Below, one piece after another: positions 1-64,000 of a stretch of DNA of 64,000 bases. Both the position numbers and the translations under genes were made by a program. The DNA lies in contig CAJSYZ010000002.1 in NCBI GenBank assembly GCA_910574455.1, forward strand, positions 1,947,671-2,011,670, in the 5' to 3' direction. Numbering within the stretch: position 1 is the stretch's first letter; every line of letters starts with the position of its first letter. The stretch is from Trichaptum fuscoviolaceum (lineage: Eukaryota; Basidiomycota; Agaricomycetes; Hymenochaetales; Trichaptaceae). The notes beneath the pieces were generated by a model. That model had not been told where the DNA came from. It saw only the letters and a program-made list of their open reading frames with translations, and did no database searches.

Positions 1-509
1 TATTCGTACGTTTGTTTCCTGCTCTGTGTTTGATGGCCTTTGGCGTGCGCTTTATGTGGTAGTACATGTATGACTTGAGGAAATGGGAATGATATTGCAA
101 GTGTGGTTTCCATCCGTGAACTTGAAGTATTCCCGCTACCCTTAAGGTAGCAGGGTATCCTATGGCGTATGCAACTGTGTCCAGCGCCTGCCAAATCTCA
201 TCCAGTCACGTGAAATTTCCTTTATGGGTAAGCGACTTATAAGTCAATTCTGCTCACATGACTACTAGTAGTATGACAAACATAAGTAAGTTATGTAATG
301 TAACCCGCGAGACGCATCAAGTTGAATCCTGCCTGCCAACAGGCCGTGACGCGCGAGGCGCTCCCCATGACGATCCACCTATCGCAGGTCAACCGTGAGC
401 TGCTCTGCGGTTCCACCGCCATGAGGAACAGCAGCCCCAGCGTCTCCGTGTCTACACTCCGCGGCGGTGCAAAGCCGACTTTGTCTGTGAGGACATCCAA
501 CGCTGGCAA

Positions 510-1190
510 CAAATGGACACCAAGTGCGACGGTGTCAGGTGCAGGGAGCATTGTAGCTGCCGGAATCAGGGGGCGGAGTGCTTAAGCACAGTAAAACGCC
601 ACTGGCCGTGTGAAAGCGGAGTGCAGCAACTGCAGGGCGACGCATACCCGTCTTTGGCGCCGCGGCTTGAACGACGAGCTGGATTGCAACACGAGTGCTT
701 TACTGCAAGCTGGTGTGTGAACTCTAGTACTTTCCTTGATGCTTCACTAAATTTTTTGGTGTATAGCATAAAAGACCGCGCTCAAGGAGCATGTGTCGCC
801 AACACGGCGAGGGCTGCCACCAATGCGCTTTTCGCTTTTTGCTCTGACAACAACAAAGCAATGGGTGAGTCTGGTGAATAAGTTTCACCATTTAGATTCT
901 TTCCAATATTCTAATCATAGATTCTTGTATTCTGATTCAGCAAAATGTTACAAATGCCAAGCAATGGCCACGCCTCTCTGGCGGAAAGATGATGAAGGCA
1001 AGATGGTTTGCAACCCGTGAGTATAGCATCTCTTGAAATTTTGACCCCATTTCCCGTCTTTTCTTTCACCATCTCTCAACGAACGGCCTCTCATATCTCG
1101 TCGCACAGCATCAACGACCAGGTATTCTGCAAGCAGAAGCCCAAATTACAGGGCACCAGCTCAAGATGCGCAAGGACAGGGTGACCTTGA
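510..1190 (+). pseudogene. Decayed two-finger GATA-type zinc finger factor
   Basis: Two degenerate GATA fingers lie in one orientation. Finger 1 (about 619-720) reads ECSNCRATHTRLWRRGLNDE, then LDCNTSA. Fungal GATA fingers have TPLWRRGLNDELNCNACGLYCKL here, so the Pro is Arg and the second Cys pair is destroyed by small indels; YCKL survives in another frame. Finger 2 (about 946-1014) reads CYKCQAMATPLWRKDDEG, then KMVCN. A likely old intron follows (GTGAGT at 1017, acceptor near 1108), then KLQGTS and, after a frame change, LKMRKDRVT (1143-1186), the usual finger tail. Finger pairs of this kind occur in fungal nitrogen and iron regulators. Frame breaks in both fingers argue for a relic, not a working gene. 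The family call is firm; the exact paralogue cannot be told. Confidence 0.7.
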
Positions 1191-1802
1191 TAGGCGATCA
1201 GCTTCTGAGGGCACGCGCGGGTTTCACTCTGCGGGTGTTAGCTCTTGCTCCAGAAGACAAACAGCAACATTGCAAAATAACTGTTTGAATGTTCAGAGTT
1301 TGCATAAAGAGAAGCTACTGAGAGGAAAGAACCCTGGTGTAGTCATTGCGCCTTGCATTTTCATCGTGTGTCGTCAGGTCTTTGTTCCCTGGATGCTCCG
1401 CAAGTTTTGCACCCTGACCCACGTCTCAAAGATGAGTCTTCAACAGTGTTTTGGGGCTCTCAAATGCAAGAAGAAGATTGTAATGATCCTATTATTAATT
1501 CTGTATGTATACGTAGAGAATAACATTTTTTCCTTTTCTTTTCTTTCCTTAACACTTCATACTCATCTCTGGGTAGCGGGCTCTGCTGTGAGGAACTCAC
1601 AGCCTCTAACTGCTTGTACTGCTAGCTAGTAGCCAGTGATAACTTGAACTTGTACTTGTTCTAGTGACATGATTCGCGACTTGGACTCGGACAGTTGGAG
1701 GATCGTCTTCCCTCGGCGGATGGGCCCTGATTTGAAGTTTATGGGGAATTATTGCTTATTACTTCAAGATGAAGCCACTTGAACTTCAGGCTGTATAATC
1801 AT

Positions 1803-1965
1803 GGTCTTGAATCATTGTATGCGTAACAACGTTGGAAGTTAAACTTGAAGGGGACACGGAAAGTTCAAGTTGCGGAGTCATACGACTCAGCCTCCAAGTC
1901 GGATCATGATGCATTGCCATCGTTCAAGTTGAAGCTCAGGCTGCCACTGCCAGTGGCAGTGGACT
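1803..1965. repeat. Dispersed repeat ending in a CACTGCCAGTGGCAGTG palindrome
   Basis: This AT-rich stretch contains repeated AACTTGAAG/TTCAAGTT words and ends in CTCAGGCTGCCACTGCCAGT followed by GGCAGTGG, a near-perfect palindrome. A diverged relative sits at about 26605-26700, with the same order of landmarks: AAGTTGAAGGGGGACG, then CTCAGGCTGCC, then CACTGGCAGTGGG. Another similar palindrome is at about 3845-3872. These look like copies of one old dispersed element, but no boundaries or target duplications are clear. No coding potential is visible from 1190 to 2350. Confidence 0.45.
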
Positions 1966-2350
1966 CTGACCCTCCTCAGGCTCCGGTACCGAACTACCAC
2001 CATGTTCGAGTAATACTGCTATAGTAGTGGGTTTATCACAAGATACATTTCTGCAAATACTGTGAGATATATATATTGTAGACGATGCACGAAGAGGCAG
2101 CATGAAGATGGTTTATGGCATAAAGGAAATAGGGATAGATATGTACGAGGTCTGTACAACTTGAAGGATGGGGAACGGCGAAGAAAGAACTTGAAGGACC
2201 TCCTGAAGACTCGGAGAAACATGAAATAGAGTGGATAGAAAAGGTGAGTAAATATGAATGCAATCCAAGGAACCACAACTCATATGTACCATCATGATGA
2301 TAGGCTTCGTACTACATACTATTTCAGTGCACGCGACATCATCTCTGCTG

Positions 2351-3595
2351 GTCCTGGCTAGTGTTGCAAAGGTTCGGTTCACGAACCACACTGAACCGGT
2401 TCGGACCCCGAACCGAACCAGGTTCTGGTTCAGTTCAGTTCTTGGTTCGGCCATGTCCCCGGGGTTCGGTTCGCGGTTCAGGCCTCTGGGGAAAATGTCC
2501 GAACCGCCTCGAACCGGTTCTGAACCGGTTCATTAAGTGTTAAGTTAGTTAAGGTGATTAAGTCAAAATTTGGTATTTATGTCCCAATTTGGACGTTTCC
2601 GCGACGCGTCACGCGTCAAATCTTGCGTCGACCACAACAACAAGGACGACTTCTTGCTGCAAGACAGCGTCGACGCAACAAAACCTCAAGATCCTCTCAC
2701 AAATCTTTCTCAGCGGTTGCGCCCGCTCATAATCTGCTGCCATATTCTATCGTCTACTGCTATTACTTGCGTCGGACGAGGCCTTATTCGTGCCACCCGA
2801 ATTCTTGCTCATGCGGCGGAGGAGCCCATCGTCGTATCTGCGCTACCCGGTCTCCCATCATACATCGCTTGCGCGCATACGCAACTTGCGCTGAAGAACA
2901 TGGATATTAATCTTCTAGGCTGTGTGCTTCAAGCTCAAAAGAAAGACTCACATAAAAGTTCCTAGACACAAGGCACCGGGCAAGGCCATTTGCTTGCGTT
3001 GGACGAGGCCAATGTCGTGCCACCCAAAAGCGCGCACCCGCTCGTATATTATTGGGCGGCATATGGGGAACAGGTGAGTACATTGTTGCATAATTTATTT
3101 AGGCCGTTAACCAATTCTCCTTCGCAAACTGCGGTTGGCGCACGTTGGTTGCGCCTTCCTTGGTTGTGGGCTTGACTTGTCGCTCTGACGGCAGGCATAG
3201 CTACCCTAGAGCAAGGACCTTTTCAGTGAGCTCTAGGCACTATGACATCCTTCAAGGAAGCCTTTCTTTTTATTATAGATTGTCAACAGCAGACGGCGCA
3301 AGCGCAGCAACGAGTTCAGCGTGGCTGCGACCGTGCGTGCCAGCCGCTGCGCAACGCAGCGCGCATTCATCAAGTTTAATGTGAGTAGTATCATTCAAGC
3401 AGATTCACCACACTGATACCCCCTGAACCAGGTTCGAACCCGTTCGAACCGCCTTTTGAACCGAACTGAACCGAACTCGCGGTTCAGTTCGCGGTTCGGG
3501 GCGAGGGCCAAAAATCCCGAACCGTTCGGTTCGCGGTTCGGGCAAAAAGTGCCCTGAACCGAACTGAACCGAACTTTTGCATCACTAGTCCTGGC
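2351..3595. mobile_element. Non-autonomous hAT-like transposon with 8-bp target duplication
   Basis: The element proper is 2359-3587 (1,229 bp). It starts TAGTGTTGCAAAGGTTCGG, and its right end is the reverse complement of TAGTGATGCAAAAGTTCGG, giving terminal inverted repeats with two mismatches over about 22 bp. It is flanked by a perfect 8-bp direct repeat GTCCTGGC (2351-2358 and 3588-3595), the target duplication size of hAT superfamily elements. Next to each terminus is a dense array of GAACCG/CGGTTC words (about 2371-2535 and 3424-3578), a common subterminal feature of hAT elements. The interior shows no DDE/RNase-H or BED-finger coding sequence, so it should depend on a transposase supplied elsewhere. 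Confidence 0.8.
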
Positions 3596-3837
3596 ACTGA
3601 CAAACGTCAGCCTGAGCAGCTTCGTTTTCGAACTTGTTGAAGCTACAGCCTGCCAGTGACTACTTAATTTGTCACACGTTACCCCTCATGAAGGACAGAA
3701 GGGTGTTAAAGCACTTTACCATCACATTTGAGGTCTCAAGAACTGCATAGTGATAGAAGTATGGATATCATATAAGTTTTTGAGATAATATCGAGAAAAT
3801 GAGGCAGGAAAAAGTGAACAAGAGCATAGATTTTAGC

Positions 3838-3880
3838 TCAGCCTGCTGCCACTGCACTGGCAGTGGCAGCCTTGGTGCCA
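3838..3880. repeat. Imperfect palindrome of CTGCCACTG words
   Basis: The sequence CTGCCACTGCACTGGCAGTG followed by GCAG is an imperfect palindrome and shares its core with the repeats at about 1939 and 26672. The surrounding 3596-4300 shows no recognisable gene. Further CCAGTG/CACTGG words are scattered through it (for example near 3652, 3883 and 3919). Confidence 0.4.
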
Positions 3881-4300
3881 GTGAGCGCACAGCCAAAATC
3901 ATAGGAAGGTATCCTGTGACTGCCAGTGTCACTTCAAGTTGAGTCACCGCTTTTTACACCCACCTCAGGCTGTATTGTTGAACTTGTACTTCCTCCACCG
4001 TTTTCCTCGAGGAAGCCCAAGAAACCTACGGCGACGTGGGCAAACTACACAACCTCGCTATCGCTCGGAATTACAGGCCCAGACGAGGAACGAAATTACC
4101 TGAGCTCGAACGTTGAAAGACTCAGTGTTTAGTAGGCGATTGGAAAGTTGTCGCACCACCCCCCTCCGCGGTTCCCCGGTCACTCAAAAGAAGGTGTGCT
4201 TTAAGGCGGACAGCCGCAGACTCGGACCCAAGAGGCGAAGATAGAAAGTGTGGTGGACGAGGAGGAGTGCTAGCCTGAGTGGGCTTGAAACAGTTTGAAT

Positions 4301-4675
4301 GTGTCTCGATCTCTTGAAATTTCGTGAGTTCCTTCTTTCCGTTACCGATTCCGAGTCCTTGGAAATCAGGTATCACGAAGTTTTTAAATGTTTCTTCAGA
4401 GAAATGAAGACAGCTTCAAAATGACTGTGACTCGATCTCTTAAAATTTCGTGAGTTCCTTTTTTCCGTCTCCTCGGAAATCAAATATCACAAAGTCTTCA
4501 CAATGCTTCTTCAGAGAAATGAAGACAGCTTCAAGATGACTGTGACTCGATCTCTTAAAATTTTGTGAGTTCTTTTTTCCGGATCAACTTCGGAAATCAG
4601 ATATAACAAAGTCTCCCAATGCTTCTTCAGAGTAATGAAATCAAGAAGACGACTTCAAGATGAACTTTACTTGAT
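4301..4675. repeat. Three-copy tandem repeat, period about 115-125 bp
   Basis: Three consecutive units start at 4301, 4426 and 4541. Each begins with a TGTG(A/T)CTCGATCTCTT-like word, followed by AAATTTCGTGAGTTC, a T-rich run, GGAAATCA, TCACAAAGT-like and CTTCTTCAGAGAAATGAAG words. The third copy is the most diverged. The array has no open frame of note and lies between the hAT-like element and a long non-coding stretch. Confidence 0.75.
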
Positions 4676-6587
4676 TTCGTACTAAAGCGGATTTATTCTC
4701 TTCCATCAGAATCAGAGCGCTGCGCAGTGTGACTCGGACTCGCAGGCGGTGGGCGGTGAGCGCTCTTTCGAATAATCCAGAAGAATGGTTCAAACAGCTT
4801 CAAGTTATAAAAGGAGGACAAAATATCTCTTTGCTAAATATCCTATGCTCGCGCGATCATTAACTGTCATGCTACTCAACATTATAACCTTTATCCTGCG
4901 CTTCATAGCAGCATTTATGTCTAATTGCGGAGTCCGAGTCGGAGGAAGGCGCGAGTTGGACGAAGAGGACGCGATTGACAAAGGTGATTCAAGCCGTTTA
5001 CTATCTCAGTACAGAATGAAAGCTGACCCTTTGTTTCCTACAGTATACGATAGACTCGGAGAATTCTGACGCTACTAGTGGCAGCGTCGGTTGTTATGAG
5101 AGGTGTGAGGTTCGTTCAAAAAATGCTAGGGTATGTATAACTTCCTGCCTCAGCACTGTTTATTCACTTACAAGTAGTCTACCATCTTCCAGTCTCTCTC
5201 TATGATTCAGGGCTTGACTTTTCAAAATTTCCACAACAACTTAAATCGACACAGGCATGACTCAGGCTAGTACTACTCTAGTAGTAGTAGTAGCGGTGCT
5301 CCTTCAAGTGCAAATTGTTTTCTCGCTTCCACCAGAACAAACATTTTACTTTACTATGAAAGATTAGAAAATATCATATTGCTGGCATGTGTTTATCAGA
5401 TATAATATGTATTCAAGTTGGTAAGTGCAATGATACACAGCATCAAAGTTGAGTGATGACATCCAATTTGGAGAACTTCCGTTTCGAAACTGATGCACTT
5501 ATGTTGCACTTACCATTGCACTTGAACTGCCCACTGGCATGCCGGTGCTTAAACCTCACTTAATCCTGGCTTGCCGCCTGATGTACAATTCCCCTCCTTT
5601 TGCACTGATTTTATCCTGAAACGCCGTGTTTTAAGGCCATCAGGCAGCCAGACAACCCTTCAGGCAGGCGTGGCAGCGCTTCGACCCATTTAAGAAAGCT
5701 TCAGGGCGCGCCAGGACGCGCCAGTCGCCGTAAGCAAAAGGAAGTTTCCCTGATGCTCTGATTTGTTACGGGCCAGCCTCATCCATCTTACTTCCACACT
5801 TGTAACTGATGATGTGTTGTCTACACCTATGCCAGGGTGAAAGTCACCAATATCAAACATCCGCTTCAAGATCACTCAAAATTGCGCGGCCATAGTAGAC
5901 GATCTTCAATCCGCGCTCGAGACGACACCAGTGTCTGACAATCACAGTGCAGCTCCAGAGTTCGAAACTCTTCTCAGCATCTTGTAAACTCAGTCTATGT
6001 GGAAACCCATTCATCTGATGTGACTTGCAGCTCGTCAACAACAGATGGCCCATCTCTTATATAGAGCACCATACGTTAACAGAAAACCTATCTTTAGACA
6101 TTCAACTAACGCGCAGGGGAGGACACACGTCTCTTTTACAAAATGGCCACAAGAAGGAACACTTCCAGTTGATTTCTTGCTGCAGGTTTTTGCTGTGTAC
6201 GAGCGCATCACAAAAACCGGTGTAATCATTGCAGTCATTGTATCATTGTCATGCAGATTTGGTACATACTTTTACAAAACTCGCTGGAGGGTAATGCTGT
6301 CGACGAGGAGATAAACTACACAAACCCATTAAATAGTCGATCAAGAAATCAAAGGAAGGAAGAACAAAATCGCTTGCAGAACGAATGCGCAATGGAAGTC
6401 AGAAGATAAAGGTAATAAGTAAGCGCCACAAGAGACAGGGTTGTTGTCTTCGAGCGTAAAAGGGGTGTTTGAGTGATAGTTGCCGTGAATGCAGGGTAAG
6501 TAAGTAAAACAGGAAAAGGAATAGTCATGCAAGATCGTCCGGTCATCCAGGACCTGTTCTCATGTTATCGTCTAAAGTTTTTTTTTT
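4676..6587. other. Non-coding stretch without recognisable gene
   Basis: Short open frames occur (for example 4785-5069, and several at 5690-6546), but none has family features, splice-linked continuation or consistent coding character. Words such as CAAGTTGGTAAGTGCAATG and GCACTTACCATTGCACTTG (about 5413 and 5508) suggest more degenerate repeats. The 3' end of the transporter gene on the minus strand lies just beyond. Confidence 0.5.
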
Positions 6588-9352
6588 TCATGACCATGAT
6601 GAAGGGCCGAATGTCTGACCCGGTTCTAATGAGATGAAAGGAGTGCCGTTCCAGTCCGCGGTATTCGTCCACACGGTGTTTCCCCACCAGTTGAGTTCAA
6701 TGCCCCCTTTGGGGAATTGGAGGGCGAAGAAGATGACGATGAGTGCAATAGCGACACCAGAGTCCAGCGCAGCAGAGAGAATGTAGTTAAAGCGCATCCA
6801 CCACTGTAGAGAAAAACATACGTTAGGAACCACAATCAAGAAAATATTGAGTGAATATGGTACTTACGCGATAGTGGAAACGGCGCATGAAGTATTGGAA
6901 GAATGCTCCAAAAGTAAACCAGGACGAGAAGTTGATCCCAGTGGCGGGGGGCAGAATTGCAACACCAGCCATCATGACGGGCACGTTAACATAGCGCCAG
7001 AAGGAAAGGGGGTAGCGCCGGGCGAGGTAATAGAAAGGAAGGGGAAGGAAGGCACCAATGAGGAAGAAGTACATGAGCGGGTTATAGAGGGCACCCGAGC
7101 TGAAGAGACGGCGAGGGCCGACTCCACCCCACACCATCGCCGCTGTCGCAAAGACAGACGTGCTTGGGCAGGTGAAGCTGTGCGGCTGATCAGGCTGGCA
7201 CAAGTCCGGGATATTCGAGAACATCCAAGACTGAACACCGACGACGACGAAGACGGACACAATTGTGGCAATGACCTGCGCGAGGAACATCATGCGCGGG
7301 GGAATCTTCATGTAATGGCCGAGCTTAAGATCGCTGAGGAAGGATAACGCCTGGCTCATAGCGATGAAGGAGAACGTCTTGAAAATCATCATGGCCACGG
7401 GACGTCCAGGAAGCATGTAGCCGACAATCAGCTCGGCTAAGATTTGCAAGGCGACCATCTGGTTGGTGATAGCGCGGATCATGCCAATGGGGATGACGAA
7501 TACCATAGCGAAGATCAGCGCAATGATAAGAGCCCAGACGGGTAGCTTCGTATCGAAGACAGTGACGGTCACTATCGCGAGTGCGAAGGCGATGAGACCA
7601 AGTGCGCCGTACCACATGTGAGGTACCTCCGGGTAGACAGCCATAAGACGGGAGTGGATGTCTTTGTTCTCTTTCAAAGATCGGCGCATCTGCAACATGA
7701 TATCACGGCGATACCATACTATTCGAGGCTCAGTAAAAGTATATTCAGACAAAGAGAGAGACAACTTACAGTAAGTATGCACGATGACCGCGGTTGTCGA
7801 GGCAAAGGCAATAGCGTACTCGAGCGCAAACGTGATCGGGAGGAAGATCGGCGAGTACGCTTCATAGAGTTCCTGGCTGAAAGTACCGTCCTGGATGATT
7901 GCACTCGGGTCGTACGGCATTCCTGTGTTATCGAACGAGATCGGTGCCGACATCGGAAGGAATTTGGCGAAGAACACATTCTTGTAGTACAAAATGGGAG
8001 CGAGGAACCAGTAGAAGAACAGGAACGACGCAATCGTGTTGACTTGTGCCCACCACTATTCAAAAAAAAATCACGGTGAGCACACGGGAAGAATATCTTA
8101 TTTGAAGGGAGACAATTCTTACCGGAACAACGAGTGGACTACCAATATATGAAATCATGCTCCAGTCGAACGTTAAGAAGCCCATTCCTAAGCCGGTCTG
8201 GTATCCAAAGAGCTGGTTGATGACGACATTGTTGGGGGCGATCCAGCAGACCCAGTTGAAGATCGACAGTGCAGTGAAAATGTATCCCGGGAACCAGTAC
8301 CACACGAAACTCGCAAGCATCGCATTGAGGAAGAACCGCTCGCGCGACATATGTCCCTTTTCGCGCTTGCCGTAGCTCTTGTGTAGCGTATTAAACAGAG
8401 CACAATTCACGAGAACACCGGGATACAGCATGGCAGATGGCCAGACGAGGAACCGGCGGACCATGCCAGCGAAAGCGAAGCCGATGAGCTGCGAGGACAG
8501 GCAAAGCAGGAGCTGGTATCCGATGCCCCAGCTTTGGTTGAAGTACATGCGCTGAGTCGCAATAACGTCGGTTGCATAAGCTCCGCTGGCAACGACATTG
8601 GCCATAACGGTGATCAAAGTATGTTCCTTGACGTTGAAAGGACCAGGGTTGAGCGACCAAGTATACCCGAATGTCGTGAAACGGGTACTCGGAAGAATAC
8701 GTTCTAAGATCTTGCCGCATGGCAATGCTACCAGCTGAGCGACGAGACCAGAAATGAAGACGGAAGGGTCTATAATATGGATTAAACTTTAGACAAAATA
8801 TAGGCAAGAGGTATGTATGTGTACGCACATCGCATGTTGAAGAACTGGTTCATCCCAGAAATCAAGATCGTGAACAAGAGGCCCAAAAACCACATCCGAA
8901 AGGTGTTCACAGGCATGTTGGGGTCATCGGTATTCGCAACCGCTGCACGGACCTCCGCATAGGGCGAATCTCTGAGTTCAAAATAAGCAAGAAGACCAGC
9001 ACGGGCGATGTATTTCGACTCACTCCTCGTACTCGAAAGCCTCTGTGGAATGGAAGTGCGTTCGCGAATCGGCTTGGGACTCGGTCTCATAGTCGGACGT
9101 CCGGGTCACGATAGAGTGACCCATATCAAAGCTGCTCGCATAGCCCCGCTTGATACTTGCATCCTTTTCGCTCAACTCCAGCGTCTCCGTGAACGAAGCT
9201 GTGTCTGAGTTATCGAAGTCCCAATTCGGGTCGTTCAAATGCAAGAGTGCAACTGCAACATCCTCGGGTACATCAGGCTCGGACCTGTTGCGCTGCCTGA
9301 GGGACGGAAGGCTCCCTAGGATGGTGGTCGCCGAGAAGCTCTTGCCCTCCAT
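6588..9352 (-). CDS. OPT-family oligopeptide transporter
   Basis: A proton-coupled plasma-membrane transporter of the oligopeptide/ISP4 type, probably importing small peptides or glutathione. Six exons are joined by introns at 8972-9023, 8770-8828, 8056-8122, 7719-7769 and 6804-6867, giving about 830 residues. The N-terminal about 110 residues are hydrophilic and acidic. The membrane part has family signatures: MRYPSVFISGLVAQL at the exon 2/3 join, NPGPFNVKEHT (about 8635), LGHYMKIPPRM (about 7300) and WWMRFNYILSAALDSG at the last join. Many hydrophobic segments follow. The start at 9352 opens the first frame that splices correctly. Substrate is inferred from family only. It is the nearest neighbour of a divergently transcribed sulfonate dioxygenase. 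Confidence 0.92.
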
Positions 9353-10308
9353 AGCCGTAGTCAGCGCGAGGGTGGTCGTAAATGAGAGTGGAAGGGAAGG
9401 GGCGGGAGGTAAAGGAGAGGAGGTAACCTGGGGTGAAATGATGCGTACTTCTTCCCTTTACATAGGAAATGGTGCTCGGTTGAGCATTATTGAGAGGCGC
9501 GATATGGAATTGATCAGGGTTACGAACGACGCGATGAAACGGAGAGCTTCGACTCGTGTTTTCGCTGAACGAGTTGAGTCGAGACAATAAGACCAGCGGA
9601 TGACTTAGATCACCCGTGAGATCGACCAAGCTCAGGTCCCGCACCCAATCTACTCATTCATTAGGTCGCTCCCGCCGCCTGTCTGGGCACCTTCATCGCC
9701 TTCGTTGCCGCCCCTCCTGTCTATGTCTCAGATTTGTCCTCCTATCCCATCGACCTCGACCAAGAGTCCCGTTTTCTTCAACTTTTTTCCCCCTCATTAC
9801 AGGGGAGAGACTGAAGGCGAGCTCCTCCGGAAGCTGATACGAGCAAGCAAGAATGGAGGCGTCCATGAAATTGGAATAGAGTGTACCTTGCCATGGCCAT
9901 GTGAGAGATAACCATTCTTTTTGTTCAACGCTCAAAAGACAATAAGAGCGCCATCCATTTTAGGCCGGAACTCGTCATTACGTAGCACATAATTTCCTTT
10001 TGGGGGAGGCAAGGCTAATCTCCGTTATCTAATCATTGAAAGGACCCAGGTCACTCCTCGGCTCGCCGACAAGCTCCGTAGCCTGACATTTGTTCTCACA
10101 CACCCCAAGTCATCCTGCGTATGTCGAAAATAGGTCTCGAGATACCGTGTGCTCTGTATCGCACTGATTGCGTCTTTAGTTCTCATCATGACGAGGAGGA
10201 TGTGCCAGATACATATATTATCCCAGCGAAGCGACACTTCGCGCGCGATAGGAGTCATTTAGCTCTAGCTTGTCGAAACCTTCATTCTGATAGCGAAACT
10301 CACACAAA
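9353..10308. promoter_or_regulatory. Divergent intergenic region between OPT transporter and dioxygenase
   Basis: About 950 bp separate the two divergent start codons. It should hold both promoters. CT-rich tracts occur (for example 9690-9800), as is common in fungal promoters. I see no clear TATA box or palindromic operator, and the short open frames here look accidental. Confidence 0.4.
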
Positions 10309-12041
10309 ATGGCTACGGAAACGACAACGCTTGTCCAAACACTATCGACACTTTCTTTGCACTCTGCGGCCGGGGGTCCTCCCAGGGGTGAAAAAGAGAA
10401 GGAACAAAAGGCGCCAGCCCGGGACGAAGAGCCGTACCGATATGCAGCGCTTCTGCCAGTGTTCAACAATGATCAGTACCCGCCCCTAGAGCCCTTCGAT
10501 CATGTCGATCCCGGCTTCCGCGCCCTCAAGCACGCCAACCCGCGCTCGTTCTTGGATGGCGCGACCGACATCGTCGAGCTCACCCCGAACCTCGGCACGG
10601 AGGTCCATGGTGTGAACCTGGCCAAGCTGACAAGCGATGAGCGCGATCAATTGGCGCTGGAGGTGAGTCAATATTCGCTTCGATCTGTTTCCCATGTGTC
10701 TGTCACCTGGCGCGCAGAAGCTCATTGTCTGTCCGAATAGGTCGCCCGGCGTGGCCTTATGGTCTTCAGGGATCAGCAAGACTTCATCGATCGCGGAGGC
10801 GAATTCTATCGCGAATGGGGACGCCACTTTGGCCGGTGATTAACGTTTATTATCTTGCGCACTCAACGCCCCTTTGGAATGCCCATTTGTCAACACCCCT
10901 ACAATGCGTAGTTACAATTGTCTGCAAGTCCAGCACACTTTCCCTCCGATTGGTTTCATCTTTCCTATTCTGATCTTTTGATGGACTCTGTCTGTCGTCA
11001 TTCCCACTCATTTTAATTGTTCCCTCCACAACTTCATTGGTTGGGCTCGTGCTTATCTACATAATCCTCCGTGCAGGCTGCATATCCATCCAACATCAGG
11101 GCACCCGGAAGGCCTTCCAGAAATCCATCTTGTCTACAGGTGTGTGCATTTTTCTCAATAATAAGGTTTCAGGCGGCCGTCGATCATTTCCTCATATAAG
11201 CGTATGCTGACTTTTTTGTTTCCGTTGCATACGCACTGTCTTTGGTTTACGTTGATATCATCGTTCCTCCAATGACAATTGCACCATGCCAGGGACGCGA
11301 AGTCGACCTTCAATTTCGAGATCGACGAAAGTGTCACAACAACTGTTTGGCACTCGGATGTCTCGTATGAACTACAGCCCCCGGGCTTGACGACATTCTT
11401 CTTGCTCTCGCAGCCGAAGACAGGTGGCGATACGCTCTTCACGAGCCAGGTCTCGACGTTGAAACGACTTTCGCCGCAGTTCGTCGCCTTTCTCAAGACC
11501 CTGAAGGCCGTCCACTCTGGTGTTGAGCAGGCGGAGTTCTCGCGCTCGGGTAAGAGAGGGGGGATCGTTCGCCGTGAACCGGTGGAGAATGTACACCCGG
11601 TAGTGCGTCGACACCCGGTCACAGGGGAGGAGGCACTGTATGTCACTAAACAGTTCACAAGACGGATTGTAGGGTTGAAGAAGGAGGAATCAGGCTAGTT
11701 CTTTTTTTCTTCAGATGCAATACGATCCTAAACCTCATCCCTTTCTTCTTCTTTTAGAGAATATTCTGAACTTCCTTTACGACCACATCGCGAAATCAGG
11801 AGATTTGCAAGCTCGTGTGCACTGGACCCCAAACACGATCGTTCTCTGGGACAATCGCGTCACTGCACACGTCTGTACCATTTTGATCGCATGCAGACCA
11901 TCGCAAACTGACGATCTTTCTGTGCTCTTTTTTCAGAGTGCTATTGTTGATTACAAGGAATCAAAAGAACGTCGCCACGGGGCGAGGATTACTCCTCAGG
12001 CCGAGCGTCCCATCCCCGCATGGGAAGGCTTGGAACTTTGA
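10309..12041 (+). CDS. TauD-type alpha-ketoglutarate-dependent sulfonate dioxygenase
   Basis: A non-haem Fe(II)/2-oxoglutarate oxygenase of the taurine dioxygenase (TauD/JLP1) family, which releases sulfite from organic sulfonates. Exons are joined by introns at 10663-10740, 10836-11076, 11140-11292, 11694-11757 and 11871-11936. The product contains ELTPNLGTEVHGVNLAKL, GLMVFRDQQ, the iron ligands in WHSDVSYE (about 11351) with the distal His in DNRVTAH (just before the last intron), and RHGARIT, whose Arg should hold the co-substrate carboxylate. VTKQFTRRIVGLKKEES is also typical. The intron at 11694 starts with GC (CAG|GCTAGT) rather than GT; only this splice restores ESENILNFLYDHI. It faces a sulfur-regulator-like bZIP gene, which supports a sulfur-acquisition role. 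Confidence 0.88.
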
Positions 12042-12583
12042 TGCTCGACGGAAAATTGTACAAGTACTGAACACGGTAGCACAGATGTAAATGATCCTTA
12101 TAGAGGAATGTAACATGAATGTAAAGTTCGATGTCGATAGGATGAGTTTGGGTCGGAGTTTAAAGTGGGGATCTGCATTATTATGTAACTACGTAATTAT
12201 AGGAGTGTCGGACATTCGGTCGAGATGTGGCGGCGGCGCTACAAAGACGACCTTTCTTCGTTATAACACTCACCTGCTCTCTTGGATCCTCTTATCTTCT
12301 CTGGCAATCTCTTACCTGCCTAAGGTTCCTCGTTTCTAAGAGACGTTTGTTCGTATGTGTCTCTACAGCGTCTCTTGCCTTGTCGGATAAATATGACGAA
12401 CTGACTTAAACAGCAAGATGGTCTGAAATAGTGGCACAAACATCAAAGCTTATCAAAAATAAGTTATCAGCGCTCTGCTACAATATTTCTGCTACATATA
12501 CGAAGGCTATAAATGCGAATGTACAACTTGCAAGGACGTGTAAACACATTAAATCGTCATTATGCCACCCGCAGAAACTGGAC
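12042..12583. other. Convergent 3' intergenic region
   Basis: About 540 bp between two convergent stop codons. It holds the presumed 3' UTRs. I see no further gene, tRNA or repeat here. Confidence 0.45.
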
Positions 12584-14032
12584 CTACTTCTCCTTTTCCT
12601 TCTGCTTGCCTTTGCCTTTGCCCTTGGGATCGGGTGCAGGTGTCACAGTATCCTCTGCGTTGTCTTCTTCCTCATCTTCACCACTACTCTCATCTTCGTC
12701 TTCTTCCGTCGCTTCGAGCGCAGCTGCACGTGCCTTCCGACCCTTCATGATCAGCATCTCCTTCAGCCACCCGTTCTCTCGCCTCAAGTCTGCTGCTTCG
12801 CGCTCCAGATCTTCTGCCCTCGACTCCAGCTCAACGACGGACCGCTCAAGAGCCATTGTCTTGTGCTTTTTCTTTATTCGAAAGCGAGCTACAATCCATT
12901 CAATTCAGTGCTGTAACCATGTCTAGGGGAGATGCAATGGCGTACCGGATGCTGCCGTATTTCGTCTCCGCTTGTCTTCTGCTATCGCAGCCTCGTCCAT
13001 ATCCCCTTGCCCACGAGATAACGCAGCCGCAGGACTGACAGGGCTCGGACTCGAGGCCGAGGCCGCACGACTACTCCCTCCACTCGACGATCCAGCTATA
13101 GAACCTCGTGCCCGCGACGGGCCAGCGCCGGAGGACTGAGTCTGCTGTGGATATGCGCTCCCTGGAAAAGTGAGTGGCGCTATTTGCTGCTGTCGCTGGC
13201 CTTGCCTCTGATCGTGTCCACCATACCCATGCAACAACGAGGGAGGGTGTGCAGTTTGCTGGGGCTGCTGCATGCTCTGCACGTGTGCGAGCCACTGCAG
13301 GCCGGCCGGCGAGTTAAGCAAAGCTTGGTCTGGTATGCCTTGCGGTAGAGGTATGTGTGAAGAGGGTGTGTGCGACGAGCCCGACGGCCCGGCTTGGGGG
13401 AAACCCCGAGGAAGGCCAGAGTATGCATCAGATGGTCCATGGTTACCTTGATGCAACGCGTTCTGCATCTGCCTTAGGCTCGAAAACGGATCCTGTACTT
13501 GGTGTGATCCTTGAGGAGGGGCGCCAGACATAGCGGAGATGGCGGCGAGCTGTTGGAGAACGTAAGGATCAAGCCCGCCTAGCCCCGGTGCGCCAATCTG
13601 ATGATGATATTGCTCTTGCTGGCCAGAGAGGTGAGGAGCCTGTTGGAAGGAAGGGAATACTGCATTTTGCGACCCAGGATGATTTGGGAATGGATGAGGC
13701 TGGTTAGGATATGCCCCACTCGACGAAGACGATCTTGAGCTCGCTTGCGCCTGCCTCCGCGGGTTGCTGTTATCCTCTTCGTCCCCCCTTTGCCCGCTAC
13801 CCGATGCAGATCTCCCCGCATTACGGTCCATATCGAATGAGAAAACGACTTTCTCCCAGCGGCTTAGCTCCTTTGCAATAGATTCTGCAATCTTCTTCTG
13901 TTCTGTGGATGACTTGGGCTTTGGACTGGCTGGTTTGACTGCGTCAGCAAGGATATCCAGCTTAGTGCGTTTTCCAGTACTGGTTCCGCTAGCGTCTTTA
14001 CGACTTGATTGCTCGCCAGCAGTCGCAAGCAT
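12584..14032 (-). CDS. bZIP transcription factor, CYS3/MetR-like
   Basis: Two exons are joined by an intron at 12889-12945. The splice creates a complete basic region, EDKRRRNTAASARFRIKKK, followed by a leucine zipper (MALERSVVELESRAEDLE, then ADLRRENGWLKEML). This basic region matches the Cys-3/MetR class that activates sulfur-assimilation genes in filamentous fungi. The N-terminal about 340 residues are low-complexity, rich in Gln, Ser, Gly and Pro, typical of an activation region. The C terminus after the zipper is a very acidic stretch (EEDEDESSGEDEEED) and then a Lys/Gly-rich tail. The start at 14032 is the first ATG of a long open frame. Class assignment rests on the basic region; the regulated pathway is inference, helped by the neighbouring sulfonate dioxygenase. 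Confidence 0.85.
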
Positions 14033-14480
14033 CGCAGCAAGAGCTCGTCAAGCGCTCGGACGGATATACTTATAGATGAGGTTTGTGACAAGAGGAACAG
14101 AAAGGATGGCACACAATCGCAATAGCCGCTTCCTCTGTTGTTACGAGCCCAAAAGCGTCTTAAGCCTCGTGTATTGCGCATGACGAGCGTTATTTGTCGA
14201 TCCGAGTTCACTCTTTAGCATCGGCGCAGACATTCGCAATAGCCTCGCGAGATGGCGCGACGAGAGCACTAAATGAGGAAACGTCGCGTGTATGCGTTAC
14301 CTATTTACGGATAATTTAAAGCTTACAGTAAACCATCTCGAGACTGAGAAAACTCAGCTTTTCGCTCTTCATAGATCTATTGTTCTTCTTTCATGGATCT
14401 TTATGTCCTTGCTCAAGTAGTAAATTGTTTATATCAATCTTCCGAAGAGAGAAGAAGCATTGTCACAGATCATTAAATGA

Positions 14481-14486
14481 CACGTG
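14481..14486. promoter_or_regulatory. CACGTG E-box upstream of the bZIP gene
   Basis: The palindrome CACGTG occurs about 450 bp upstream of the bZIP start codon, overlapping a second near-copy (ACGTGACGTGAC). In yeasts CACGTG is the Cbf1 site of sulfur-gene promoters and also binds other bHLH or bZIP proteins. It lies nearer the 3' end of NPL4, so its role is only a suggestion. The rest of 14033-14692 shows nothing else. Confidence 0.3.
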
Positions 14487-14692
14487 ACGTGACTGGTCGT
14501 AGGTGCTTGCCAGTGTAGCGCGACGCGTTTACATAGGCACATGTAATTCGCTTCCTCACCCTGGGCTTATTGCACCCAACAAATTTAATCCGGGACATGT
14601 GTCCAAGTAAAGAATAATGAGCAACTGCATCTGAATCATAATTCGTACAACATGTGTCGCTTGACAGTTACAGTGATTTGACTGAATACTGT

Positions 14693-17061
14693 TCAACTCA
14701 ATGGAAGTCCGCAAACTTCACAATCCGACCCCCCATGATTGTTCTCGAACGTACAATGTGGGCAGATGCGCACATTGGGCGTGGTGCTAGCGCCTGAGCC
14801 TGGACCTGACGTAGCTGCCTGCGCCTCTATCGCTGCAATCTGATCCCGAATATCTTGCGGTAATTCATCCATCTCTGCATCAACAGATGGTCGAGCTGGC
14901 GTTTCGCGAGCTGGATGGGGGCAGTAATAAGAATACGTCAGTCGATAGCAAAAGCACGAATGCGCTAATTTCAGCACTCACGGGCACTTTCTCGTGTGAA
15001 TGTCATCAACGTCTCCCAGCTATTTGTCTTGAACAAATTGATGAAACCTTGTTGCTTCCCGGAGCTTCCAGCTAACACAGCCTGCGCCAATAACTTCGCA
15101 TCGTCCTGCAGATATACAATGTTAATGTTTTCCTCTATAGACAACATACACTGCCTTCTTTACCTCAGAAAATATACCGCTACTTGGCAAGAAAGTGATT
15201 AGATGCCAGTCGCTCAGATAATTGACAAGGTCCTGGAACGCCTTAACATCCTTAGTTGATGATGCCAGGTCACTTGTTATTTCCGGAGCCTTCAGCTTCC
15301 ATAGCTCTTTAAGGACAAGTTGTATGTTCTGATCTTCTAGACCAGGTCGGTTCTCGATCGGGAACTTATTACTGGAGAAGAGGGGATATGGATCCTGCGG
15401 GAAACCGTGAGTCACCTATTACAAAATCAGTAGACAGCCATCAGTCAATACGCAGGGACAGGTAAATCGATCAAACCCACGTTGACCAATAGATACTCCA
15501 CAGGGAAACATGGCTTGGCGCTTTTCTGAACATCGATGCCATACTCGTTTTTGTATCTGAAAAAGACGTCGGGAACGTAGCGGGCCGCATGCTCAGACCG
15601 ATCTTCTTCCTTTACACGCACGGTGCCAGGATCCACGCTTGCCTCGATCATGTCGGCGTCGACCATAGCACACGCCTGCTCAGATACTTGATACGCTGCA
15701 ATGTCGATGCCTCCCTCCTCTGTCGCTGTAGCGACAGCGGTTACTAGCCGTGAGGCGAACTTACCAGTGACAGAGGAGCGTGAGGGTGTTGGGTTCAGAA
15801 GCTGAAGGGTGGCAGCAAAGATGGTTTCTAGAGAGGATAGGTAGAAAGATTGGGGGTGGCGTTTGTACACATTCTTTGTTCGATCTTCCTCTTGAGGATC
15901 CAAGTCAGTAAAAATATAACCGACAATGGTATGTGCCGGATCCATCGATGCAGCAAGTTCACGGATTGACTTCTCATCCTCCCAAGGTAAGCCGAGACTC
16001 AATCCATCCAGTTCTCCTTCCTGTGGCGGTTCATGAATTGCTTCCACAACTGCTTTGATTCCCATTGGAACCTCTTCATACGGCTCGTAGCGACCGATGA
16101 GCCAACCGAAGCGCTGAGTACCAGTTCGCCGCCACGCATCCAAGAACCGGTCAACTATCCCGTGTGCTGCGAACTCAAGATGATCGACCATTCGGAAGGG
16201 CTGCGGCTGCAATGTGATGGCAGAGGGCTGACAGGACGAGCAAATACCCTGTGGCCATGGTGCGTGCTTGCCATTCGGGCACGGAACCTTCACCTTATAC
16301 GACAGAGGATCAAGAGGCGGTAGAGCAGCAGTCGAAGAAGACGATGTTGACTTCGCTGGAGCCAGCTTCCGTAAGTAGGAGTGGTAGGACAGGTGCTTGA
16401 TTCCGTGTTCTTTGTGGTATTGTTGATCATACGGTTCCAATGGCATGCAATAATCGCACATCGCATTCGCGCCGTGTTTGCAGAACCGTGAGTCGCGACC
16501 ACGGGGAATTTTGCCATCCCTTTTCCGCCAGTAAACATCAACAGGGTCTTCCTTGGCCAGCTCCCAAGGGCGGTGTGTCACTTCAGCAGGGTGTACTTGG
16601 GAGGATTGTGAAAGAGATGAAGATTCGCTGCCAGGAGTTTGGGCATTGGCATCCTGTCCCCCTGCTTCCTGATAAGCAACGAAGAGCAAATCGCCATGTC
16701 TATAATTATATATTTAGCTCTGCAAGCTGTACCTCACATGCGATTAGAACGTACTTTAATCCTAAACTCTGCAGATTCCTCCCCTTTAGTTTTCCGACAT
16801 TAGTTTCATTCCCTCGAGGCTGGTTTGAGATTGTGATCGTCGATGGTTCTGCTTTCACACTCTCAACAATCTGCAGTGAGATTTGATGGTCAATAAAGTG
16901 TCATAATTGGGTGTTTGACGAAGGACTCACCTTCTGAATCAGCTCAGATATGTCAGAGGTCGGCTGCAAGTCGTAGCGAAAGTTACCCGCCCTACAGCGT
17001 ACTCGGATTATCTATAAAAATTAAGTATAGTAATAGGGAAGTTCTAGACATGCCATACCAT
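14693..17061 (-). CDS. NPL4: NPL4, ubiquitin-recognition cofactor of Cdc48/p97
   Basis: NPL4 pairs with Ufd1 on Cdc48 to bind and unfold ubiquitinated proteins in ER-associated and nuclear degradation. The N terminus is a ubiquitin-like fold (IIRVRCRAGNFRYDLQPTSD to LGLKHGDLLFVAYQ) spread over short exons. The main exon (15480-16690) holds the zinc-binding NPL4 core (RDSRFCKHGANAMCDYCMPL; CPNGKHAPWPQGICSSC) and the MPN-like domain ending in FRYKNEYG and FPVEYLLVNV. The last exon carries a RanBP2/NZF finger, CPHCTFENNHGGSDCEVC (C-x2-C-x10-C-x2-C), the ubiquitin-binding finger of metazoan NPL4. Exon 1 contributes only the initiator ATG (17059-17061), followed by a 47-nt intron (17012-17058). 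Downstream introns include 16871-16930 and one near 16700-16754. Confidence 0.95.
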
Positions 17062-17283
17062 TGAAAAGGCTGAAAGACACTATGAAAGGGTGAAAGGAAA
17101 GATAGAAGGGGTGGACAGCGGTTTGCGTATGCAGATAATATCCTAAAGCCAACGCGTCACCACATACGCGCGTACTCTTAAGTGTATGCATGCTAATAAA
17201 TTGCTGTTACTAAGCATGATTCATTTAGGCCGGGAAACTTCCCAAAAAGGAAGGCGAAAATGCAGTTTAAAGAAAAAAAATCA

Positions 17284-17363
17284 AGGTCTTGCCCGGGATC
17301 GAACCGGGGTCGCGGGAACTCTCTGATCAGAATCCCGAGTGATAACCACTACACTACAAAACC
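17284..17363 (-). tRNA. tRNA-Gln (CTG) with 8-nt intron
   Basis: The 80-nt gene folds as a cloverleaf. The acceptor is GGTTTTG/CAAGACC with discriminator T; the D-arm contains TGTAGTGGTTATCAC. The anticodon stem is CGGGA/TCCCG with loop TTCTGA-T, so the anticodon is CTG. The T-arm is CCCGG-TTCGATC-CCGGG. Eight extra bases (TCAGAGAG) sit just after position 37, the canonical site of nuclear tRNA introns. It resembles yeast tRNA-Gln in the acceptor and D-arm. It is identical in all 80 bases to the copy at 17660, in opposite orientation. Confidence 0.9.
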
Positions 17364-17659
17364 CATGTTTTAGGTTGGTGTAAAATTTTTGTTGTATTGC
17401 ACGCGCATGGTATTCCATTCCTTAGAGAATGAGAAAAAGCCTTGCCGAAAGTCAGGTCTTATTTATTACATTCAAAATCATTTATAAGATATCCGTTTTA
17501 TAGATACTATTACTTATTACACTTTCCAATTGCCCAATTTAAATCAAAACACAGAGGTTAAGGCTTTACTATGTACATAAAAGCTATGGACAAAGCTTTC
17601 TATTGACGGTTTGCAATGAGTTGTGTGATTATACTGGCTGTTTAATTTACGATAAGTAA

Positions 17660-17739
17660 GGTTTTGTAGTGTAGTGGTTATCACTCGGGATTCTGATCAG
17701 AGAGTTCCCGCGACCCCGGTTCGATCCCGGGCAAGACCT
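17660..17739 (+). tRNA. tRNA-Gln (CTG) with 8-nt intron, second copy
   Basis: An exact copy of the gene at 17284-17363 on the other strand, so the two form an 80-bp perfect inverted repeat with a 296-bp spacer. Flanking sequences differ, so each copy has kept only the gene body. Internal A-box and B-box (GGTTCGATCCC) are intact in both, so both should be transcribed by RNA polymerase III, pointing away from each other. Confidence 0.9.
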
Positions 17740-17967
17740 CTACCCTGCTTGAAATCATATAAGTTGCTCTTCTTGTTCCGTGTCTCTTTTTTCCGCTAAA
17801 ATTTTTACTTCAAACTTTGACAGGCCCTCCGCTTTATCGCTCACTCCGCCTGACTACCTTTGGCACAACGAAACAGAGAATGTCATTATGTGAGACTTTG
17901 AACTTTGAAGGAGCTTCAGCGGAAAAATAAAGACCAGGACCCAAATGTGTGGTAAAAGGCGAAGAGT

Positions 17968-18045
17968 AGACTCGTAAACCAGTCGTCACAGTTGATATAC
18001 ATAAACTCTACACTAGTAACAACTGGCTTGCGAGTCTAGGCGAAG
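17968..18045. repeat. Short foldback element, copy 1
   Basis: AGACTCGTAAACCAGT and ACTGGCTTGCGAGTCT are inverted repeats of 16 bp with two mismatches, enclosing about 45 bp that include CTACACTA. A second copy at about 26733-26812 has AGACTCGTGAACCAGTC, CTACACTA and a weaker right arm GACTAGATTGCGATTCTAG. Shared arms plus loop word suggest a small foldback element or a structured non-coding RNA. No target duplication could be made out. Confidence 0.45.
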
Positions 18046-18240
18046 GGCGTCGCGAATCACTTGCTCCGGCACCGCAGACTTCCCCCAGGTGGCCGTCAAA
18101 CGTTTCGGCGTTCCAGTGCAGGCTTGATTCTTTGCGGAAACGCGCTCATGCTCACGATGCTCGCCGTTGTTGTGTAGTCCACCGTGCTCATGAGCACGCT
18201 TCTGTGATGCGTCAAACCTGCCATTGCACCTGCTTTGCTA
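18013..18240 (-). other. Possible orphan coding exon, unrecognised
   Basis: A minus-strand frame without a start codon stays open for about 70 codons and ends in LTATWGKSAVPEQVIRDALR then LDSQASCY and a stop at 18013-18015. It includes a His/Glu-rich part (HEHGG, HREHER). A second open stretch lies upstream on the same strand (about 18290-18510) and could be joined by an intron. No family is recognised, and the stop lies inside the foldback repeat, so this may be a decayed gene end or chance. Confidence 0.2.
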
Positions 18241-19884
18241 CGTGTCGGTCGCGATGAGCGCCAGTCTCAAAATTGGCTGCGTTGTCTTGGGCGTATACGC
18301 CGCAAGTTTTTTGGTTCTGCCATCCTCATAGAAAGATACGTAGAGATGTTTCTTGCATCTTCTTCCCAGCCTCCTGTCTTCTGACCTAAACAATCACGTT
18401 CGCGTGCCTCTTGACGCATCGCCAAGCTCGCGTTACTGCCGTCATTCGGTCCGCCTCTTCTGCCATGACCACCCTGGAATGGCTGTGCGCTTCCGTCTTC
18501 TACAGACGGTGCCCTCTAAGCTTAGCTTGTTCACGGCATAGTAGTTGGGAGCCGATTCCCCATGAATGTTCGATGATCGTACGTCTGCCTTGTGGCCCCA
18601 CGCCAACGCCTCTAGAAATACCGCTTCCAGTCTCATAGGTCTGCTGCAACGGCATTACTGTTCGTTGTGCACTCAGCTCCTCTGCGTGTCACCAAGCATC
18701 GCGCATTCCCATACGTATATTACGTGCCAAAATTTGTCTTTGGCTGACCTGTATCGCGACGACTCGAATTGATACTCAACTGATGTTGAGTAGTGGGTGT
18801 GATTTACTTTTTCTCCTTCACCGGGGTCATAGCAACAAGCTAGACTAACATAACGTTCGTTTCGTTAGCTATTGTTTCGGTGTTCCTCTTATTACTCAAA
18901 AGCCTGCTTCTACTGGTGTCATGCATGACGGAGTCATATAAAATAGTCACAATCCTTTGGAGCCTTGCTTCCCTTGATTCATCTGGTGCTAATTGTGGTA
19001 CGATTCATACAGACCCGATCTACACAAGTACTACTAGACGACAATTCGCCTTCTTTGTGCAGATTCACCGGCATCGACATACAGCTCAACCGTACAGTCT
19101 ACATGATCTCATGTTTTCACTATCAGAAACCCGTCCAAGATCAGGTGCGATTTCATTGACGAAAATTGCGAGGTTCTGACAGGTATGTTAGTCACATTGA
19201 TGTCTCTTCGTATCTTGACAACATAAAAAGTATGTACCATAGCGTTCTGTCGAAAGATTTGAGATATTGATGTTCGGTCGCTCAGATCACACAGGCACAC
19301 AAGACAATTCTGGGTGGGTTTCTCTACCCATGCCGGGAAAAAAAGGATCGGTGTGGGTATTATACCTATCTCCCGACCAAAAGAAAACGAGAAAAGCGAT
19401 ACCCGCTTGAATGACACCACACTGCATACGACCCCGCTAGCCTTGGAGGGATAACCGACTACCAAGTTTAGATCCGTCTATGGTCTTGCTACCGTGAACG
19501 CAGTGTCTGGTGCGAGGATCGGACTCGCCCAACTGTGATCCGAGGTATCTACCCTCCCCTACTAACTCTAATCGCCAATTTTCCCTCGGAATCGCATGCT
19601 GGATGCTGGTGTCGGCGGCCCCTGGCGAAGAGTGCGTGTGGCGGAGTCCGAGGAGTGGAAACGGCGGCACGACTACGACACTATGGGGGCCATGCTGGAG
19701 AGGGCGCGACGAGGCGGCGGTGGAAGCCGGCACATCTCGAGGGTGATAGAGGTGAAAGGCCAAGAGGCGATGGGGCTTCGCCGCTCTGCTTTCCCCTCTT
19801 ATATACCCTTGGACTTTGCGTCGAACAAACAAGCGCATTCGGGACGTTGTTTTGCTCTGGACGACGTGGTGCTCGGAGTTCAGG
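18241..19884. other. Stretch without recognisable gene
   Basis: Several open frames up to about 160 codons exist on both strands (for example around 19437-20158), but they overlap each other, are GC-driven in the 19.5-20.1 kb part and show no domain, signal or splice-linked continuation. I see no RNA gene here. Confidence 0.45.
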
Positions 19885-20240
19885 ACCCAATCCGGTTGAA
19901 GGAGGGCAGGTGGCAGGCCAATCACGGGCGTTCAGAACTTCAAGCAGTGCTTCTATCCAATCCGGTCGAAGGGGCGTAGGTGAGGTTGCAGGGGCTCATC
20001 GGTGGATCCTTTGGAAAGGGGATCTCGGTCTACTATTATCCTCTAGCACCCCATTGGTCTGGAGGGCGAACAGCCAGTCGAAGGAGCGCAGGTGGCAGAC
20101 CAAGTACTACAACTCGTCATCTTCGCAGAGCTGGTTGATTGCGGGGGCTCATCGGTGAGGTCTTCGGGATGGGTTTCCCGGTTTACTATTATCCTCTACC
20201 ATCCTATCCGAGTCGGTGTGGAGGTCGAACAACGATAAGT
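19885..20240. repeat. Degenerate tandem repeat of about 115-160 bp units
   Basis: The words CCAATCCGGT(T/C)GAAGG, CGTAGGTG/CGCAGGTGGCAG, GGGGCTCATCGGTG, TACTATTATCCTCTA and GGAGG(G/T)CGAACA recur in the same order from about 19957 and again from about 20071. A partial first copy lies at about 19885. The second unit carries about 45 extra bases. The region from 20241 to 21157 beyond it shows no gene. Confidence 0.6.
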
Positions 20241-21157
20241 ATTCGAAACAATTTGGCAGGTGCCATATGCCTCAGAGAGTTGGATTTCGGATAGATTCGT
20301 CCGTTAATTCCTCTTATTGTCGTACATACTTTGCTGACAAGATGACTTCGATGGCCGACAAACACCGAGTCTGCATTTCAAAGAGCGGAGTATTGGAGAA
20401 ATACGATGATGTCGACCTTGAATCGGAGTACGGATAGACACTCGCGGAGATTGAATGAGGAGATCCACCGGCGTTGGAGTTTGGTCTCATCCTGTGCGCC
20501 CTCCAAGACAACGCGCAGGTGATGAAGAATAGAGAGCGCCGACCAACCTAAGTGCTTTTGCCTACGGGCGGCCGCAGAGCTTAATTCCCAACTAATAATT
20601 AAAGAATCACTGGTTTTTCTTGGCTCAGGTGTGTTGTAACTCAGGCTCCCCTACCAGCACAGTGCACTGGCACGGTGTAAGTATTCCGAGTCTTTATCCA
20701 AATATGACCGCTGACTCAAGAAACAAGAACGTTTTTGTTTCTGTTACCATAGAAATAGTAGGGTCCAGCCAGTCACGGTTATGTCACTAGCTACACTGGC
20801 TCTCTTCTCTCCTTCTCACTCTTACCTTCCACTGCATTCGTCCGGGATCTTGGTATCATGCTCGTCGTGCTCATTCCAATTTGTAGACACTGAAACGATG
20901 GCGATGGATGCATATGCTCAGTGATACCCTCTCAGTTTGTCCAGTGTCTATGAACAATGCAACTTAACGAACAAATGCGCTAGGAGCGCTGTTTTCTCAG
21001 CTTCTAAGTTCGTCAACTTCGTACACTTGTACTTAAGCTAAAATTGTGGATGGCAGCGCTTGAATCATCAAGGCTCTGAGCGAGGACAAGAGTCTGAATG
21101 AACTCCGCAAAGGGGCAGTAACGCAAGGTTCACCTCCCATTACCGACTACGCGCATC

Positions 21158-24100
21158 TTAGTACGTAGACGTTGGCTTTATCTTTGGCTCTCGATACAGC
21201 CTGAGCATCAGCGAGCTTGTTACGACTGTCACAGAACTGCTCGAATATCATTATATAATGCTTGCCTTCGGGGTAAAGGAGTTAACTCACGATAGTGCCA
21301 TGGCTAGAGACGCCCAAACAGGGTCAAGTCTTGCATGTTTGGCAGGATAGATCGCGCCAGCAGCGATGGGTATTGCACACATATTGTACACGAGTGCCCA
21401 GAACTTGATTGCGAGTGAGTTTAGTATTAGGAGATATGGCCGTTCTGATATTGGAAACTCACAAAGTTGAATTTGACGCGATTGAAGACCTTTCGGGCTA
21501 AGTCTGTCAAGGTGAGGATGCTTTGCAGATTGGACTTGACCAGGATAAACGAGGCACTAGAAATTGCGACATCGCTACCTGACCCAATTGCAATCCCAAC
21601 GTCTGCTGTCGTCAAAGCCTGGTCAACAAAAGTTAATCACGTTATTACTATTACAGACTAGAGTGGGCACATACAGGTGCATCGTTGATGCCGTCGCCGA
21701 CCATAGCGACGATACAGCGTTGGTTCAATGGCTTAATTCCAAGAAGTCGCTTCCACTTCGGCGCCTCACGCTTGGCACCAACTTGCTGAAGCCACGCAAC
21801 TTTCTCCGCCTTCTGGTGTGGCAGTACGCCAGCAATGACGTTTGTCTCTGGGATCCCAGCCATCTTCGCCACGGCCATAGCCGTAGTGGGATTGTCTCCA
21901 GAGATCATCCATGTCCCAAGTCCCTGGCTTTGCAGTGCTTGGATTACACCGCCCGCTTCGGGCCGTAATGTGTCCGCTGCAGCGAAGATGGCCACAATAG
22001 CAAAGTCGTCGAGTCCCTCGCATGACAAGGCAGCAACGATGACACTCTTGCCCTCTGATTTCCATTGCTCGAGGAGACGCTCTTGAGCAGTAGTGAATGA
22101 GGCACCGTGCTCTTCGATCCATTTCTCGTTGCCTATGATTGCAGAACATTTCGGAGACGAGAAACTACCTTTCAAGCCTCGTCCTCCAGTCTCGTCGATG
22201 GAAGTGGATGTAGCCATTAACTTGATACCCTGCTGGTTCTCACAATGCTTCCGAATCGCTATGGCAAGCGGGTGAGAACTTGCGTTTTCCAATTCGTGCA
22301 CAACGCTCAAAATATCCACGCGACTCCAAGGTGTGCCTTCGGTATATTCCTCCGAATTGGTCACGCGAGGTTCTCCACCTTCTGTTAAAGTTCCAGTCTT
22401 ATCGAAGACAACAACGTCTAGCTGTGCAGCTTCCTGGAAGGCTTCACCGCCGCCACGAACAAGTATTCCGTGTTTCGCTGCTAACCCGGATCCTACAAGT
22501 AGCGCAGTCGGAGCGGCTAGACCGATACCACAAGGACAGGCTACAACAAAGACAGCTATAGCGAATTCAAGCGCCCAAACAGCTGAGAATCGAAGCGAAG
22601 GCTAATGAGTTAGAATGTCAAGCAACAGTAAGAATGATGCTTACGCCAACCACCGATAGGTATATCGAGGTAGGACTGTGGAAGGGATCCACTGAGACCG
22701 AGAGAAAGCCAGATGACCCAGGTGAGAATCGCAAGAAGGGTGATAACAGGTACGAAATAGCTAGTCAGAACATCTGCTAGTCGCTCGATAGGCGCTCTCC
22801 GAGACTGTCCTTCACGCACTACCTTGACGATTTGGTCGAGCCTTGATAATCATTTGAGTCACTGTAAAAATCAGGTCGAATTCACGACTGTGTTTCACTC
22901 ACATCGTTTCGCCACCGAGCTTTGTCACTTTCACTTCGACAACCTTTCCCCGATTGATAGTACCGACAAATACTGCGTCTCCAGCATCTTTCTTTACAGG
23001 TCTGCTCTCGCCGGTCAGAGAGCTTTCGTCAAATTGACTGCCTTCGGGAGAAGTTATGACTCCATCTGCAGGTGGTGTCGACCCGAGGGGTACGCGGACT
23101 ATGTCGCCGATCTCGAGAACGTCAACATTCACCTTCTGAATGCGCATTCCAGGCTTCTCTGTATGCATAGACCCGTCATCCGCAGCTTCTCCTTTCTCCA
23201 AATCTGTATCAGCATCCGGGACGAACGTAGTTTGAGTCTGCACTTGGTCGGCGGGTACGAGTAAGAGGGCCTCTGATGGGCGAAGTTTTCCCAATGCACT
23301 AATGGCATCTGACGTCCGACCTTTGCTATAAGCTTCGAGGAGACGGCCAGCGAGGAGAAACATCGTGAGGAAAACGACGGAATCGAAATATGTAGTACTG
23401 TCTCCTTCACCAGTCGAAGACGGAGACTGAGAGGCTGCTAATGCTAAGAGGGCGATGGACGAAAAATACGCAATCGAGACACCCATGGACACTAGCATGT
23501 TCATGCTTCCAAATCGGACGAAGCGTCGCCAAATCGGTGTCTTACTCCCTTTCTTCCAGAGATGTATGAGCTCCTTCAAACTTCGCTGGTGGAATTGTCC
23601 TGCGCTGTAAAACATTACCGGGGTTGCGAGGAAGAACATCGCCCACTGCGCACGACTCGCGTTTCCGGTCCAGAGAGGACGCATGAAAAATATGCGAGTC
23701 TTATTATGCTTCGGGACGAGCGTCATGAATATAATGCCGATGATAAAGGTAGGGATTGCAACAATGACGGCGGAGATAAGACGTAGCAATAGTGCGCGTT
23801 GCTCGATCGCATGCATTGCTTTTCTACGCTCCTCAAGTGACAAAGGTTGGGCAACACTGACTTGTAGGGGTGGTGAATTCGCAGAAGCAACGGCAGCGAG
23901 AATATGCCGAAGAGTAAGGGAGGGTAGCGAAGGTGTGTAGGTTATTCGTAATATTGGCTTAGGGTCATTGAACGATTTTATCGGCTCATCGATAGTAATC
24001 TTGTCCCCGAAGGACTCGAGAGCCTTCGCTATTTTTTCTGGACAGCGACTGAGGGTTGCGGTCAGTACTAGGGTCAAGCAGCTAGATGAAGGAGAATACG

Positions 24101-25220
24101 TACTGGCAGAACATCCCATCTACTTTCAGGGAAACAGTCCGAGGACCAGCTTCATCCTCGTGCTCTTTATTCATCGTATCAATCGAGACCAACTCTGCGT
24201 CATAGCCACCATCCTCTATGGCGTCAACCAATAAGCTCGCAAGGTCCCTGCTCTCTAGTTTGGCTGTGGCAGATTTTCCGACGAGGTTGACAGCAACGTC
24301 AGATACTCCATCTAATCCCGACATGGCCTGGGACACATTCACGATGCAGGACGCACAAGTCATCCCCCCGACAGAGAAGGTAGCAATAAACGGGCCTTGC
24401 TGATCGGAATTCTCCTTTGGCTTAGTGATTTTTGACTGAGTTTTCATTGGCTCCATGCTAACCAGCTCGCAATCGTATCCCCCATCCTCGACGCCTTCTA
24501 TGACAGCACCGACCAAGCCACTGTCCTCCAGTGTCGCAGTAGCAGATTTTCCAAGAAGATTGACAACACCGTTCGATACTCCGGGTATTTCATCCAGTAT
24601 TCGTGAGACATTAGTGATGCATGATGCACAGGTCATTCCTCCCACAGAAAACGTAGCGGTATATGGGCCGCTACCACCTTGAACAATGCGCTCTGGGCTT
24701 TCCTTATTTGAGTACGTGACCTTATCCATTGTAACGCCCAAGTTGAGTGTATCGGTGAGCGATGGATTCTTAGAAGATGGGTCGGTTCGACTGACGAGTG
24801 TGTCAGACGTCCCTGCGTGTGCCTCAGCGGCTCCGTCTTGTTGGCATAGTAGACATTGCTCGGCGTGCTTCTCACGCTTGCGCTTGACCCAGTCTGCGAA
24901 GTGGGTGCTTGCACGGTTTACACGGAGCTTCTCGAACTGAGGGGAGGTGACAAGATCAAAGCCGGCCTCGTCGAGGGCCTGCTTTATGTCGTCAACACTT
25001 AGATCTGGTGTATGCTCAACTGTCACAGACTGCGAGACGACAGAAGTGTTCACCGATGTTGGGCAAGGATGAAGGGCTGTGAGTAACTCCCTTATCGTGT
25101 TTACGCAGCTACAAAAAAGTTACACCTTAATTATTTTACCCGTACATAATCATTGGATAATGCAACTCACCTATTGCAGTGCAAATTTGATATAAGTATC
25201 GTGGTCGTGAGAGGAGCCAT
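21158..25220 (-). CDS. CCC2: CCC2-type copper-transporting P1B ATPase
   Basis: Moves Cu(I) from the cytosol into the trans-Golgi for multicopper oxidases such as Fet3 and laccases. Roughly 1,200 residues in several exons; first intron 25109-25170. Four N-terminal metal-binding domains are visible: a first with HCNSC assembled across the first intron, two with canonical GMTCASC (about 24620 and 24345), and a fourth, GMFCHRC, assembled across the intron near 24055-24100. The core has SLTGES (actuator), [11 protein letters not shown] (the CPC transport motif, about 22530), [10 protein letters not shown] (phosphorylated Asp), [12 protein letters not shown] (nucleotide-binding His) and GDGIND. The last exon ends [20 protein letters not shown] and a stop at 21158-21160. 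The start ATG at 25218-25220 begins [16 protein letters not shown]. Confidence 0.95.
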
Positions 25221-26604
25221 CTTTTGGCTACGAGGTCTCAGCCGTTAAGAACTGCCAGTGAGACGAATGTGTCTTGTATGTATCGGAACGATTGCCTAGG
25301 TATTCTCCAACTGAGCAGCGAGCGCCAGCACAATTGGCGCAGCGGTTAGTCAGCTTTCCTAAATCGGACACTACTAAATTCTGTATTCCTCTTTACATAC
25401 CTATCTTTGATGCCCTCACCGCGAACGGCAACTACAATCTGTGGGGTCAAGTTCGACATGAGTATGCTTGCTGTGCTTTTTAACCGTGCTCGGTTGGCGA
25501 ATAACTCACTGATTGTCGCGCAATTGTCCCACGTCACTCCGTTTGGACAACATTGCGCACAACAAATTTGACCCGAGGGACACCCGGCGGTAAGTTCGGT
25601 GAAATTAAGTATAGGATGCTATGTACTCAGGCTGTCTGATCCAAGATGCGAGCACGTACGAAAATTGTAACCATGGGTAGAGCTGAGTGATGACTTTTCA
25701 TTCCGGCCCTTTCGGCGATATAGTCATAAGGTCAAGGACAAAACATGACTTGAAAGTTGGGCTTCCTCCTGCCGAAAACGGTTCACCTGGATACTGTGGC
25801 CCTGCATTATTACTCGCTAACGCCTTGCGATACAGGTGCTTCTTATGAGGTAAAGCCAGGAGGGCTGGAATAAGATGAACGTTTGACGAACACCAGTGGG
25901 AATGCGCCAGTGATGATCATTTCTAGAGTGCACACCGCAGTCAAAATGTTTCTCATGCTCTGAAACATGTGCTTCCTCGGCTCTCAGAATTTGGCCGTCA
26001 GAAGATGGAGAAACAAACATACCAGAAGTAGAACACCTTGGTGATGCCGCCGCTTGCTCCAGACAGCATCGCGACATACCTCTCCATGTTTGACCCTTGT
26101 TTCACGTTTGTACGCACGAAAGAACGCGACTTCTCGGCGTATGAGAGCTATGGTTTCTGCACGGTTATTAGACTTAACGACCCCATCATCAATACAGGGT
26201 GCAGAATCAATCCTTTAGCATAGTACCTGCCAGCGTGCCAGTGAAGAGTTCCCTTTAACATCACTGGATCTGACGAGCTTGGGCTTCTGGGCTCTGGAAA
26301 ATGTGGATGGCACGAGGACCCGGCCCGATTCTCATCATGAAATAGCTTGCTCCTATGGTATATGCCTGTGAGATATACCAATTGTTGCTTTGGCACTCCC
26401 TGCATGATTGTTTTTATGTAAATACTATGTTCCAATCAAACGTGAATACAGCCTTTACAATATCTTGCTTACATTGGCTCGCGTATCTTATACTTCTTCC
26501 ACACTGTCACAATCCGGGCTGGATCGATGCGCATGCTGCGACAAGCAAGAACGCGAGGCAAACGAGGGGTAGCATAGCGCAAAGATTAAAAGGTCTGGGA
26601 ACTT

Positions 26605-26700
26605 GAAGTTGAAGGGGGACGCCACAATGGTACCGATACTAGAGTTTTCGATGTTCCCACACTCAGGCTGCCGCCGTGTCACTGGCAGTGGGCTCCTCCT
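26605..26700. repeat. Relative of the dispersed repeat at 1803
   Basis: Shares AACTTGAAGTTGAAGGGGGACG, CTCAGGCTGCCG and CACTGGCAGTGGGCTCC with the left-end repeat at about 1840-1965, in the same order and spacing class. It shows that the left accessory block and this empty stretch share repeat content. Confidence 0.4.
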
Positions 26701-26732
26701 TACCACGGTGACGATCATGTTAACCTTGCTAT

Positions 26733-26812
26733 AGACTCGTGAACCAGTCTTTTGTTGTCTAGTTCATCTACACTACACAAACGACTAGATTGCGATTCTA
26801 GCCTTGCCATGT
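26733..26812. repeat. Short foldback element, copy 2
   Basis: Second copy of the hairpin-forming sequence described at 17968. The left arm AGACTCGTGAACCAGTC differs at one base from copy 1, the loop keeps CTACACTA, and the right arm is more diverged. Confidence 0.4.
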
Positions 26813-28480
26813 TCTCTGGTTCTGACTTCTTTTCAGTTTCGCTTATCACGGCGCAGGCCCGCCCGGCGCCATGTCAGTGAAGTTAAAGCAGAAGCAGGAG
26901 CAGCCGGGTCACGAGGCTACTCTCGTTCAAGGGCTGATTGTGGTCAAATGTCATAGGTGTGTAGGAGGGAACTGCACGTATATATCGCTCGACGTTCTTG
27001 TTGTTATTTTCTAGGATTTGACTTCAAAATCTGCGGCTACACTCGCTTCTACGGCTAAAACTCAATACAAGTGCTGGACCCTGGTTCACCGTGTCACATT
27101 GCGCTGCACTCCCCCTTCTAATTGTCCTATCACCTTCTATCCAGAACTTCTGAACGAACGCTATACCATTTTGTATGCCTACAGCCTATGACGCCCCACT
27201 CAAGCCATTGCCGACCCAAAAACTGAAATTTGGCAGTTGTCTCATGTTGTGAGCGATATCGTCGTTTGTCCAGACAAAACGTTTGGGAGGGCTTGCTTCC
27301 GAAGGATTCAAGCCCGATTTCTCAAAGTCTACGTACAACTCAAATTTCCTTCTTCGAAATAAAGCATATTGATGACGGAAGTTCTCCTATCAAAGTATTG
27401 CCAGTCTTGCCAGTCAAAGCTGTCCCCAACCAATTTCAGTGAGTGTCGTAATTTAAGTACAAAAAAATAACAATACTCATGCTGTAACATTTCCATTATG
27501 TATCTAACAAACACACCACCTAGCTTGTAAGCAGGTAAGCCGTAGCTAAGGCACTCTCGAATTTGCTGATGAGAGATAGATGCTTGTTTTCCACCCTCAG
27601 TCGGTAAGGTACTAACTGCAATTCTGCGTTATAGACATATCAAGTGTTGCGCCCACTGTTAAACGCGCTTCCTAAGAGGGAGATCACCGGCGTACCAGGT
27701 GTACGTGCATCAAATCTGCATGAGCTACCACCTCTTATTCCTCCTGCTCAATGTCAACGCCGTCGCATTCAGGCATTACACGCCCTTCGATTACATATGT
27801 TAGGGTGACAATATGCAGTAGTAGTGGACTCGAGAGATGGGTAACTGACTCGCATTTTTTGCATTTTAGGCTGACATCTGAGGTTCGCAGCTTTGTCTGA
27901 ATCTTAATAGACTCTCGGTAGATTTCATTACATGTCGCTTGTCTTCAGGCGATTGGATATGCGAATGATAATGTCGGTGCCACACCACTGACGAACACAA
28001 GATTCCAGCTAGCGAGCAATTTACTGGCACATAAATGTCCTGAACGCTCAGATGTATTGAGTTGTGAAAAGAAAAGTTGTAACCAACACCTCAAATGTGT
28101 GTTAGTCTACGAGGGCGTTGAGATAAGGGTCTCGTAGATGAAACCCTTGGATTCACTCTACCGATTTACAACCCTGCTGGTTGTAGCCGCCTCGAATGAG
28201 AGTTGTAGGGCCCTAGGGACATCGACGCCCGTCATTCAATTGTTGAGGATTAGAAAGGGTCAATGTAAATCACCCCAAATGAAATGTAGTGTATTGGACA
28301 AATAGTACCAAAGTGATGACTGCAAAGCACTTATTTGAGAATAGAAAGTACAGCTTCCGACCTCCACTCTATTCTGCACGCATTCTCTTTCTTCTTCTCT
28401 CCTTCTTTCTTCCCTGCTATCGCGTGCGACGACTTTGACATCAAGACAAGACAATCTTTACCCCCTGGGTAGTCTTCGTA

Positions 28481-30248
28481 ATGTCTGACGGTACGCTCAA
28501 TGCCGTCAATGCTTTAAAATGTCTGACATGAAATATCTAACAGCGAGCGTTATACCTGCTCTTGCTAGAGCTCTTGGTCGTATCCGCTCAACACCGCCAA
28601 GAATTATTGCTTCGCCCGCAACTCGTATGTCTTAATTTCAACTCGATACCGATAATGGACTCAAACGCCGTCTATGCGAGCAGAACCGCGCCGCGCCGCT
28701 GTTGCTCTCATCTTACGGGTTGTACCTGCTCCCTCTCGGCGTACAAGTCTTAGCACTGCAACACCACCCGCAGCAACACTCGCCGACTTCTTCGCACTCG
28801 ACTGGGTCAATGAACCCGGTGCAACAGCTGAGATTCTCTTTCTTCGCCGGGAGTTTCCTCAGAATGAGCGGAGTGTCGCACAAATCCGGCCGCGCAACCA
28901 AGAGGACGCTCATGTTGCGTTTCCCGGCGGACGCACGGAAGAGGGTGATGAGGGTGGATTATACACAGGTTCGTGCTCCCAACATTATTAATAGTAGCCA
29001 GATACTTACTGCAAAGCATCAATTAGCCATGAGGCAAACGTGGGAGGAAATAGGCGTCGACCTCGCTGAGAAGGACTTCATGCTCATCGGACAGCTCGAC
29101 GACCGCGAGATCACCACGTCCCTTGGGAAACGTTTGCTCATGATCCTCTCTCCCTTCGGTACGTCCTGCCCTTCGTTTGCATCTGCATCCGGAACCGCCC
29201 GACTCACCGAACCTCCACTTAATTCAATGAACTTGAATCCGGGGGCCTCGCGCATCCAGTTTTTCTCCAAGTGTCCCCGTTTACTCCTCCGCCTGACCCC
29301 ACACCGGGTACCTGCTTGCACTGGATTTCGCTTTCCTCCCTGCTTGCTTCAACCTCTTCATCCGAGCCCCAAAACCCAAAGAAAAGTAGGCGGTGGACGA
29401 GTGTGACAGTCGACGTATCGTCTCGCCTGGCTCCGCGGCACTCTACTGTCCTAAGGCTTCTCATACGCATGCTTCTGGGCAGCATGCAGTTCAACGCTAT
29501 ATTGCTTGACTCGTCCTCATCCTCATCGTCGGTTTCCCAACTCCCCGCTTCATCCGGCCCGACCTCCGAAAAAGCACTGAAAGCGCAGTCCGATAATGAG
29601 AAAGGACGTTTCGAAAGCAAATCCGAGCAGCTGAAGCTCTGGGGCCTATCTCTAGGCATGACGCTCGACCTTATCGCCTACATGCACCCTTCCTCCGCGC
29701 CTTTCGCTGCGGACTACCCGCGTGATGAGGTTACGGGATTAGGCACGAGCATTGCGCCCAGTATGACGTGAGTCTGAGCACCTTCGTCTCCCATCCTATC
29801 CCTCTTCATCCCACGCGTTCTATTTCTATTCTTGCTTGGCTTCGTCTGCTTAGCTTCGTCGAATCACACATTGATTTCTGTTCTGTGAATGAATAACTTG
29901 GGACTTATGCCTTTTGTGTCGTAGATCTGTGTTTCCCCGATTCTCCTACCCGGATGTCAACTTCTGGATCTGGGTGTTCGGTCGGCGGTATCGTGAAGTT
30001 TTACGTGGATGGGAGGCGAGCGCAAAAGCAGGAGGTGCAAATGATAGAAGGTGCGATACGTTCCACTCATGTCTACGACTAAATTGTTCATTAAACGTTC
30101 ATTTTTGTCCTGTAGGATAAACTGGATCGGCACAGCAGTAAATCAGTTTTATGCTGCCGTTCGCAAGGCGCTAGTAGTTGTGCTCGTCCTTCGCGCCATC
30201 GGAATCCTCATTGGACTAGGGTTTGCTGCTTGGATGTTCTTCCAGTGA
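28481..30248 (+). CDS. Nudix hydrolase with C-terminal membrane anchor, CoA-diphosphatase-like
   Basis: Predicted to cleave a nucleoside diphosphate linked to another group, in the subfamily of CoA diphosphatases. The Nudix box is FPGGRTEEGDE then GGLYTAMRQTWEEIGVDL, assembled across an intron that starts after LYT (about 28970-29029). Spacing from GG to REx2EE matches the CoA-diphosphatase variant (FPGGxxDxxD...). RREFPQNERSVAQIRPRN precedes it. Later exons give SPFTPPPDPTPGTCLHWISL, WGLSLGMTLDLIAYMHP and FPRFSYPDVNFWIWVFGRRY. The last exon ends in one hydrophobic segment (ALVVVLVLRAIGILIGLGFA) and a short tail, a tail-anchor layout. Exon 1 is MSDG with a phase-1 donor at 28491. The CoA substrate is inference; the Nudix call is firm. 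Confidence 0.85.
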
Positions 30249-30635
30249 ACGTAAAGTGGCTCATCGACAGGCAATGGCCTCTATAAAGCCTTTCTATTAT
30301 TTGTTATACTCTCATACTATTTTTACATCTCCTATTCTTCATCCTTGCTCGACATTGTTGTACGAATGCTGTTTCTCTTCATTTTGGATTTCATTCCCTG
30401 TTTCCCTAGCCACAGTTCGAACAGTTACGACTCTTAGATGAACGATGATGACTTTCCTTCTATCCAATTAGCTAGTAATGAAAGAAGGCATGTTGAACAA
30501 AATTAAAGCAGAGTAGTGAAAGCGTTTTCCATTATTGCAGAGGCCAATGAAAATATCAGAAGTCAGAGGTGAGGCTTATGAAAATTATTACTTCATAATA
30601 TGACTGAATTACGTGAAAATTGCAAGTCAAAACAT
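30249..30635. other. Convergent 3' intergenic region
   Basis: About 390 bp of AT-rich sequence between two convergent stop codons (Nudix gene and UGO1). It holds presumed 3' UTRs only; no gene or repeat is seen. Confidence 0.45.
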
Positions 30636-32256
30636 TCAGAGTTCCGTCCAACCACTACCTTCGCTTTGATCGGTTGAGAACATTGAGAGAACGAAAATGA
30701 TCACACTCGCGCCTACGCGCATACCCAGCCCACGGTACAGTTGGCCAACGCCGGTGTTCCTCAGCCAACTATTTTCTTCCTCCGCGTCTTCCTCCGCCTC
30801 GGAGCCTTCCTTGTCCTTACCCTTTTCCGACCGAGACGCCCGCCGTTCATGCCGACGTTTCCGCCTTGGCCTAAGTGGGAGGTCCGAGCGCTCCTCCGTG
30901 AGTATGGAAAACATTGTATTCCATACGCCCATGTACGGCCGTCTGCGCACCTCCACAGATGTTTGGAGCGGAGCTGCGCTTCCGCGCGTCTGCACCTGCA
31001 AGCGGCGGCGTACGGTCTCGAAAGGCACTGTCACAAGCAGGCCTGCGCATGCGCCAAGAAGTTGTGCGAGTCCCCAAAGTAAAGGATGTGTCTCCTCCGT
31101 TACACGGGGCCCGAAGAGGCGCGCAATAGCCAGGGGCGCACCTGCCGCTACAAGGGGGGTGATTGTGCAGTCGAAGAGGGTGGGGTAAAGCAAGTGCGGG
31201 TGGAGGTATATGCTCTTTATACCACCTTCATGCAGGAGGATCTGGTTCAACGCATCGAATGGTCCGGAATACCGCCGATGGTGGGGTGAAGAGGTTTGCA
31301 CAATTAGCCGTGTCCGGATGAGGTCAAGAGGTGAGAGAAGGAATCCGGTGACGAGGTTTGAAGCCACTGGGAGGAAAATATGATGGGTGCGCGAGAATCC
31401 GCCTGGCCCTGCAACGGGCAAACGATAGATAGACGTGACGAGGGAGGTAAGGATGGAATGAATGATAGGCTGGAGAGCGGATTCGAGGAAAGACTTGACG
31501 CATCCAGTCGCAGTGCCTAAAAACCCATTAAATGTGAGCTTCGTGCAAGTATCGGAACGACTAAAAGGGTAGATATTCTGACCTTTCCACAAGGCAAGCC
31601 ACCCTTCAGGCTTCCATCGCCCGACTTGCTTAATCATGGCCCATACGCCATCCACGCTGCCTAACGGAAGCATCCAGTCCGGACGTGTTGTGCCGTCGGA
31701 CACGCTTCGTCGCACTATGTAGCCCCTGTCATCCGTCTGTCTGGGTGTTCTCAGTTGTGAGGTAGATTCAGTTTCGTCTGCAAAGTAACTTTCTTCGTTC
31801 TCGGCGGATGATTCGTCACTACTCTACAAATCGTATAGTTGTTCAGTATCGCAAAGTATTATACTTTTGAAATTTTTATCTTACTTCGTCTTCTGCTTCT
31901 ACATGCTCCGGATAGTCAACAGCGGTGGCATCTCTTGGTACATATTGCACCTGCAATAAAGTCTTGCCGACTTCCCAAGGATTCTCTACCGCCGTGCTGA
32001 AGTATTGCAGGATAGCGGAAGCTGCCGCAGCTCTCAACAAGGCAATGGCGTTTGGTGTCGTAGGTTCTAAGCTCAGATCCGGAGACAGTTCGTAGATAGA
32101 ATTCGGTCTTGGTCTTGCATTCCACTGGTATGATGGTTCAGCAGGCGGAGCATTCGATGACGTTGAAGAAGATCCATTGGTCGGTGGAGGCACGAAAGTC
32201 CAGCTAGTCGGTGGTGGTGAGTATAAGTCTCGTAGGGAAGCAGACCCCGCGCTCAT
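30636..32256 (-). CDS. UGO1: UGO1-like outer-mitochondrial-membrane fusion factor (carrier fold)
   Basis: Ugo1 links Fzo1 and Mgm1 in mitochondrial fusion and is a divergent mitochondrial-carrier protein of the outer membrane (related to SLC25A46). Three exons: introns lie near 31823-31885 and at about 31515-31585, the latter ending TTTTTAG and giving LALWKGTATGCVKSF. The N terminus reads LRDLYSPPPTSWTFVPPP, then PSYQWNARPRPNSIYELSP. ENPWEVGKTLLQVQYVPRD and SPLDLIRTRLIVQT resemble carrier signatures (Px[DE]xx[KR]xRxQ). VPFETVRRRLQVQTRG is a third carrier signature. A charged loop (KRRHERRASRSEKGKDKEGS) interrupts the last repeat, and the C-terminal segment GASVIIFVLSMFS is hydrophobic. Start and stop codons are clear. 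Confidence 0.88.
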
Positions 32257-32662
32257 TCTAAATCATAAAAGAGTGCAACGGCGAGCAGAAGGGGAGACGT
32301 TTGGCGTTGTGGAGAATGACTTCGAATTGAAAGAGTGACAAATTACGCGGTATACCGGCGCCAAACTCATTCAAGACTTCCTCTTACGGATATGCTATTT
32401 TTACGACAAGGATGTCGAATGCAAAATTGAGCATTGCCAACAATCCTATGTACAAGTATGAATGCTAGGAAATAAGAAGACCATACAGTACTAATTTGTA
32501 GCACTACGCTATATGTGTACAGAAAAAAAAGGGTCGGTGTATTAGTACTAAAATCCTGAATGAGCGTGTTTGAATGAGTCGCCCATAAAATTCGTTGAAA
32601 GAAGGGAAGCGGAAGTGATTATGGATGGAGGGGTAAACAAAAAAAGGAAGAACAAGTATCAG
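32257..32662. other. Intergenic region between UGO1 and tricalbin
   Basis: About 400 bp upstream of UGO1 and downstream of the tricalbin stop, both on the minus strand. Presumed tricalbin 3' UTR and UGO1 promoter; no gene seen. Confidence 0.4.
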
Positions 32663-35600
32663 TTAATCGTCAGAGTTGTTACGGCGGGAAAGCGAGAATC
32701 GAGAAGGCGAGCCGAAGGGGTTGCGGTTTAAGGACGCCATAGACCCAGCCCTGTTTAGGCCATTTGCATCGAACTCCAGACGAAGGTTGAGAAGCCCCTG
32801 GCCTTCTCGTAGCTCTATGAGCACGTCCGCACTAGAGACATCTCCCCTAGCCGTGATGTGTTTCCATATCTGAAAAAATAGCGAGGTTAGCTATCATTAT
32901 CGCCGATCGAGAAAGAAAGGACATACATCGACATCAGCTTCTCCCAATGTTTTATCCTTACCCAAAGTCTTATGGTCGAGGACTTTCAGGTGCAGTTGCG
33001 TTGTCGAAGGGCCAGCGGTAAAGATGAAGGACTCGCCCCTTTGTAATCGATTAGAAATACTCATGTCAAACTGGCGATTTGAACTCACCAGTCGGCGGCA
33101 GCACCCTTTCCAGCATGCTTTGTCTTGTGTTCTTTATCGCCAACCCTTAACACCACATATGGCTTAGGCTGATCACCATCTGGCATCAGTAAGTCCTTCG
33201 CGCTGAGGACCGTCACTTTCAGACTACCAGGTTCACTCGGCGCCACTCCATTCTCGTCCATTGTTGTAGAGTTCGTAGGGAAGACAGTTCCATTCGCACC
33301 GTTTGTCGCACCAACTGGAGCAGAGACTTGGCCTGCAGGGAGCTCAGAAGTGTAGGCTGCCTGCTCGCTCTCACTATCGGTCTTTGCATGATCCCTCCTG
33401 AAGACACCGCCCACGGTATGTCCAACCTTGCCTACGCCATGCACGACACCCTTTCCGGCTCCGAAGGGGATCGAGCTAATCTGCGTCATGGCTCGTCCAG
33501 CTGTTGAAAAGGTACTCGTGCTCTTGCGCGTCTTCGCGATGATTTCTGGTGTGAAGAGTAACCTCACCCGAATCTCACCAGATTCCCCGTGTTTTTGGTG
33601 AGATAACTTGATGGTTCTCTCGGTTGCTGTAATGGGCTCGAGATCGGCCAGATCGATATTGCCAATACCCAGACTCTTCGCCTGTTCGATTTGGTTCCAA
33701 TCAAAGACTTCGAGCGAGAAGTCGGCACGAACTCGGGAAGGCTGCATTATGAGCATTAGCAAATGGTAATAATCCATAGAGCAGAGCTTTTGTTTCGGCA
33801 AGAAGACTTACAACTTGCACAGCGAACGATTCATTCCACTCTGGAGTAAGCGTCTTCTTCTTCGTCTGAGATTTGAAGACCTTCTGATTATTGAGGGTAA
33901 AGACGACGTAAGGATCAGATTTGCCTTCTGATGATGTCAGCATGCGAAGAGGGAAGGAAGGAAGAACCGCGCACCTCCGCGATCAACTCCACGAATTTCC
34001 TTGCCGTCCAAGAGATCAACACGTAAAGTACCCATGTCTAAAGCAGTAGTTAGAGGATAGTAAAACGAAGAGTCTGGAGACGACTAACTATTGATGCTTT
34101 CGCGAGGTTCAAGCGTAATATCAACCGGCACGTAGCGAGCTTCGATCTCAACAACAGACTCCTTCCGCGAATCCTGGTCAACCAGAGTAAACTTCGTAGG
34201 CGCAGTCTGGAGCGAACATATACAATTTAGTTCAGTCAGCAACCAGGTCTATGAAGTGCATACCATAGCCTGCTCTAGGAACGTCCGAGCATCGCCCTTG
34301 AACTCAGCCACGATATCATCCTTTTCGCCTTCGTCGTTTTCATTCAAACGTAGCCATACGCGTCCAAAGTCGAGCTCTTTGATGAAGCCCTCACCCACAT
34401 GATCCCACTGTGCATGGGTGCTGCGAGCACGAACTGTACTGAAGACCGGCCAATACCCATCGTCCAGAAGCACCTCTAAGCGCGCTTTCTCCGCCAGCTG
34501 CCCTTGCCGAACGTTGAATATAATAACTCCAGACTCTAAAAGGTTATATCAGTATCTCGCAAAAGACAGAGTTGCGAAACCTTACGGTGCTTCAAAAGCT
34601 CCTCTTTGGTCATTTCTACGCCCGGTGTCGCAGGTGGCGCAGTCGGTGCAGTCTCCGCAGTTCCTCCAGTTGCTGAGGTGTCCTTCGTATCTGTCGTCTT
34701 CACTGATGTAGCATCTACCGAATTCTTCTTCTTGTGACCCTTCTCGCTTGCAGTCTTCTCTTCCTTAGTCTCTTCGTACTGCATGTTGTCTTCGGATAAT
34801 GGCCTTTTAACAGTCACGCCCATCGGAATCGCCTCGCGCTCAACATCCGACGATGAAACAGATGAGCTATCGGATTTGTCGTCGGCCTGGTCCACAACTT
34901 GCTGAATTTCATTGGATGCAGACTCGAAATGGACATTTTTCAAAGCAATGGCAGGAACAAACTCCGCAACATAGTGTAAGGTGCCCTTGAATTGGTTGCC
35001 GCGGTCCAAACGAAGCGGGTCAGCAGCTGTTTTCTTGCCAGTCGAAGCAAACGGAAACTTCGGATCGTCCACTCGATTCGCGAGTTCGGCGACTTTCAGC
35101 TCGACGGTTCCCAAAGAACGATCCTAATTAACTTAGTTAGCGACACACTCTACGTCACAGGCAGTATACATATTACCTTCGTAAGATGTTGATAATCCAT
35201 GCATTCGAGGAGTAGAGTTTCTTTTAACGAGTGAACTGGAATGTATATGATTTGATCCCACTCAGGACTTAAATCTGTGACCAACGACTGTCAAACTATA
35301 CCACGAAGCAGGAGAAAAAAGATGACCTACTGTTGTTAATAACTTCCGTGCGAGCCATTGTAACATTGTTGACCTGAACACGGACATACGGGTCACTCTG
35401 TGAGAGGGAAAGCCGTCAAAACAGGAACATCGCACATTAAGAATGCACCTTCTTACCTTGCCTCCAAGAGCAGCCTCAACATTCTTCACATCCGTCGCCT
35501 TTTGCATCCATAGGCGGACGATACCAATAGGTGGTACGTACTGATCAGCACCATGCAAACTACCGGCCATATTCAAAGGTTTCCACTCTGCGCTTAGCCT

Positions 35601-38350
35601 GATTTTGCCACTCTTGCATCCGCTGAGTGGCCACCAGTCCCGTCCAGCAGTCTTCTTCGCCTCTAGCAAGTCGTCTAGTTTAATGCTTAGGTATCCGACC
35701 ATCGGGTCCTTTAGGAAATCGCGATCATCGATAACCTTAACACTGATAACTGACGAATGCTTGTCGGAACATAAGAACTCTGTTGAGCTTTCCCAGACGG
35801 GGTTGTTCGTATGCTTGAAGCGCTGAGTTGTATGGATCGGAGGAGCATTGCTGCTAAGGAGAACTTTTGCGAATGGGTTGAGATCTCCGGACATTGACTT
35901 AGATGAGTCAAGGTCTTTCGCCTGGTGGACTGTGAGGCGGACGATTCCAACCTCTGTGATGTAAATAATCAGATTCTTAAAGAACAGCCCTCACGTTGGA
36001 TGGTACATACTGGTATCGGGCAATTCTTCTTCCTTCCCGCCGTCGATTTTCTGTGGCTTCAGAACAGGATAGAAAGAAAGGTCGAACCTCAACTCTCCTC
36101 TCTCCTTACCATCCTTCAAAATCTTCTCTTCCAGACCCTCTAATGTCGCATCTTCGTTAAGCTTGTTGAGGTCGAACGAAACTGCACCAAGTTCGGTATC
36201 TTTCCGGTGATCATTGAAATCCCAGATGGAAAAGACAAGTTGCTCTGTAAGGGAGTTGACGAGCAAGAACTTGGATTCTCCCCACGTGGGGTTGTATCTG
36301 GAACATAGCATAACATCGGTATCGTTGTGTCGATATGTCCATTGACGCCATTCCATAATGAATGTGAATGTTTGATGTAAACAGATGTATTGTTGGCAAC
36401 AATGACGCGAAAATGACGATAATGATCAGCGCGATGCACAAGTGAAGGTGAGCTCTTATATACATACGTTGAGGTTTTGTGTTTGGTCCTGGCAAGCTCG
36501 TCGCGCTGGTTGATGCTGAGAGTAACGTACGGATCTGGCGCACCTCCCCCGATCTTGCTAGCCTTGATACCACGTGCAGAGTGGATCGTGACCTGCAAGA
36601 CACCGATAGCGGTGTCAATGGGTGCTCCAGAAAGGAGCTGTTCAAGGTTCAAGGTAAAGACTAAAAAGTTCACATCAAATATCAGTGCCTGTGATGATAT
36701 GGATGAAGTCATGCAAGTGCATACCGTTGGGGTCGTACATCATAGGTCCTAGAGTCGAATGCACCATATCACGAATGAAGGAGGACAGACCCGGAATCTG
36801 TAGTAGAGCTCAGAAAAGGGTAGCATGTATGGTTCATGGCCAAAACCTACATTACCGATGTCAAAGCCAAATGTCTCTCCTCCAATGGGCTTTAGAACGT
36901 AGTCAAAGACTGGCTTCTGAAGGAAACTAATATCCAGAGTTTGTACATGAGGGAAAGTGGTCATCAGTTTGAGACGAATTCGGATATTCGCTGAGAAGTT
37001 GATGTCCTCGAGTAAGATTGGCATGCCTGCGCCCACAAAGCCTTTGCCCACGCGAATGTTGAGTAGGATCTTCGGGTTGACCTTCTTAGCTAGCTCGCGA
37101 GGTGTGACGTCGCTAACATCGTTAGGTGTGAAGTTGAATCCCCAGTCCATAGTGACAATGTCCTCCGCGGTACGAGGCCAAGTCCGCACCTTGTCGATTC
37201 TGGGCGCCTTCGTACCAAGCGTGAAAGTACTCATGCGAATAGAGTCGATACCTGGGGGCGTATTTTGCGACAGAATCTGGTCAACTGACTGTATGACAGT
37301 CCGAGAAAGAACTGGTTCGTAGATCAACCAGAAACGGTCGAGGAATCCGTTGATCCATTCAGCGGACTCAAACTCAGAGACCATCTTCGTCTTTACCAAT
37401 TCGCGTTGAATGTCATCGCGAGCACGTCTGCGAACACGCGTCATGGAAGTCGAATAGTAGGTTGCGCATACTGCGAGAACGAGGAAAAGCGACGACCATC
37501 CGAAGCGAAATATTGTGAGGAAGTGCGATGCTGCAACAGCCTGCACAATATATTTTAGAGGTCATCGTTACCAGATAGATAAGAAATACACACGAAGAAA
37601 ATTATAGCAGCATTGTGCCACCAGTGACCGTAATATTGCTCGCCTAAGAACTGCTCAAGGATTGTCTTGTCTCGGTCCTCGCCTTCGGTCAAGGGCTCGT
37701 TGATGCCGCCAACTGCACGCCAACCTATTTTGTACCATTCCGGGATTTGTGGTGCTGGTCCGTCAGGCAAGGCACCTGGAATCGCTTTATTACCGGGAGG
37801 TATACTCTCTGGAGGCACGCCAGTCGGGTGTGGATCTTTGTCTGCGTCGGTGATGGTGATTGTAGGAGGGATGGCAGGAGTCTTGCCCGTGCTAACTGAC
37901 AGTTCTGCAATAAAAAGCGAGCGTCAGCACACACGTATAATTTTATTAATGGAACAGAAGCCCAAGAAGCACGGAAGTCACTCCAGCGTCTACGTCGCCA
38001 AGCTCTTGAGTCTATTGTGTCTCTGGATAGTTCGCAGCCCATGCCCATTCTGCACAGACAGCGATGTTGTTGCATACCTCAGTACGCAGCACGCGTCATT
38101 GGTATTCTAGTGTCCAGCCCGGCATGCTTCTACAATTCAGAGAAGACTCACCCTTTCCGCCCGCGTCGTCGCCTTTCTCCGCGACGCTCTTGATCTGACT
38201 GCTGCCCTTCCCTGCTGAAGCTGCCTTCTGTTCCGGTGTCGCGTCGGGGTCGAAAGTATGTACAGCGACGCTCTGTTTGTTAGCGTCATTTGCTATAATT
38301 CCGTTGATCTGCTGCTGCGGGTCCGTGGCAATCCCGCCGTTTGCTGCCAT
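32663..38350 (-). CDS. Tricalbin: ER-plasma membrane tether with SMP and multiple C2 domains
   Basis: A large ER-anchored lipid-transfer tether of the tricalbin/extended-synaptotagmin family. The N terminus is low-complexity and ends in EWYKIGWRAVGGINEP. Next is a hydrophobic hairpin anchor (AAIIFF, then FRFGWSSLFLVLAVCATYYS). The SMP lipid-binding domain follows (EWINGFLDRFWLIYEPVLS to FDYVLKPIGGETFGFDIGN). Six C2-like units can be counted: about 36.7-36.1 kb (ASKIGGGAPDPYVTLSIN), 35.95-35.55, 35.55-34.9, 34.5-34.2 (weaker), 34.05-33.55 (GGKSDPYVVFTLNNQ, TPEWNESFAVQV) and 33.25-32.7 kb. The final exon ends RFSLSRRNNSDD with the stop at 32663-32665. The start is MAANGGIATD at 38350. More than ten introns; exact exon edges in the C2 linkers are less certain. 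Confidence 0.9.
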
Positions 38351-38571
38351 CGTCGAACGACAATGAGCTCAGATGTGGGGGACGGTAGTTGGTGGGAGAG
38401 AAAGAGTGGAATGGATAATATAAGGGCTATAAGGTTACCTACAGGTTGGATGACGGTGGACAGAACCGAACAACTAGGCACCGGCATGCATACGTGATGT
38501 CACAGTTATCCACTACTATACTACGATTATATAAGCTAAATACAAATCTCTAGTGCAATCTTCCTGTCCGC

Positions 38572-39871
38572 CTAAGCAGTGCCCGGAGGCGGTCCTCCAC
38601 CGCCACGTCCTGCCCCTCCCATGAACTGGCTTGCTCTGAGACAAAATGTTCAGCAAAGTAGCTACACAGCCGAACGCAAAGCACTATGCACTTACAGGCC
38701 ACGCAAATTAGGATCCGCCATGATTTCAGCCATGGAAGGCATACCGCCTCCAGATTGTGCACGGTTCATCTGGTTCCGATTCAAGATTACAAATGCACAC
38801 GTCAGTTGAGCCGAACAAGCGACGGCAGCCGATCTGAAAACTTCACTCACCATGTTCGCTACCGATGGGTTCTGCAATAACTGATCCATGCCTCCGTTCG
38901 CCATCATCTGCTGGGCCATCTGCATCAACATCGGGTTTTGCATAAGGCTTGCGATGTCCGGCATGCCTCCTCCGCCCCCGCCCATTCCGCCAAGCATATC
39001 TGCAAGGCCACCTAAACCAGCTCCTGGACCCGCCCCAGCGGCAGTCGGAGACGAACTCGTCGGAGGTGAGGCAGCCCGGGTTTCGACGCGAGACTCAGCG
39101 TTCTGTAGACCAGTCTTTAAGCTCGCGTTGTTCGGGTCGATCTCAAGACCCTTCTTGAACGCAGAAACGGCAGAGCTATAATCTCCCAGAGAGTAATACG
39201 CGTGTCTAGGCCACAGAACGATCAGTTTCGTTCGTCAACAGGTGTTGTAAAAGAAATTGAGCTCACCCTAGTCGGTGGTATGCCTTCGTGAATTGTGGAT
39301 TTACTTCAATGGCCTTTTCCGCGTCTGCGATGGCACTGTTATGATCATTTTTACTCGAATAAGCAGCCGCACGATTAGAGTAGTAGACCGCATTTGTAGG
39401 GTCTTTTGAGATCGCCTGGGTATATGCGTCAATTGCACCGTCGTATTGTTTTGAGGACATAAGCTGATTGCCAGTCGTTTTGAGCTTCTCGGCCTCTGCC
39501 TTATCTGCTTCTGAAGACACTTTTGGCGCCGCTTTTGCAGGCGGAGGTGCTGAGCTCGGACTAGCTGAGGAAGAGCCTGCGCCCATTCGATCGCGAGTCT
39601 TTAAGAAGAGTTCGAATAAAGTCATGAGGTTTGCTGGTTTAATGCTCAATTGTTCTCTTTGTTTATTGTCACTGGGATCTACACCGAACGCCTCGCCAAT
39701 GCATTGGACTATAATCTTTGTTAGTGTGATGTAAATGAATGAGATAGCTTGCATGGACTGACCAGCTACTTCCAACCCCTCCCTGTCGTCCTGTTTAACC
39801 GTGCCATCTTCAATAGAATGGTTGAGAAAATCAATTATGGCTAACACAAGCTTCTGCTGCTTTTCAGACAT
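38572..39871 (-). CDS. SGT2: SGT2 TPR co-chaperone of the GET pathway
   Basis: Sgt2/SGTA captures tail-anchored membrane proteins and passes them to Get3 via Get4-Get5. It has the three standard parts. The N-terminal dimerisation helix bundle is MSEKQQKLVLAIIDFLNHSI, then an intron, then QCIGEAFGVDPSDNK. The TPR block (residues about 105-215) runs KTTGNQLMSSKQYDGAIDAY, AVYYSNRAAAYSSKNDHNSA, FTKAYHRLG and, after a further intron, AYYSLGDYSSAVSAFKKGLE; it should bind the EEVD tails of Hsp70/Hsp90. The C terminus is Gly/Met-rich (MQNPMLMQMAQQMMANGGMD, LLQNPSVAN) for hydrophobic clients, ending in GGGGPPPGTA. It is transcribed divergently from PRP19, and the shared 5' region carries an inverted duplication. 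Confidence 0.93.
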
Positions 39872-40061
39872 GTCTTCGTATTAGATAGTATACCAATGTT
39901 ATAGACCAGTGGGGTGAAGCCTTTGAAACAGGAGGGGCAAGGGTATGGGTCCTGGTAGAGGTACGTACGCTATTCGTTCGACGAGCCACCTACATGAGTC
40001 TAAAGGCATTGCCCTTGGACACAAATATGTACAAATGCACTTCAACGGAAGTTCAACCGCT

Positions 40062-40471
40062 CTACAGCATATTCAGAAAAGGATGACAGTGCGCCACTTT
40101 TTTGCGTTTTTTCTACCCGACCCTGATTGCCTTCTGGGGAAGCTCGGACGTACCCGGACAATATTCTCATCTGTGTGAACTGAGTGCCGGTGACCTTGCT
40201 GGACCCTTGTTGCTCAAAAGTTGTTTGTGACTGGAAACCGTTGGCCTTCCACAAGTCCAGCTGTTACACTGTCTTGACCTAAGATACTAAACTCTAGGCT
40301 ATGCACTAGTATAGCAAAATTAGTATAATTGTGAGAGCCTCAGCAAACAGCATATACAATTATAGGACTTTCCTAGCACGTGCCAGTGAGCTTCTTTATA
40401 AGGCAACCAGGGTCGGGTAAAAAAAAAGCGCAAAAGTGGCGCACTGTCATCCTTTTCTGAATATGCTGTAA
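40062..40471. repeat. Inverted duplicated promoter block between SGT2 and PRP19
   Basis: The arm at 40062-40145 and the arm at 40388-40471 are reverse complements. The first about 40 bases (TACAGCATATTCAGAAAAGG ATGACAGTGCGCCAC) are identical, and the rest (GCG, a T-run, ACCCGACCCTG, TTGCCTT, GAAGCTC) differs at a few sites and by small indels. The spacer is about 240 bp. The arms have the same polarity relative to the gene each one faces: one lies about 190 bp before the SGT2 start, the other about 80 bp before the PRP19 start. Confidence 0.8.
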
Positions 40472-40550
40472 GGTCTGCCAAATTCGAACATCGCCTGGCT
40501 CGGACTTGACCCTTTCGTCCACTTTTCGTCTTAGACACGCATCGCGAAGG

Positions 40551-42248
40551 ATGTCATTCTTTTGTGGTATCTCTGGTGAACCGCCGCAGGACCCGGTTGT
40601 CTCTACGAAAAGTGGACATGTTTACGAGCGCCGTCTCATCACAAAATATATCACGGACAATGGAACAGACCCAATTACGGGCGAAAAGCTTGAGGAGTCA
40701 GACTTGGTTTCCGTGAAAGCTAGTAAGTGTCTGTTTTTTAACTGTGCTCCCATTTACACTGCTATACCAATCCTTTCTTCGCTATAAATTGGCTTTTCTA
40801 CATGTCCCGCAACTAATCGCTCCAATATTTACCCTTCAGGTCCAAAAACCGCGCCTCCTAGACCTCCTACCCTTACGTCTATACCAGCCCTCCTTCACAC
40901 CCTGCAAAATGAATGGGACGCGCTTGTACTTGAGACTTTCGCGCTAAAGCAACAATACAACTCCGTGCGCCAACAACTATCGCATGCACTTTACCAACAG
41001 GACGCTGCGACGCGCGTCATTGCTCGCTTGATCAAGGAGAGGGATGCCTCTAGAGAGTGAGTTGTGATCCAGCTGTTGTATGTTATGCGCATCTAACATG
41101 CTTGAAAAAGGGCTCTCGCTAATGTCCAGGCGACAATTGGCATCACGCCAGCGGCTGCATCGGGAAGCGGGGACGTTGAGATGGGCGAACAGGCCGTTGA
41201 GGAAGCCCCTGGCCTACCGAAAGAGATTGTTGCGCAGATCGACGAGACAAACGCTGCTCTTTCCGCGACACGTCGCAAGAGAAAACCAGCGCCCGATCAT
41301 GCAACACCTGCTCAGGTCAAAAAGTTCACAGCGACGCACACTATCCCTTCTTTACACTCAGCGTCCCCCGCTGGCATCAACTCGCTGGCCTTGTCGAATG
41401 CTCAACAGGGTCTTTTCGCAACGGGTGGGAATGATAAAATCGTGCAGCTTTATGATCGTAATGCAGACAAAGTCGTCGCAACGCTCAAGGGGCACACGAA
41501 AAAGGTGAACCATGTTGCGCTCCGGGAGAGAGACGGTTCCCCAACGCTAGTATTGTCGGCAAGTGCAGACAAGTCTGCGCGCGTATGGGCGCATGATGAG
41601 GCTTCAGGCGAATATGCCCCTCGTCAAACTATCAAAATCCACAAGGGTGATGTTACGGGCCTCTTCGTTCACCCGACCCAGACACTTTTGGGTCTCGCCT
41701 CGTTGGACAAGACGTATTCTATACATGATCTGTCAAACTTCACAGCCGTATTCCAAAGTGCCGCTGGCGAGGATGCGTATACGGCTGCAGGTGTCCACCC
41801 CGACGGCACACTTTTAGCATTGGGTACACCTGGGTCTACCGTCCAAATCTTCGACATCCGATCTGGAGCGCTCGCCGCAACACTCACGCCTGAGGACGGC
41901 ACTCCTTTTACCGTCAACACACTTGCGTTCTCCGAAAACGGCTATCACCTCATCGCACCAGACTCTACATCATCTGTCGCAATCTGGGATTTGCGCAAGC
42001 AGGCGCGTGCGCACTCAATCAGCCTCGGAGATAATTTCAAGATCAACAAGGTTGTCTACGACTACTCTGCGCAGTTCTTCGGTGTCGCAGGCAACGAAGG
42101 AGGCCGCGCCTATGCTCACAAGACCTGGGAAGAACTTGTGCGGTTCGAGGAAGGCGGCGAAATTTCTGCTTTGGCGTTCGGACACCTTGGCAAGGAGGTG
42201 TGGGGAGTTACTGGTCGTGAGGTTAGGATTTGGGGACTACCTCAGTAA
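40551..42248 (+). CDS. PRP19: PRP19, spliceosomal U-box E3 ubiquitin ligase
   Basis: Core of the Prp19/NTC complex needed for spliceosome activation, and a ubiquitin ligase. Exon 1 encodes the U-box ([42 protein letters not shown]). After an intron near 40722-40840 comes the Prp19 coiled-coil segment ([40 protein letters not shown]), which tetramerises. After a further short intron (about 41057-41109) a linker follows with [13 protein letters not shown] basic residues, then a C-terminal WD40 propeller ([63 protein letters not shown], ending VRIWGLPQ). Length of about 500 residues is normal for the family. The ATG at 40551 directly opens the conserved N terminus. Confidence 0.96.
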
Positions 42249-42471
42249 AATCTTGATATTTGTGCATAATCTTTACCTCTATACTTTTGTCCACTGTACT
42301 CCTTCGCTATCTTATACATACTGCGGTTTTTGTGCAAGCAGAAGAGAGAAAAGAAAATGCGGCGGGCCTGGGAATTGCCGATAACGAATAGAACTCCGAT
42401 CGCACCCGAGAAATAACACTTTCAACGTCTTCGACGACAGCAAGGCGCAGAGGTTCATCCCACCGTACACA

Positions 42472-43210
42472 ATGTTGGCGTCGACCGCCCGCTCTTTCTC
42501 TGCCGCTGCAGGTAGCTCTGCCGGACGGCGCTACGCGTCCACAATCGCGCTTAAATATTCCAACGCTGCGTTCAAGGCGGCGGTATCGAAGTCGCCCCAG
42601 ACTCTCACCAAAGTGCACAGCGAATTATCCTCGATCTCGAAGACCATCAAGGACACGCCCGAATTTGCGTCTTTCATCTCGAACCCGCTCATTCCTGCGA
42701 AGGACCGTGCGACTGGACTGGAAACGCTGTACAAGACGGCACAGAAGGGCGCGAAGGAACCCATTAGTGACATCACTAAGAGCCTCTTCAGTGTCCTGTC
42801 GGAGAATGGCCGACTCGCAGAGGCTCCCGGTGTAATTGAGGGCTTCAACGAGCTTGTCTCGAAGTACAGGGGCGAACTAGATATTGTGGTCACGTCTGCT
42901 GCTCCTCTGCCAAAGGATGTCCTTACCAAATTGGAGACAACCTTGAAGCAGTCCGAGGCAGGGAAACAGGCAAAGACATTGAAGCTTGTAAACAAAGTAT
43001 GTGACGTATGCTTACATTGTTGTATCATGCTCATTCATCTGTGTAGGTAAACCCGTCTATCCTTGGTGGTATCATGGTGGATGTCGGCGACAAAACTATT
43101 GATCTCAGCGTATCAGCGAGGGTTAACAAGCTCAACTCTCTTCTACAACGTAAGCGTTATATTCAACTTCTAAATCCTGTGTCTGACATACATTTTCAGA
43201 ATCCGTGTAA
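42472..43210 (+). CDS. ATP5: Mitochondrial ATP synthase subunit 5 (OSCP)
   Basis: OSCP joins the F1 head to the peripheral stalk of ATP synthase. The first about 25 residues (MLASTARSFSAAAGSSAGRR YAST) are a mitochondrial presequence, rich in Arg, Ser and Ala with no acids. The body has FKAAVSKSPQTLTKVHSELS, PLIPAKDRATGLETL, NGRLAEAPGVIEGFNELVSK and the conserved end VNPSILGGIMVDVGDKTIDLS followed by VSARVNKLNSLLQQSV. Introns are at 42997-43046 and 43150-43199; the last exon has only a few codons (Gln completed across the junction, Ser, Val, stop at 43208-43210). Length of about 210 residues fits. Confidence 0.95.
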
Positions 43211-43581
43211 TGCTTAGACTCGTAGAATATGCGTAATACACGGAATAATGTCACTGTTTCAAAACTGACTACTTCGTAGTTCTGCACTGTCTGATAGAAA
43301 ACGGTTAGGCGCATGCTTTATCTTCTAGGTGAAAGATCCTCGACAGGAATTCTATACGTTTCAGACAACCAACCATAACTCGAGCACTTCTTTCCTTTGC
43401 CCCTTGTAAACGTTGAAAAGCTGCTGGAGTTTAATTTCACTGAACAAGTACCATTATTTAACATGAGGAAAGTAATAATGATACTAGACTTTGGTACAAC
43501 ATGTCTGAGCTTTGAGCTCCACGAGTAACATGCGCCCTACGAATGCCTAGTAGGCATTGTTGTTTGTAGCGTAATATGATA
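43211..43581. other. Convergent 3' intergenic region
   Basis: About 370 bp between the ATP5 stop and the stop of the H3K9 methyltransferase on the other strand. No gene or repeat seen. Confidence 0.45.
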
Positions 43582-46500
43582 TCAAGTGAAAAGACGGCCC
43601 ACGCATTTGCGAGCCCCACATTCACATTTGCGATACAAGGCGCCCTTCTTCTCGGTGGCAGGTGGGCCCTAGAGATGCGCCATAAACATACTGACATGAA
43701 ACAATGGATGTCGCTTACAGTGTTCTCATCCACATCATCCAAGTCTCCGATATATGAGAAACATAGCTCTTCTCCAGCGTCAATATCTCTGATGGTGAAA
43801 ATTGCAAGAAGAGGCTTTAGTATGTTCGATTCGTTGATGTAAACCGCATTAATCCTGCAGTTAGGATCGCAGCTGTGATTCTGAATAAATAATTAGTTAT
43901 GGATGAATTCGTTTCAACAAGGGTTGTAGAGTCACTGACCAAGAAACGCGTAAACTGTGAGGAAAAAGTTATGTAAACATCTTGTAAATGTTCCCGGTCC
44001 ACGAGATTATAAAGCTCACATTTCCAGCGTGAAAGGCATCAATAGTATATTCTACAACATCGTCATCATCGTCATTTATCGTTTGCTTGATGTGCCAAAA
44101 GTCAATGTCAAACAGATATGTGCGTCCGACATTGTTATAAATGCTTTGGCAATCTTTAGTTCAGAAGACCGAACATGACGAGGATAGGATACCCTTACCG
44201 TCCACGGCGTTCACCCTCGTCGTCAGTGATGATTTCACCAGAATAAATTCCAACAAACGTCCCAGAGGGAATCTTCCGGCCAGCAAATATACCTGTCATG
44301 TATGATTATGCATAGTAAGAACGAGAAGATGCAGAGTCCATGGGGAAAACAAACCCCAGCCTTTGGTCTCCGTTTTGACGATGTTTACGGAGCATTTTCG
44401 TCCGGCCTGCACAACCTATTTCTCACAGACTTCAGTATTGATGTTCAGCTCAGAGCAAAACACTTACGCGATTCCAACAATCTTCGGTGCATCCACACAA
44501 TTCGTTACACTCATAGATAGGGTAGTTTTGGAGTCGAAGACGGCCCCTCGCGTCGTACAGGAAGCCTTTCTTGATTCCAGCGTCCTCGCAAGTCTTCTGC
44601 GCTTGCTGCAGACAGCTACACTTTCGGTTCTTTGGATCGCATTTACCTATGCAATCGCATCCCTTCAGCTTGCTGGTCTCTGGGGGCGGAACGTTATCCC
44701 CATGCCACATAAGGTTAGTGTAATAGAATTCGGAAGGCGGTATTATATCGTCATCGAAATCATTGATGACCTTGATATACGGGGCGTCCGGCTCTTCGAA
44801 GGTAGTGCTCGACATTATTGCGCTCTCGAATGCCTGTCTGATGACACCAGGATACAACGAGCACTCCCATTTTGGCATGCCGTTTAGCACGTCAGCCAGG
44901 TTGTGAGGTAAATCTTTCGCCTGAAAATAGGTAGAAACAGAAGCAAATTCTCGACCAAATGATTCAGGGAGGGCCTCGGGTGCTTGGTTTACAAGCAAGC
45001 CCACATCAACGCCATTAGTCACGCTGTCCAAAAGATCTATATCATCTGCAGTATCCGTCGACGAAGTTCGTGAATGTGAACGGGCTGAAGACCGGACAGG
45101 GACATTTGCGCGTGATGAATGAGATGTTAACCGCTCTCTAAGACGCTTGTTTGCCTTGCGTGAAGAAGCAGTGACTATAGTATCGCCGACTCCCCCCGGT
45201 TCATGCCCACTTTCAGAGGACGAGCGTTGCCGTTTGCGAAGCACAAGTGGGGAAACTGGAGCTAGGGCATTCGACACAGATACGTGTTCTGTTGGGGTAA
45301 GGTTGCGAGCTGGTACGAGATCTTTATCAACGACGCGGTTTAATTGAGATCCAAAAGAAGATGCAATCGTCGGATGCGCATTGTCAGTCTCAGAGGTAGG
45401 TGGGTTGCTCGTTCTGTTGAGTTCTGAGGTAGGCAAGGGTCTATCACCTTGAATAGGCTGGTCTAAACTCTCCACAGATGAGCGACGAGATTCTACACTG
45501 TCTGTCTCGCGACCCCGCTTAGCGAATTCCGAGCGTATCTGTCGAATGGTGCGGAGATCCCCTGTCGAGGTCGTTGAAGCTGAAGACGCCGACCCGCTTC
45601 GCGGGCGCTCTGATGTTAAGAACGTTGGTTTCCCCCCCAGTACAGATTCTATTAATGAATAAGTTCAGATGACCCGCTAATCTATCGCGCTGAAAACCGT
45701 CACCTTTCCCTTTCGTACTTAGTACAGATATTTGAGACCTGAGCGACGAAGTACCCGGTTGTCCACGAAGTGAGGACGTAGACGCCTTGCTCAATCCCGA
45801 AGTTGAATTTGCATGCAACAAACTGGCTTTATTGACTGCGTTCATGAGCAGTGAGCTTTTAATCTTTCGGACAGGCTTTGGTTCTTCGATTAAAGCATTA
45901 ACGGATTTGATCAGATGGGACTGAGGTGATGCAGAAAGATCCTCCCTTGGTGACTTTGCTCGCAGAATTGTAGGTATCCTCGACGCAGTGGCAGGAGAAG
46001 GTCCGACTTGCGAAACATCGGAAGTCTGCTCAGGGGATTGAAGTCGATCTGAAGTTTGTGAGACAGTAGCAAGTGTATGTTGTCCGCTGGGTGACAAAGG
46101 AGGCCGAGTCGACGTTTTTGCTGGTAGAGGGAGCTGTTCGTTCGGCAAAGTTTCCGGGGAGTGAATTGTTGGAGGAACATCATTAAACACATTCCTCGAA
46201 GGCAGTGCAGATGTCGATGAGTTTACAGATTCTATCTGTTCGCTTGGGGATGGCCTAGATTGCGAAGGGCGAGATGCTTCTACTGAAGGCAAGTGCGACT
46301 TCGGTAATGTTGAGCCAGATAGCGTAGATACATCGGTTTCTCGTCCAATACTTGTCTGTTCTTCTCGCACACCTTGCACCGGCAACACAGATAGTTGTTC
46401 CGTCTGAAAGGTAGGAAGGACACTGTGTGATAGCAAATCAGCACCCAGCGTCTTCAGTGCCGAGTGTTCATCGGTAGGTTCAGTGGTTTGGGGAGTTCCA

Positions 46501-49500
46501 CTTCCAGATGCGGATGATAGATCTAGTCTCTCCAATTGTGTAGTCAGAACAGGGGGTGTTCCGTCTAAGCCTGCAGTTGGATGATCACTGAAGTCCACTT
46601 CTGCACCTTCGTTCAAAAGAGCCTGGTCTAAGTCACCGTCGGATGACAGAAGAGACTGTCGTGAAGGAGACCTGCTTGAGAAAAGTAAGGCATCTACTTC
46701 CTCATCCTCGCCATCAGCGGACGTGGTATCAACATGCATTTTATCTGAGGCCTCCACAAATTCTGCTCCGATGACAGGCTGTTGGACTTCGGTGTCCACT
46801 TTAGCTAAAACTCATTATCATGAGATTGTTGTGGTTTGAACTCTCAAGGTACTTACAAGTAGTTTGCTCTGAGATCTGTTTTCCATGCATGAATCCGTTA
46901 GTGCTTGCAACTGTTGAAGCCTTGTTGTCAATGTCCTTTTCAAGATGAACTTCTGAAATTGCGAGTTCGATTTCTGGAATCGCATCGTTTTGAGGCATGG
47001 GATCGTCATTCATGTCCACATCCATAGCTGCATAATCAGCTTCATGATCATTGATGTCGAACGGGTCAGCAGATGCGGTCGATGGTGCCGGAGTAACGAC
47101 CTCAGCATTCACTGTGTTTATGACGGTACTTGGTTGACTGGCTGTCAAATCAAAAGAATGGCTCCCGCTACCTGCCGTTTGCTGAATAGCGACTGGTAAT
47201 GCCAGCGACCTCGGTAGGTCAAGGTCTGGTTGCTGTTCCTCGATGCTAGCGAGCCTAAGAAATTCATTACTGGCATCCGATAAATTGTGCGAGTGGCCGA
47301 GGATTTGCGAAGGACGAGGCTTCTCCGTGGACTTTCGCACCATTTGAGGACTGGAAGGTAAAGTGGGCGTAGGAGGCGATCGAAGCTGTCCAGTGGATTT
47401 TCGCGCTGTTTGGCGAGGACTGCGAGGATTGTCTGGGGGCCCCGGCTCACCAGGCCCGGGAGAAGTACCGGACTGTCCTGTTGTTTTGCGTGCTGTTTGA
47501 GGAGTAGAGTCCGGTACAGTCCCCACAGATTTTGGAGGTGATTCTCCGGTTGGTTTTCGCGCCTTTTGGGGATTAAGCGCTGAATCAGATCCAGCAGGTT
47601 TGCGGGGAGCGAGCACATTTCCCGTTGATTTTCGTGCCGTCTGACGAGGCCGACGAGGGCTGGGATCGTCGTCCGAACTAATTTCGATCACCGCTTGCCC
47701 TGATCCCGAGCTTTTCTGACTATCGTGTGCCTGCGTTAGAGGTGTTGAACCCGATGTTCCAGTCGATTTATTAGGCATCTGTGTCCTAGGAGGGGAACCG
47801 GGAGGAGAATCCAATGTAAGATCAATCGTTTGCGGTGGTCCCCGGTGCACTTGCTTTCCTTTGTTTTTCCGAAAAAAACCTGCTTTCCATTTCTCCAATC
47901 TTTGTTTTTCAGTCTCTTCGTCTTCTGGGCCGGAGAGGTCGACGACCACGGACTCAGAGTTCTTTGATGCTACAAGGGCAATATCCGAACAGTTTAGACT
48001 CAAAGCGTTCGTCCTGCATGGTAAGCACTCACATGAGCTGGGTCGAGATGCTGGTAGAGGTGCACTTATACTCCCAGTTAGGGTACTCGAACCTGGCCTG
48101 AGACGTGCAGGTTGAGTCGAAGGGAGAGACCTGGAAGCTATAGTGCTGATACATCAGTAGGTGGCGCACACCATTGAAAGACTGCGCGCACCAGATATGG
48201 ACTTAGTAGACGTCGACTTTCCGGATTGATTGCCTTCCGTACGATGTTGAGGCAGGCCTATACAGCAGAATAATGTGATTTGGGGCGCATCTGAGATACT
48301 GATATCACGTACGTTTCGGAATTTTAGGCAAGTTTTCGACTGGCTTCTTGGCAGTACGACTAGCTTGACTCATGGTTGAGAATTGCTTTGCGTCTGGAAA
48401 GTCTTCAGAATCACTGCTGTTCAATGCTGCTTTTCTGGAGCGAGCGTTCTAAAAGGCGAATTGCAGGTGCCTCAGTAAGAAGAGCCTTCAAGACCAATAG
48501 GAGAGCTCACGCTTGAGTCTGCGCCGTTTATGAAGCCAGGTATCTGAGGAATACCAATTAAGAGTGAAGCCCCTAGAGCATTTCAGTACAAATGACTCAC
48601 AACGGGAGGCAGCGCCGAAGACGATAATGATGCAGAAGCATTTCCAGAAGCTCTAGACGAGAAGCCAAACGATCCGGGTGTAGCTTTGCCCTTTCCCTTT
48701 CCAAAAGCATTGTCGTAGCTCTGCAAAGTTGCCCATGCCGTCCGATTTACTGGGATCTTATTGTTGGAGCTCTGTATAGTTGCCGGTCCCGCTCGAGGTA
48801 TAATGCCGGAGCTTTTACGCGCAGTCTGGTATGTATGGCGTTCAGAGGGCGAGTCGGACATCAGGCTAATTGAGTATCACCTGTTTCATTGCATACGGCT
48901 TGGCTGAGGTTGAGGAGCCTCCGCCCGACGCGTCAGGCACGGAGGGTGCATATGTCGTCGACGCGACTTTTGAGCTCGAAGATGCACTAGTACTCGCCTT
49001 TGCAAACTGAGAAGCACTAAGTGCAGGAGGAGGCATATTTCTTGAGTTTATTTGTGGCGCTGTACGCACTGTTAGGTTGATCGATACCTGGAGGTCGCCT
49101 ACTAGATTGCTTACCCCGCTGAGAGTTCTCAATCGCATTGACGGTGGCATTGTGGGTGTTGGCTAACACTGCGGCTGGCGAAGACGCGCTCGAAGAGGTA
49201 CCTTGGGTCGTCGGACGGAAAGAGGCCATGTCGAAACGGCTTACGATTGTCGGTCTTGCTCCTATACGGTCTTGTACAGAACCCGTCCCCTTGTTCTTTG
49301 TTAGAGCACCTCTCGATGCTGGTCCGGGCGGAACGGAAGACCTATCTAGCATATCATTCTCGTTCTCCTCTTCGGATTCCGAGTCGGATGCTGGTGCTAC
49401 ACGAAGCAAATCAGTACTCGCTCGTCTCAATATTATGAAGGGTATAGTTACTGGTCAATGCAGTCCACCCAGGCCCGGGTGAAGGAGCCGATCTTTGAGA

Positions 49501-50006
49501 TGGCCGTTGATCAAAACCTTGCATTAATTAGCTCTAATCTTGAGATAATACGGAACAGTGATTGCAGCGAGTACGATGGCTCGTCTTTAGCCTGACATTG
49601 CCGACTGCGCGATGGTAGGCGTAGATGCCTTGAGTTCGACGCGTTCATTCGTCGCCAAACACGAGACGCGATGTTCCCACGTACATTTCTCGATCAAGCC
49701 TTCAAGTTTAACAATTAACCAACGATCCCAACGGCGCCAACTCGCAGTCCTATTCGTACATGATCTAGACGGCGTTGCGTAGACTTGTCGTTTACGCTCT
49801 GAACTCAACTGGAAACGAGATAAAGGCCGTCCATCTTTTCATTGGGAACAACGAGACCCACTATTACAGTATGGCCAACACAGGCGATATATTCAGCAAA
49901 CTCTTCAAATGCGACCTGGATGATTTCACGCTGTGCGCCGTCGATGTTGCAGAGCAGACTCACTTGAAGCCTCGGACTCGCGAGTTATCGACGGAGTACC
50001 AGGCAT
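43582..50006 (-). CDS. clr4: SUV39/Clr4-type histone H3K9 methyltransferase with long N terminus
   Basis: Predicted nuclear heterochromatin enzyme that methylates H3 lysine 9. The C-terminal third is complete. Pre-SET cysteines run from GCDCIGKCDPKNRKCSCLQQ to YECNELCGCTEDCWNRV. The SET domain has KGWGLFAGRKIPSGTFVGIY, SGEIITDDEG, FLNHSCDPNC (split by an intron) and GEELCFSYIGD. The post-SET is YRKCECGARKC, with the stop at 43582-43584. Upstream, open frames join through canonical short introns (45649-45703, 46805-46856, 48826-48880 and others) into an about 1,700-residue product, far longer than Clr4 or DIM-5. The N-terminal half is disordered and Ser/Pro-rich, with H3-tail-like repeats and SUMO-interaction-like motifs. 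Exon 1 (MPGTPSITRESEAS, ATG at 50004-50006) is the least certain part; an intron of about 165 nt would follow it. Confidence 0.87.
47323..48825 (-). repeat. H3K9-tail mimic array inside the methyltransferase
   Basis: Protein-level repeats resembling H3 residues 4-12 (KQTARKSTG). Clear copies are RQTARKSTG (47620-47646, followed by NVLAPRK, recalling H3 GKAPRK), QKARKPTG (47545-47568), QTARKTTG (47476-47499), RQTARKSTG (47389-47415) and QMVRKSTE (47323-47346). A weaker one is QMPNKSTG (47758-47781). One more lies in an earlier exon: KQ|TARKSSG, whose K and Q codons end the exon at 48881 and whose rest starts at 48825. The central lysines of the main array are about 22-29 residues apart. Codons differ between copies at nearly every position except Lys (AAA or AAG), so conservation is at the protein level. 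Confidence 0.85.
47665..47949 (-). other. Three SUMO-interaction-like motifs before the mimic array
   Basis: Three short hydrophobic-acidic motifs of the SIM type lie within about 95 residues: VVVDLSGPEDEE (47914-47949), TIDLTLDS (47806-47829) and VIEISSDDD (47665-47691). Each has a V/I/L core followed or interrupted by Asp/Glu and Ser, as in known SUMO-binding peptides. They directly precede the first full H3-like repeat. Confidence 0.6.
49590..49795 (-). other. Chromodomain-like segment near the methyltransferase N terminus
   Basis: The second exon reads SWRRWDRWLIVKLEG, then LIEKCTWEHRVSCLATN. This recalls the chromodomain core (YLVKWKGY...TWEPEENL), with Leu in place of the usual Trp of KWKG and a shorter loop. 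Clr4 and SUV39H1 carry an N-terminal chromodomain, so the position fits. The match is partial and may be a divergent module. Confidence 0.35.
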
Positions 50007-51650
50007 ATCGACAATGCCAACTTCCTTGACAAGTCGGGCTATCATTCATTCGGCGAACTGGCCAACCGCATTCTGCATGAAATCACAAACGACAAACCAA
50101 ACGTCATACTCTATCAAGCTAACATCAACGATTACATCAAGAACAACGAGAGGGTACCAGACGATGGCTGCTTTATCAACGATTTACCAGGCGTTTCCGT
50201 TGGGCTTTTCAAGAATTGCCCTCCTTCCGGATTCAAACGGATCAATATGCTGCACATCTCTGAATCCACAGTGTGAACGCGCGATCTTGTCCACAGAACC
50301 GTCGATTCGTCACGGCCAGAGCCAAGTAGCCCTTCTCTGTTACACGCTCGATGTTTGATTCGGCGAGTGTAGAAACGGGGAAAGGCCTGGACAGCCAAAA
50401 CCAAACGCCTAAAGACAGCATCCGGAAGTGCTACTATTAGACGGGGATCTGTCAAGCAGACATGTCGATATGCCGTTGAGCTCATGCCTATGATCAGAAG
50501 GTGGGCTGATGTAAATACTATGAGATTCTATGGATTCCGTGCCTGGATCGATAGCGAACTATCTCCGGCAAATCAGTCTCTTTGGATACGGAGGAGGGCA
50601 TGCACCAGATCATCCTCGTTCGTTTGGATTCAGCTGATCTTAACGATACAGAGCGGATGTTTTGTGACCGTATGACAGCAGTAAAGGATCTGAACTCCAG
50701 GTGGGATGGTGAGCAGGACCTTCATTGGAGAGCGCAAATACAATACGTTGGGCAGGAAAACTCGTCCTTTCCGCGTTCAGAATGTGGGGATAACGAAATT
50801 CATACCTAACAAACGAACTTCTGTCTCATATTCTGATCACGACAATAAGGTGAGTTGTTGTACTCGGTATCTATCTGCAGACCATCGACAAACATCAAGG
50901 TCATCTTGAAGGCTTTTCTGCACATATTCCAAGGTCAGTACGCGCCAGAATATTTGTTTTCTTTATGCGCATTATACAACGTCTTTCTCAGTCCTTCACT
51001 TGTTATGGCGCAAAAATATTGCATACAGTGTTATTGGTATTGGAAATCACTTGAGCCATGAGGATGCCAACAAGAAAGTGTCCGTGGGGTCCTCAATGCC
51101 TGGGATCTTGCCAGTGTGGATGTGGTTCCCAACATATGAATCCTGGAACTCGTCCATTCCTAGCTACGGATTTGCTGAAACTCGTTCGCGATCTTCATAT
51201 ATATTATAGAGCGCTTTGACTGGGAGTCGGCGCCCTACGTCCTCATATGGATCATCACCCATTATGAAGACGGGGAAGAGAAGCACATGAATGTTCTACA
51301 AGAGCGGTCGATGAATCAAATGCTTCCAATGTGAAATTGGCATATATCCGTAACTTCTACAAAAGGTCTGATCTGAAGACGTTCAAAATACTTCACCAAT
51401 ATTGAATTCCTGGACGTTTATCTTTCGAAATGGCTATCTAGCGAGTGGTGCTCGGGTTTTATTGGAGGTAACGTCGGCTAGTGAAAGTTTTGAAGACAAA
51501 ACACTCGGTGGCCATGTAACATACGAGAAGAAATGGGATATCTTGACGCTGAAGATGGCTCTTACCGGTGATTTAAAGAAGGGAAATGAATTTTTGTGTT
51601 CTCATCAAAAGCTGCTTTTAATATGTACGTGAATGAAAAACAGGAGGGTT
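49985..51650 (+). pseudogene. Decayed, unrecognised protein-coding locus
   Basis: A chain of plus-strand open pieces in changing frames without consistent splice sites. They include HSFGELANRILHEITNDKPN then VILYQANINDYIKNNERV (about 50040-50150), MRFYGFRAWIDSELSPANQS (about 50520), LVRLDSADLNDTERMFCDRM (about 50620), FDWESAPYVLIWIITHYEDG (about 51220) and KLAYIRNFYKRSDLKTFKIL (about 51340). Composition looks like real protein, but stops and frame changes break it. I cannot name the family. Its left end overlaps the antisense first exon of the methyltransferase. Confidence 0.35.
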
Positions 51651-51934
51651 TTCAGTCCGCTAGATGACTTAGAATATTGATATGTAACTTCATATTTGTT
51701 CAGCAACTTGGAGGAAGACTGCGAAAACAGATTGCTTGTGATTGGCTGTTTACTTTAATGGACTCAAAATGGAACTTGAAGTCGGGTGATCCCGGGCGGT
51801 GGACGAATTTGCCGCTGCACCGAGCTTGTACCAATTCTCGTCACTGTCGTCGTCGACGTCGAACTTCCCCTCCTCACCGTCCCACTCCATTTGCTCGCTG
51901 AGCAAACCCCCTTAAAGAGTGCTCTACTGCGGCC

Positions 51935-53030
51935 ATGGCGAGCTTGCGCGCCGTCCAGAAGGCTGCCACCCTCCCGCCGACCGTCCGCACCCTCCCGTCT
52001 GGCGTCCCCAGTGCGTTGCACATCAACCTCAAGACCCGCGCACCAGCAGATAGCCATGGACATGGGCATGGCCATGCATCGTCGAGTCGTGCTGATGCTC
52101 CCCGTCCTTTCGCGCAGAAAAGTGTGAAGACTGCATTGGGCCTGGCGTCCAAGTCGTATACTACGGGTGAGGTGTCAAATACTTTTTAATGATTGACGAG
52201 ACACTCAATGTCTATCCATCCATACTTTCTGATATTTGTTGCGTGAAAATGCTATACAGTTCCCCCTACTGGAGCATTTGCCCCTCGTCTCTTGCACACC
52301 TCCGCTCGCGCGCAAGATGCACCCACCGTGCCCGACTTCAAGCCGTACCAGACGAACAACCCTGACGCGAACCGCACGATCTCCTACTTCATGGTAGGCT
52401 CGCTCGGGCTCATCTCTGCCTCAGTCGCGAAGTCGACGGTGACCGAGTTCCTGGGCACGATGTCCGCGTCCGCCGACGTGCTCGCGCTCGCGAAGGTCGA
52501 AGTCGAGCTTGCGAACATCCCTGAGGGGAAGAACGTCATCATCAAGTGGCGCGGCAAGCCCGTGTTCATCCGCCACAGGACGCAGGGCGAGATCGACGAG
52601 GCCCGCCAGGAAGACTGGAAGAAGCTGCGCGATCCCGAGAGTGACGAGAACAGGACGAAAAAGCCAGAGTGGCTCGTCATGCTTGGTATCTGCACCCACT
52701 TGGGTTGTGTGCCTATTGGTGAATCGGGTGACTTCGGAGGATGGTAAGCTTGTCGTAAAAAAAATCCAGAGAGAACTATTCTCAATAATTAAATAGGTTC
52801 TGCCCTTGCCATGGTTCTCACTACGATATCTGTGAGTCTAAACTTTCCTTTTCCTCGTCCGCTCACTAAACACGTGCTTCGCAGCTGGCCGCATTCGCAA
52901 AGGACCTGCACCTGTACGTTTGTATTCTTCTTCTTTCATTGCAATTTTTAACATCCGTTTCAATTAGCTGAACCTCGAAGTCCCTCAATATGAGTTCAAT
53001 GATGCAGAAGGCAAGCTCGTCATAGGATAG
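51935..53030 (+). CDS. RIP1: Rieske iron-sulfur protein of cytochrome bc1 complex
   Basis: Carries electrons from ubiquinol to cytochrome c1 in respiratory complex III. The N terminus (MASLRAVQKAATLPPTVRTL) is a mitochondrial presequence, followed by a His/Gly-rich HGHGHGH stretch. After an intron (about 52167-52259) comes RTISYFMVGSLGLISASVAK, the single membrane helix, with the hinge near FLGTMSASADVLA. The cluster-binding motifs are CTHLGC (two ligands, one Cys and one His) and, after an intron at 52744, [20 protein letters not shown], spread over two short exons. The last exon ends LNLEVPQYEFNDAEGKLVIG with TAG at 53028-53030. Length and motif order are normal. Confidence 0.96.
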
Positions 53031-53451
53031 ATCATTATTTGGCCAACTTTTCTGCATATCATAAACTCGATGTCTAGACAGGATGCCAGCATAAAATAAA
53101 GCATCTATTTTGCATTCGCACAAAATCGACACGTTTCTTGCATATTCAGAGTGATACTAACTTTGAAGTGCGAACAATTACTTTTGTTGCGATAATTGCA
53201 GAAAGTACATATGATGCTAATTACATGGTATACTCTACCGCACAGATACATGAGTGGCAGCAGTGGATGTTTGAGAGTAGCCGCCTAGAATATACAAGAG
53301 GAGCAAATATACAGACGAGAGAAACCGTAATTATACAATTGAAGATACGAAATCCGCAGCACTTGATAAATGTCCACCTGGAAAAGCCTTTCCATCAATA
53401 GGAGGGTGTAGAATGTAGACTTGGATGATAGATAGACAATTTGAGAATAGC
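53031..53451. other. Convergent 3' intergenic region
   Basis: About 420 bp of AT-rich sequence between the RIP1 stop and the stop of the kinase gene on the opposite strand. No gene seen. Confidence 0.45.
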
Positions 53452-55802
53452 TTAACTATTCCTCCGTCCCTTCAAGGTCCCGTTCACCTCAGACGCTTTC
53501 CCCGAGGTCGCAACATCCACAATCTTCGACCCGGCACCCTTGATCAACTTTCGCCACCGACTCTCTTTAGGCTCCTTGGCATCCTTCTCCTTGAACTGTT
53601 CTTCCACCCTCTCAGGCACGGCGATAGGACGGGGTAAGGACGAGGGGGCGAAAGATGTTGGGTTTGGGATTGTAGAAGTTTGAAGAGCATTCGCCCCGAC
53701 GCTCGTTGTCCGCTTCAGTGGCCCGAAGTTGAAACTGACGTCGGGCTTGCTTTGCGTGGGTGATGAGCCAGGTCGGGAAGCACGAGGACGGGTAGGATGA
53801 TGCATGGGAGCACCGGACATAGTCGAGGGAGCGATGGGCGAAGGTTTAGAATCGCGAAGCACGATGTTCGCGGAAGGCGAACAACTCAAGGGAGTAGTCG
53901 CAACCGACGAGCTCGGTAGCGACGCAGCCAGCAGTTCGGGCGACGTTGGAAGGGAGTTGATGGACTCATCATCGTCGTCTATAACCGAACTATCCGGTGA
54001 CGAAGAGAGTACCAATCCTTGTGAGTCTGATCCAGAACCAGAGGAGATGTATTCCTGGAGTGCAGATACATATGACTTATTCTTCACCTCGATGTCTTGG
54101 TTCAGTCCATGCATCGACAGGGCAGCATCCCGATCTTCACTTTCGTCGTACTCGATAGGACTCGGTATCTTCAATGAAGGATGGTAGGAATGATATGTTG
54201 AATGTGCTGATACTGGAGAATAAGGGGAATGTCCTTTCATCGTGGTGGGCGTTGGAGTCACCGGGTGCGAAGAGAAGTCCCAAGACGCGAAGGACGAGGT
54301 TGAGTTGCGATTGACCGAGTTTGAGCGATTGGTTCGCCTTTCTTGGCGGGAGGTTAGTGGTGGGAGGTCCTCTGAAAAAAATGATTAGGAAGAATAAATG
54401 GATATATAATAGATTACGAACTCAAGATAGCCCCAACCAGATAACTCTTCTTCTTTGCACTCTTGAAAAAGGACGAGTCTAACAGCTCGGCCGCTGAGGG
54501 CCGCGCTGCAGGGTCTTTGACGAGGCAACTGTCGATGATATCTTTGAAAGCCTTCGAGTATTTGTACGCGCCCCCTTCTCTCAAGAAGGATGGGGGTTCA
54601 TCTTGTACTCTAAACAAGATATCTCAACATGCAAATTAAACACCAGATAGACAAGCACGTACGTTTTCAAAAGGACTTTAGCCGGGGCCTCGCGAGAGCG
54701 AGGTGCCCGCCCTTGAGTCAGCTCGATTGCAGTAATGCCAAAGGACCAGATATCTGCTTTGGCATCATACTGCTTCCCTGATATTAGTTCCGGAGCCATC
54801 CAGCAGGGCTGAGTAAACGCAATCCGGGAGGCATGGGTATGTCAGGTACATGTAGGCGATAGCACGAGGATGAGATGCAGAAAAGCCAGAATGACATGAA
54901 ACAGTCAGTGAGAGTCCGACGGGCATGAAAGTACGGTGACTCACAGTTCCAACAAAGGACTTGCGCTTTCCTAGCTTCTTAGTCGTCCGGGGTAGGTGTG
55001 AGTTGTCAGACGCTCTCGCGCCGATGGATCCGTCGAAGTTCAGCTTCGCGCCGGATCCGGATGGTACTGGAACCGGCTCCTCGTCGCAAAGGGAAGCGGC
55101 GACACCGAGGTCGCCCAGAAGCACGGTGCCATCATCGTCAATAAGCAGGTTAGCTGCCTTAATGTCTCGATGGATAAAGCCATTGATATGGAGGTAACTG
55201 TAATTAGATAATAAGGTGTGAGCTCAACTCCCGACGATCGGTGTAGGTCGGGAACGCACTTTAAGCCCTCAAGTGCTTGCTTCAAAATGCACTTGACCAC
55301 TTCCTCCTCCATACCGCCCGGCCAACCGTAGCGCATCACGTCGGCCGCGCTGCCCGCGTTCATGAGGCGCAGCGCAATGTACAAGCTGTGGCCTTCGACC
55401 CAGGAACCGCGCACGCGCAGCACGTTCGGGTGCTTGGAAAGCGACATGAGCTGCGTCTCGCGGCGGAGGAGGCGAAGTGACGCGGGTGGCAGCTTGTCGA
55501 GGTCGGCGACTTTGACTGCGCAAGGGAGGGCCGGTGAGCCGTCCTTCGGAAGCCATCGCGCAGCATATACGATGGAAGATGCGCCATAACCGATAGGAAG
55601 ACCAATCGTATAGTCTCTTGGGTTATCGCTGTATAGGAATTGGAGCAAAGGGGGGCGGCCCATTGCACTGAGTTCTGGAGCACAAAGAGCGCAAGAGAGG
55701 TGTCAAAACTGACCTGAACATACGCCATTCGTCGTTGACTGCCCCAATAAAGAGCGCGCTCGCAGCCACCTTTCGGATGTGCTCTGTGGTTTTCGAAGTC
55801 AT
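53452..55802 (-). CDS. FRAY/OSR1-like STE20-group serine/threonine kinase
   Basis: A probable stress or ion-homeostasis kinase of the STE20 group. Exon 1 ([20 protein letters not shown], 55802) joins at about 55712 to a short exon reading [13 protein letters not shown]. The kinase has a Gly-rich loop [15 protein letters not shown]-binding Lys in [11 protein letters not shown], catalytic loop [11 protein letters not shown], metal motif GDLGVAAS (DLG instead of DFG), a T-loop ending in SFVGTPCWMAPE and [20 protein letters not shown]. An unusual insert ([20 protein letters not shown]) lengthens the activation segment, and a long intron splits SFVGT from PCWMAPE. The C-terminal about 270 residues are Ser/Pro-rich, ending in a basic stretch ([16 protein letters not shown]). 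No clear OSR1 C-terminal domain is visible. Confidence 0.85.
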
Positions 55803-58335
55803 CCTGACCTTCGTGTGGTTTGAATGTGTGGTTATGTCGGGAGAACCAAGATCGAGAGATATGCGTATGCGCGGTGGATTAATTAATAGGTGTGCCGTGT
55901 GTCTCGGAACTGGATGGAACTTTGGATGAGGTTGATACTATCTGTTTAGGCGACGAGGCCCATCGAGGACTTGGGATGGGAGGAAGGGATAGGGGAAGCA
56001 AAGAAGGAGGCCGGGGGAGAGTGTATTGAAACAGGGATGGCATGAAGTACTTAAGGACTTAGCACTGGCGGTCGGTAACAAGATTGCAGTTACGCTGTAG
56101 CGGCTTGTCACGTGCATCATACTAACCTGAATCATGGAGCCGCCAAGCGCAGTGTGCAATCCTCCTTGCATCCCGGCTCGCTTTTCCAGCTTACATCCTC
56201 GAATTCTATCCTCTTACTCCTCCTTTGCCCAACACCCTTGAAAAGCAAGAAAACGTGTATGCGAGAGGTGCCTCGTGTGTCCGTTTCTGCATCGTACTCG
56301 CTCTTCGAATGCCCTCATCGGTCGCTTAAGTGTATAAAAGTAGTTCGATCCTGGCGCGCAAACCTGAATCCGTCAGAATTCCTCGCTGCTTATTCTGTTC
56401 TTCGCAGGCCGCGCAATCGCTTTAATCATTGTTCGGTGCCTTACTCATGCAGGTTCGCATTTCGCACATATATCTTCAAGCGTTTCTTCAGCTTGTTCCA
56501 TTGGACACGAAGAACGCTGCTGTTTCCTCTTCAGTCCGCTTATCGGCCCCACATCGTATCTCCACACTTTTCTTTTCGTTTGTCAACTCACGACAAACAT
56601 CAAAAGGGGGTAGGAGCGAATTTCCAAGGCGGCCAATTGAAATACGTGTCAAGAACTGCTGTAGATGTCGAAACTCCGTATCGGCAGCCATAGCGCAAAG
56701 GGGACACGTTAGCTATGCACCCACGGCCGGCTTCTTGTCCGAATACCCCGCTAGTGCTGATCCTTTCATTTCTATACCGAAGATGCAAGTCGTTCTGTAT
56801 CGTGATCTGCTCCCACCGCTTTGGTCTCCCATCTGCAAGCCTCCTCAAGTACGGGCTCATCTCTGTCCGCATGGCTCTTTTATATCGCCTGAGTTATGGA
56901 ACGGTCGCTGGGCTGCATTTCACTAACTATCGCACGATCCGTGAAGGCTAACCTTCACTGTATAGTGCATGGTACCATTCATGGCAGCGAATATTGAGAT
57001 ATCCCGAATGGTTCTGACTCAGCGCTCGAGTGTCGTTCAAAGACCGACAAGGACCAAGTTATCTTTGCTATCTTTGCTTGAAAATTCGATAAACTTTACA
57101 CTTCACTGATCTCGCCATGCAAAACTCGGGTATAAGGATGCTTTTCACACTGGCGCATATAGAAGTGCTGTCCATTGTTCTAAATAAAGGTCGGGTTGTT
57201 GACCACGAGCTGATCTTCCCCACCGGTAATGATTCTCTGATATCTGCTCGTCTCGTAAGAACGCTTTAAGATTAGTTCTGTCGGCGAGACCGAGCCCAAT
57301 GCCCATCTGTGAGTCCGTAGCGCCTTCTGCAGAAGGCAGTGGTCCTCCTTTCGCGAAAGCAACGTTCAGGAAGAAGTTTACTTTCGCAGAGTAACATCAG
57401 CATCTGTGCTTTCGTGTCTTGTGGGCGTAGCGCTCAACATAGGTCTAGAGTACTCGCAACCTTGATCCTTCATATGATGGCGATGCGGGCCATATGAGAC
57501 TGGAGATTCTGTAGTGAAACAAGTAATACATTCACTTACCGGCGACGTCGAAGTTGCGTCTACTTTGATGTTCTACCATCCCGGATAGTGATTGCGTTTA
57601 TTTGAAGACTATAGCGGTATTTGCATTGCCTGCTCAGTACTTAGCCTGCAGGCAGGTACGGAACGTAGCGAGCTTGATTCATATCACGAATGAGTTCGGA
57701 AGCAATAGCTTGCATCGCTGATCACGGCTAGACAAGGGACTACGAACGTTCAAGGTAATATAGCGAGATAGGGGTCGATAGTAAGCCAAGCTTAGAAGTT
57801 GTCGCCGAGCGGATTCAATTAGAGAATGAGCCTCTCTGCATTATATGAACGCGGGAAAGGCGCTGCGCATTTGAAAGTGGAGATGGCTCAGTGTGACAAG
57901 ACGTCATCCTGACTTCTTGTCTGTAATGAAGTGGGCTGAAATAGACTTTGTAGCTTGTTGGCGAGCGGAGTCGAAGAAAGAGGTAGATAATCACGAGATG
58001 GTAGCGCAAAGGCAATCGATGTGATACACAGGCCCGTGATTTTTTCTTTCTTAAACAGATCGTTAGTATGGGTGTGACATGTTAGAGCAAGAAGGAAATG
58101 GGTTTGAACTTTGAAGCGTTGAACCGAAATTAACAATAACATATGTAGATCCAGATGGCAAAGAATGACTTCTCGCGGGCGACGTTCACCAGAGTACGCG
58201 GCGCCTATTTTCCTGGTACGTAGATCACATGGATGAGCAAGTATAGATAGGTTTCGAACGTACTCATCTCATTTCGAGCAAATGACAAAGTACTGTAGAG
58301 TAATACCATCTTTATGTAGGTGTGCTGACCGGCGA
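55803..58335. other. Two-and-a-half-kilobase stretch without recognisable gene
   Basis: Open frames up to about 190 codons occur (for example 56112-56693 and 56429-56926, overlapping each other in different frames), but they lack start context, domain features or splice continuation. The sequence is AT-richer after 57000. A CACGTG site occurs at 56108-56113, about 300 bp upstream of the kinase gene start. I see no RNA gene. Confidence 0.4.
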
Positions 58336-58808
58336 CTAGGACTTGTTCGTTGGTGGCTGCTGTGAGGGAGAAGTTGTCGAGCTTGACTTCGACGAGAGCG
58401 CATCTGCCGACGTGCTTACAGCAGTTTCGGGTTGAGTAGAGTCTGGAATCTTGTCCATGCCCAAATTTCGCCATTCATCGCGATCCATGAGGCCCCTAAC
58501 AGGCGGGCAATGCCAGACGTCAACACGAAGTATAGCTTCAAGGAAAGGAGACGAGAACGCACTTGGTCATCCGGCACTCTAGATAGTCCTTCCCCTGCAG
58601 TCTACACGGCGTCGAGTTCGCACCGTTCTTTCGGAGACAGTTGAGGTAGACTGTCATCTGGTCCTTGCATTCACCTGTGAATATGAGTTGGATGCAAATG
58701 AAAGGCGCGGAGATGAAGCGGCGAACCATAGTGATCAAGAGGAAATGAGCCTCTATCTGGAGCTGTGATAGAAAACTCCGTGAAAGAAGGTGGCCTGCCG
58801 AACGACAT
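58336..58808 (-). CDS. COX19: COX19, twin CX9C copper factor for cytochrome oxidase assembly
   Basis: Cox19 works in the mitochondrial intermembrane space and cytosol with Cox11 in copper delivery to cytochrome oxidase. Three exons. The first gives MSFGRPPSFTEFSITAPDRG, then SFPLDHYG, the family's conserved start. The second carries the twin CX9C hairpin, CKDQMTVYLNC and CRLQGKDYLEC, followed by RMTK. The third gives GLMDRDEWRNLGMDKIPDST and a Ser-rich tail, ending TNKS with the stop at 58336-58338. The start ATG is at 58806-58808. All four cysteines are present and length (about 120 residues) is slightly above yeast because of the tail. Confidence 0.95.
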
Positions 58809-59270
58809 TGAAGATGAAGGAAAGGAAAGAAGCGCCCATAAAGCGCCGGATTAAGTGCACCCGGAAGTTCCCGAGCACGTTCGACCGTGTATCATCGATG
58901 ATTTTCCGAATGTGGCAGAGTGTTTCTTGAGCTGGTACCGCCATCTCATTTGTCCGCTCATCGGTGCAAATGAGTCGTCGCACGTTCCCCTCACGTTCGT
59001 CAGCCGCACCACATAGCATATGCGCAAACTATGTTTATCGTCGTCAAAAGGCAAAGTTGGCTTTATGCATGGTGAAAGTGTGCCCTCAATGGCACGTTCC
59101 ATGGCCAGACGGTGTGACAGCCACTTCTGTCGCGTTAAGTCAGTCTGTTTACGTATGAATGCTAGGGTGAAAAAGGATCCTTTCGGTTGGGCTGAAGTTC
59201 TCTGCTTGTCCATCCCCATCCTAGTGCTGGACTCGCCAGTGCTAGTCGGAGGTCCTCAAGTCCAGCAAAA
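58809..59270. promoter_or_regulatory. Divergent promoter region between COX19 and the phosphodiesterase
   Basis: About 460 bp separate the two divergent start codons. Overlapping short frames here look accidental. No clear TATA box or palindrome was found. Confidence 0.35.
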
Positions 59271-60981
59271 ATGTCCTTTCTCGAGCTACTATTGCTCTTA
59301 CTTCCTGCTCCTCAAATATTCGCCCCGCCACCTCAGCACGCCCTCGGGATCGACAGAAGCAACGCGAGGTACTTTGATATACAGGTAACCACCCTGCGCT
59401 TCGACACACGTAAAAACGTCTTCAGTCTCGTTGACACATACCCCAGGCGCACCGTGGAGGACGAGGGCATACTGTGGAGAACACCCTTCCTAGCTTCGCA
59501 TGGTGCGTGTTGTATAACTCATGTTGGAAATGAAGTGGGATATAGATTTGCGCGGCATTACGTGTAGGGGGTTGATCGACGGTGCAACTACGCTCGAGCT
59601 CGATAATGGAATAACGAAGGTATCCCTTAACGCTTTTCTTCTTACTTAAAAGAATTGACAAACCTGGTTATCTAGGACGGTGTTGTTGTTGTATGGCATG
59701 ACGAGGAGATCACACCGCAGAAATGCCAAGATACAGGCCCTGCTGTAAGTTGGATAGCCGTCTAGAGACACCCCATTTTATTGAAATGCACGCTACAGTT
59801 TCATGATGACCCTGATTTTCCTTACGTTGGGAAGTTTGTTGCGAACCTCACGCTTGCCCAGCTGAAGACAATCGACTGTGGTTCTCTGAGGCAAGATGAC
59901 TTTCGTAAGCACAAATCACTCCCGGCAGTAACTCGCCTTTTGACGTAGTTCATACATTTAGCACACCAGCTTACATACCCCGACACGCGGATCTCGACAA
60001 TGGAGGAAGTGTTCGATTTCGTGCAATGTGTGGACTCAGATAGGAGAATGCTTTGGAATATCGAAAGTAAGGTAGACGCCCGGCACACGAATCGAACAGC
60101 GGGCGTCCTGGAGTTCGTGCAACGCCAGCATGAAGTGTTCGAGCTGAGTGGTTACAAACATGCCATCACTGTGTGTAGACCATATATTTCTCAGGAGAGG
60201 GTTCGTTCTGAAGTATCAAACATACAGTATCAGAGCTTCGATTGGAGGACATTGAAAGCGATGAAAGTAGGTGATCTTTTACTCAGAAATGAGGGAATAG
60301 TACCTGACTTCATGAAAAAGGAATATGATCCTTCCTTGACCCTTTCAGCTCTCATTGATGAGTAAGTTATTTTCCGCCTAATTTCTCAACCCACACTCAT
60401 TCACTGCGAAAGTGAGACGGCTGTCCACCTCACCAACACCTCCCTTCCATCGCCTTGGCTGGCGGGACTTGACCTTCAGAGCTTCCCGGGTCCTTCGTTT
60501 GGCGAGAAAGTCGCTCAGGCTGCTCATGCACTGGGCGTAGATATACTTTCGCCAAGCGCAGAGTCCTATGTTACTCCTAGTCCCGACCCCAAGATGAGTG
60601 GGTATGAGACATTCACCACTCGCGAAATGGTTAGAGAAGCGAGGAGATTGGGCTTGGGCGTGATAGTGTGGAGTGTGAGGAACATTTCCCCCCTCTATCT
60701 CGAGGTTTACTAAACCCAAGCGAATTCTAGGTTAATCGTCTCAACATAGTGGAGCAAGTCATGGACTGGAAAGTCGACGGCTTCATTACCGACTGTAAGC
60801 TTCTGCCCCCCTCTCCTTTAGCTATTGTCTGTACTTGCGTGCTAAACGGTATCGAACAGATCCTGCAGTCGTACGTAGATGGGCACAGCAACAGGGCCTA
60901 CCCGTCGCACCCAAGTATCCGAAGCAACGTGTCCTGAGCTGCTTAGAGAGACATATGGCGTTGCAGCAGAGCCCACATTGA
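59271..60981 (+). CDS. Secreted glycerophosphodiester phosphodiesterase
   Basis: GDPD-family enzyme that splits glycerophosphodiesters into glycerol-3-phosphate and alcohol, for phosphate or choline scavenging. The N terminus MSFLELLLLLLPAPQIFA is a signal peptide, so the enzyme is probably secreted. Ten or so short exons give AHRGGRGHTVENTLPSFAW (catalytic HRG and ENT), GLIDGATTLELDNGITKDGV, VVVWHDEEITPQK (ELD and HD metal and catalytic residues), LTYPDTRISTMEEVFDFV, YQSFDWRTLKAMK, GVDILSPSAESYV and WKVDGFITD. It ends YPAVVRRWAQQQ with more basic residues and a stop at 60979-60981. About 370-400 residues, as usual for fungal members. The ATG sits before the signal peptide with no earlier in-frame start. 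Confidence 0.9.
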
Positions 60982-61640
60982 TTTTCTTCTAATTTTCGAC
61001 TCTACGATTGTATTTCTACATATGCACACAACTTTCTAATATTCCTTCCGGCAGATACGACGTTCTTTACGACATGAGCCTACTTTATTTCTAATCTTTT
61101 AGTAGAATGACCTTTTATGCTTCTCGACGACACGACTAGACTTCACAAATACAATTTCAATCAAGTATACCTACACATGCGAGTTTTTCTTTCTTTGAGG
61201 CTGGGGCTTCATAACCAACTTGATTGAATGCCGAAACTATACTGCGCTCGGCAGGCTCAAACTGCTATTTTACCTTACGTAATTCATTGCAACCCTGGTC
61301 ACGATCATAACAAAAAAAGTTGTTGCTAGTTTTGAGAGGCTCACGTTCTCAAGCCAAGTTCTCTTTACTCCCTCATACCCATCTCCCCAAGGTCCGTTCA
61401 TTGCCTCCCGTCTGTCATTTAGAGACTGACGAACGCGCTTATATTCGCCTTCGCGAATTCTACGTGCCTGCATACACAGTCCTACGCGAGTCACGCTAGA
61501 CTTGGAAAAAAGGAACCTTCTACGGGACCCACATATACTCTTTTCTTTGCACGTTTATTCGTATCTGGACTTATAGTCCTCCGTTCGCGCTCCGAGTCCA
61601 CGCGTAATACTCTAGGCCACAGAGAAGACGAGAATAAAAA
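60982..61640. other. Intergenic region before the SET/NAP gene
   Basis: About 660 bp, AT-rich in the first part (likely 3' UTR of the phosphodiesterase gene) and promoter-like near 61500-61640. No gene or RNA recognised. Confidence 0.4.
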
Positions 61641-62918
61641 ATGGTGACTGCTGCTGGGAAGAAGCGCGCGTCTCCTGGTGCGGAGGAGCAGAAGAGCTTA
61701 TTCGACGTTGAAATCAATGACGAGGTTAATAAGAAACTGCAAAGCATGAGCAATGATATCTTGCGGGTCGAGATTGCAAATGGTCAGTCCCTCCAACCTA
61801 CATGTCTTTTGTGCCACCACGGGCCATGACTACTGCGCCTTGTTTAATTTTGATCATTGATATTTTTGCGCATTGACTCGTCGCTCATGCACCTTGTCTT
61901 TCAGACCGCGAGAATCACAAGCGCCTCGCGCCGGTGTATGTGAAGCGGCGCGAGTTGCTGAAGACGATCCCTAAATTCTGGCCCGTCGCGCTCATGAACA
62001 ACACGACGTTTGCGATCCATGTGCAGCACGTTGAGGATCAGAAAGCGCTCTTGCACCTCACAGACGTCTGGCTCGAACGCGACCCCACTGAGCACCGTGC
62101 GTTCACGCTTGAGTTCGTAAGTGTCAGATTCACCTTTGTTGCCCATCCCGTTCCTTCTTCCACTCCAATCCCGTTTATGCTGGATCACAGGGAGCTGACA
62201 GAATTCTGTCCTCATAGCACTTCGGGGAGAATCCGTATTTTAGCGATGCGGTACTCAAGAAGGAGTACAAGTTCTCCCACCCGCCAGCTGCGAAGGATGA
62301 AACACCTGATGAAAATGGAATTAAGGACAGCATGCTCGACTTTGACTGGGAACGTGACGTTGAGCCTCAGGTATTCGGAGCTGCGCTCTTTCACTTTGTT
62401 TAATATACGATTACTAACGGTACCTTTTCATCTCTGCGCAAAAACCAAAATAGGTGACCAAGATCAACTGGAAGAGTGATGCGGTTAACCTGACCAAGCA
62501 ACACCCGCGAGTGTTGGAAGATGGCGACATCTCTGAGCCGGGCAGCTTTTTCAACTTCTTTGAGGGCAAGGATGACCCCTTTGATGTGAGTTCTGATCTT
62601 TTCAACTAGCCTACGATTTTAGTTTGGCTGATCATGTTCCTTGATGTACATCTGGATACCGTCACCTCCGCACCCACCCGACCACGCCCTGCGAAAAAAA
62701 TTGCACGGCCTTCACGACATGGTTTTCTATAAATACAGATCGGACTGGTCATTGCGAACGACATCTTCCCGGAGGCGGTTGATTGGTTCTCAGGCAAGGC
62801 TGAGGATCTGGATGAGGACATTAGCGACGAGGAGGACAGCGAGGAGGATGACGACGACGACGAGGCAGATGAAATCGATTTAGAGAAGCCGGAGCCGAAG
62901 AAGCAGAGGCGGACTTGA
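61641..62918 (+). CDS. SET/TAF-I-type NAP-family histone chaperone
   Basis: A nuclear histone chaperone of the NAP superfamily, closest to SET/TAF-I-beta and Vps75. The first exon gives KSLFDVEINDEVNKKLQSMS, the dimerisation helix. Later exons read YVKRRELLKTIPKFWPVALM, HLTDVWLERDPTEHRAFTLE, FGENPYFSDAVLKKEYKF, INWKSDAVNLTKQ and GSFFNFFEGKDDPFD, the family's earmuff domain. Introns lie near 61782-61904, 62117-62219, 62371-62454 and 62586-62740. The C terminus is a long acidic tail (DEDISDEEDSEEDDDDDEAD) followed by a basic end (KPEPKKQRRT), typical for histone binding plus nuclear import. Length is about 290 residues. The name is empty because SET and Vps75 cannot be separated by eye. Confidence 0.92.
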
Positions 62919-63622
62919 GTGAACTTGAAGCAGGTTCGAGCGCCCTGGAACGCCGGGCTATTCTCGTCTTCATTTTTTCAGCGTTTGAATTTCTCTTTCA
63001 TCATAATTACAATTGAGCAGTTTGGTTTGATTGACGCTATCCTGCCTGAGCATGGACATTCCTGCTTGTCCGTGGCTGAGTGCACCAAAATGTACATAGG
63101 CCATCCGTATCGTATATATCAGTCTACTACATATATGAGCTCTTCACATAGCGCTGTAACTCCGTGGTTGTTGTGCTGCCGCCGTGTGTTGAACACGATC
63201 TGTTGTTTTGTTTTAATAATGCATGCCGAGTGCCGATCTCTATTTTTAGATGCACTAACGAGCAAACCAATGAAGCGAAAACGCGGAAAAGGGGTACGTT
63301 CTATTTTTACATTTGCGCAGATAGCTGATGGAATGGTTACTGTTCTCCAAGCACAGAGCTCTCTTGTTGAGCACTCATGAAAAGAGAATGAAGAAGAACA
63401 AGTTTAATCAAGTTTCGAGTCTGTGAGGTATGCCTTGCACACACGGATGAGCTTGAGAAAGAGTGGAAGAAGAAGGATTAACATATATATAATCTATTTA
63501 TAAAGTGACAGCATTGCCGGGCGGCCGAGAGAGCGCTATTTTAAGACTGGCAATATCATAACCCCACGACCAAGCCCCGTATAGTTCTTCCCTCCCTCCT
63601 TCTCCCTTCCACCACTACAACA
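62919..63622. other. Intergenic region before the last gene
   Basis: About 700 bp holding the 3' UTR of the SET/NAP gene and the promoter of the next. Short open frames look accidental. A TATA-like TTTATAAA lies at 63497-63504. Confidence 0.4.
63497..63504 (+). promoter_or_regulatory. TATA-like box
   Basis: TTTATAAA lies 119 bp before the ATG at 63623. A pyrimidine-rich run (TTCTTCCCTCCCTCCTTC) and CAACA follow just upstream of that ATG, a common layout in strongly expressed fungal genes. Confidence 0.4.
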
Positions 63623-64000
63623 ATGAAGCTCGCTGCCGCCGTCGTCGTCCAGCTTCCTCTCCTCGCCGCTGCCTGTGTCGACCATGCTCACTATCTCGCC
63701 GCAAGACAGGCCGCATCCTCCAGCTCGGCTGCAGCAGCCAGCTCAGGCACAGCGGCCCCGACGTCATCAGTCGCTTCAGGCTCGACCTCCATATCTGTCC
63801 CGCCTACAGTCTCCGTGTCGCTCCTTTCACAGAACCCGACTGCCGTTCCTCTGAACTCGATCAGCGCGAATATGCCCACGACCGCGACGATTGCACTCGC
63901 GACAACCTTCGCTCCCGGCTCGACCCCCAGTGCCATCCCTAATGCTCCGGCCCTCCCTGATAGTGAGTTCAATCTCGTTCTACACACTTATTTTGCTTCA
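63623..64000 (+). CDS. Secreted Ser/Ala/Thr-rich protein, N-terminal part, possibly chitin deacetylase
   Basis: The gene is cut by the window end. The first exon (63623-63962) encodes a signal peptide (MKLAAAVVVQLPLLAAACVD) and a low-complexity Ser/Ala/Thr/Pro-rich region, ending ATTFAPGSTPSAIPNAPALP with a phase-1 donor GTGAGT at 63963. Basidiomycete chitin deacetylases (carbohydrate esterase family 4) often have such a region with a TY-type Pro/Gly-rich APALP segment before the catalytic domain, which is the basis for the suggested identity. No catalytic motif is inside the window, so any secreted cell-wall protein remains possible. Confidence 0.55.
   Translation, partial: MKLAAAVVVQLPLLAAACVDHAHYLAARQAASSSSAAAASSGTAAPTSSVASGSTSISVPPTVSVSLLSQNPTAVPLNSISANMPTTATIALATTFAPGSTPSAIPNAPALPDSEFNLVLHTYFAS

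What the first reader, a model, noticed from the sequence alone, without database searches (positions are those of the whole stretch)
47323..48883. Array of histone H3 tail mimics inside an H3K9 methyltransferase
The predicted enzyme carries at least six H3K9-like sequences in its own N-terminal half: RQTARKSTG twice, QTARKTTG, QKARKPTG, QMVRKSTE and KQTARKSSG, plus weaker QMPNKSTG. Each puts a lysine in the place of H3K9. One copy continues as QTARKSTGNVLAPRK, recalling H3 QTARKSTGGKAPRK. Across the copies Arg, Gln, Thr and Ala codons are nearly all different while residues are kept, so selection on the peptide is likely rather than recent duplication. Known precedent: mammalian G9a has a single H3K9-like automethylation site that binds HP1. 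A multi-copy array would be a multivalent automethylation scaffold for HP1/Swi6-like readers, or a tethered pseudo-substrate that tunes the enzyme. I know of no description of such an array in a fungal SUV39 enzyme.
Basis: partly seen in the sequence, partly recalled or inferred. Interest (0 to 1): 0.95.

Follow-up and report, generated by a model that had tools for sequence, protein, structure and literature searches.

The report
Fungal H3K9 methyltransferase carrying histone-tail mimics
A mushroom-relative's enzyme that marks histone H3 at lysine 9 carries several copies of the histone's own target sequence in its long disordered tail, and similar mimics recur in many related fungal enzymes, suggesting that the enzyme tags itself to recruit the silencing protein HP1.

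Summary
Observation confirmed. A minus-strand 17-exon gene (49524..43582, hand-built model) encodes a 1678-residue SUV39/Clr4-type methyltransferase, the only Pre-SET match found in its 59-Mb genome. Its disordered N-terminus holds H3K9-like peptides: KQTARKSSG (across a splice junction), RQTARKSTG twice, QTARKTTG, QKARKPTG, and the weaker QMVRKSTE and QMPNKSTG. Shuffles, scrambled peptides and a genome-wide codon search exclude chance.

ARK[ST][STAV][GR] occurs in 25 of 80 long Agaricomycete homologues; the five other orders of A, R, K give none. With column 9 masked, lysine fills 34 of 38 sites. Mimics (score >=24) are absent from 43 of 43 chromodomain-bearing SUV39 proteins; 0 of 40 scanned Agaricomycete homologues has a chromodomain.

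Best reading: the enzyme methylates its own H3-like peptides and HP1 docks there, as in G9a/GLP, in place of a chromodomain. An HP1/Swi6 gene exists in the same genome. Methylation and binding are inferred, not shown. 45 of 80 long homologues lack a site at that threshold, copies are not conserved in position, and Tetrapyrgos has a second multi-copy set. The paper searches made showed no description of this.

The parts
43582..49524 (-). Whole gene model, 17 exons, 1678 aa SUV39/Clr4-type methyltransferase: exons 49524-49452, 49396-49115, 49059-48881, 48825-48601, 48543-48511, 48448-48313, 48257-48192, 48137-48033, 47969-46857, 46804-45704, 45648-44468, 44415-44355, 44292-44199, 44143-44020, 43954-43940, 43880-43719, 43668-43582
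   Evidence: Open from ATG to stop with introns that begin GT and end AG; the first ten are 52-63 nt. Hand-built; no RNA evidence.
48805..48886 (-). Mimic 1: KQ (48886-48881) joined to TARKSSG (48825-48805) across a splice junction; aa 177-185
47758..47781 (-). Weak mimic QMPNKSTG, aa 430 (lacks A7-R8)
47620..47643 (-). Mimic 2: (R)QTARKSTG, aa 476, followed by NVLAPRK
47545..47568 (-). Mimic 3: QKARKPTG, aa 501
47476..47499 (-). Mimic 4: QTARKTTG, aa 524
47389..47412 (-). Mimic 5: (R)QTARKSTG, aa 553
47323..47346 (-). Mimic 6, weaker: QMVRKSTE, aa 575
47920..47946 (-). SIM-like VVDLSGPED, aa 375 (SUMO-interacting-motif-like; the label is recalled)
   Evidence: regular expression
47803..47829 (-). 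SIM-like TIDLTLDSP, aa 414; the same motif recurs in the homologues' disordered regions
   Evidence: 21 of 101 N-termini (window included) score >=32; 0 of 500 scrambles reach the observed mean
47665..47691 (-). SIM-like VIEISSDDD, aa 460
   Evidence: regular expression
44468..44785 (-). Pre-SET domain, aa 1393-1498
   Evidence: Pfam PF05033 E 8.5e-17; only match found in the genome
43752..44361 (-). SET domain, aa 1517-1639, spread over exons 12-16, with FTRFLNHSCDPN
   Evidence: Pfam PF00856 E 1.9e-24; Clr4 chains E 5.6e-53
43582..43668 (-). Post-SET end, CECGARKCVGRLFT
   Evidence: aligns with the Clr4 post-SET

Best explanation
The gene encodes a SUV39/Clr4-class H3K9 methyltransferase, the only one found in this genome. 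Its roughly 1300-residue disordered N-terminus carries several copies of the H3 tail around K9. The SET domain methylates these lysines in cis or in trans, and the methylated peptides are docking sites for the HP1/Swi6 chromodomain, as for G9a/GLP. This ties the writer to HP1-coated chromatin without a chromodomain of its own: HP1 reads both the histone mark and the enzyme. Several copies raise the valency for dimeric HP1. Shown here: gene structure by reading frame, non-chance mimicry, recurrence in the family, conservation of both the A7 position that HP1 needs and the S10-T11-G12 positions that SUV39-type writers need, lack of a chromodomain in the family sample, and an HP1 gene in the same genome. 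Inferred: methylation, HP1 binding, role in targeting or spreading.
For: Scrambled-peptide control: 20 of 73 homologue N-termini score >=32 to KQTARKSTGG; 1000 scrambles give mean 0.096, max 9, none reaching 20. ARK[ST][STAV][GR] is in 25 of 80 long Agaricomycete N-termini (34 sites); the 5 other orders of A,R,K and the reversed pattern give 0; K9 to R/Q/M/E/S gives 1/0/0/1/0 proteins, R8 to K 0, A7 to S/P/G/T/V 1/2/0/0/1. Leave-one-column-out on 115 Agaricomycete N-termini plus the window: K9 34/38, R8 34/40, A7 36/48, S10 31/45 (+7 T), T11 28/49, G12 30/56, G13 26/56. This fits writer preference (DIM-5 needs R8-G12 in vitro, PMC3248561; SUV39H1/2 need R8 and read S10, T11, G12 to differing degrees, PMC8303541) and reader preference (Cbx3 buries the -2 alanine in a pocket that only a methyl fits and binds G9aK185me, PMC3325965). 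Mimics (score >=24): 0 of 43 chromodomain-bearing SUV39 proteins (best 23), 2 of 10 G9a-like, 5 of 11 SETDB1-like, 35 of 80 long Agaricomycete proteins. No chromodomain in 40 of 40 scanned Agaricomycete homologues or in the window protein. HP1 gene with chromo and chromoshadow domains. In ten Lyophyllaceae and Tricholoma homologues the LPHRTARK window is the third most conserved non-overlapping window of the disordered region (0.75 against median 0.13).
Against: No methylation, binding or expression data. 45 of 80 long Agaricomycete N-termini have no site at score >=24, and the 35 include doubtful ones without an ARK core such as P0011 and P0046. Of 16 Tremellomycete proteins one reaches 24 (P0196, shuffle p 0.037) and none 28; of 4 Puccinia proteins none, although they too show no chromodomain in the Pfam columns; so mimicry is no general substitute for a chromodomain. 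Nearest relatives Phellopilus and Coniferiporia have no clear mimic. In the five-protein Marasmius set the tested mimic window is not outstanding (13% of disordered windows are at least as conserved), though the second mimic there is the seventh best window. The Lyophyllaceae alignment gives only 0.48 for the 8 columns starting at the motif, because the aligner split it (4.5% of windows are as high). Mimic presence needs at least 15 changes on the SET tree.
Confidence: 0.62

Rival explanations
1. Tethered pseudo-substrate: the mimics occupy the enzyme's own substrate groove, keep it inactive and are released by automethylation, RNA or high H3 concentration. HP1 binding is secondary.
For: Clr4's disordered region binds its catalytic domain and represses it (PMC12418378, abstract). 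The Clr4 autoregulatory-loop lysines K455 and K472 align with Leu and Ala here (my reading of the alignment; the placing of the residue numbers is counted from recalled Clr4 length), so inhibition could have moved elsewhere. S10-T11-G12 are kept, as substrate recognition by DIM-5 demands.
Against: A7 is kept in 36 of 48 sites although the text of PMC3248561 reports no significant effect of A7M on DIM-5 in vitro (its Table 2 prints a reduction, so this is not clean). K-to-M or K-to-Q versions of the core, which would make better inhibitors, do not occur in 80 proteins; the looser scan has one M among 38 sites. The mimic of Somion P0052 lies in AlphaFold pLDDT of about 40 with no sign of docking, a weak test.
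Confidence: 0.2
2. The mimics are read unmethylated by other H3-tail binders (importins, deacetylase or ubiquitin-ligase complexes) and serve import or complex assembly rather than HP1 docking.
For: The SIM-like motif conserved in the same disordered regions suggests that they act as docking platforms. One copy extends to APRK.
Against: Lysine is the most strictly kept column (34/38) and is rarely replaced by R (1 of 80); a purely basic role would tolerate R. Conservation falls off from G12-G13 onward and towards K4-Q5; positions beyond G13 were not tested.
Confidence: 0.1
3. Chance or composition: basic, Ser/Thr-rich disordered sequence throws up H3-like words.
For: The N-termini are S/T/P/R-rich, and low-scoring hits do occur in shuffles; 12 of 73 non-fungal or unclassed proteins have shuffle p<=0.05.
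Against: 0 of 1000 scrambled peptides, 0 of 3000 shuffles for the window, 0 sites for every other order of ARK in 80 proteins, and the genome-wide codon search.
Confidence: 0.02
4. Recent capture or tandem expansion of a piece of the histone H3 gene without function.
For: The five clustered copies form a diverged 28-nt direct repeat.
Against: Third codon positions match this genome's H3 genes at only 0-38% while the peptides agree. TRF finds no tandem array. Homologues keep the same three core residues.
Confidence: 0.04

Closest known systems
G9a (EHMT2) / GLP (EHMT1) automethylated histone mimics
   Same: H3K9 methyltransferase with an ARK[ST]-type peptide in its own sequence; in G9a/GLP (K185, K239; K205) it is methylated and binds HP1 (PMC9768651, passages; PMC3325965, passages)
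   Different: G9a/GLP have ankyrin repeats that read H3K9me and one or two reported sites; here the SET is Clr4/SUV39-type, no reader domain is recognised, and the resemblance extends to QTARKSTG with up to 5-7 copies
Clr4 (S. pombe) / SUV39H2 automethylation
   Same: Same SET class (best PDB match); automethylation known; disordered region regulates activity (PMC12418378, abstract)
   Different: Clr4 automethylates a loop between SET and post-SET and has a chromodomain; here the loop lysines are not conserved, the chromodomain is absent and the sites are H3-like peptides
SETDB1/eggless-type proteins with ARKST/AKKST words
   Same: 5 of 11 homologues of this type in my set carry an H3K9-like word at score >=24
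   Different: Different architecture (MBD and other Pfam domains)
Cryptococcus neoformans Clr4 homologue
   Same: Long disordered N-terminus and no recognisable domain but SET; how it works is called worth investigating (PMC10135481, passage)
   Different: None of the 16 Tremellomycete homologues scored has a mimic at score >=28, one at 24

Membership tests
SUV39/Clr4 (KMT1) H3K9 methyltransferases | Pre-SET, SET and cysteine-bearing post-SET with NHSC motif | tested here: met
   Pfam; Clr4 chains best at E 5.6e-53, then SUV39H2 and DIM-5; NHSC and CxCGxxxC read in the sequence
SUV39/Clr4 (KMT1) H3K9 methyltransferases | N-terminal chromodomain (present in SUV39H and Clr4, absent from DIM-5; PMC10135481) | tested here: not met
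   No PF00385 in the window protein or in 40 of 40 homologues scanned. Like DIM-5, this does not remove it from the SET class.
SUV39/Clr4 (KMT1) H3K9 methyltransferases | Methylates H3K9 | not testable with these tools
   Needs an enzyme assay
G9a/GLP-type self-methylating histone mimic | H3K9-like ARK[ST] peptide in the enzyme itself | tested here: met
G9a/GLP-type self-methylating histone mimic | Peptide lysine automethylated | not testable with these tools
   Needs mass spectrometry or an in vitro assay
G9a/GLP-type self-methylating histone mimic | Methylated peptide bound by an HP1 chromodomain | tested here: inconclusive
G9a/GLP (EHMT) family by descent | Ankyrin repeats and EHMT-type SET | tested here: not met
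   No ankyrin repeat; SET nearer to Clr4. It may work like, but is not, a G9a.
Clr4 autoregulatory-loop automethylation | Lysines equivalent to K455 and K472 | tested here: not met
   Align with Leu and Ala in the printed alignment (position counting partly recalled); two other lysines lie in the loop

The most novel reading that the evidence does not exclude
Inverted read-write in the Agaricomycetes: SUV39 enzymes without a chromodomain instead carry methylatable H3 tails (and SIM-like docking motifs) in a fast-evolving disordered N-terminus. The enzyme does not read H3K9me; it wears the mark itself and is recruited by HP1 and SUMO. Copy number tunes the strength, with multivalent arrays arising at least twice (window lineage and Tetrapyrgos).
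Probability: 0.5. Interest if true: 0.88.

Novelty: new variant of a known kind. Interest (0 to 1): 0.8.

Why it matters
A review of the SUV39H family says of the long disordered N-terminus of the basidiomycete Cryptococcus Clr4 homologue that its involvement in function will be interesting to investigate (PMC10135481, passage). This finding supplies a concrete, testable content for such N-termini in mushrooms: H3K9 mimics. It would show that histone-mimic automethylation, known from animal G9a/GLP, occurs in a different enzyme class, goes with absence of the chromodomain, and can be multiplied into arrays. Model mushrooms (Coprinopsis cinerea, two sites; Schizophyllum commune, two) make it testable by point mutation.

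Tried and rejected
HP1 search: PF00385 alone returned chromodomain hits that, where read, were mainly retrotransposons (and six stretches; the printout was cut, so part of it was not seen). PF01393 at the default threshold found nothing, nor did a human chromoshadow query. PF01393 at E<=10 gave the gene.

N-terminal homology: BLASTP of window residues 1-1289 against homologue N-termini gave no hit at E 0.1, so mimics cannot be matched by position between distant species.

Conservation by alignment: clear for one group (ten Lyophyllaceae and Tricholoma proteins, with the caveat that the aligner split the motif), not for the tested mimic of five Marasmius-group proteins.

AlphaFold of Somion P0052 (40-sequence alignment, mean pLDDT 50.5): residues 1-771 below 50 apart from a few short stretches (181-182, 227, 285, 324, 461-464, 664-674); blocks 181-200 around the mimic average 40-43; no evidence for docking.

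Considered and rejected: chance, H3 gene capture, annotation artefact. For the last, public homologue proteins (for example C. cinerea P0038, S. commune P0058) carry mimic and SET in one predicted protein.

Limits: group lists were made by hand from names and Pfam columns. 62 of 73 'other' proteins plus 2 Pneumocystis were put into the chromodomain, G9a or SETDB1 classes; 11 were left unclassed. Unnamed metagenome proteins were counted as Agaricomycete by their rank in the hit lists. Each protein search listed only its best 120 hits (of 130, 198 and 143). N-termini under 150 residues were dropped before scoring. Shuffle p-values have a floor of 1/301. The scrambled-peptide test used the first search's 73 fungal proteins, 4 of them Tremellomycete, and near relatives were not thinned. 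No unrelated disordered proteins of the same fungi were scored as a control.
Full report
WHAT IS THERE. The reported range lies in a minus-strand gene. Reading GT-AG introns by eye gives 17 exons from an ATG at 49524 to a stop at 43582, open throughout, 1678 residues. Pfam finds only Pre-SET (1393-1498) and SET (1517-1639). The post-SET cysteines end the protein. Against solved structures the C-terminal 345 residues match Clr4 best (E 5.6e-53), then SUV39H2 and DIM-5. In the genome that holds the window (59.1 Mb, 12 contigs) this is the only Pre-SET match (six-frame search, exon by exon). On a SET-domain tree of 64 rows the window groups with six Hymenochaetales proteins at 100/99 support, as their sister (the order name is recalled).

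THE MIMICS. The model holds KQTARKSSG (aa 177), QMPNKSTG (430), RQTARKSTG (475), QKARKPTG (501), QTARKTTG (524), RQTARKSTG (552) and QMVRKSTE (575). This fungus's own H3 tail reads MARTKQTARKSTGG (L019, L031, L032). The first mimic is assembled by splicing: KQ ends exon 3 and TARKSSG opens exon 4. Five others sit in one exon, 22-29 residues apart, in Pro/Ser/Thr-rich linkers, directly after three SIM-like acidic motifs (VVDLSGPED, TIDLTLDSP, VIEISSDDD; the SIM label is recalled).

NOT CHANCE. (a) 5 sites score >=22 against KQTARKSTGG; none of 3000 shuffles reaches 5. (b) QTARK codons occur 52 times in the genome; only 8 continue as [ST][ST]G, 4 at H3 genes and 4 here (32 of 52 read; the other 20 excluded through). 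(c) Third codon positions match those of the genome's H3 genes at 0-38% and those of the other QTARK copies at 12-50%, so recent H3 capture or recent duplication is unlikely. An old duplication remains possible, since the five clustered copies form a 28-nt direct repeat with 68-79% identity to the reference copy.

A FAMILY TRAIT. Three protein searches gave 212 proteins. In the first set, 20 of 73 fungal homologue N-termini score >=32 to the H3 peptide; 1000 scrambled peptides average 0.096 and reach at most 9. Over all sets, sites >=32 occur in 21 of 115 Agaricomycete, 0 of 16 Tremellomycete, 0 of 4 Puccinia, 0 of 2 Pneumocystis and 1 of 73 other proteins; shuffle p<=0.01 in 30 of 115, 0, 0, 0 and 4 of 73; p<=0.05 in 42, 1, 0, 0 and 12. 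Examples: Marasmius tenuissimus KQTARKSTGGMAPPR, Coprinopsis cinerea HQTARKSTGKK and LARKSTGG, Schizophyllum commune PVARKSTGGK and PVARKSAGG, Tetrapyrgos QTARKTTGG, QTVRKSTGK, SARKSTSG, YRKSTGG, TARKSSG. In 80 Agaricomycete N-termini of at least 600 residues the pattern ARK[ST][STAV][GR] occurs in 25 proteins, 34 times; the five other orders of A, R and K and the reversed pattern occur 0 times; changing K9 to R, Q, M, E or S leaves 1, 0, 0, 1 and 0 proteins; R8 to K leaves 0; A7 to S, P, G, T or V leaves 1, 2, 0, 0 and 1. Tetrapyrgos also has 5 sites >=22 (0 of 3000 shuffles), so the many-copy state is not unique to the window.

WRITER AND READER FOOTPRINTS. With each column masked in turn while sites are chosen from the other nine, the H3 residue is found at K4 9/57, Q5 12/54, T6 19/50, A7 36/48, R8 34/40, K9 34/38 (the rest A, R, S, M once each), S10 31/45 (T in 7 more), T11 28/49, G12 30/56, G13 26/56 (window included). 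DIM-5 needs R8-G12 in vitro; the text of that paper says A7M has no significant effect, though its Table 2 prints a reduction (PMC3248561, abstract and passages). SUV39H1/2 depend on R8 and read S10, T11 and G12 to differing degrees; SUV39H1 also accepts R or K at +1 and small residues at +2 (PMC8303541, passages), which fits the ARKRTGG variants seen. HP1-type chromodomains recognise ARK[ST]; Cbx3 buries the -2 alanine in a pocket for a methyl group and binds G9aK185me3 about as well as H3K9me3 (PMC3325965, passages). Keeping both A7 and S10-T11-G12 is what a peptide that must be written by SUV39 and read by HP1 would show. This is inference from sequence.

CHROMODOMAIN AND HP1. Pfam finds no chromodomain in the window protein or in 40 of 40 scanned Agaricomycete homologues. 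Mimics (score >=24) are absent from 43 of 43 chromodomain-bearing SUV39 proteins but present in 2 of 10 G9a-like and 5 of 11 SETDB1-like proteins, G9a being the family with reported automethylated mimics (PMC9768651, passages). Against a simple substitution rule: of 16 Tremellomycete proteins one reaches 24 and none 28, and the 4 Puccinia proteins have none, though neither group shows a chromodomain (Pfam columns); 45 of 80 long Agaricomycete proteins have no site at >=24, and a few of the 35 are doubtful (P0011, P0046). The same genome encodes an HP1/Swi6: 5 exons, 313 aa, C4 2654029..2652757, chromo E 1.6e-11, chromoshadow E 1.8e-15, nearest solved chain Swi6; the residues at the aromatic-cage positions (Y in EEYEIEK, W and Y in VKWKGY) are kept, by my reading from recalled HP1 structures.

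EVOLUTION. Outside the SET part the window protein has no detectable similarity to homologue N-termini (BLASTP, E 0.1). On the tree, presence of a mimic (25 of 64 rows at score >=24) needs at least 15 changes, 11 of them forced by well-supported branches (shuffled mean 20.0, 7 of 500 shuffles as low), so the trait is mildly clustered with much turnover. Among nearest relatives, Sanghuangporus has FRKSTGG and QVARKS, Fomitiporia TARKSAY, FARKSTGT and VARKTCNG, Phellinidium VARKTPG, while Phellopilus and Coniferiporia have none clear. In ten Lyophyllaceae and Tricholoma proteins LPHRTARK is the third most conserved window of the disordered region (0.75, median 0.13), though the eight columns that start at the motif score 0.48 because the aligner split it; in five Marasmius-group proteins the tested mimic is not outstanding and a second one is the seventh best window.

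MECHANISM. Most likely the enzyme methylates its own H3-like peptides and is thereby docked on HP1, with several copies giving avidity; a pseudo-substrate brake is the main rival and could coexist (Clr4's disordered region represses its catalytic domain, PMC12418378, abstract). The Clr4 loop lysines K455 and K472 align with Leu and Ala here, so that switch is not evidently kept. AlphaFold of a one-mimic homologue (P0052) leaves the N-terminus disordered and gives no sign of docking. A second conserved element, SIM-like VIDLTLDSD (21 of 101 N-termini >=32; 500 scrambles mean 0.1, max 8), suggests that these N-termini are general docking platforms.

LITERATURE. Searches of the open-licence PMC library showed no paper describing H3 mimics in fungal SUV39 enzymes; only the top 10-25 rows of each listing were seen, and subscription journals and most preprints are not held. 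A review notes that the C. neoformans Clr4 homologue has about 1,400 disordered residues before SET and that their role will be interesting to investigate (PMC10135481, passage).

VERDICT. Observation real; interpretation partly supported and widened. New variant of a known kind: G9a-like histone mimicry in chromodomain-less SUV39 enzymes, multiplied here into an array.

Noticed in passing
G000:C3 about 2545285-2545506 (locus L075): A CENP-A-like histone (48% to H3 over the matched part) keeps an H3K9-like tail, RQKATARKSTGSR, so the same enzyme might also act on the centromeric histone. The CENP-A label is my reading, not a family search.
   Followed up: partly
window 47665-47946 and N-termini of homologues: SIM-like motif (IDLTLDSD type) conserved in the disordered regions of Agaricomycete SUV39 enzymes: 21 of 101 N-termini score >=32, scrambles mean 0.1.
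   Followed up: partly
G000:C4:2654029-2652757 (minus): HP1/Swi6 gene of the same fungus, 5 exons, with chromo and chromoshadow domains.
   Followed up: yes
P0045, residues 123-284 and 965: Tetrapyrgos nigripes SUV39 homologue carries a second, apparently independent set of 5-6 H3K9-like peptides.
   Followed up: partly
P0016/P0059 and P0028/P0052: Hohenbuehelia and Somion each have two SUV39 homologues; in each pair the one on the longer branch carries the mimic at score >=24.
   Followed up: no
P0111, P0116, P0208, P0211, P0109: SETDB1-type proteins with ARKST/AKKST words before the matched SET part, a possible parallel.
   Followed up: no
window 41106-42245 (+) and 42385-43047 (+): Beyond the 3' end of the gene lie a Prp19 WD40 ORF and an ATP synthase OSCP ORF.
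   Followed up: no
genome G000: 150 scored chromodomain hits of 521 candidates, those read being mainly in LTR retrotransposons: a transposon-rich genome with a single Pre-SET match.
   Followed up: no
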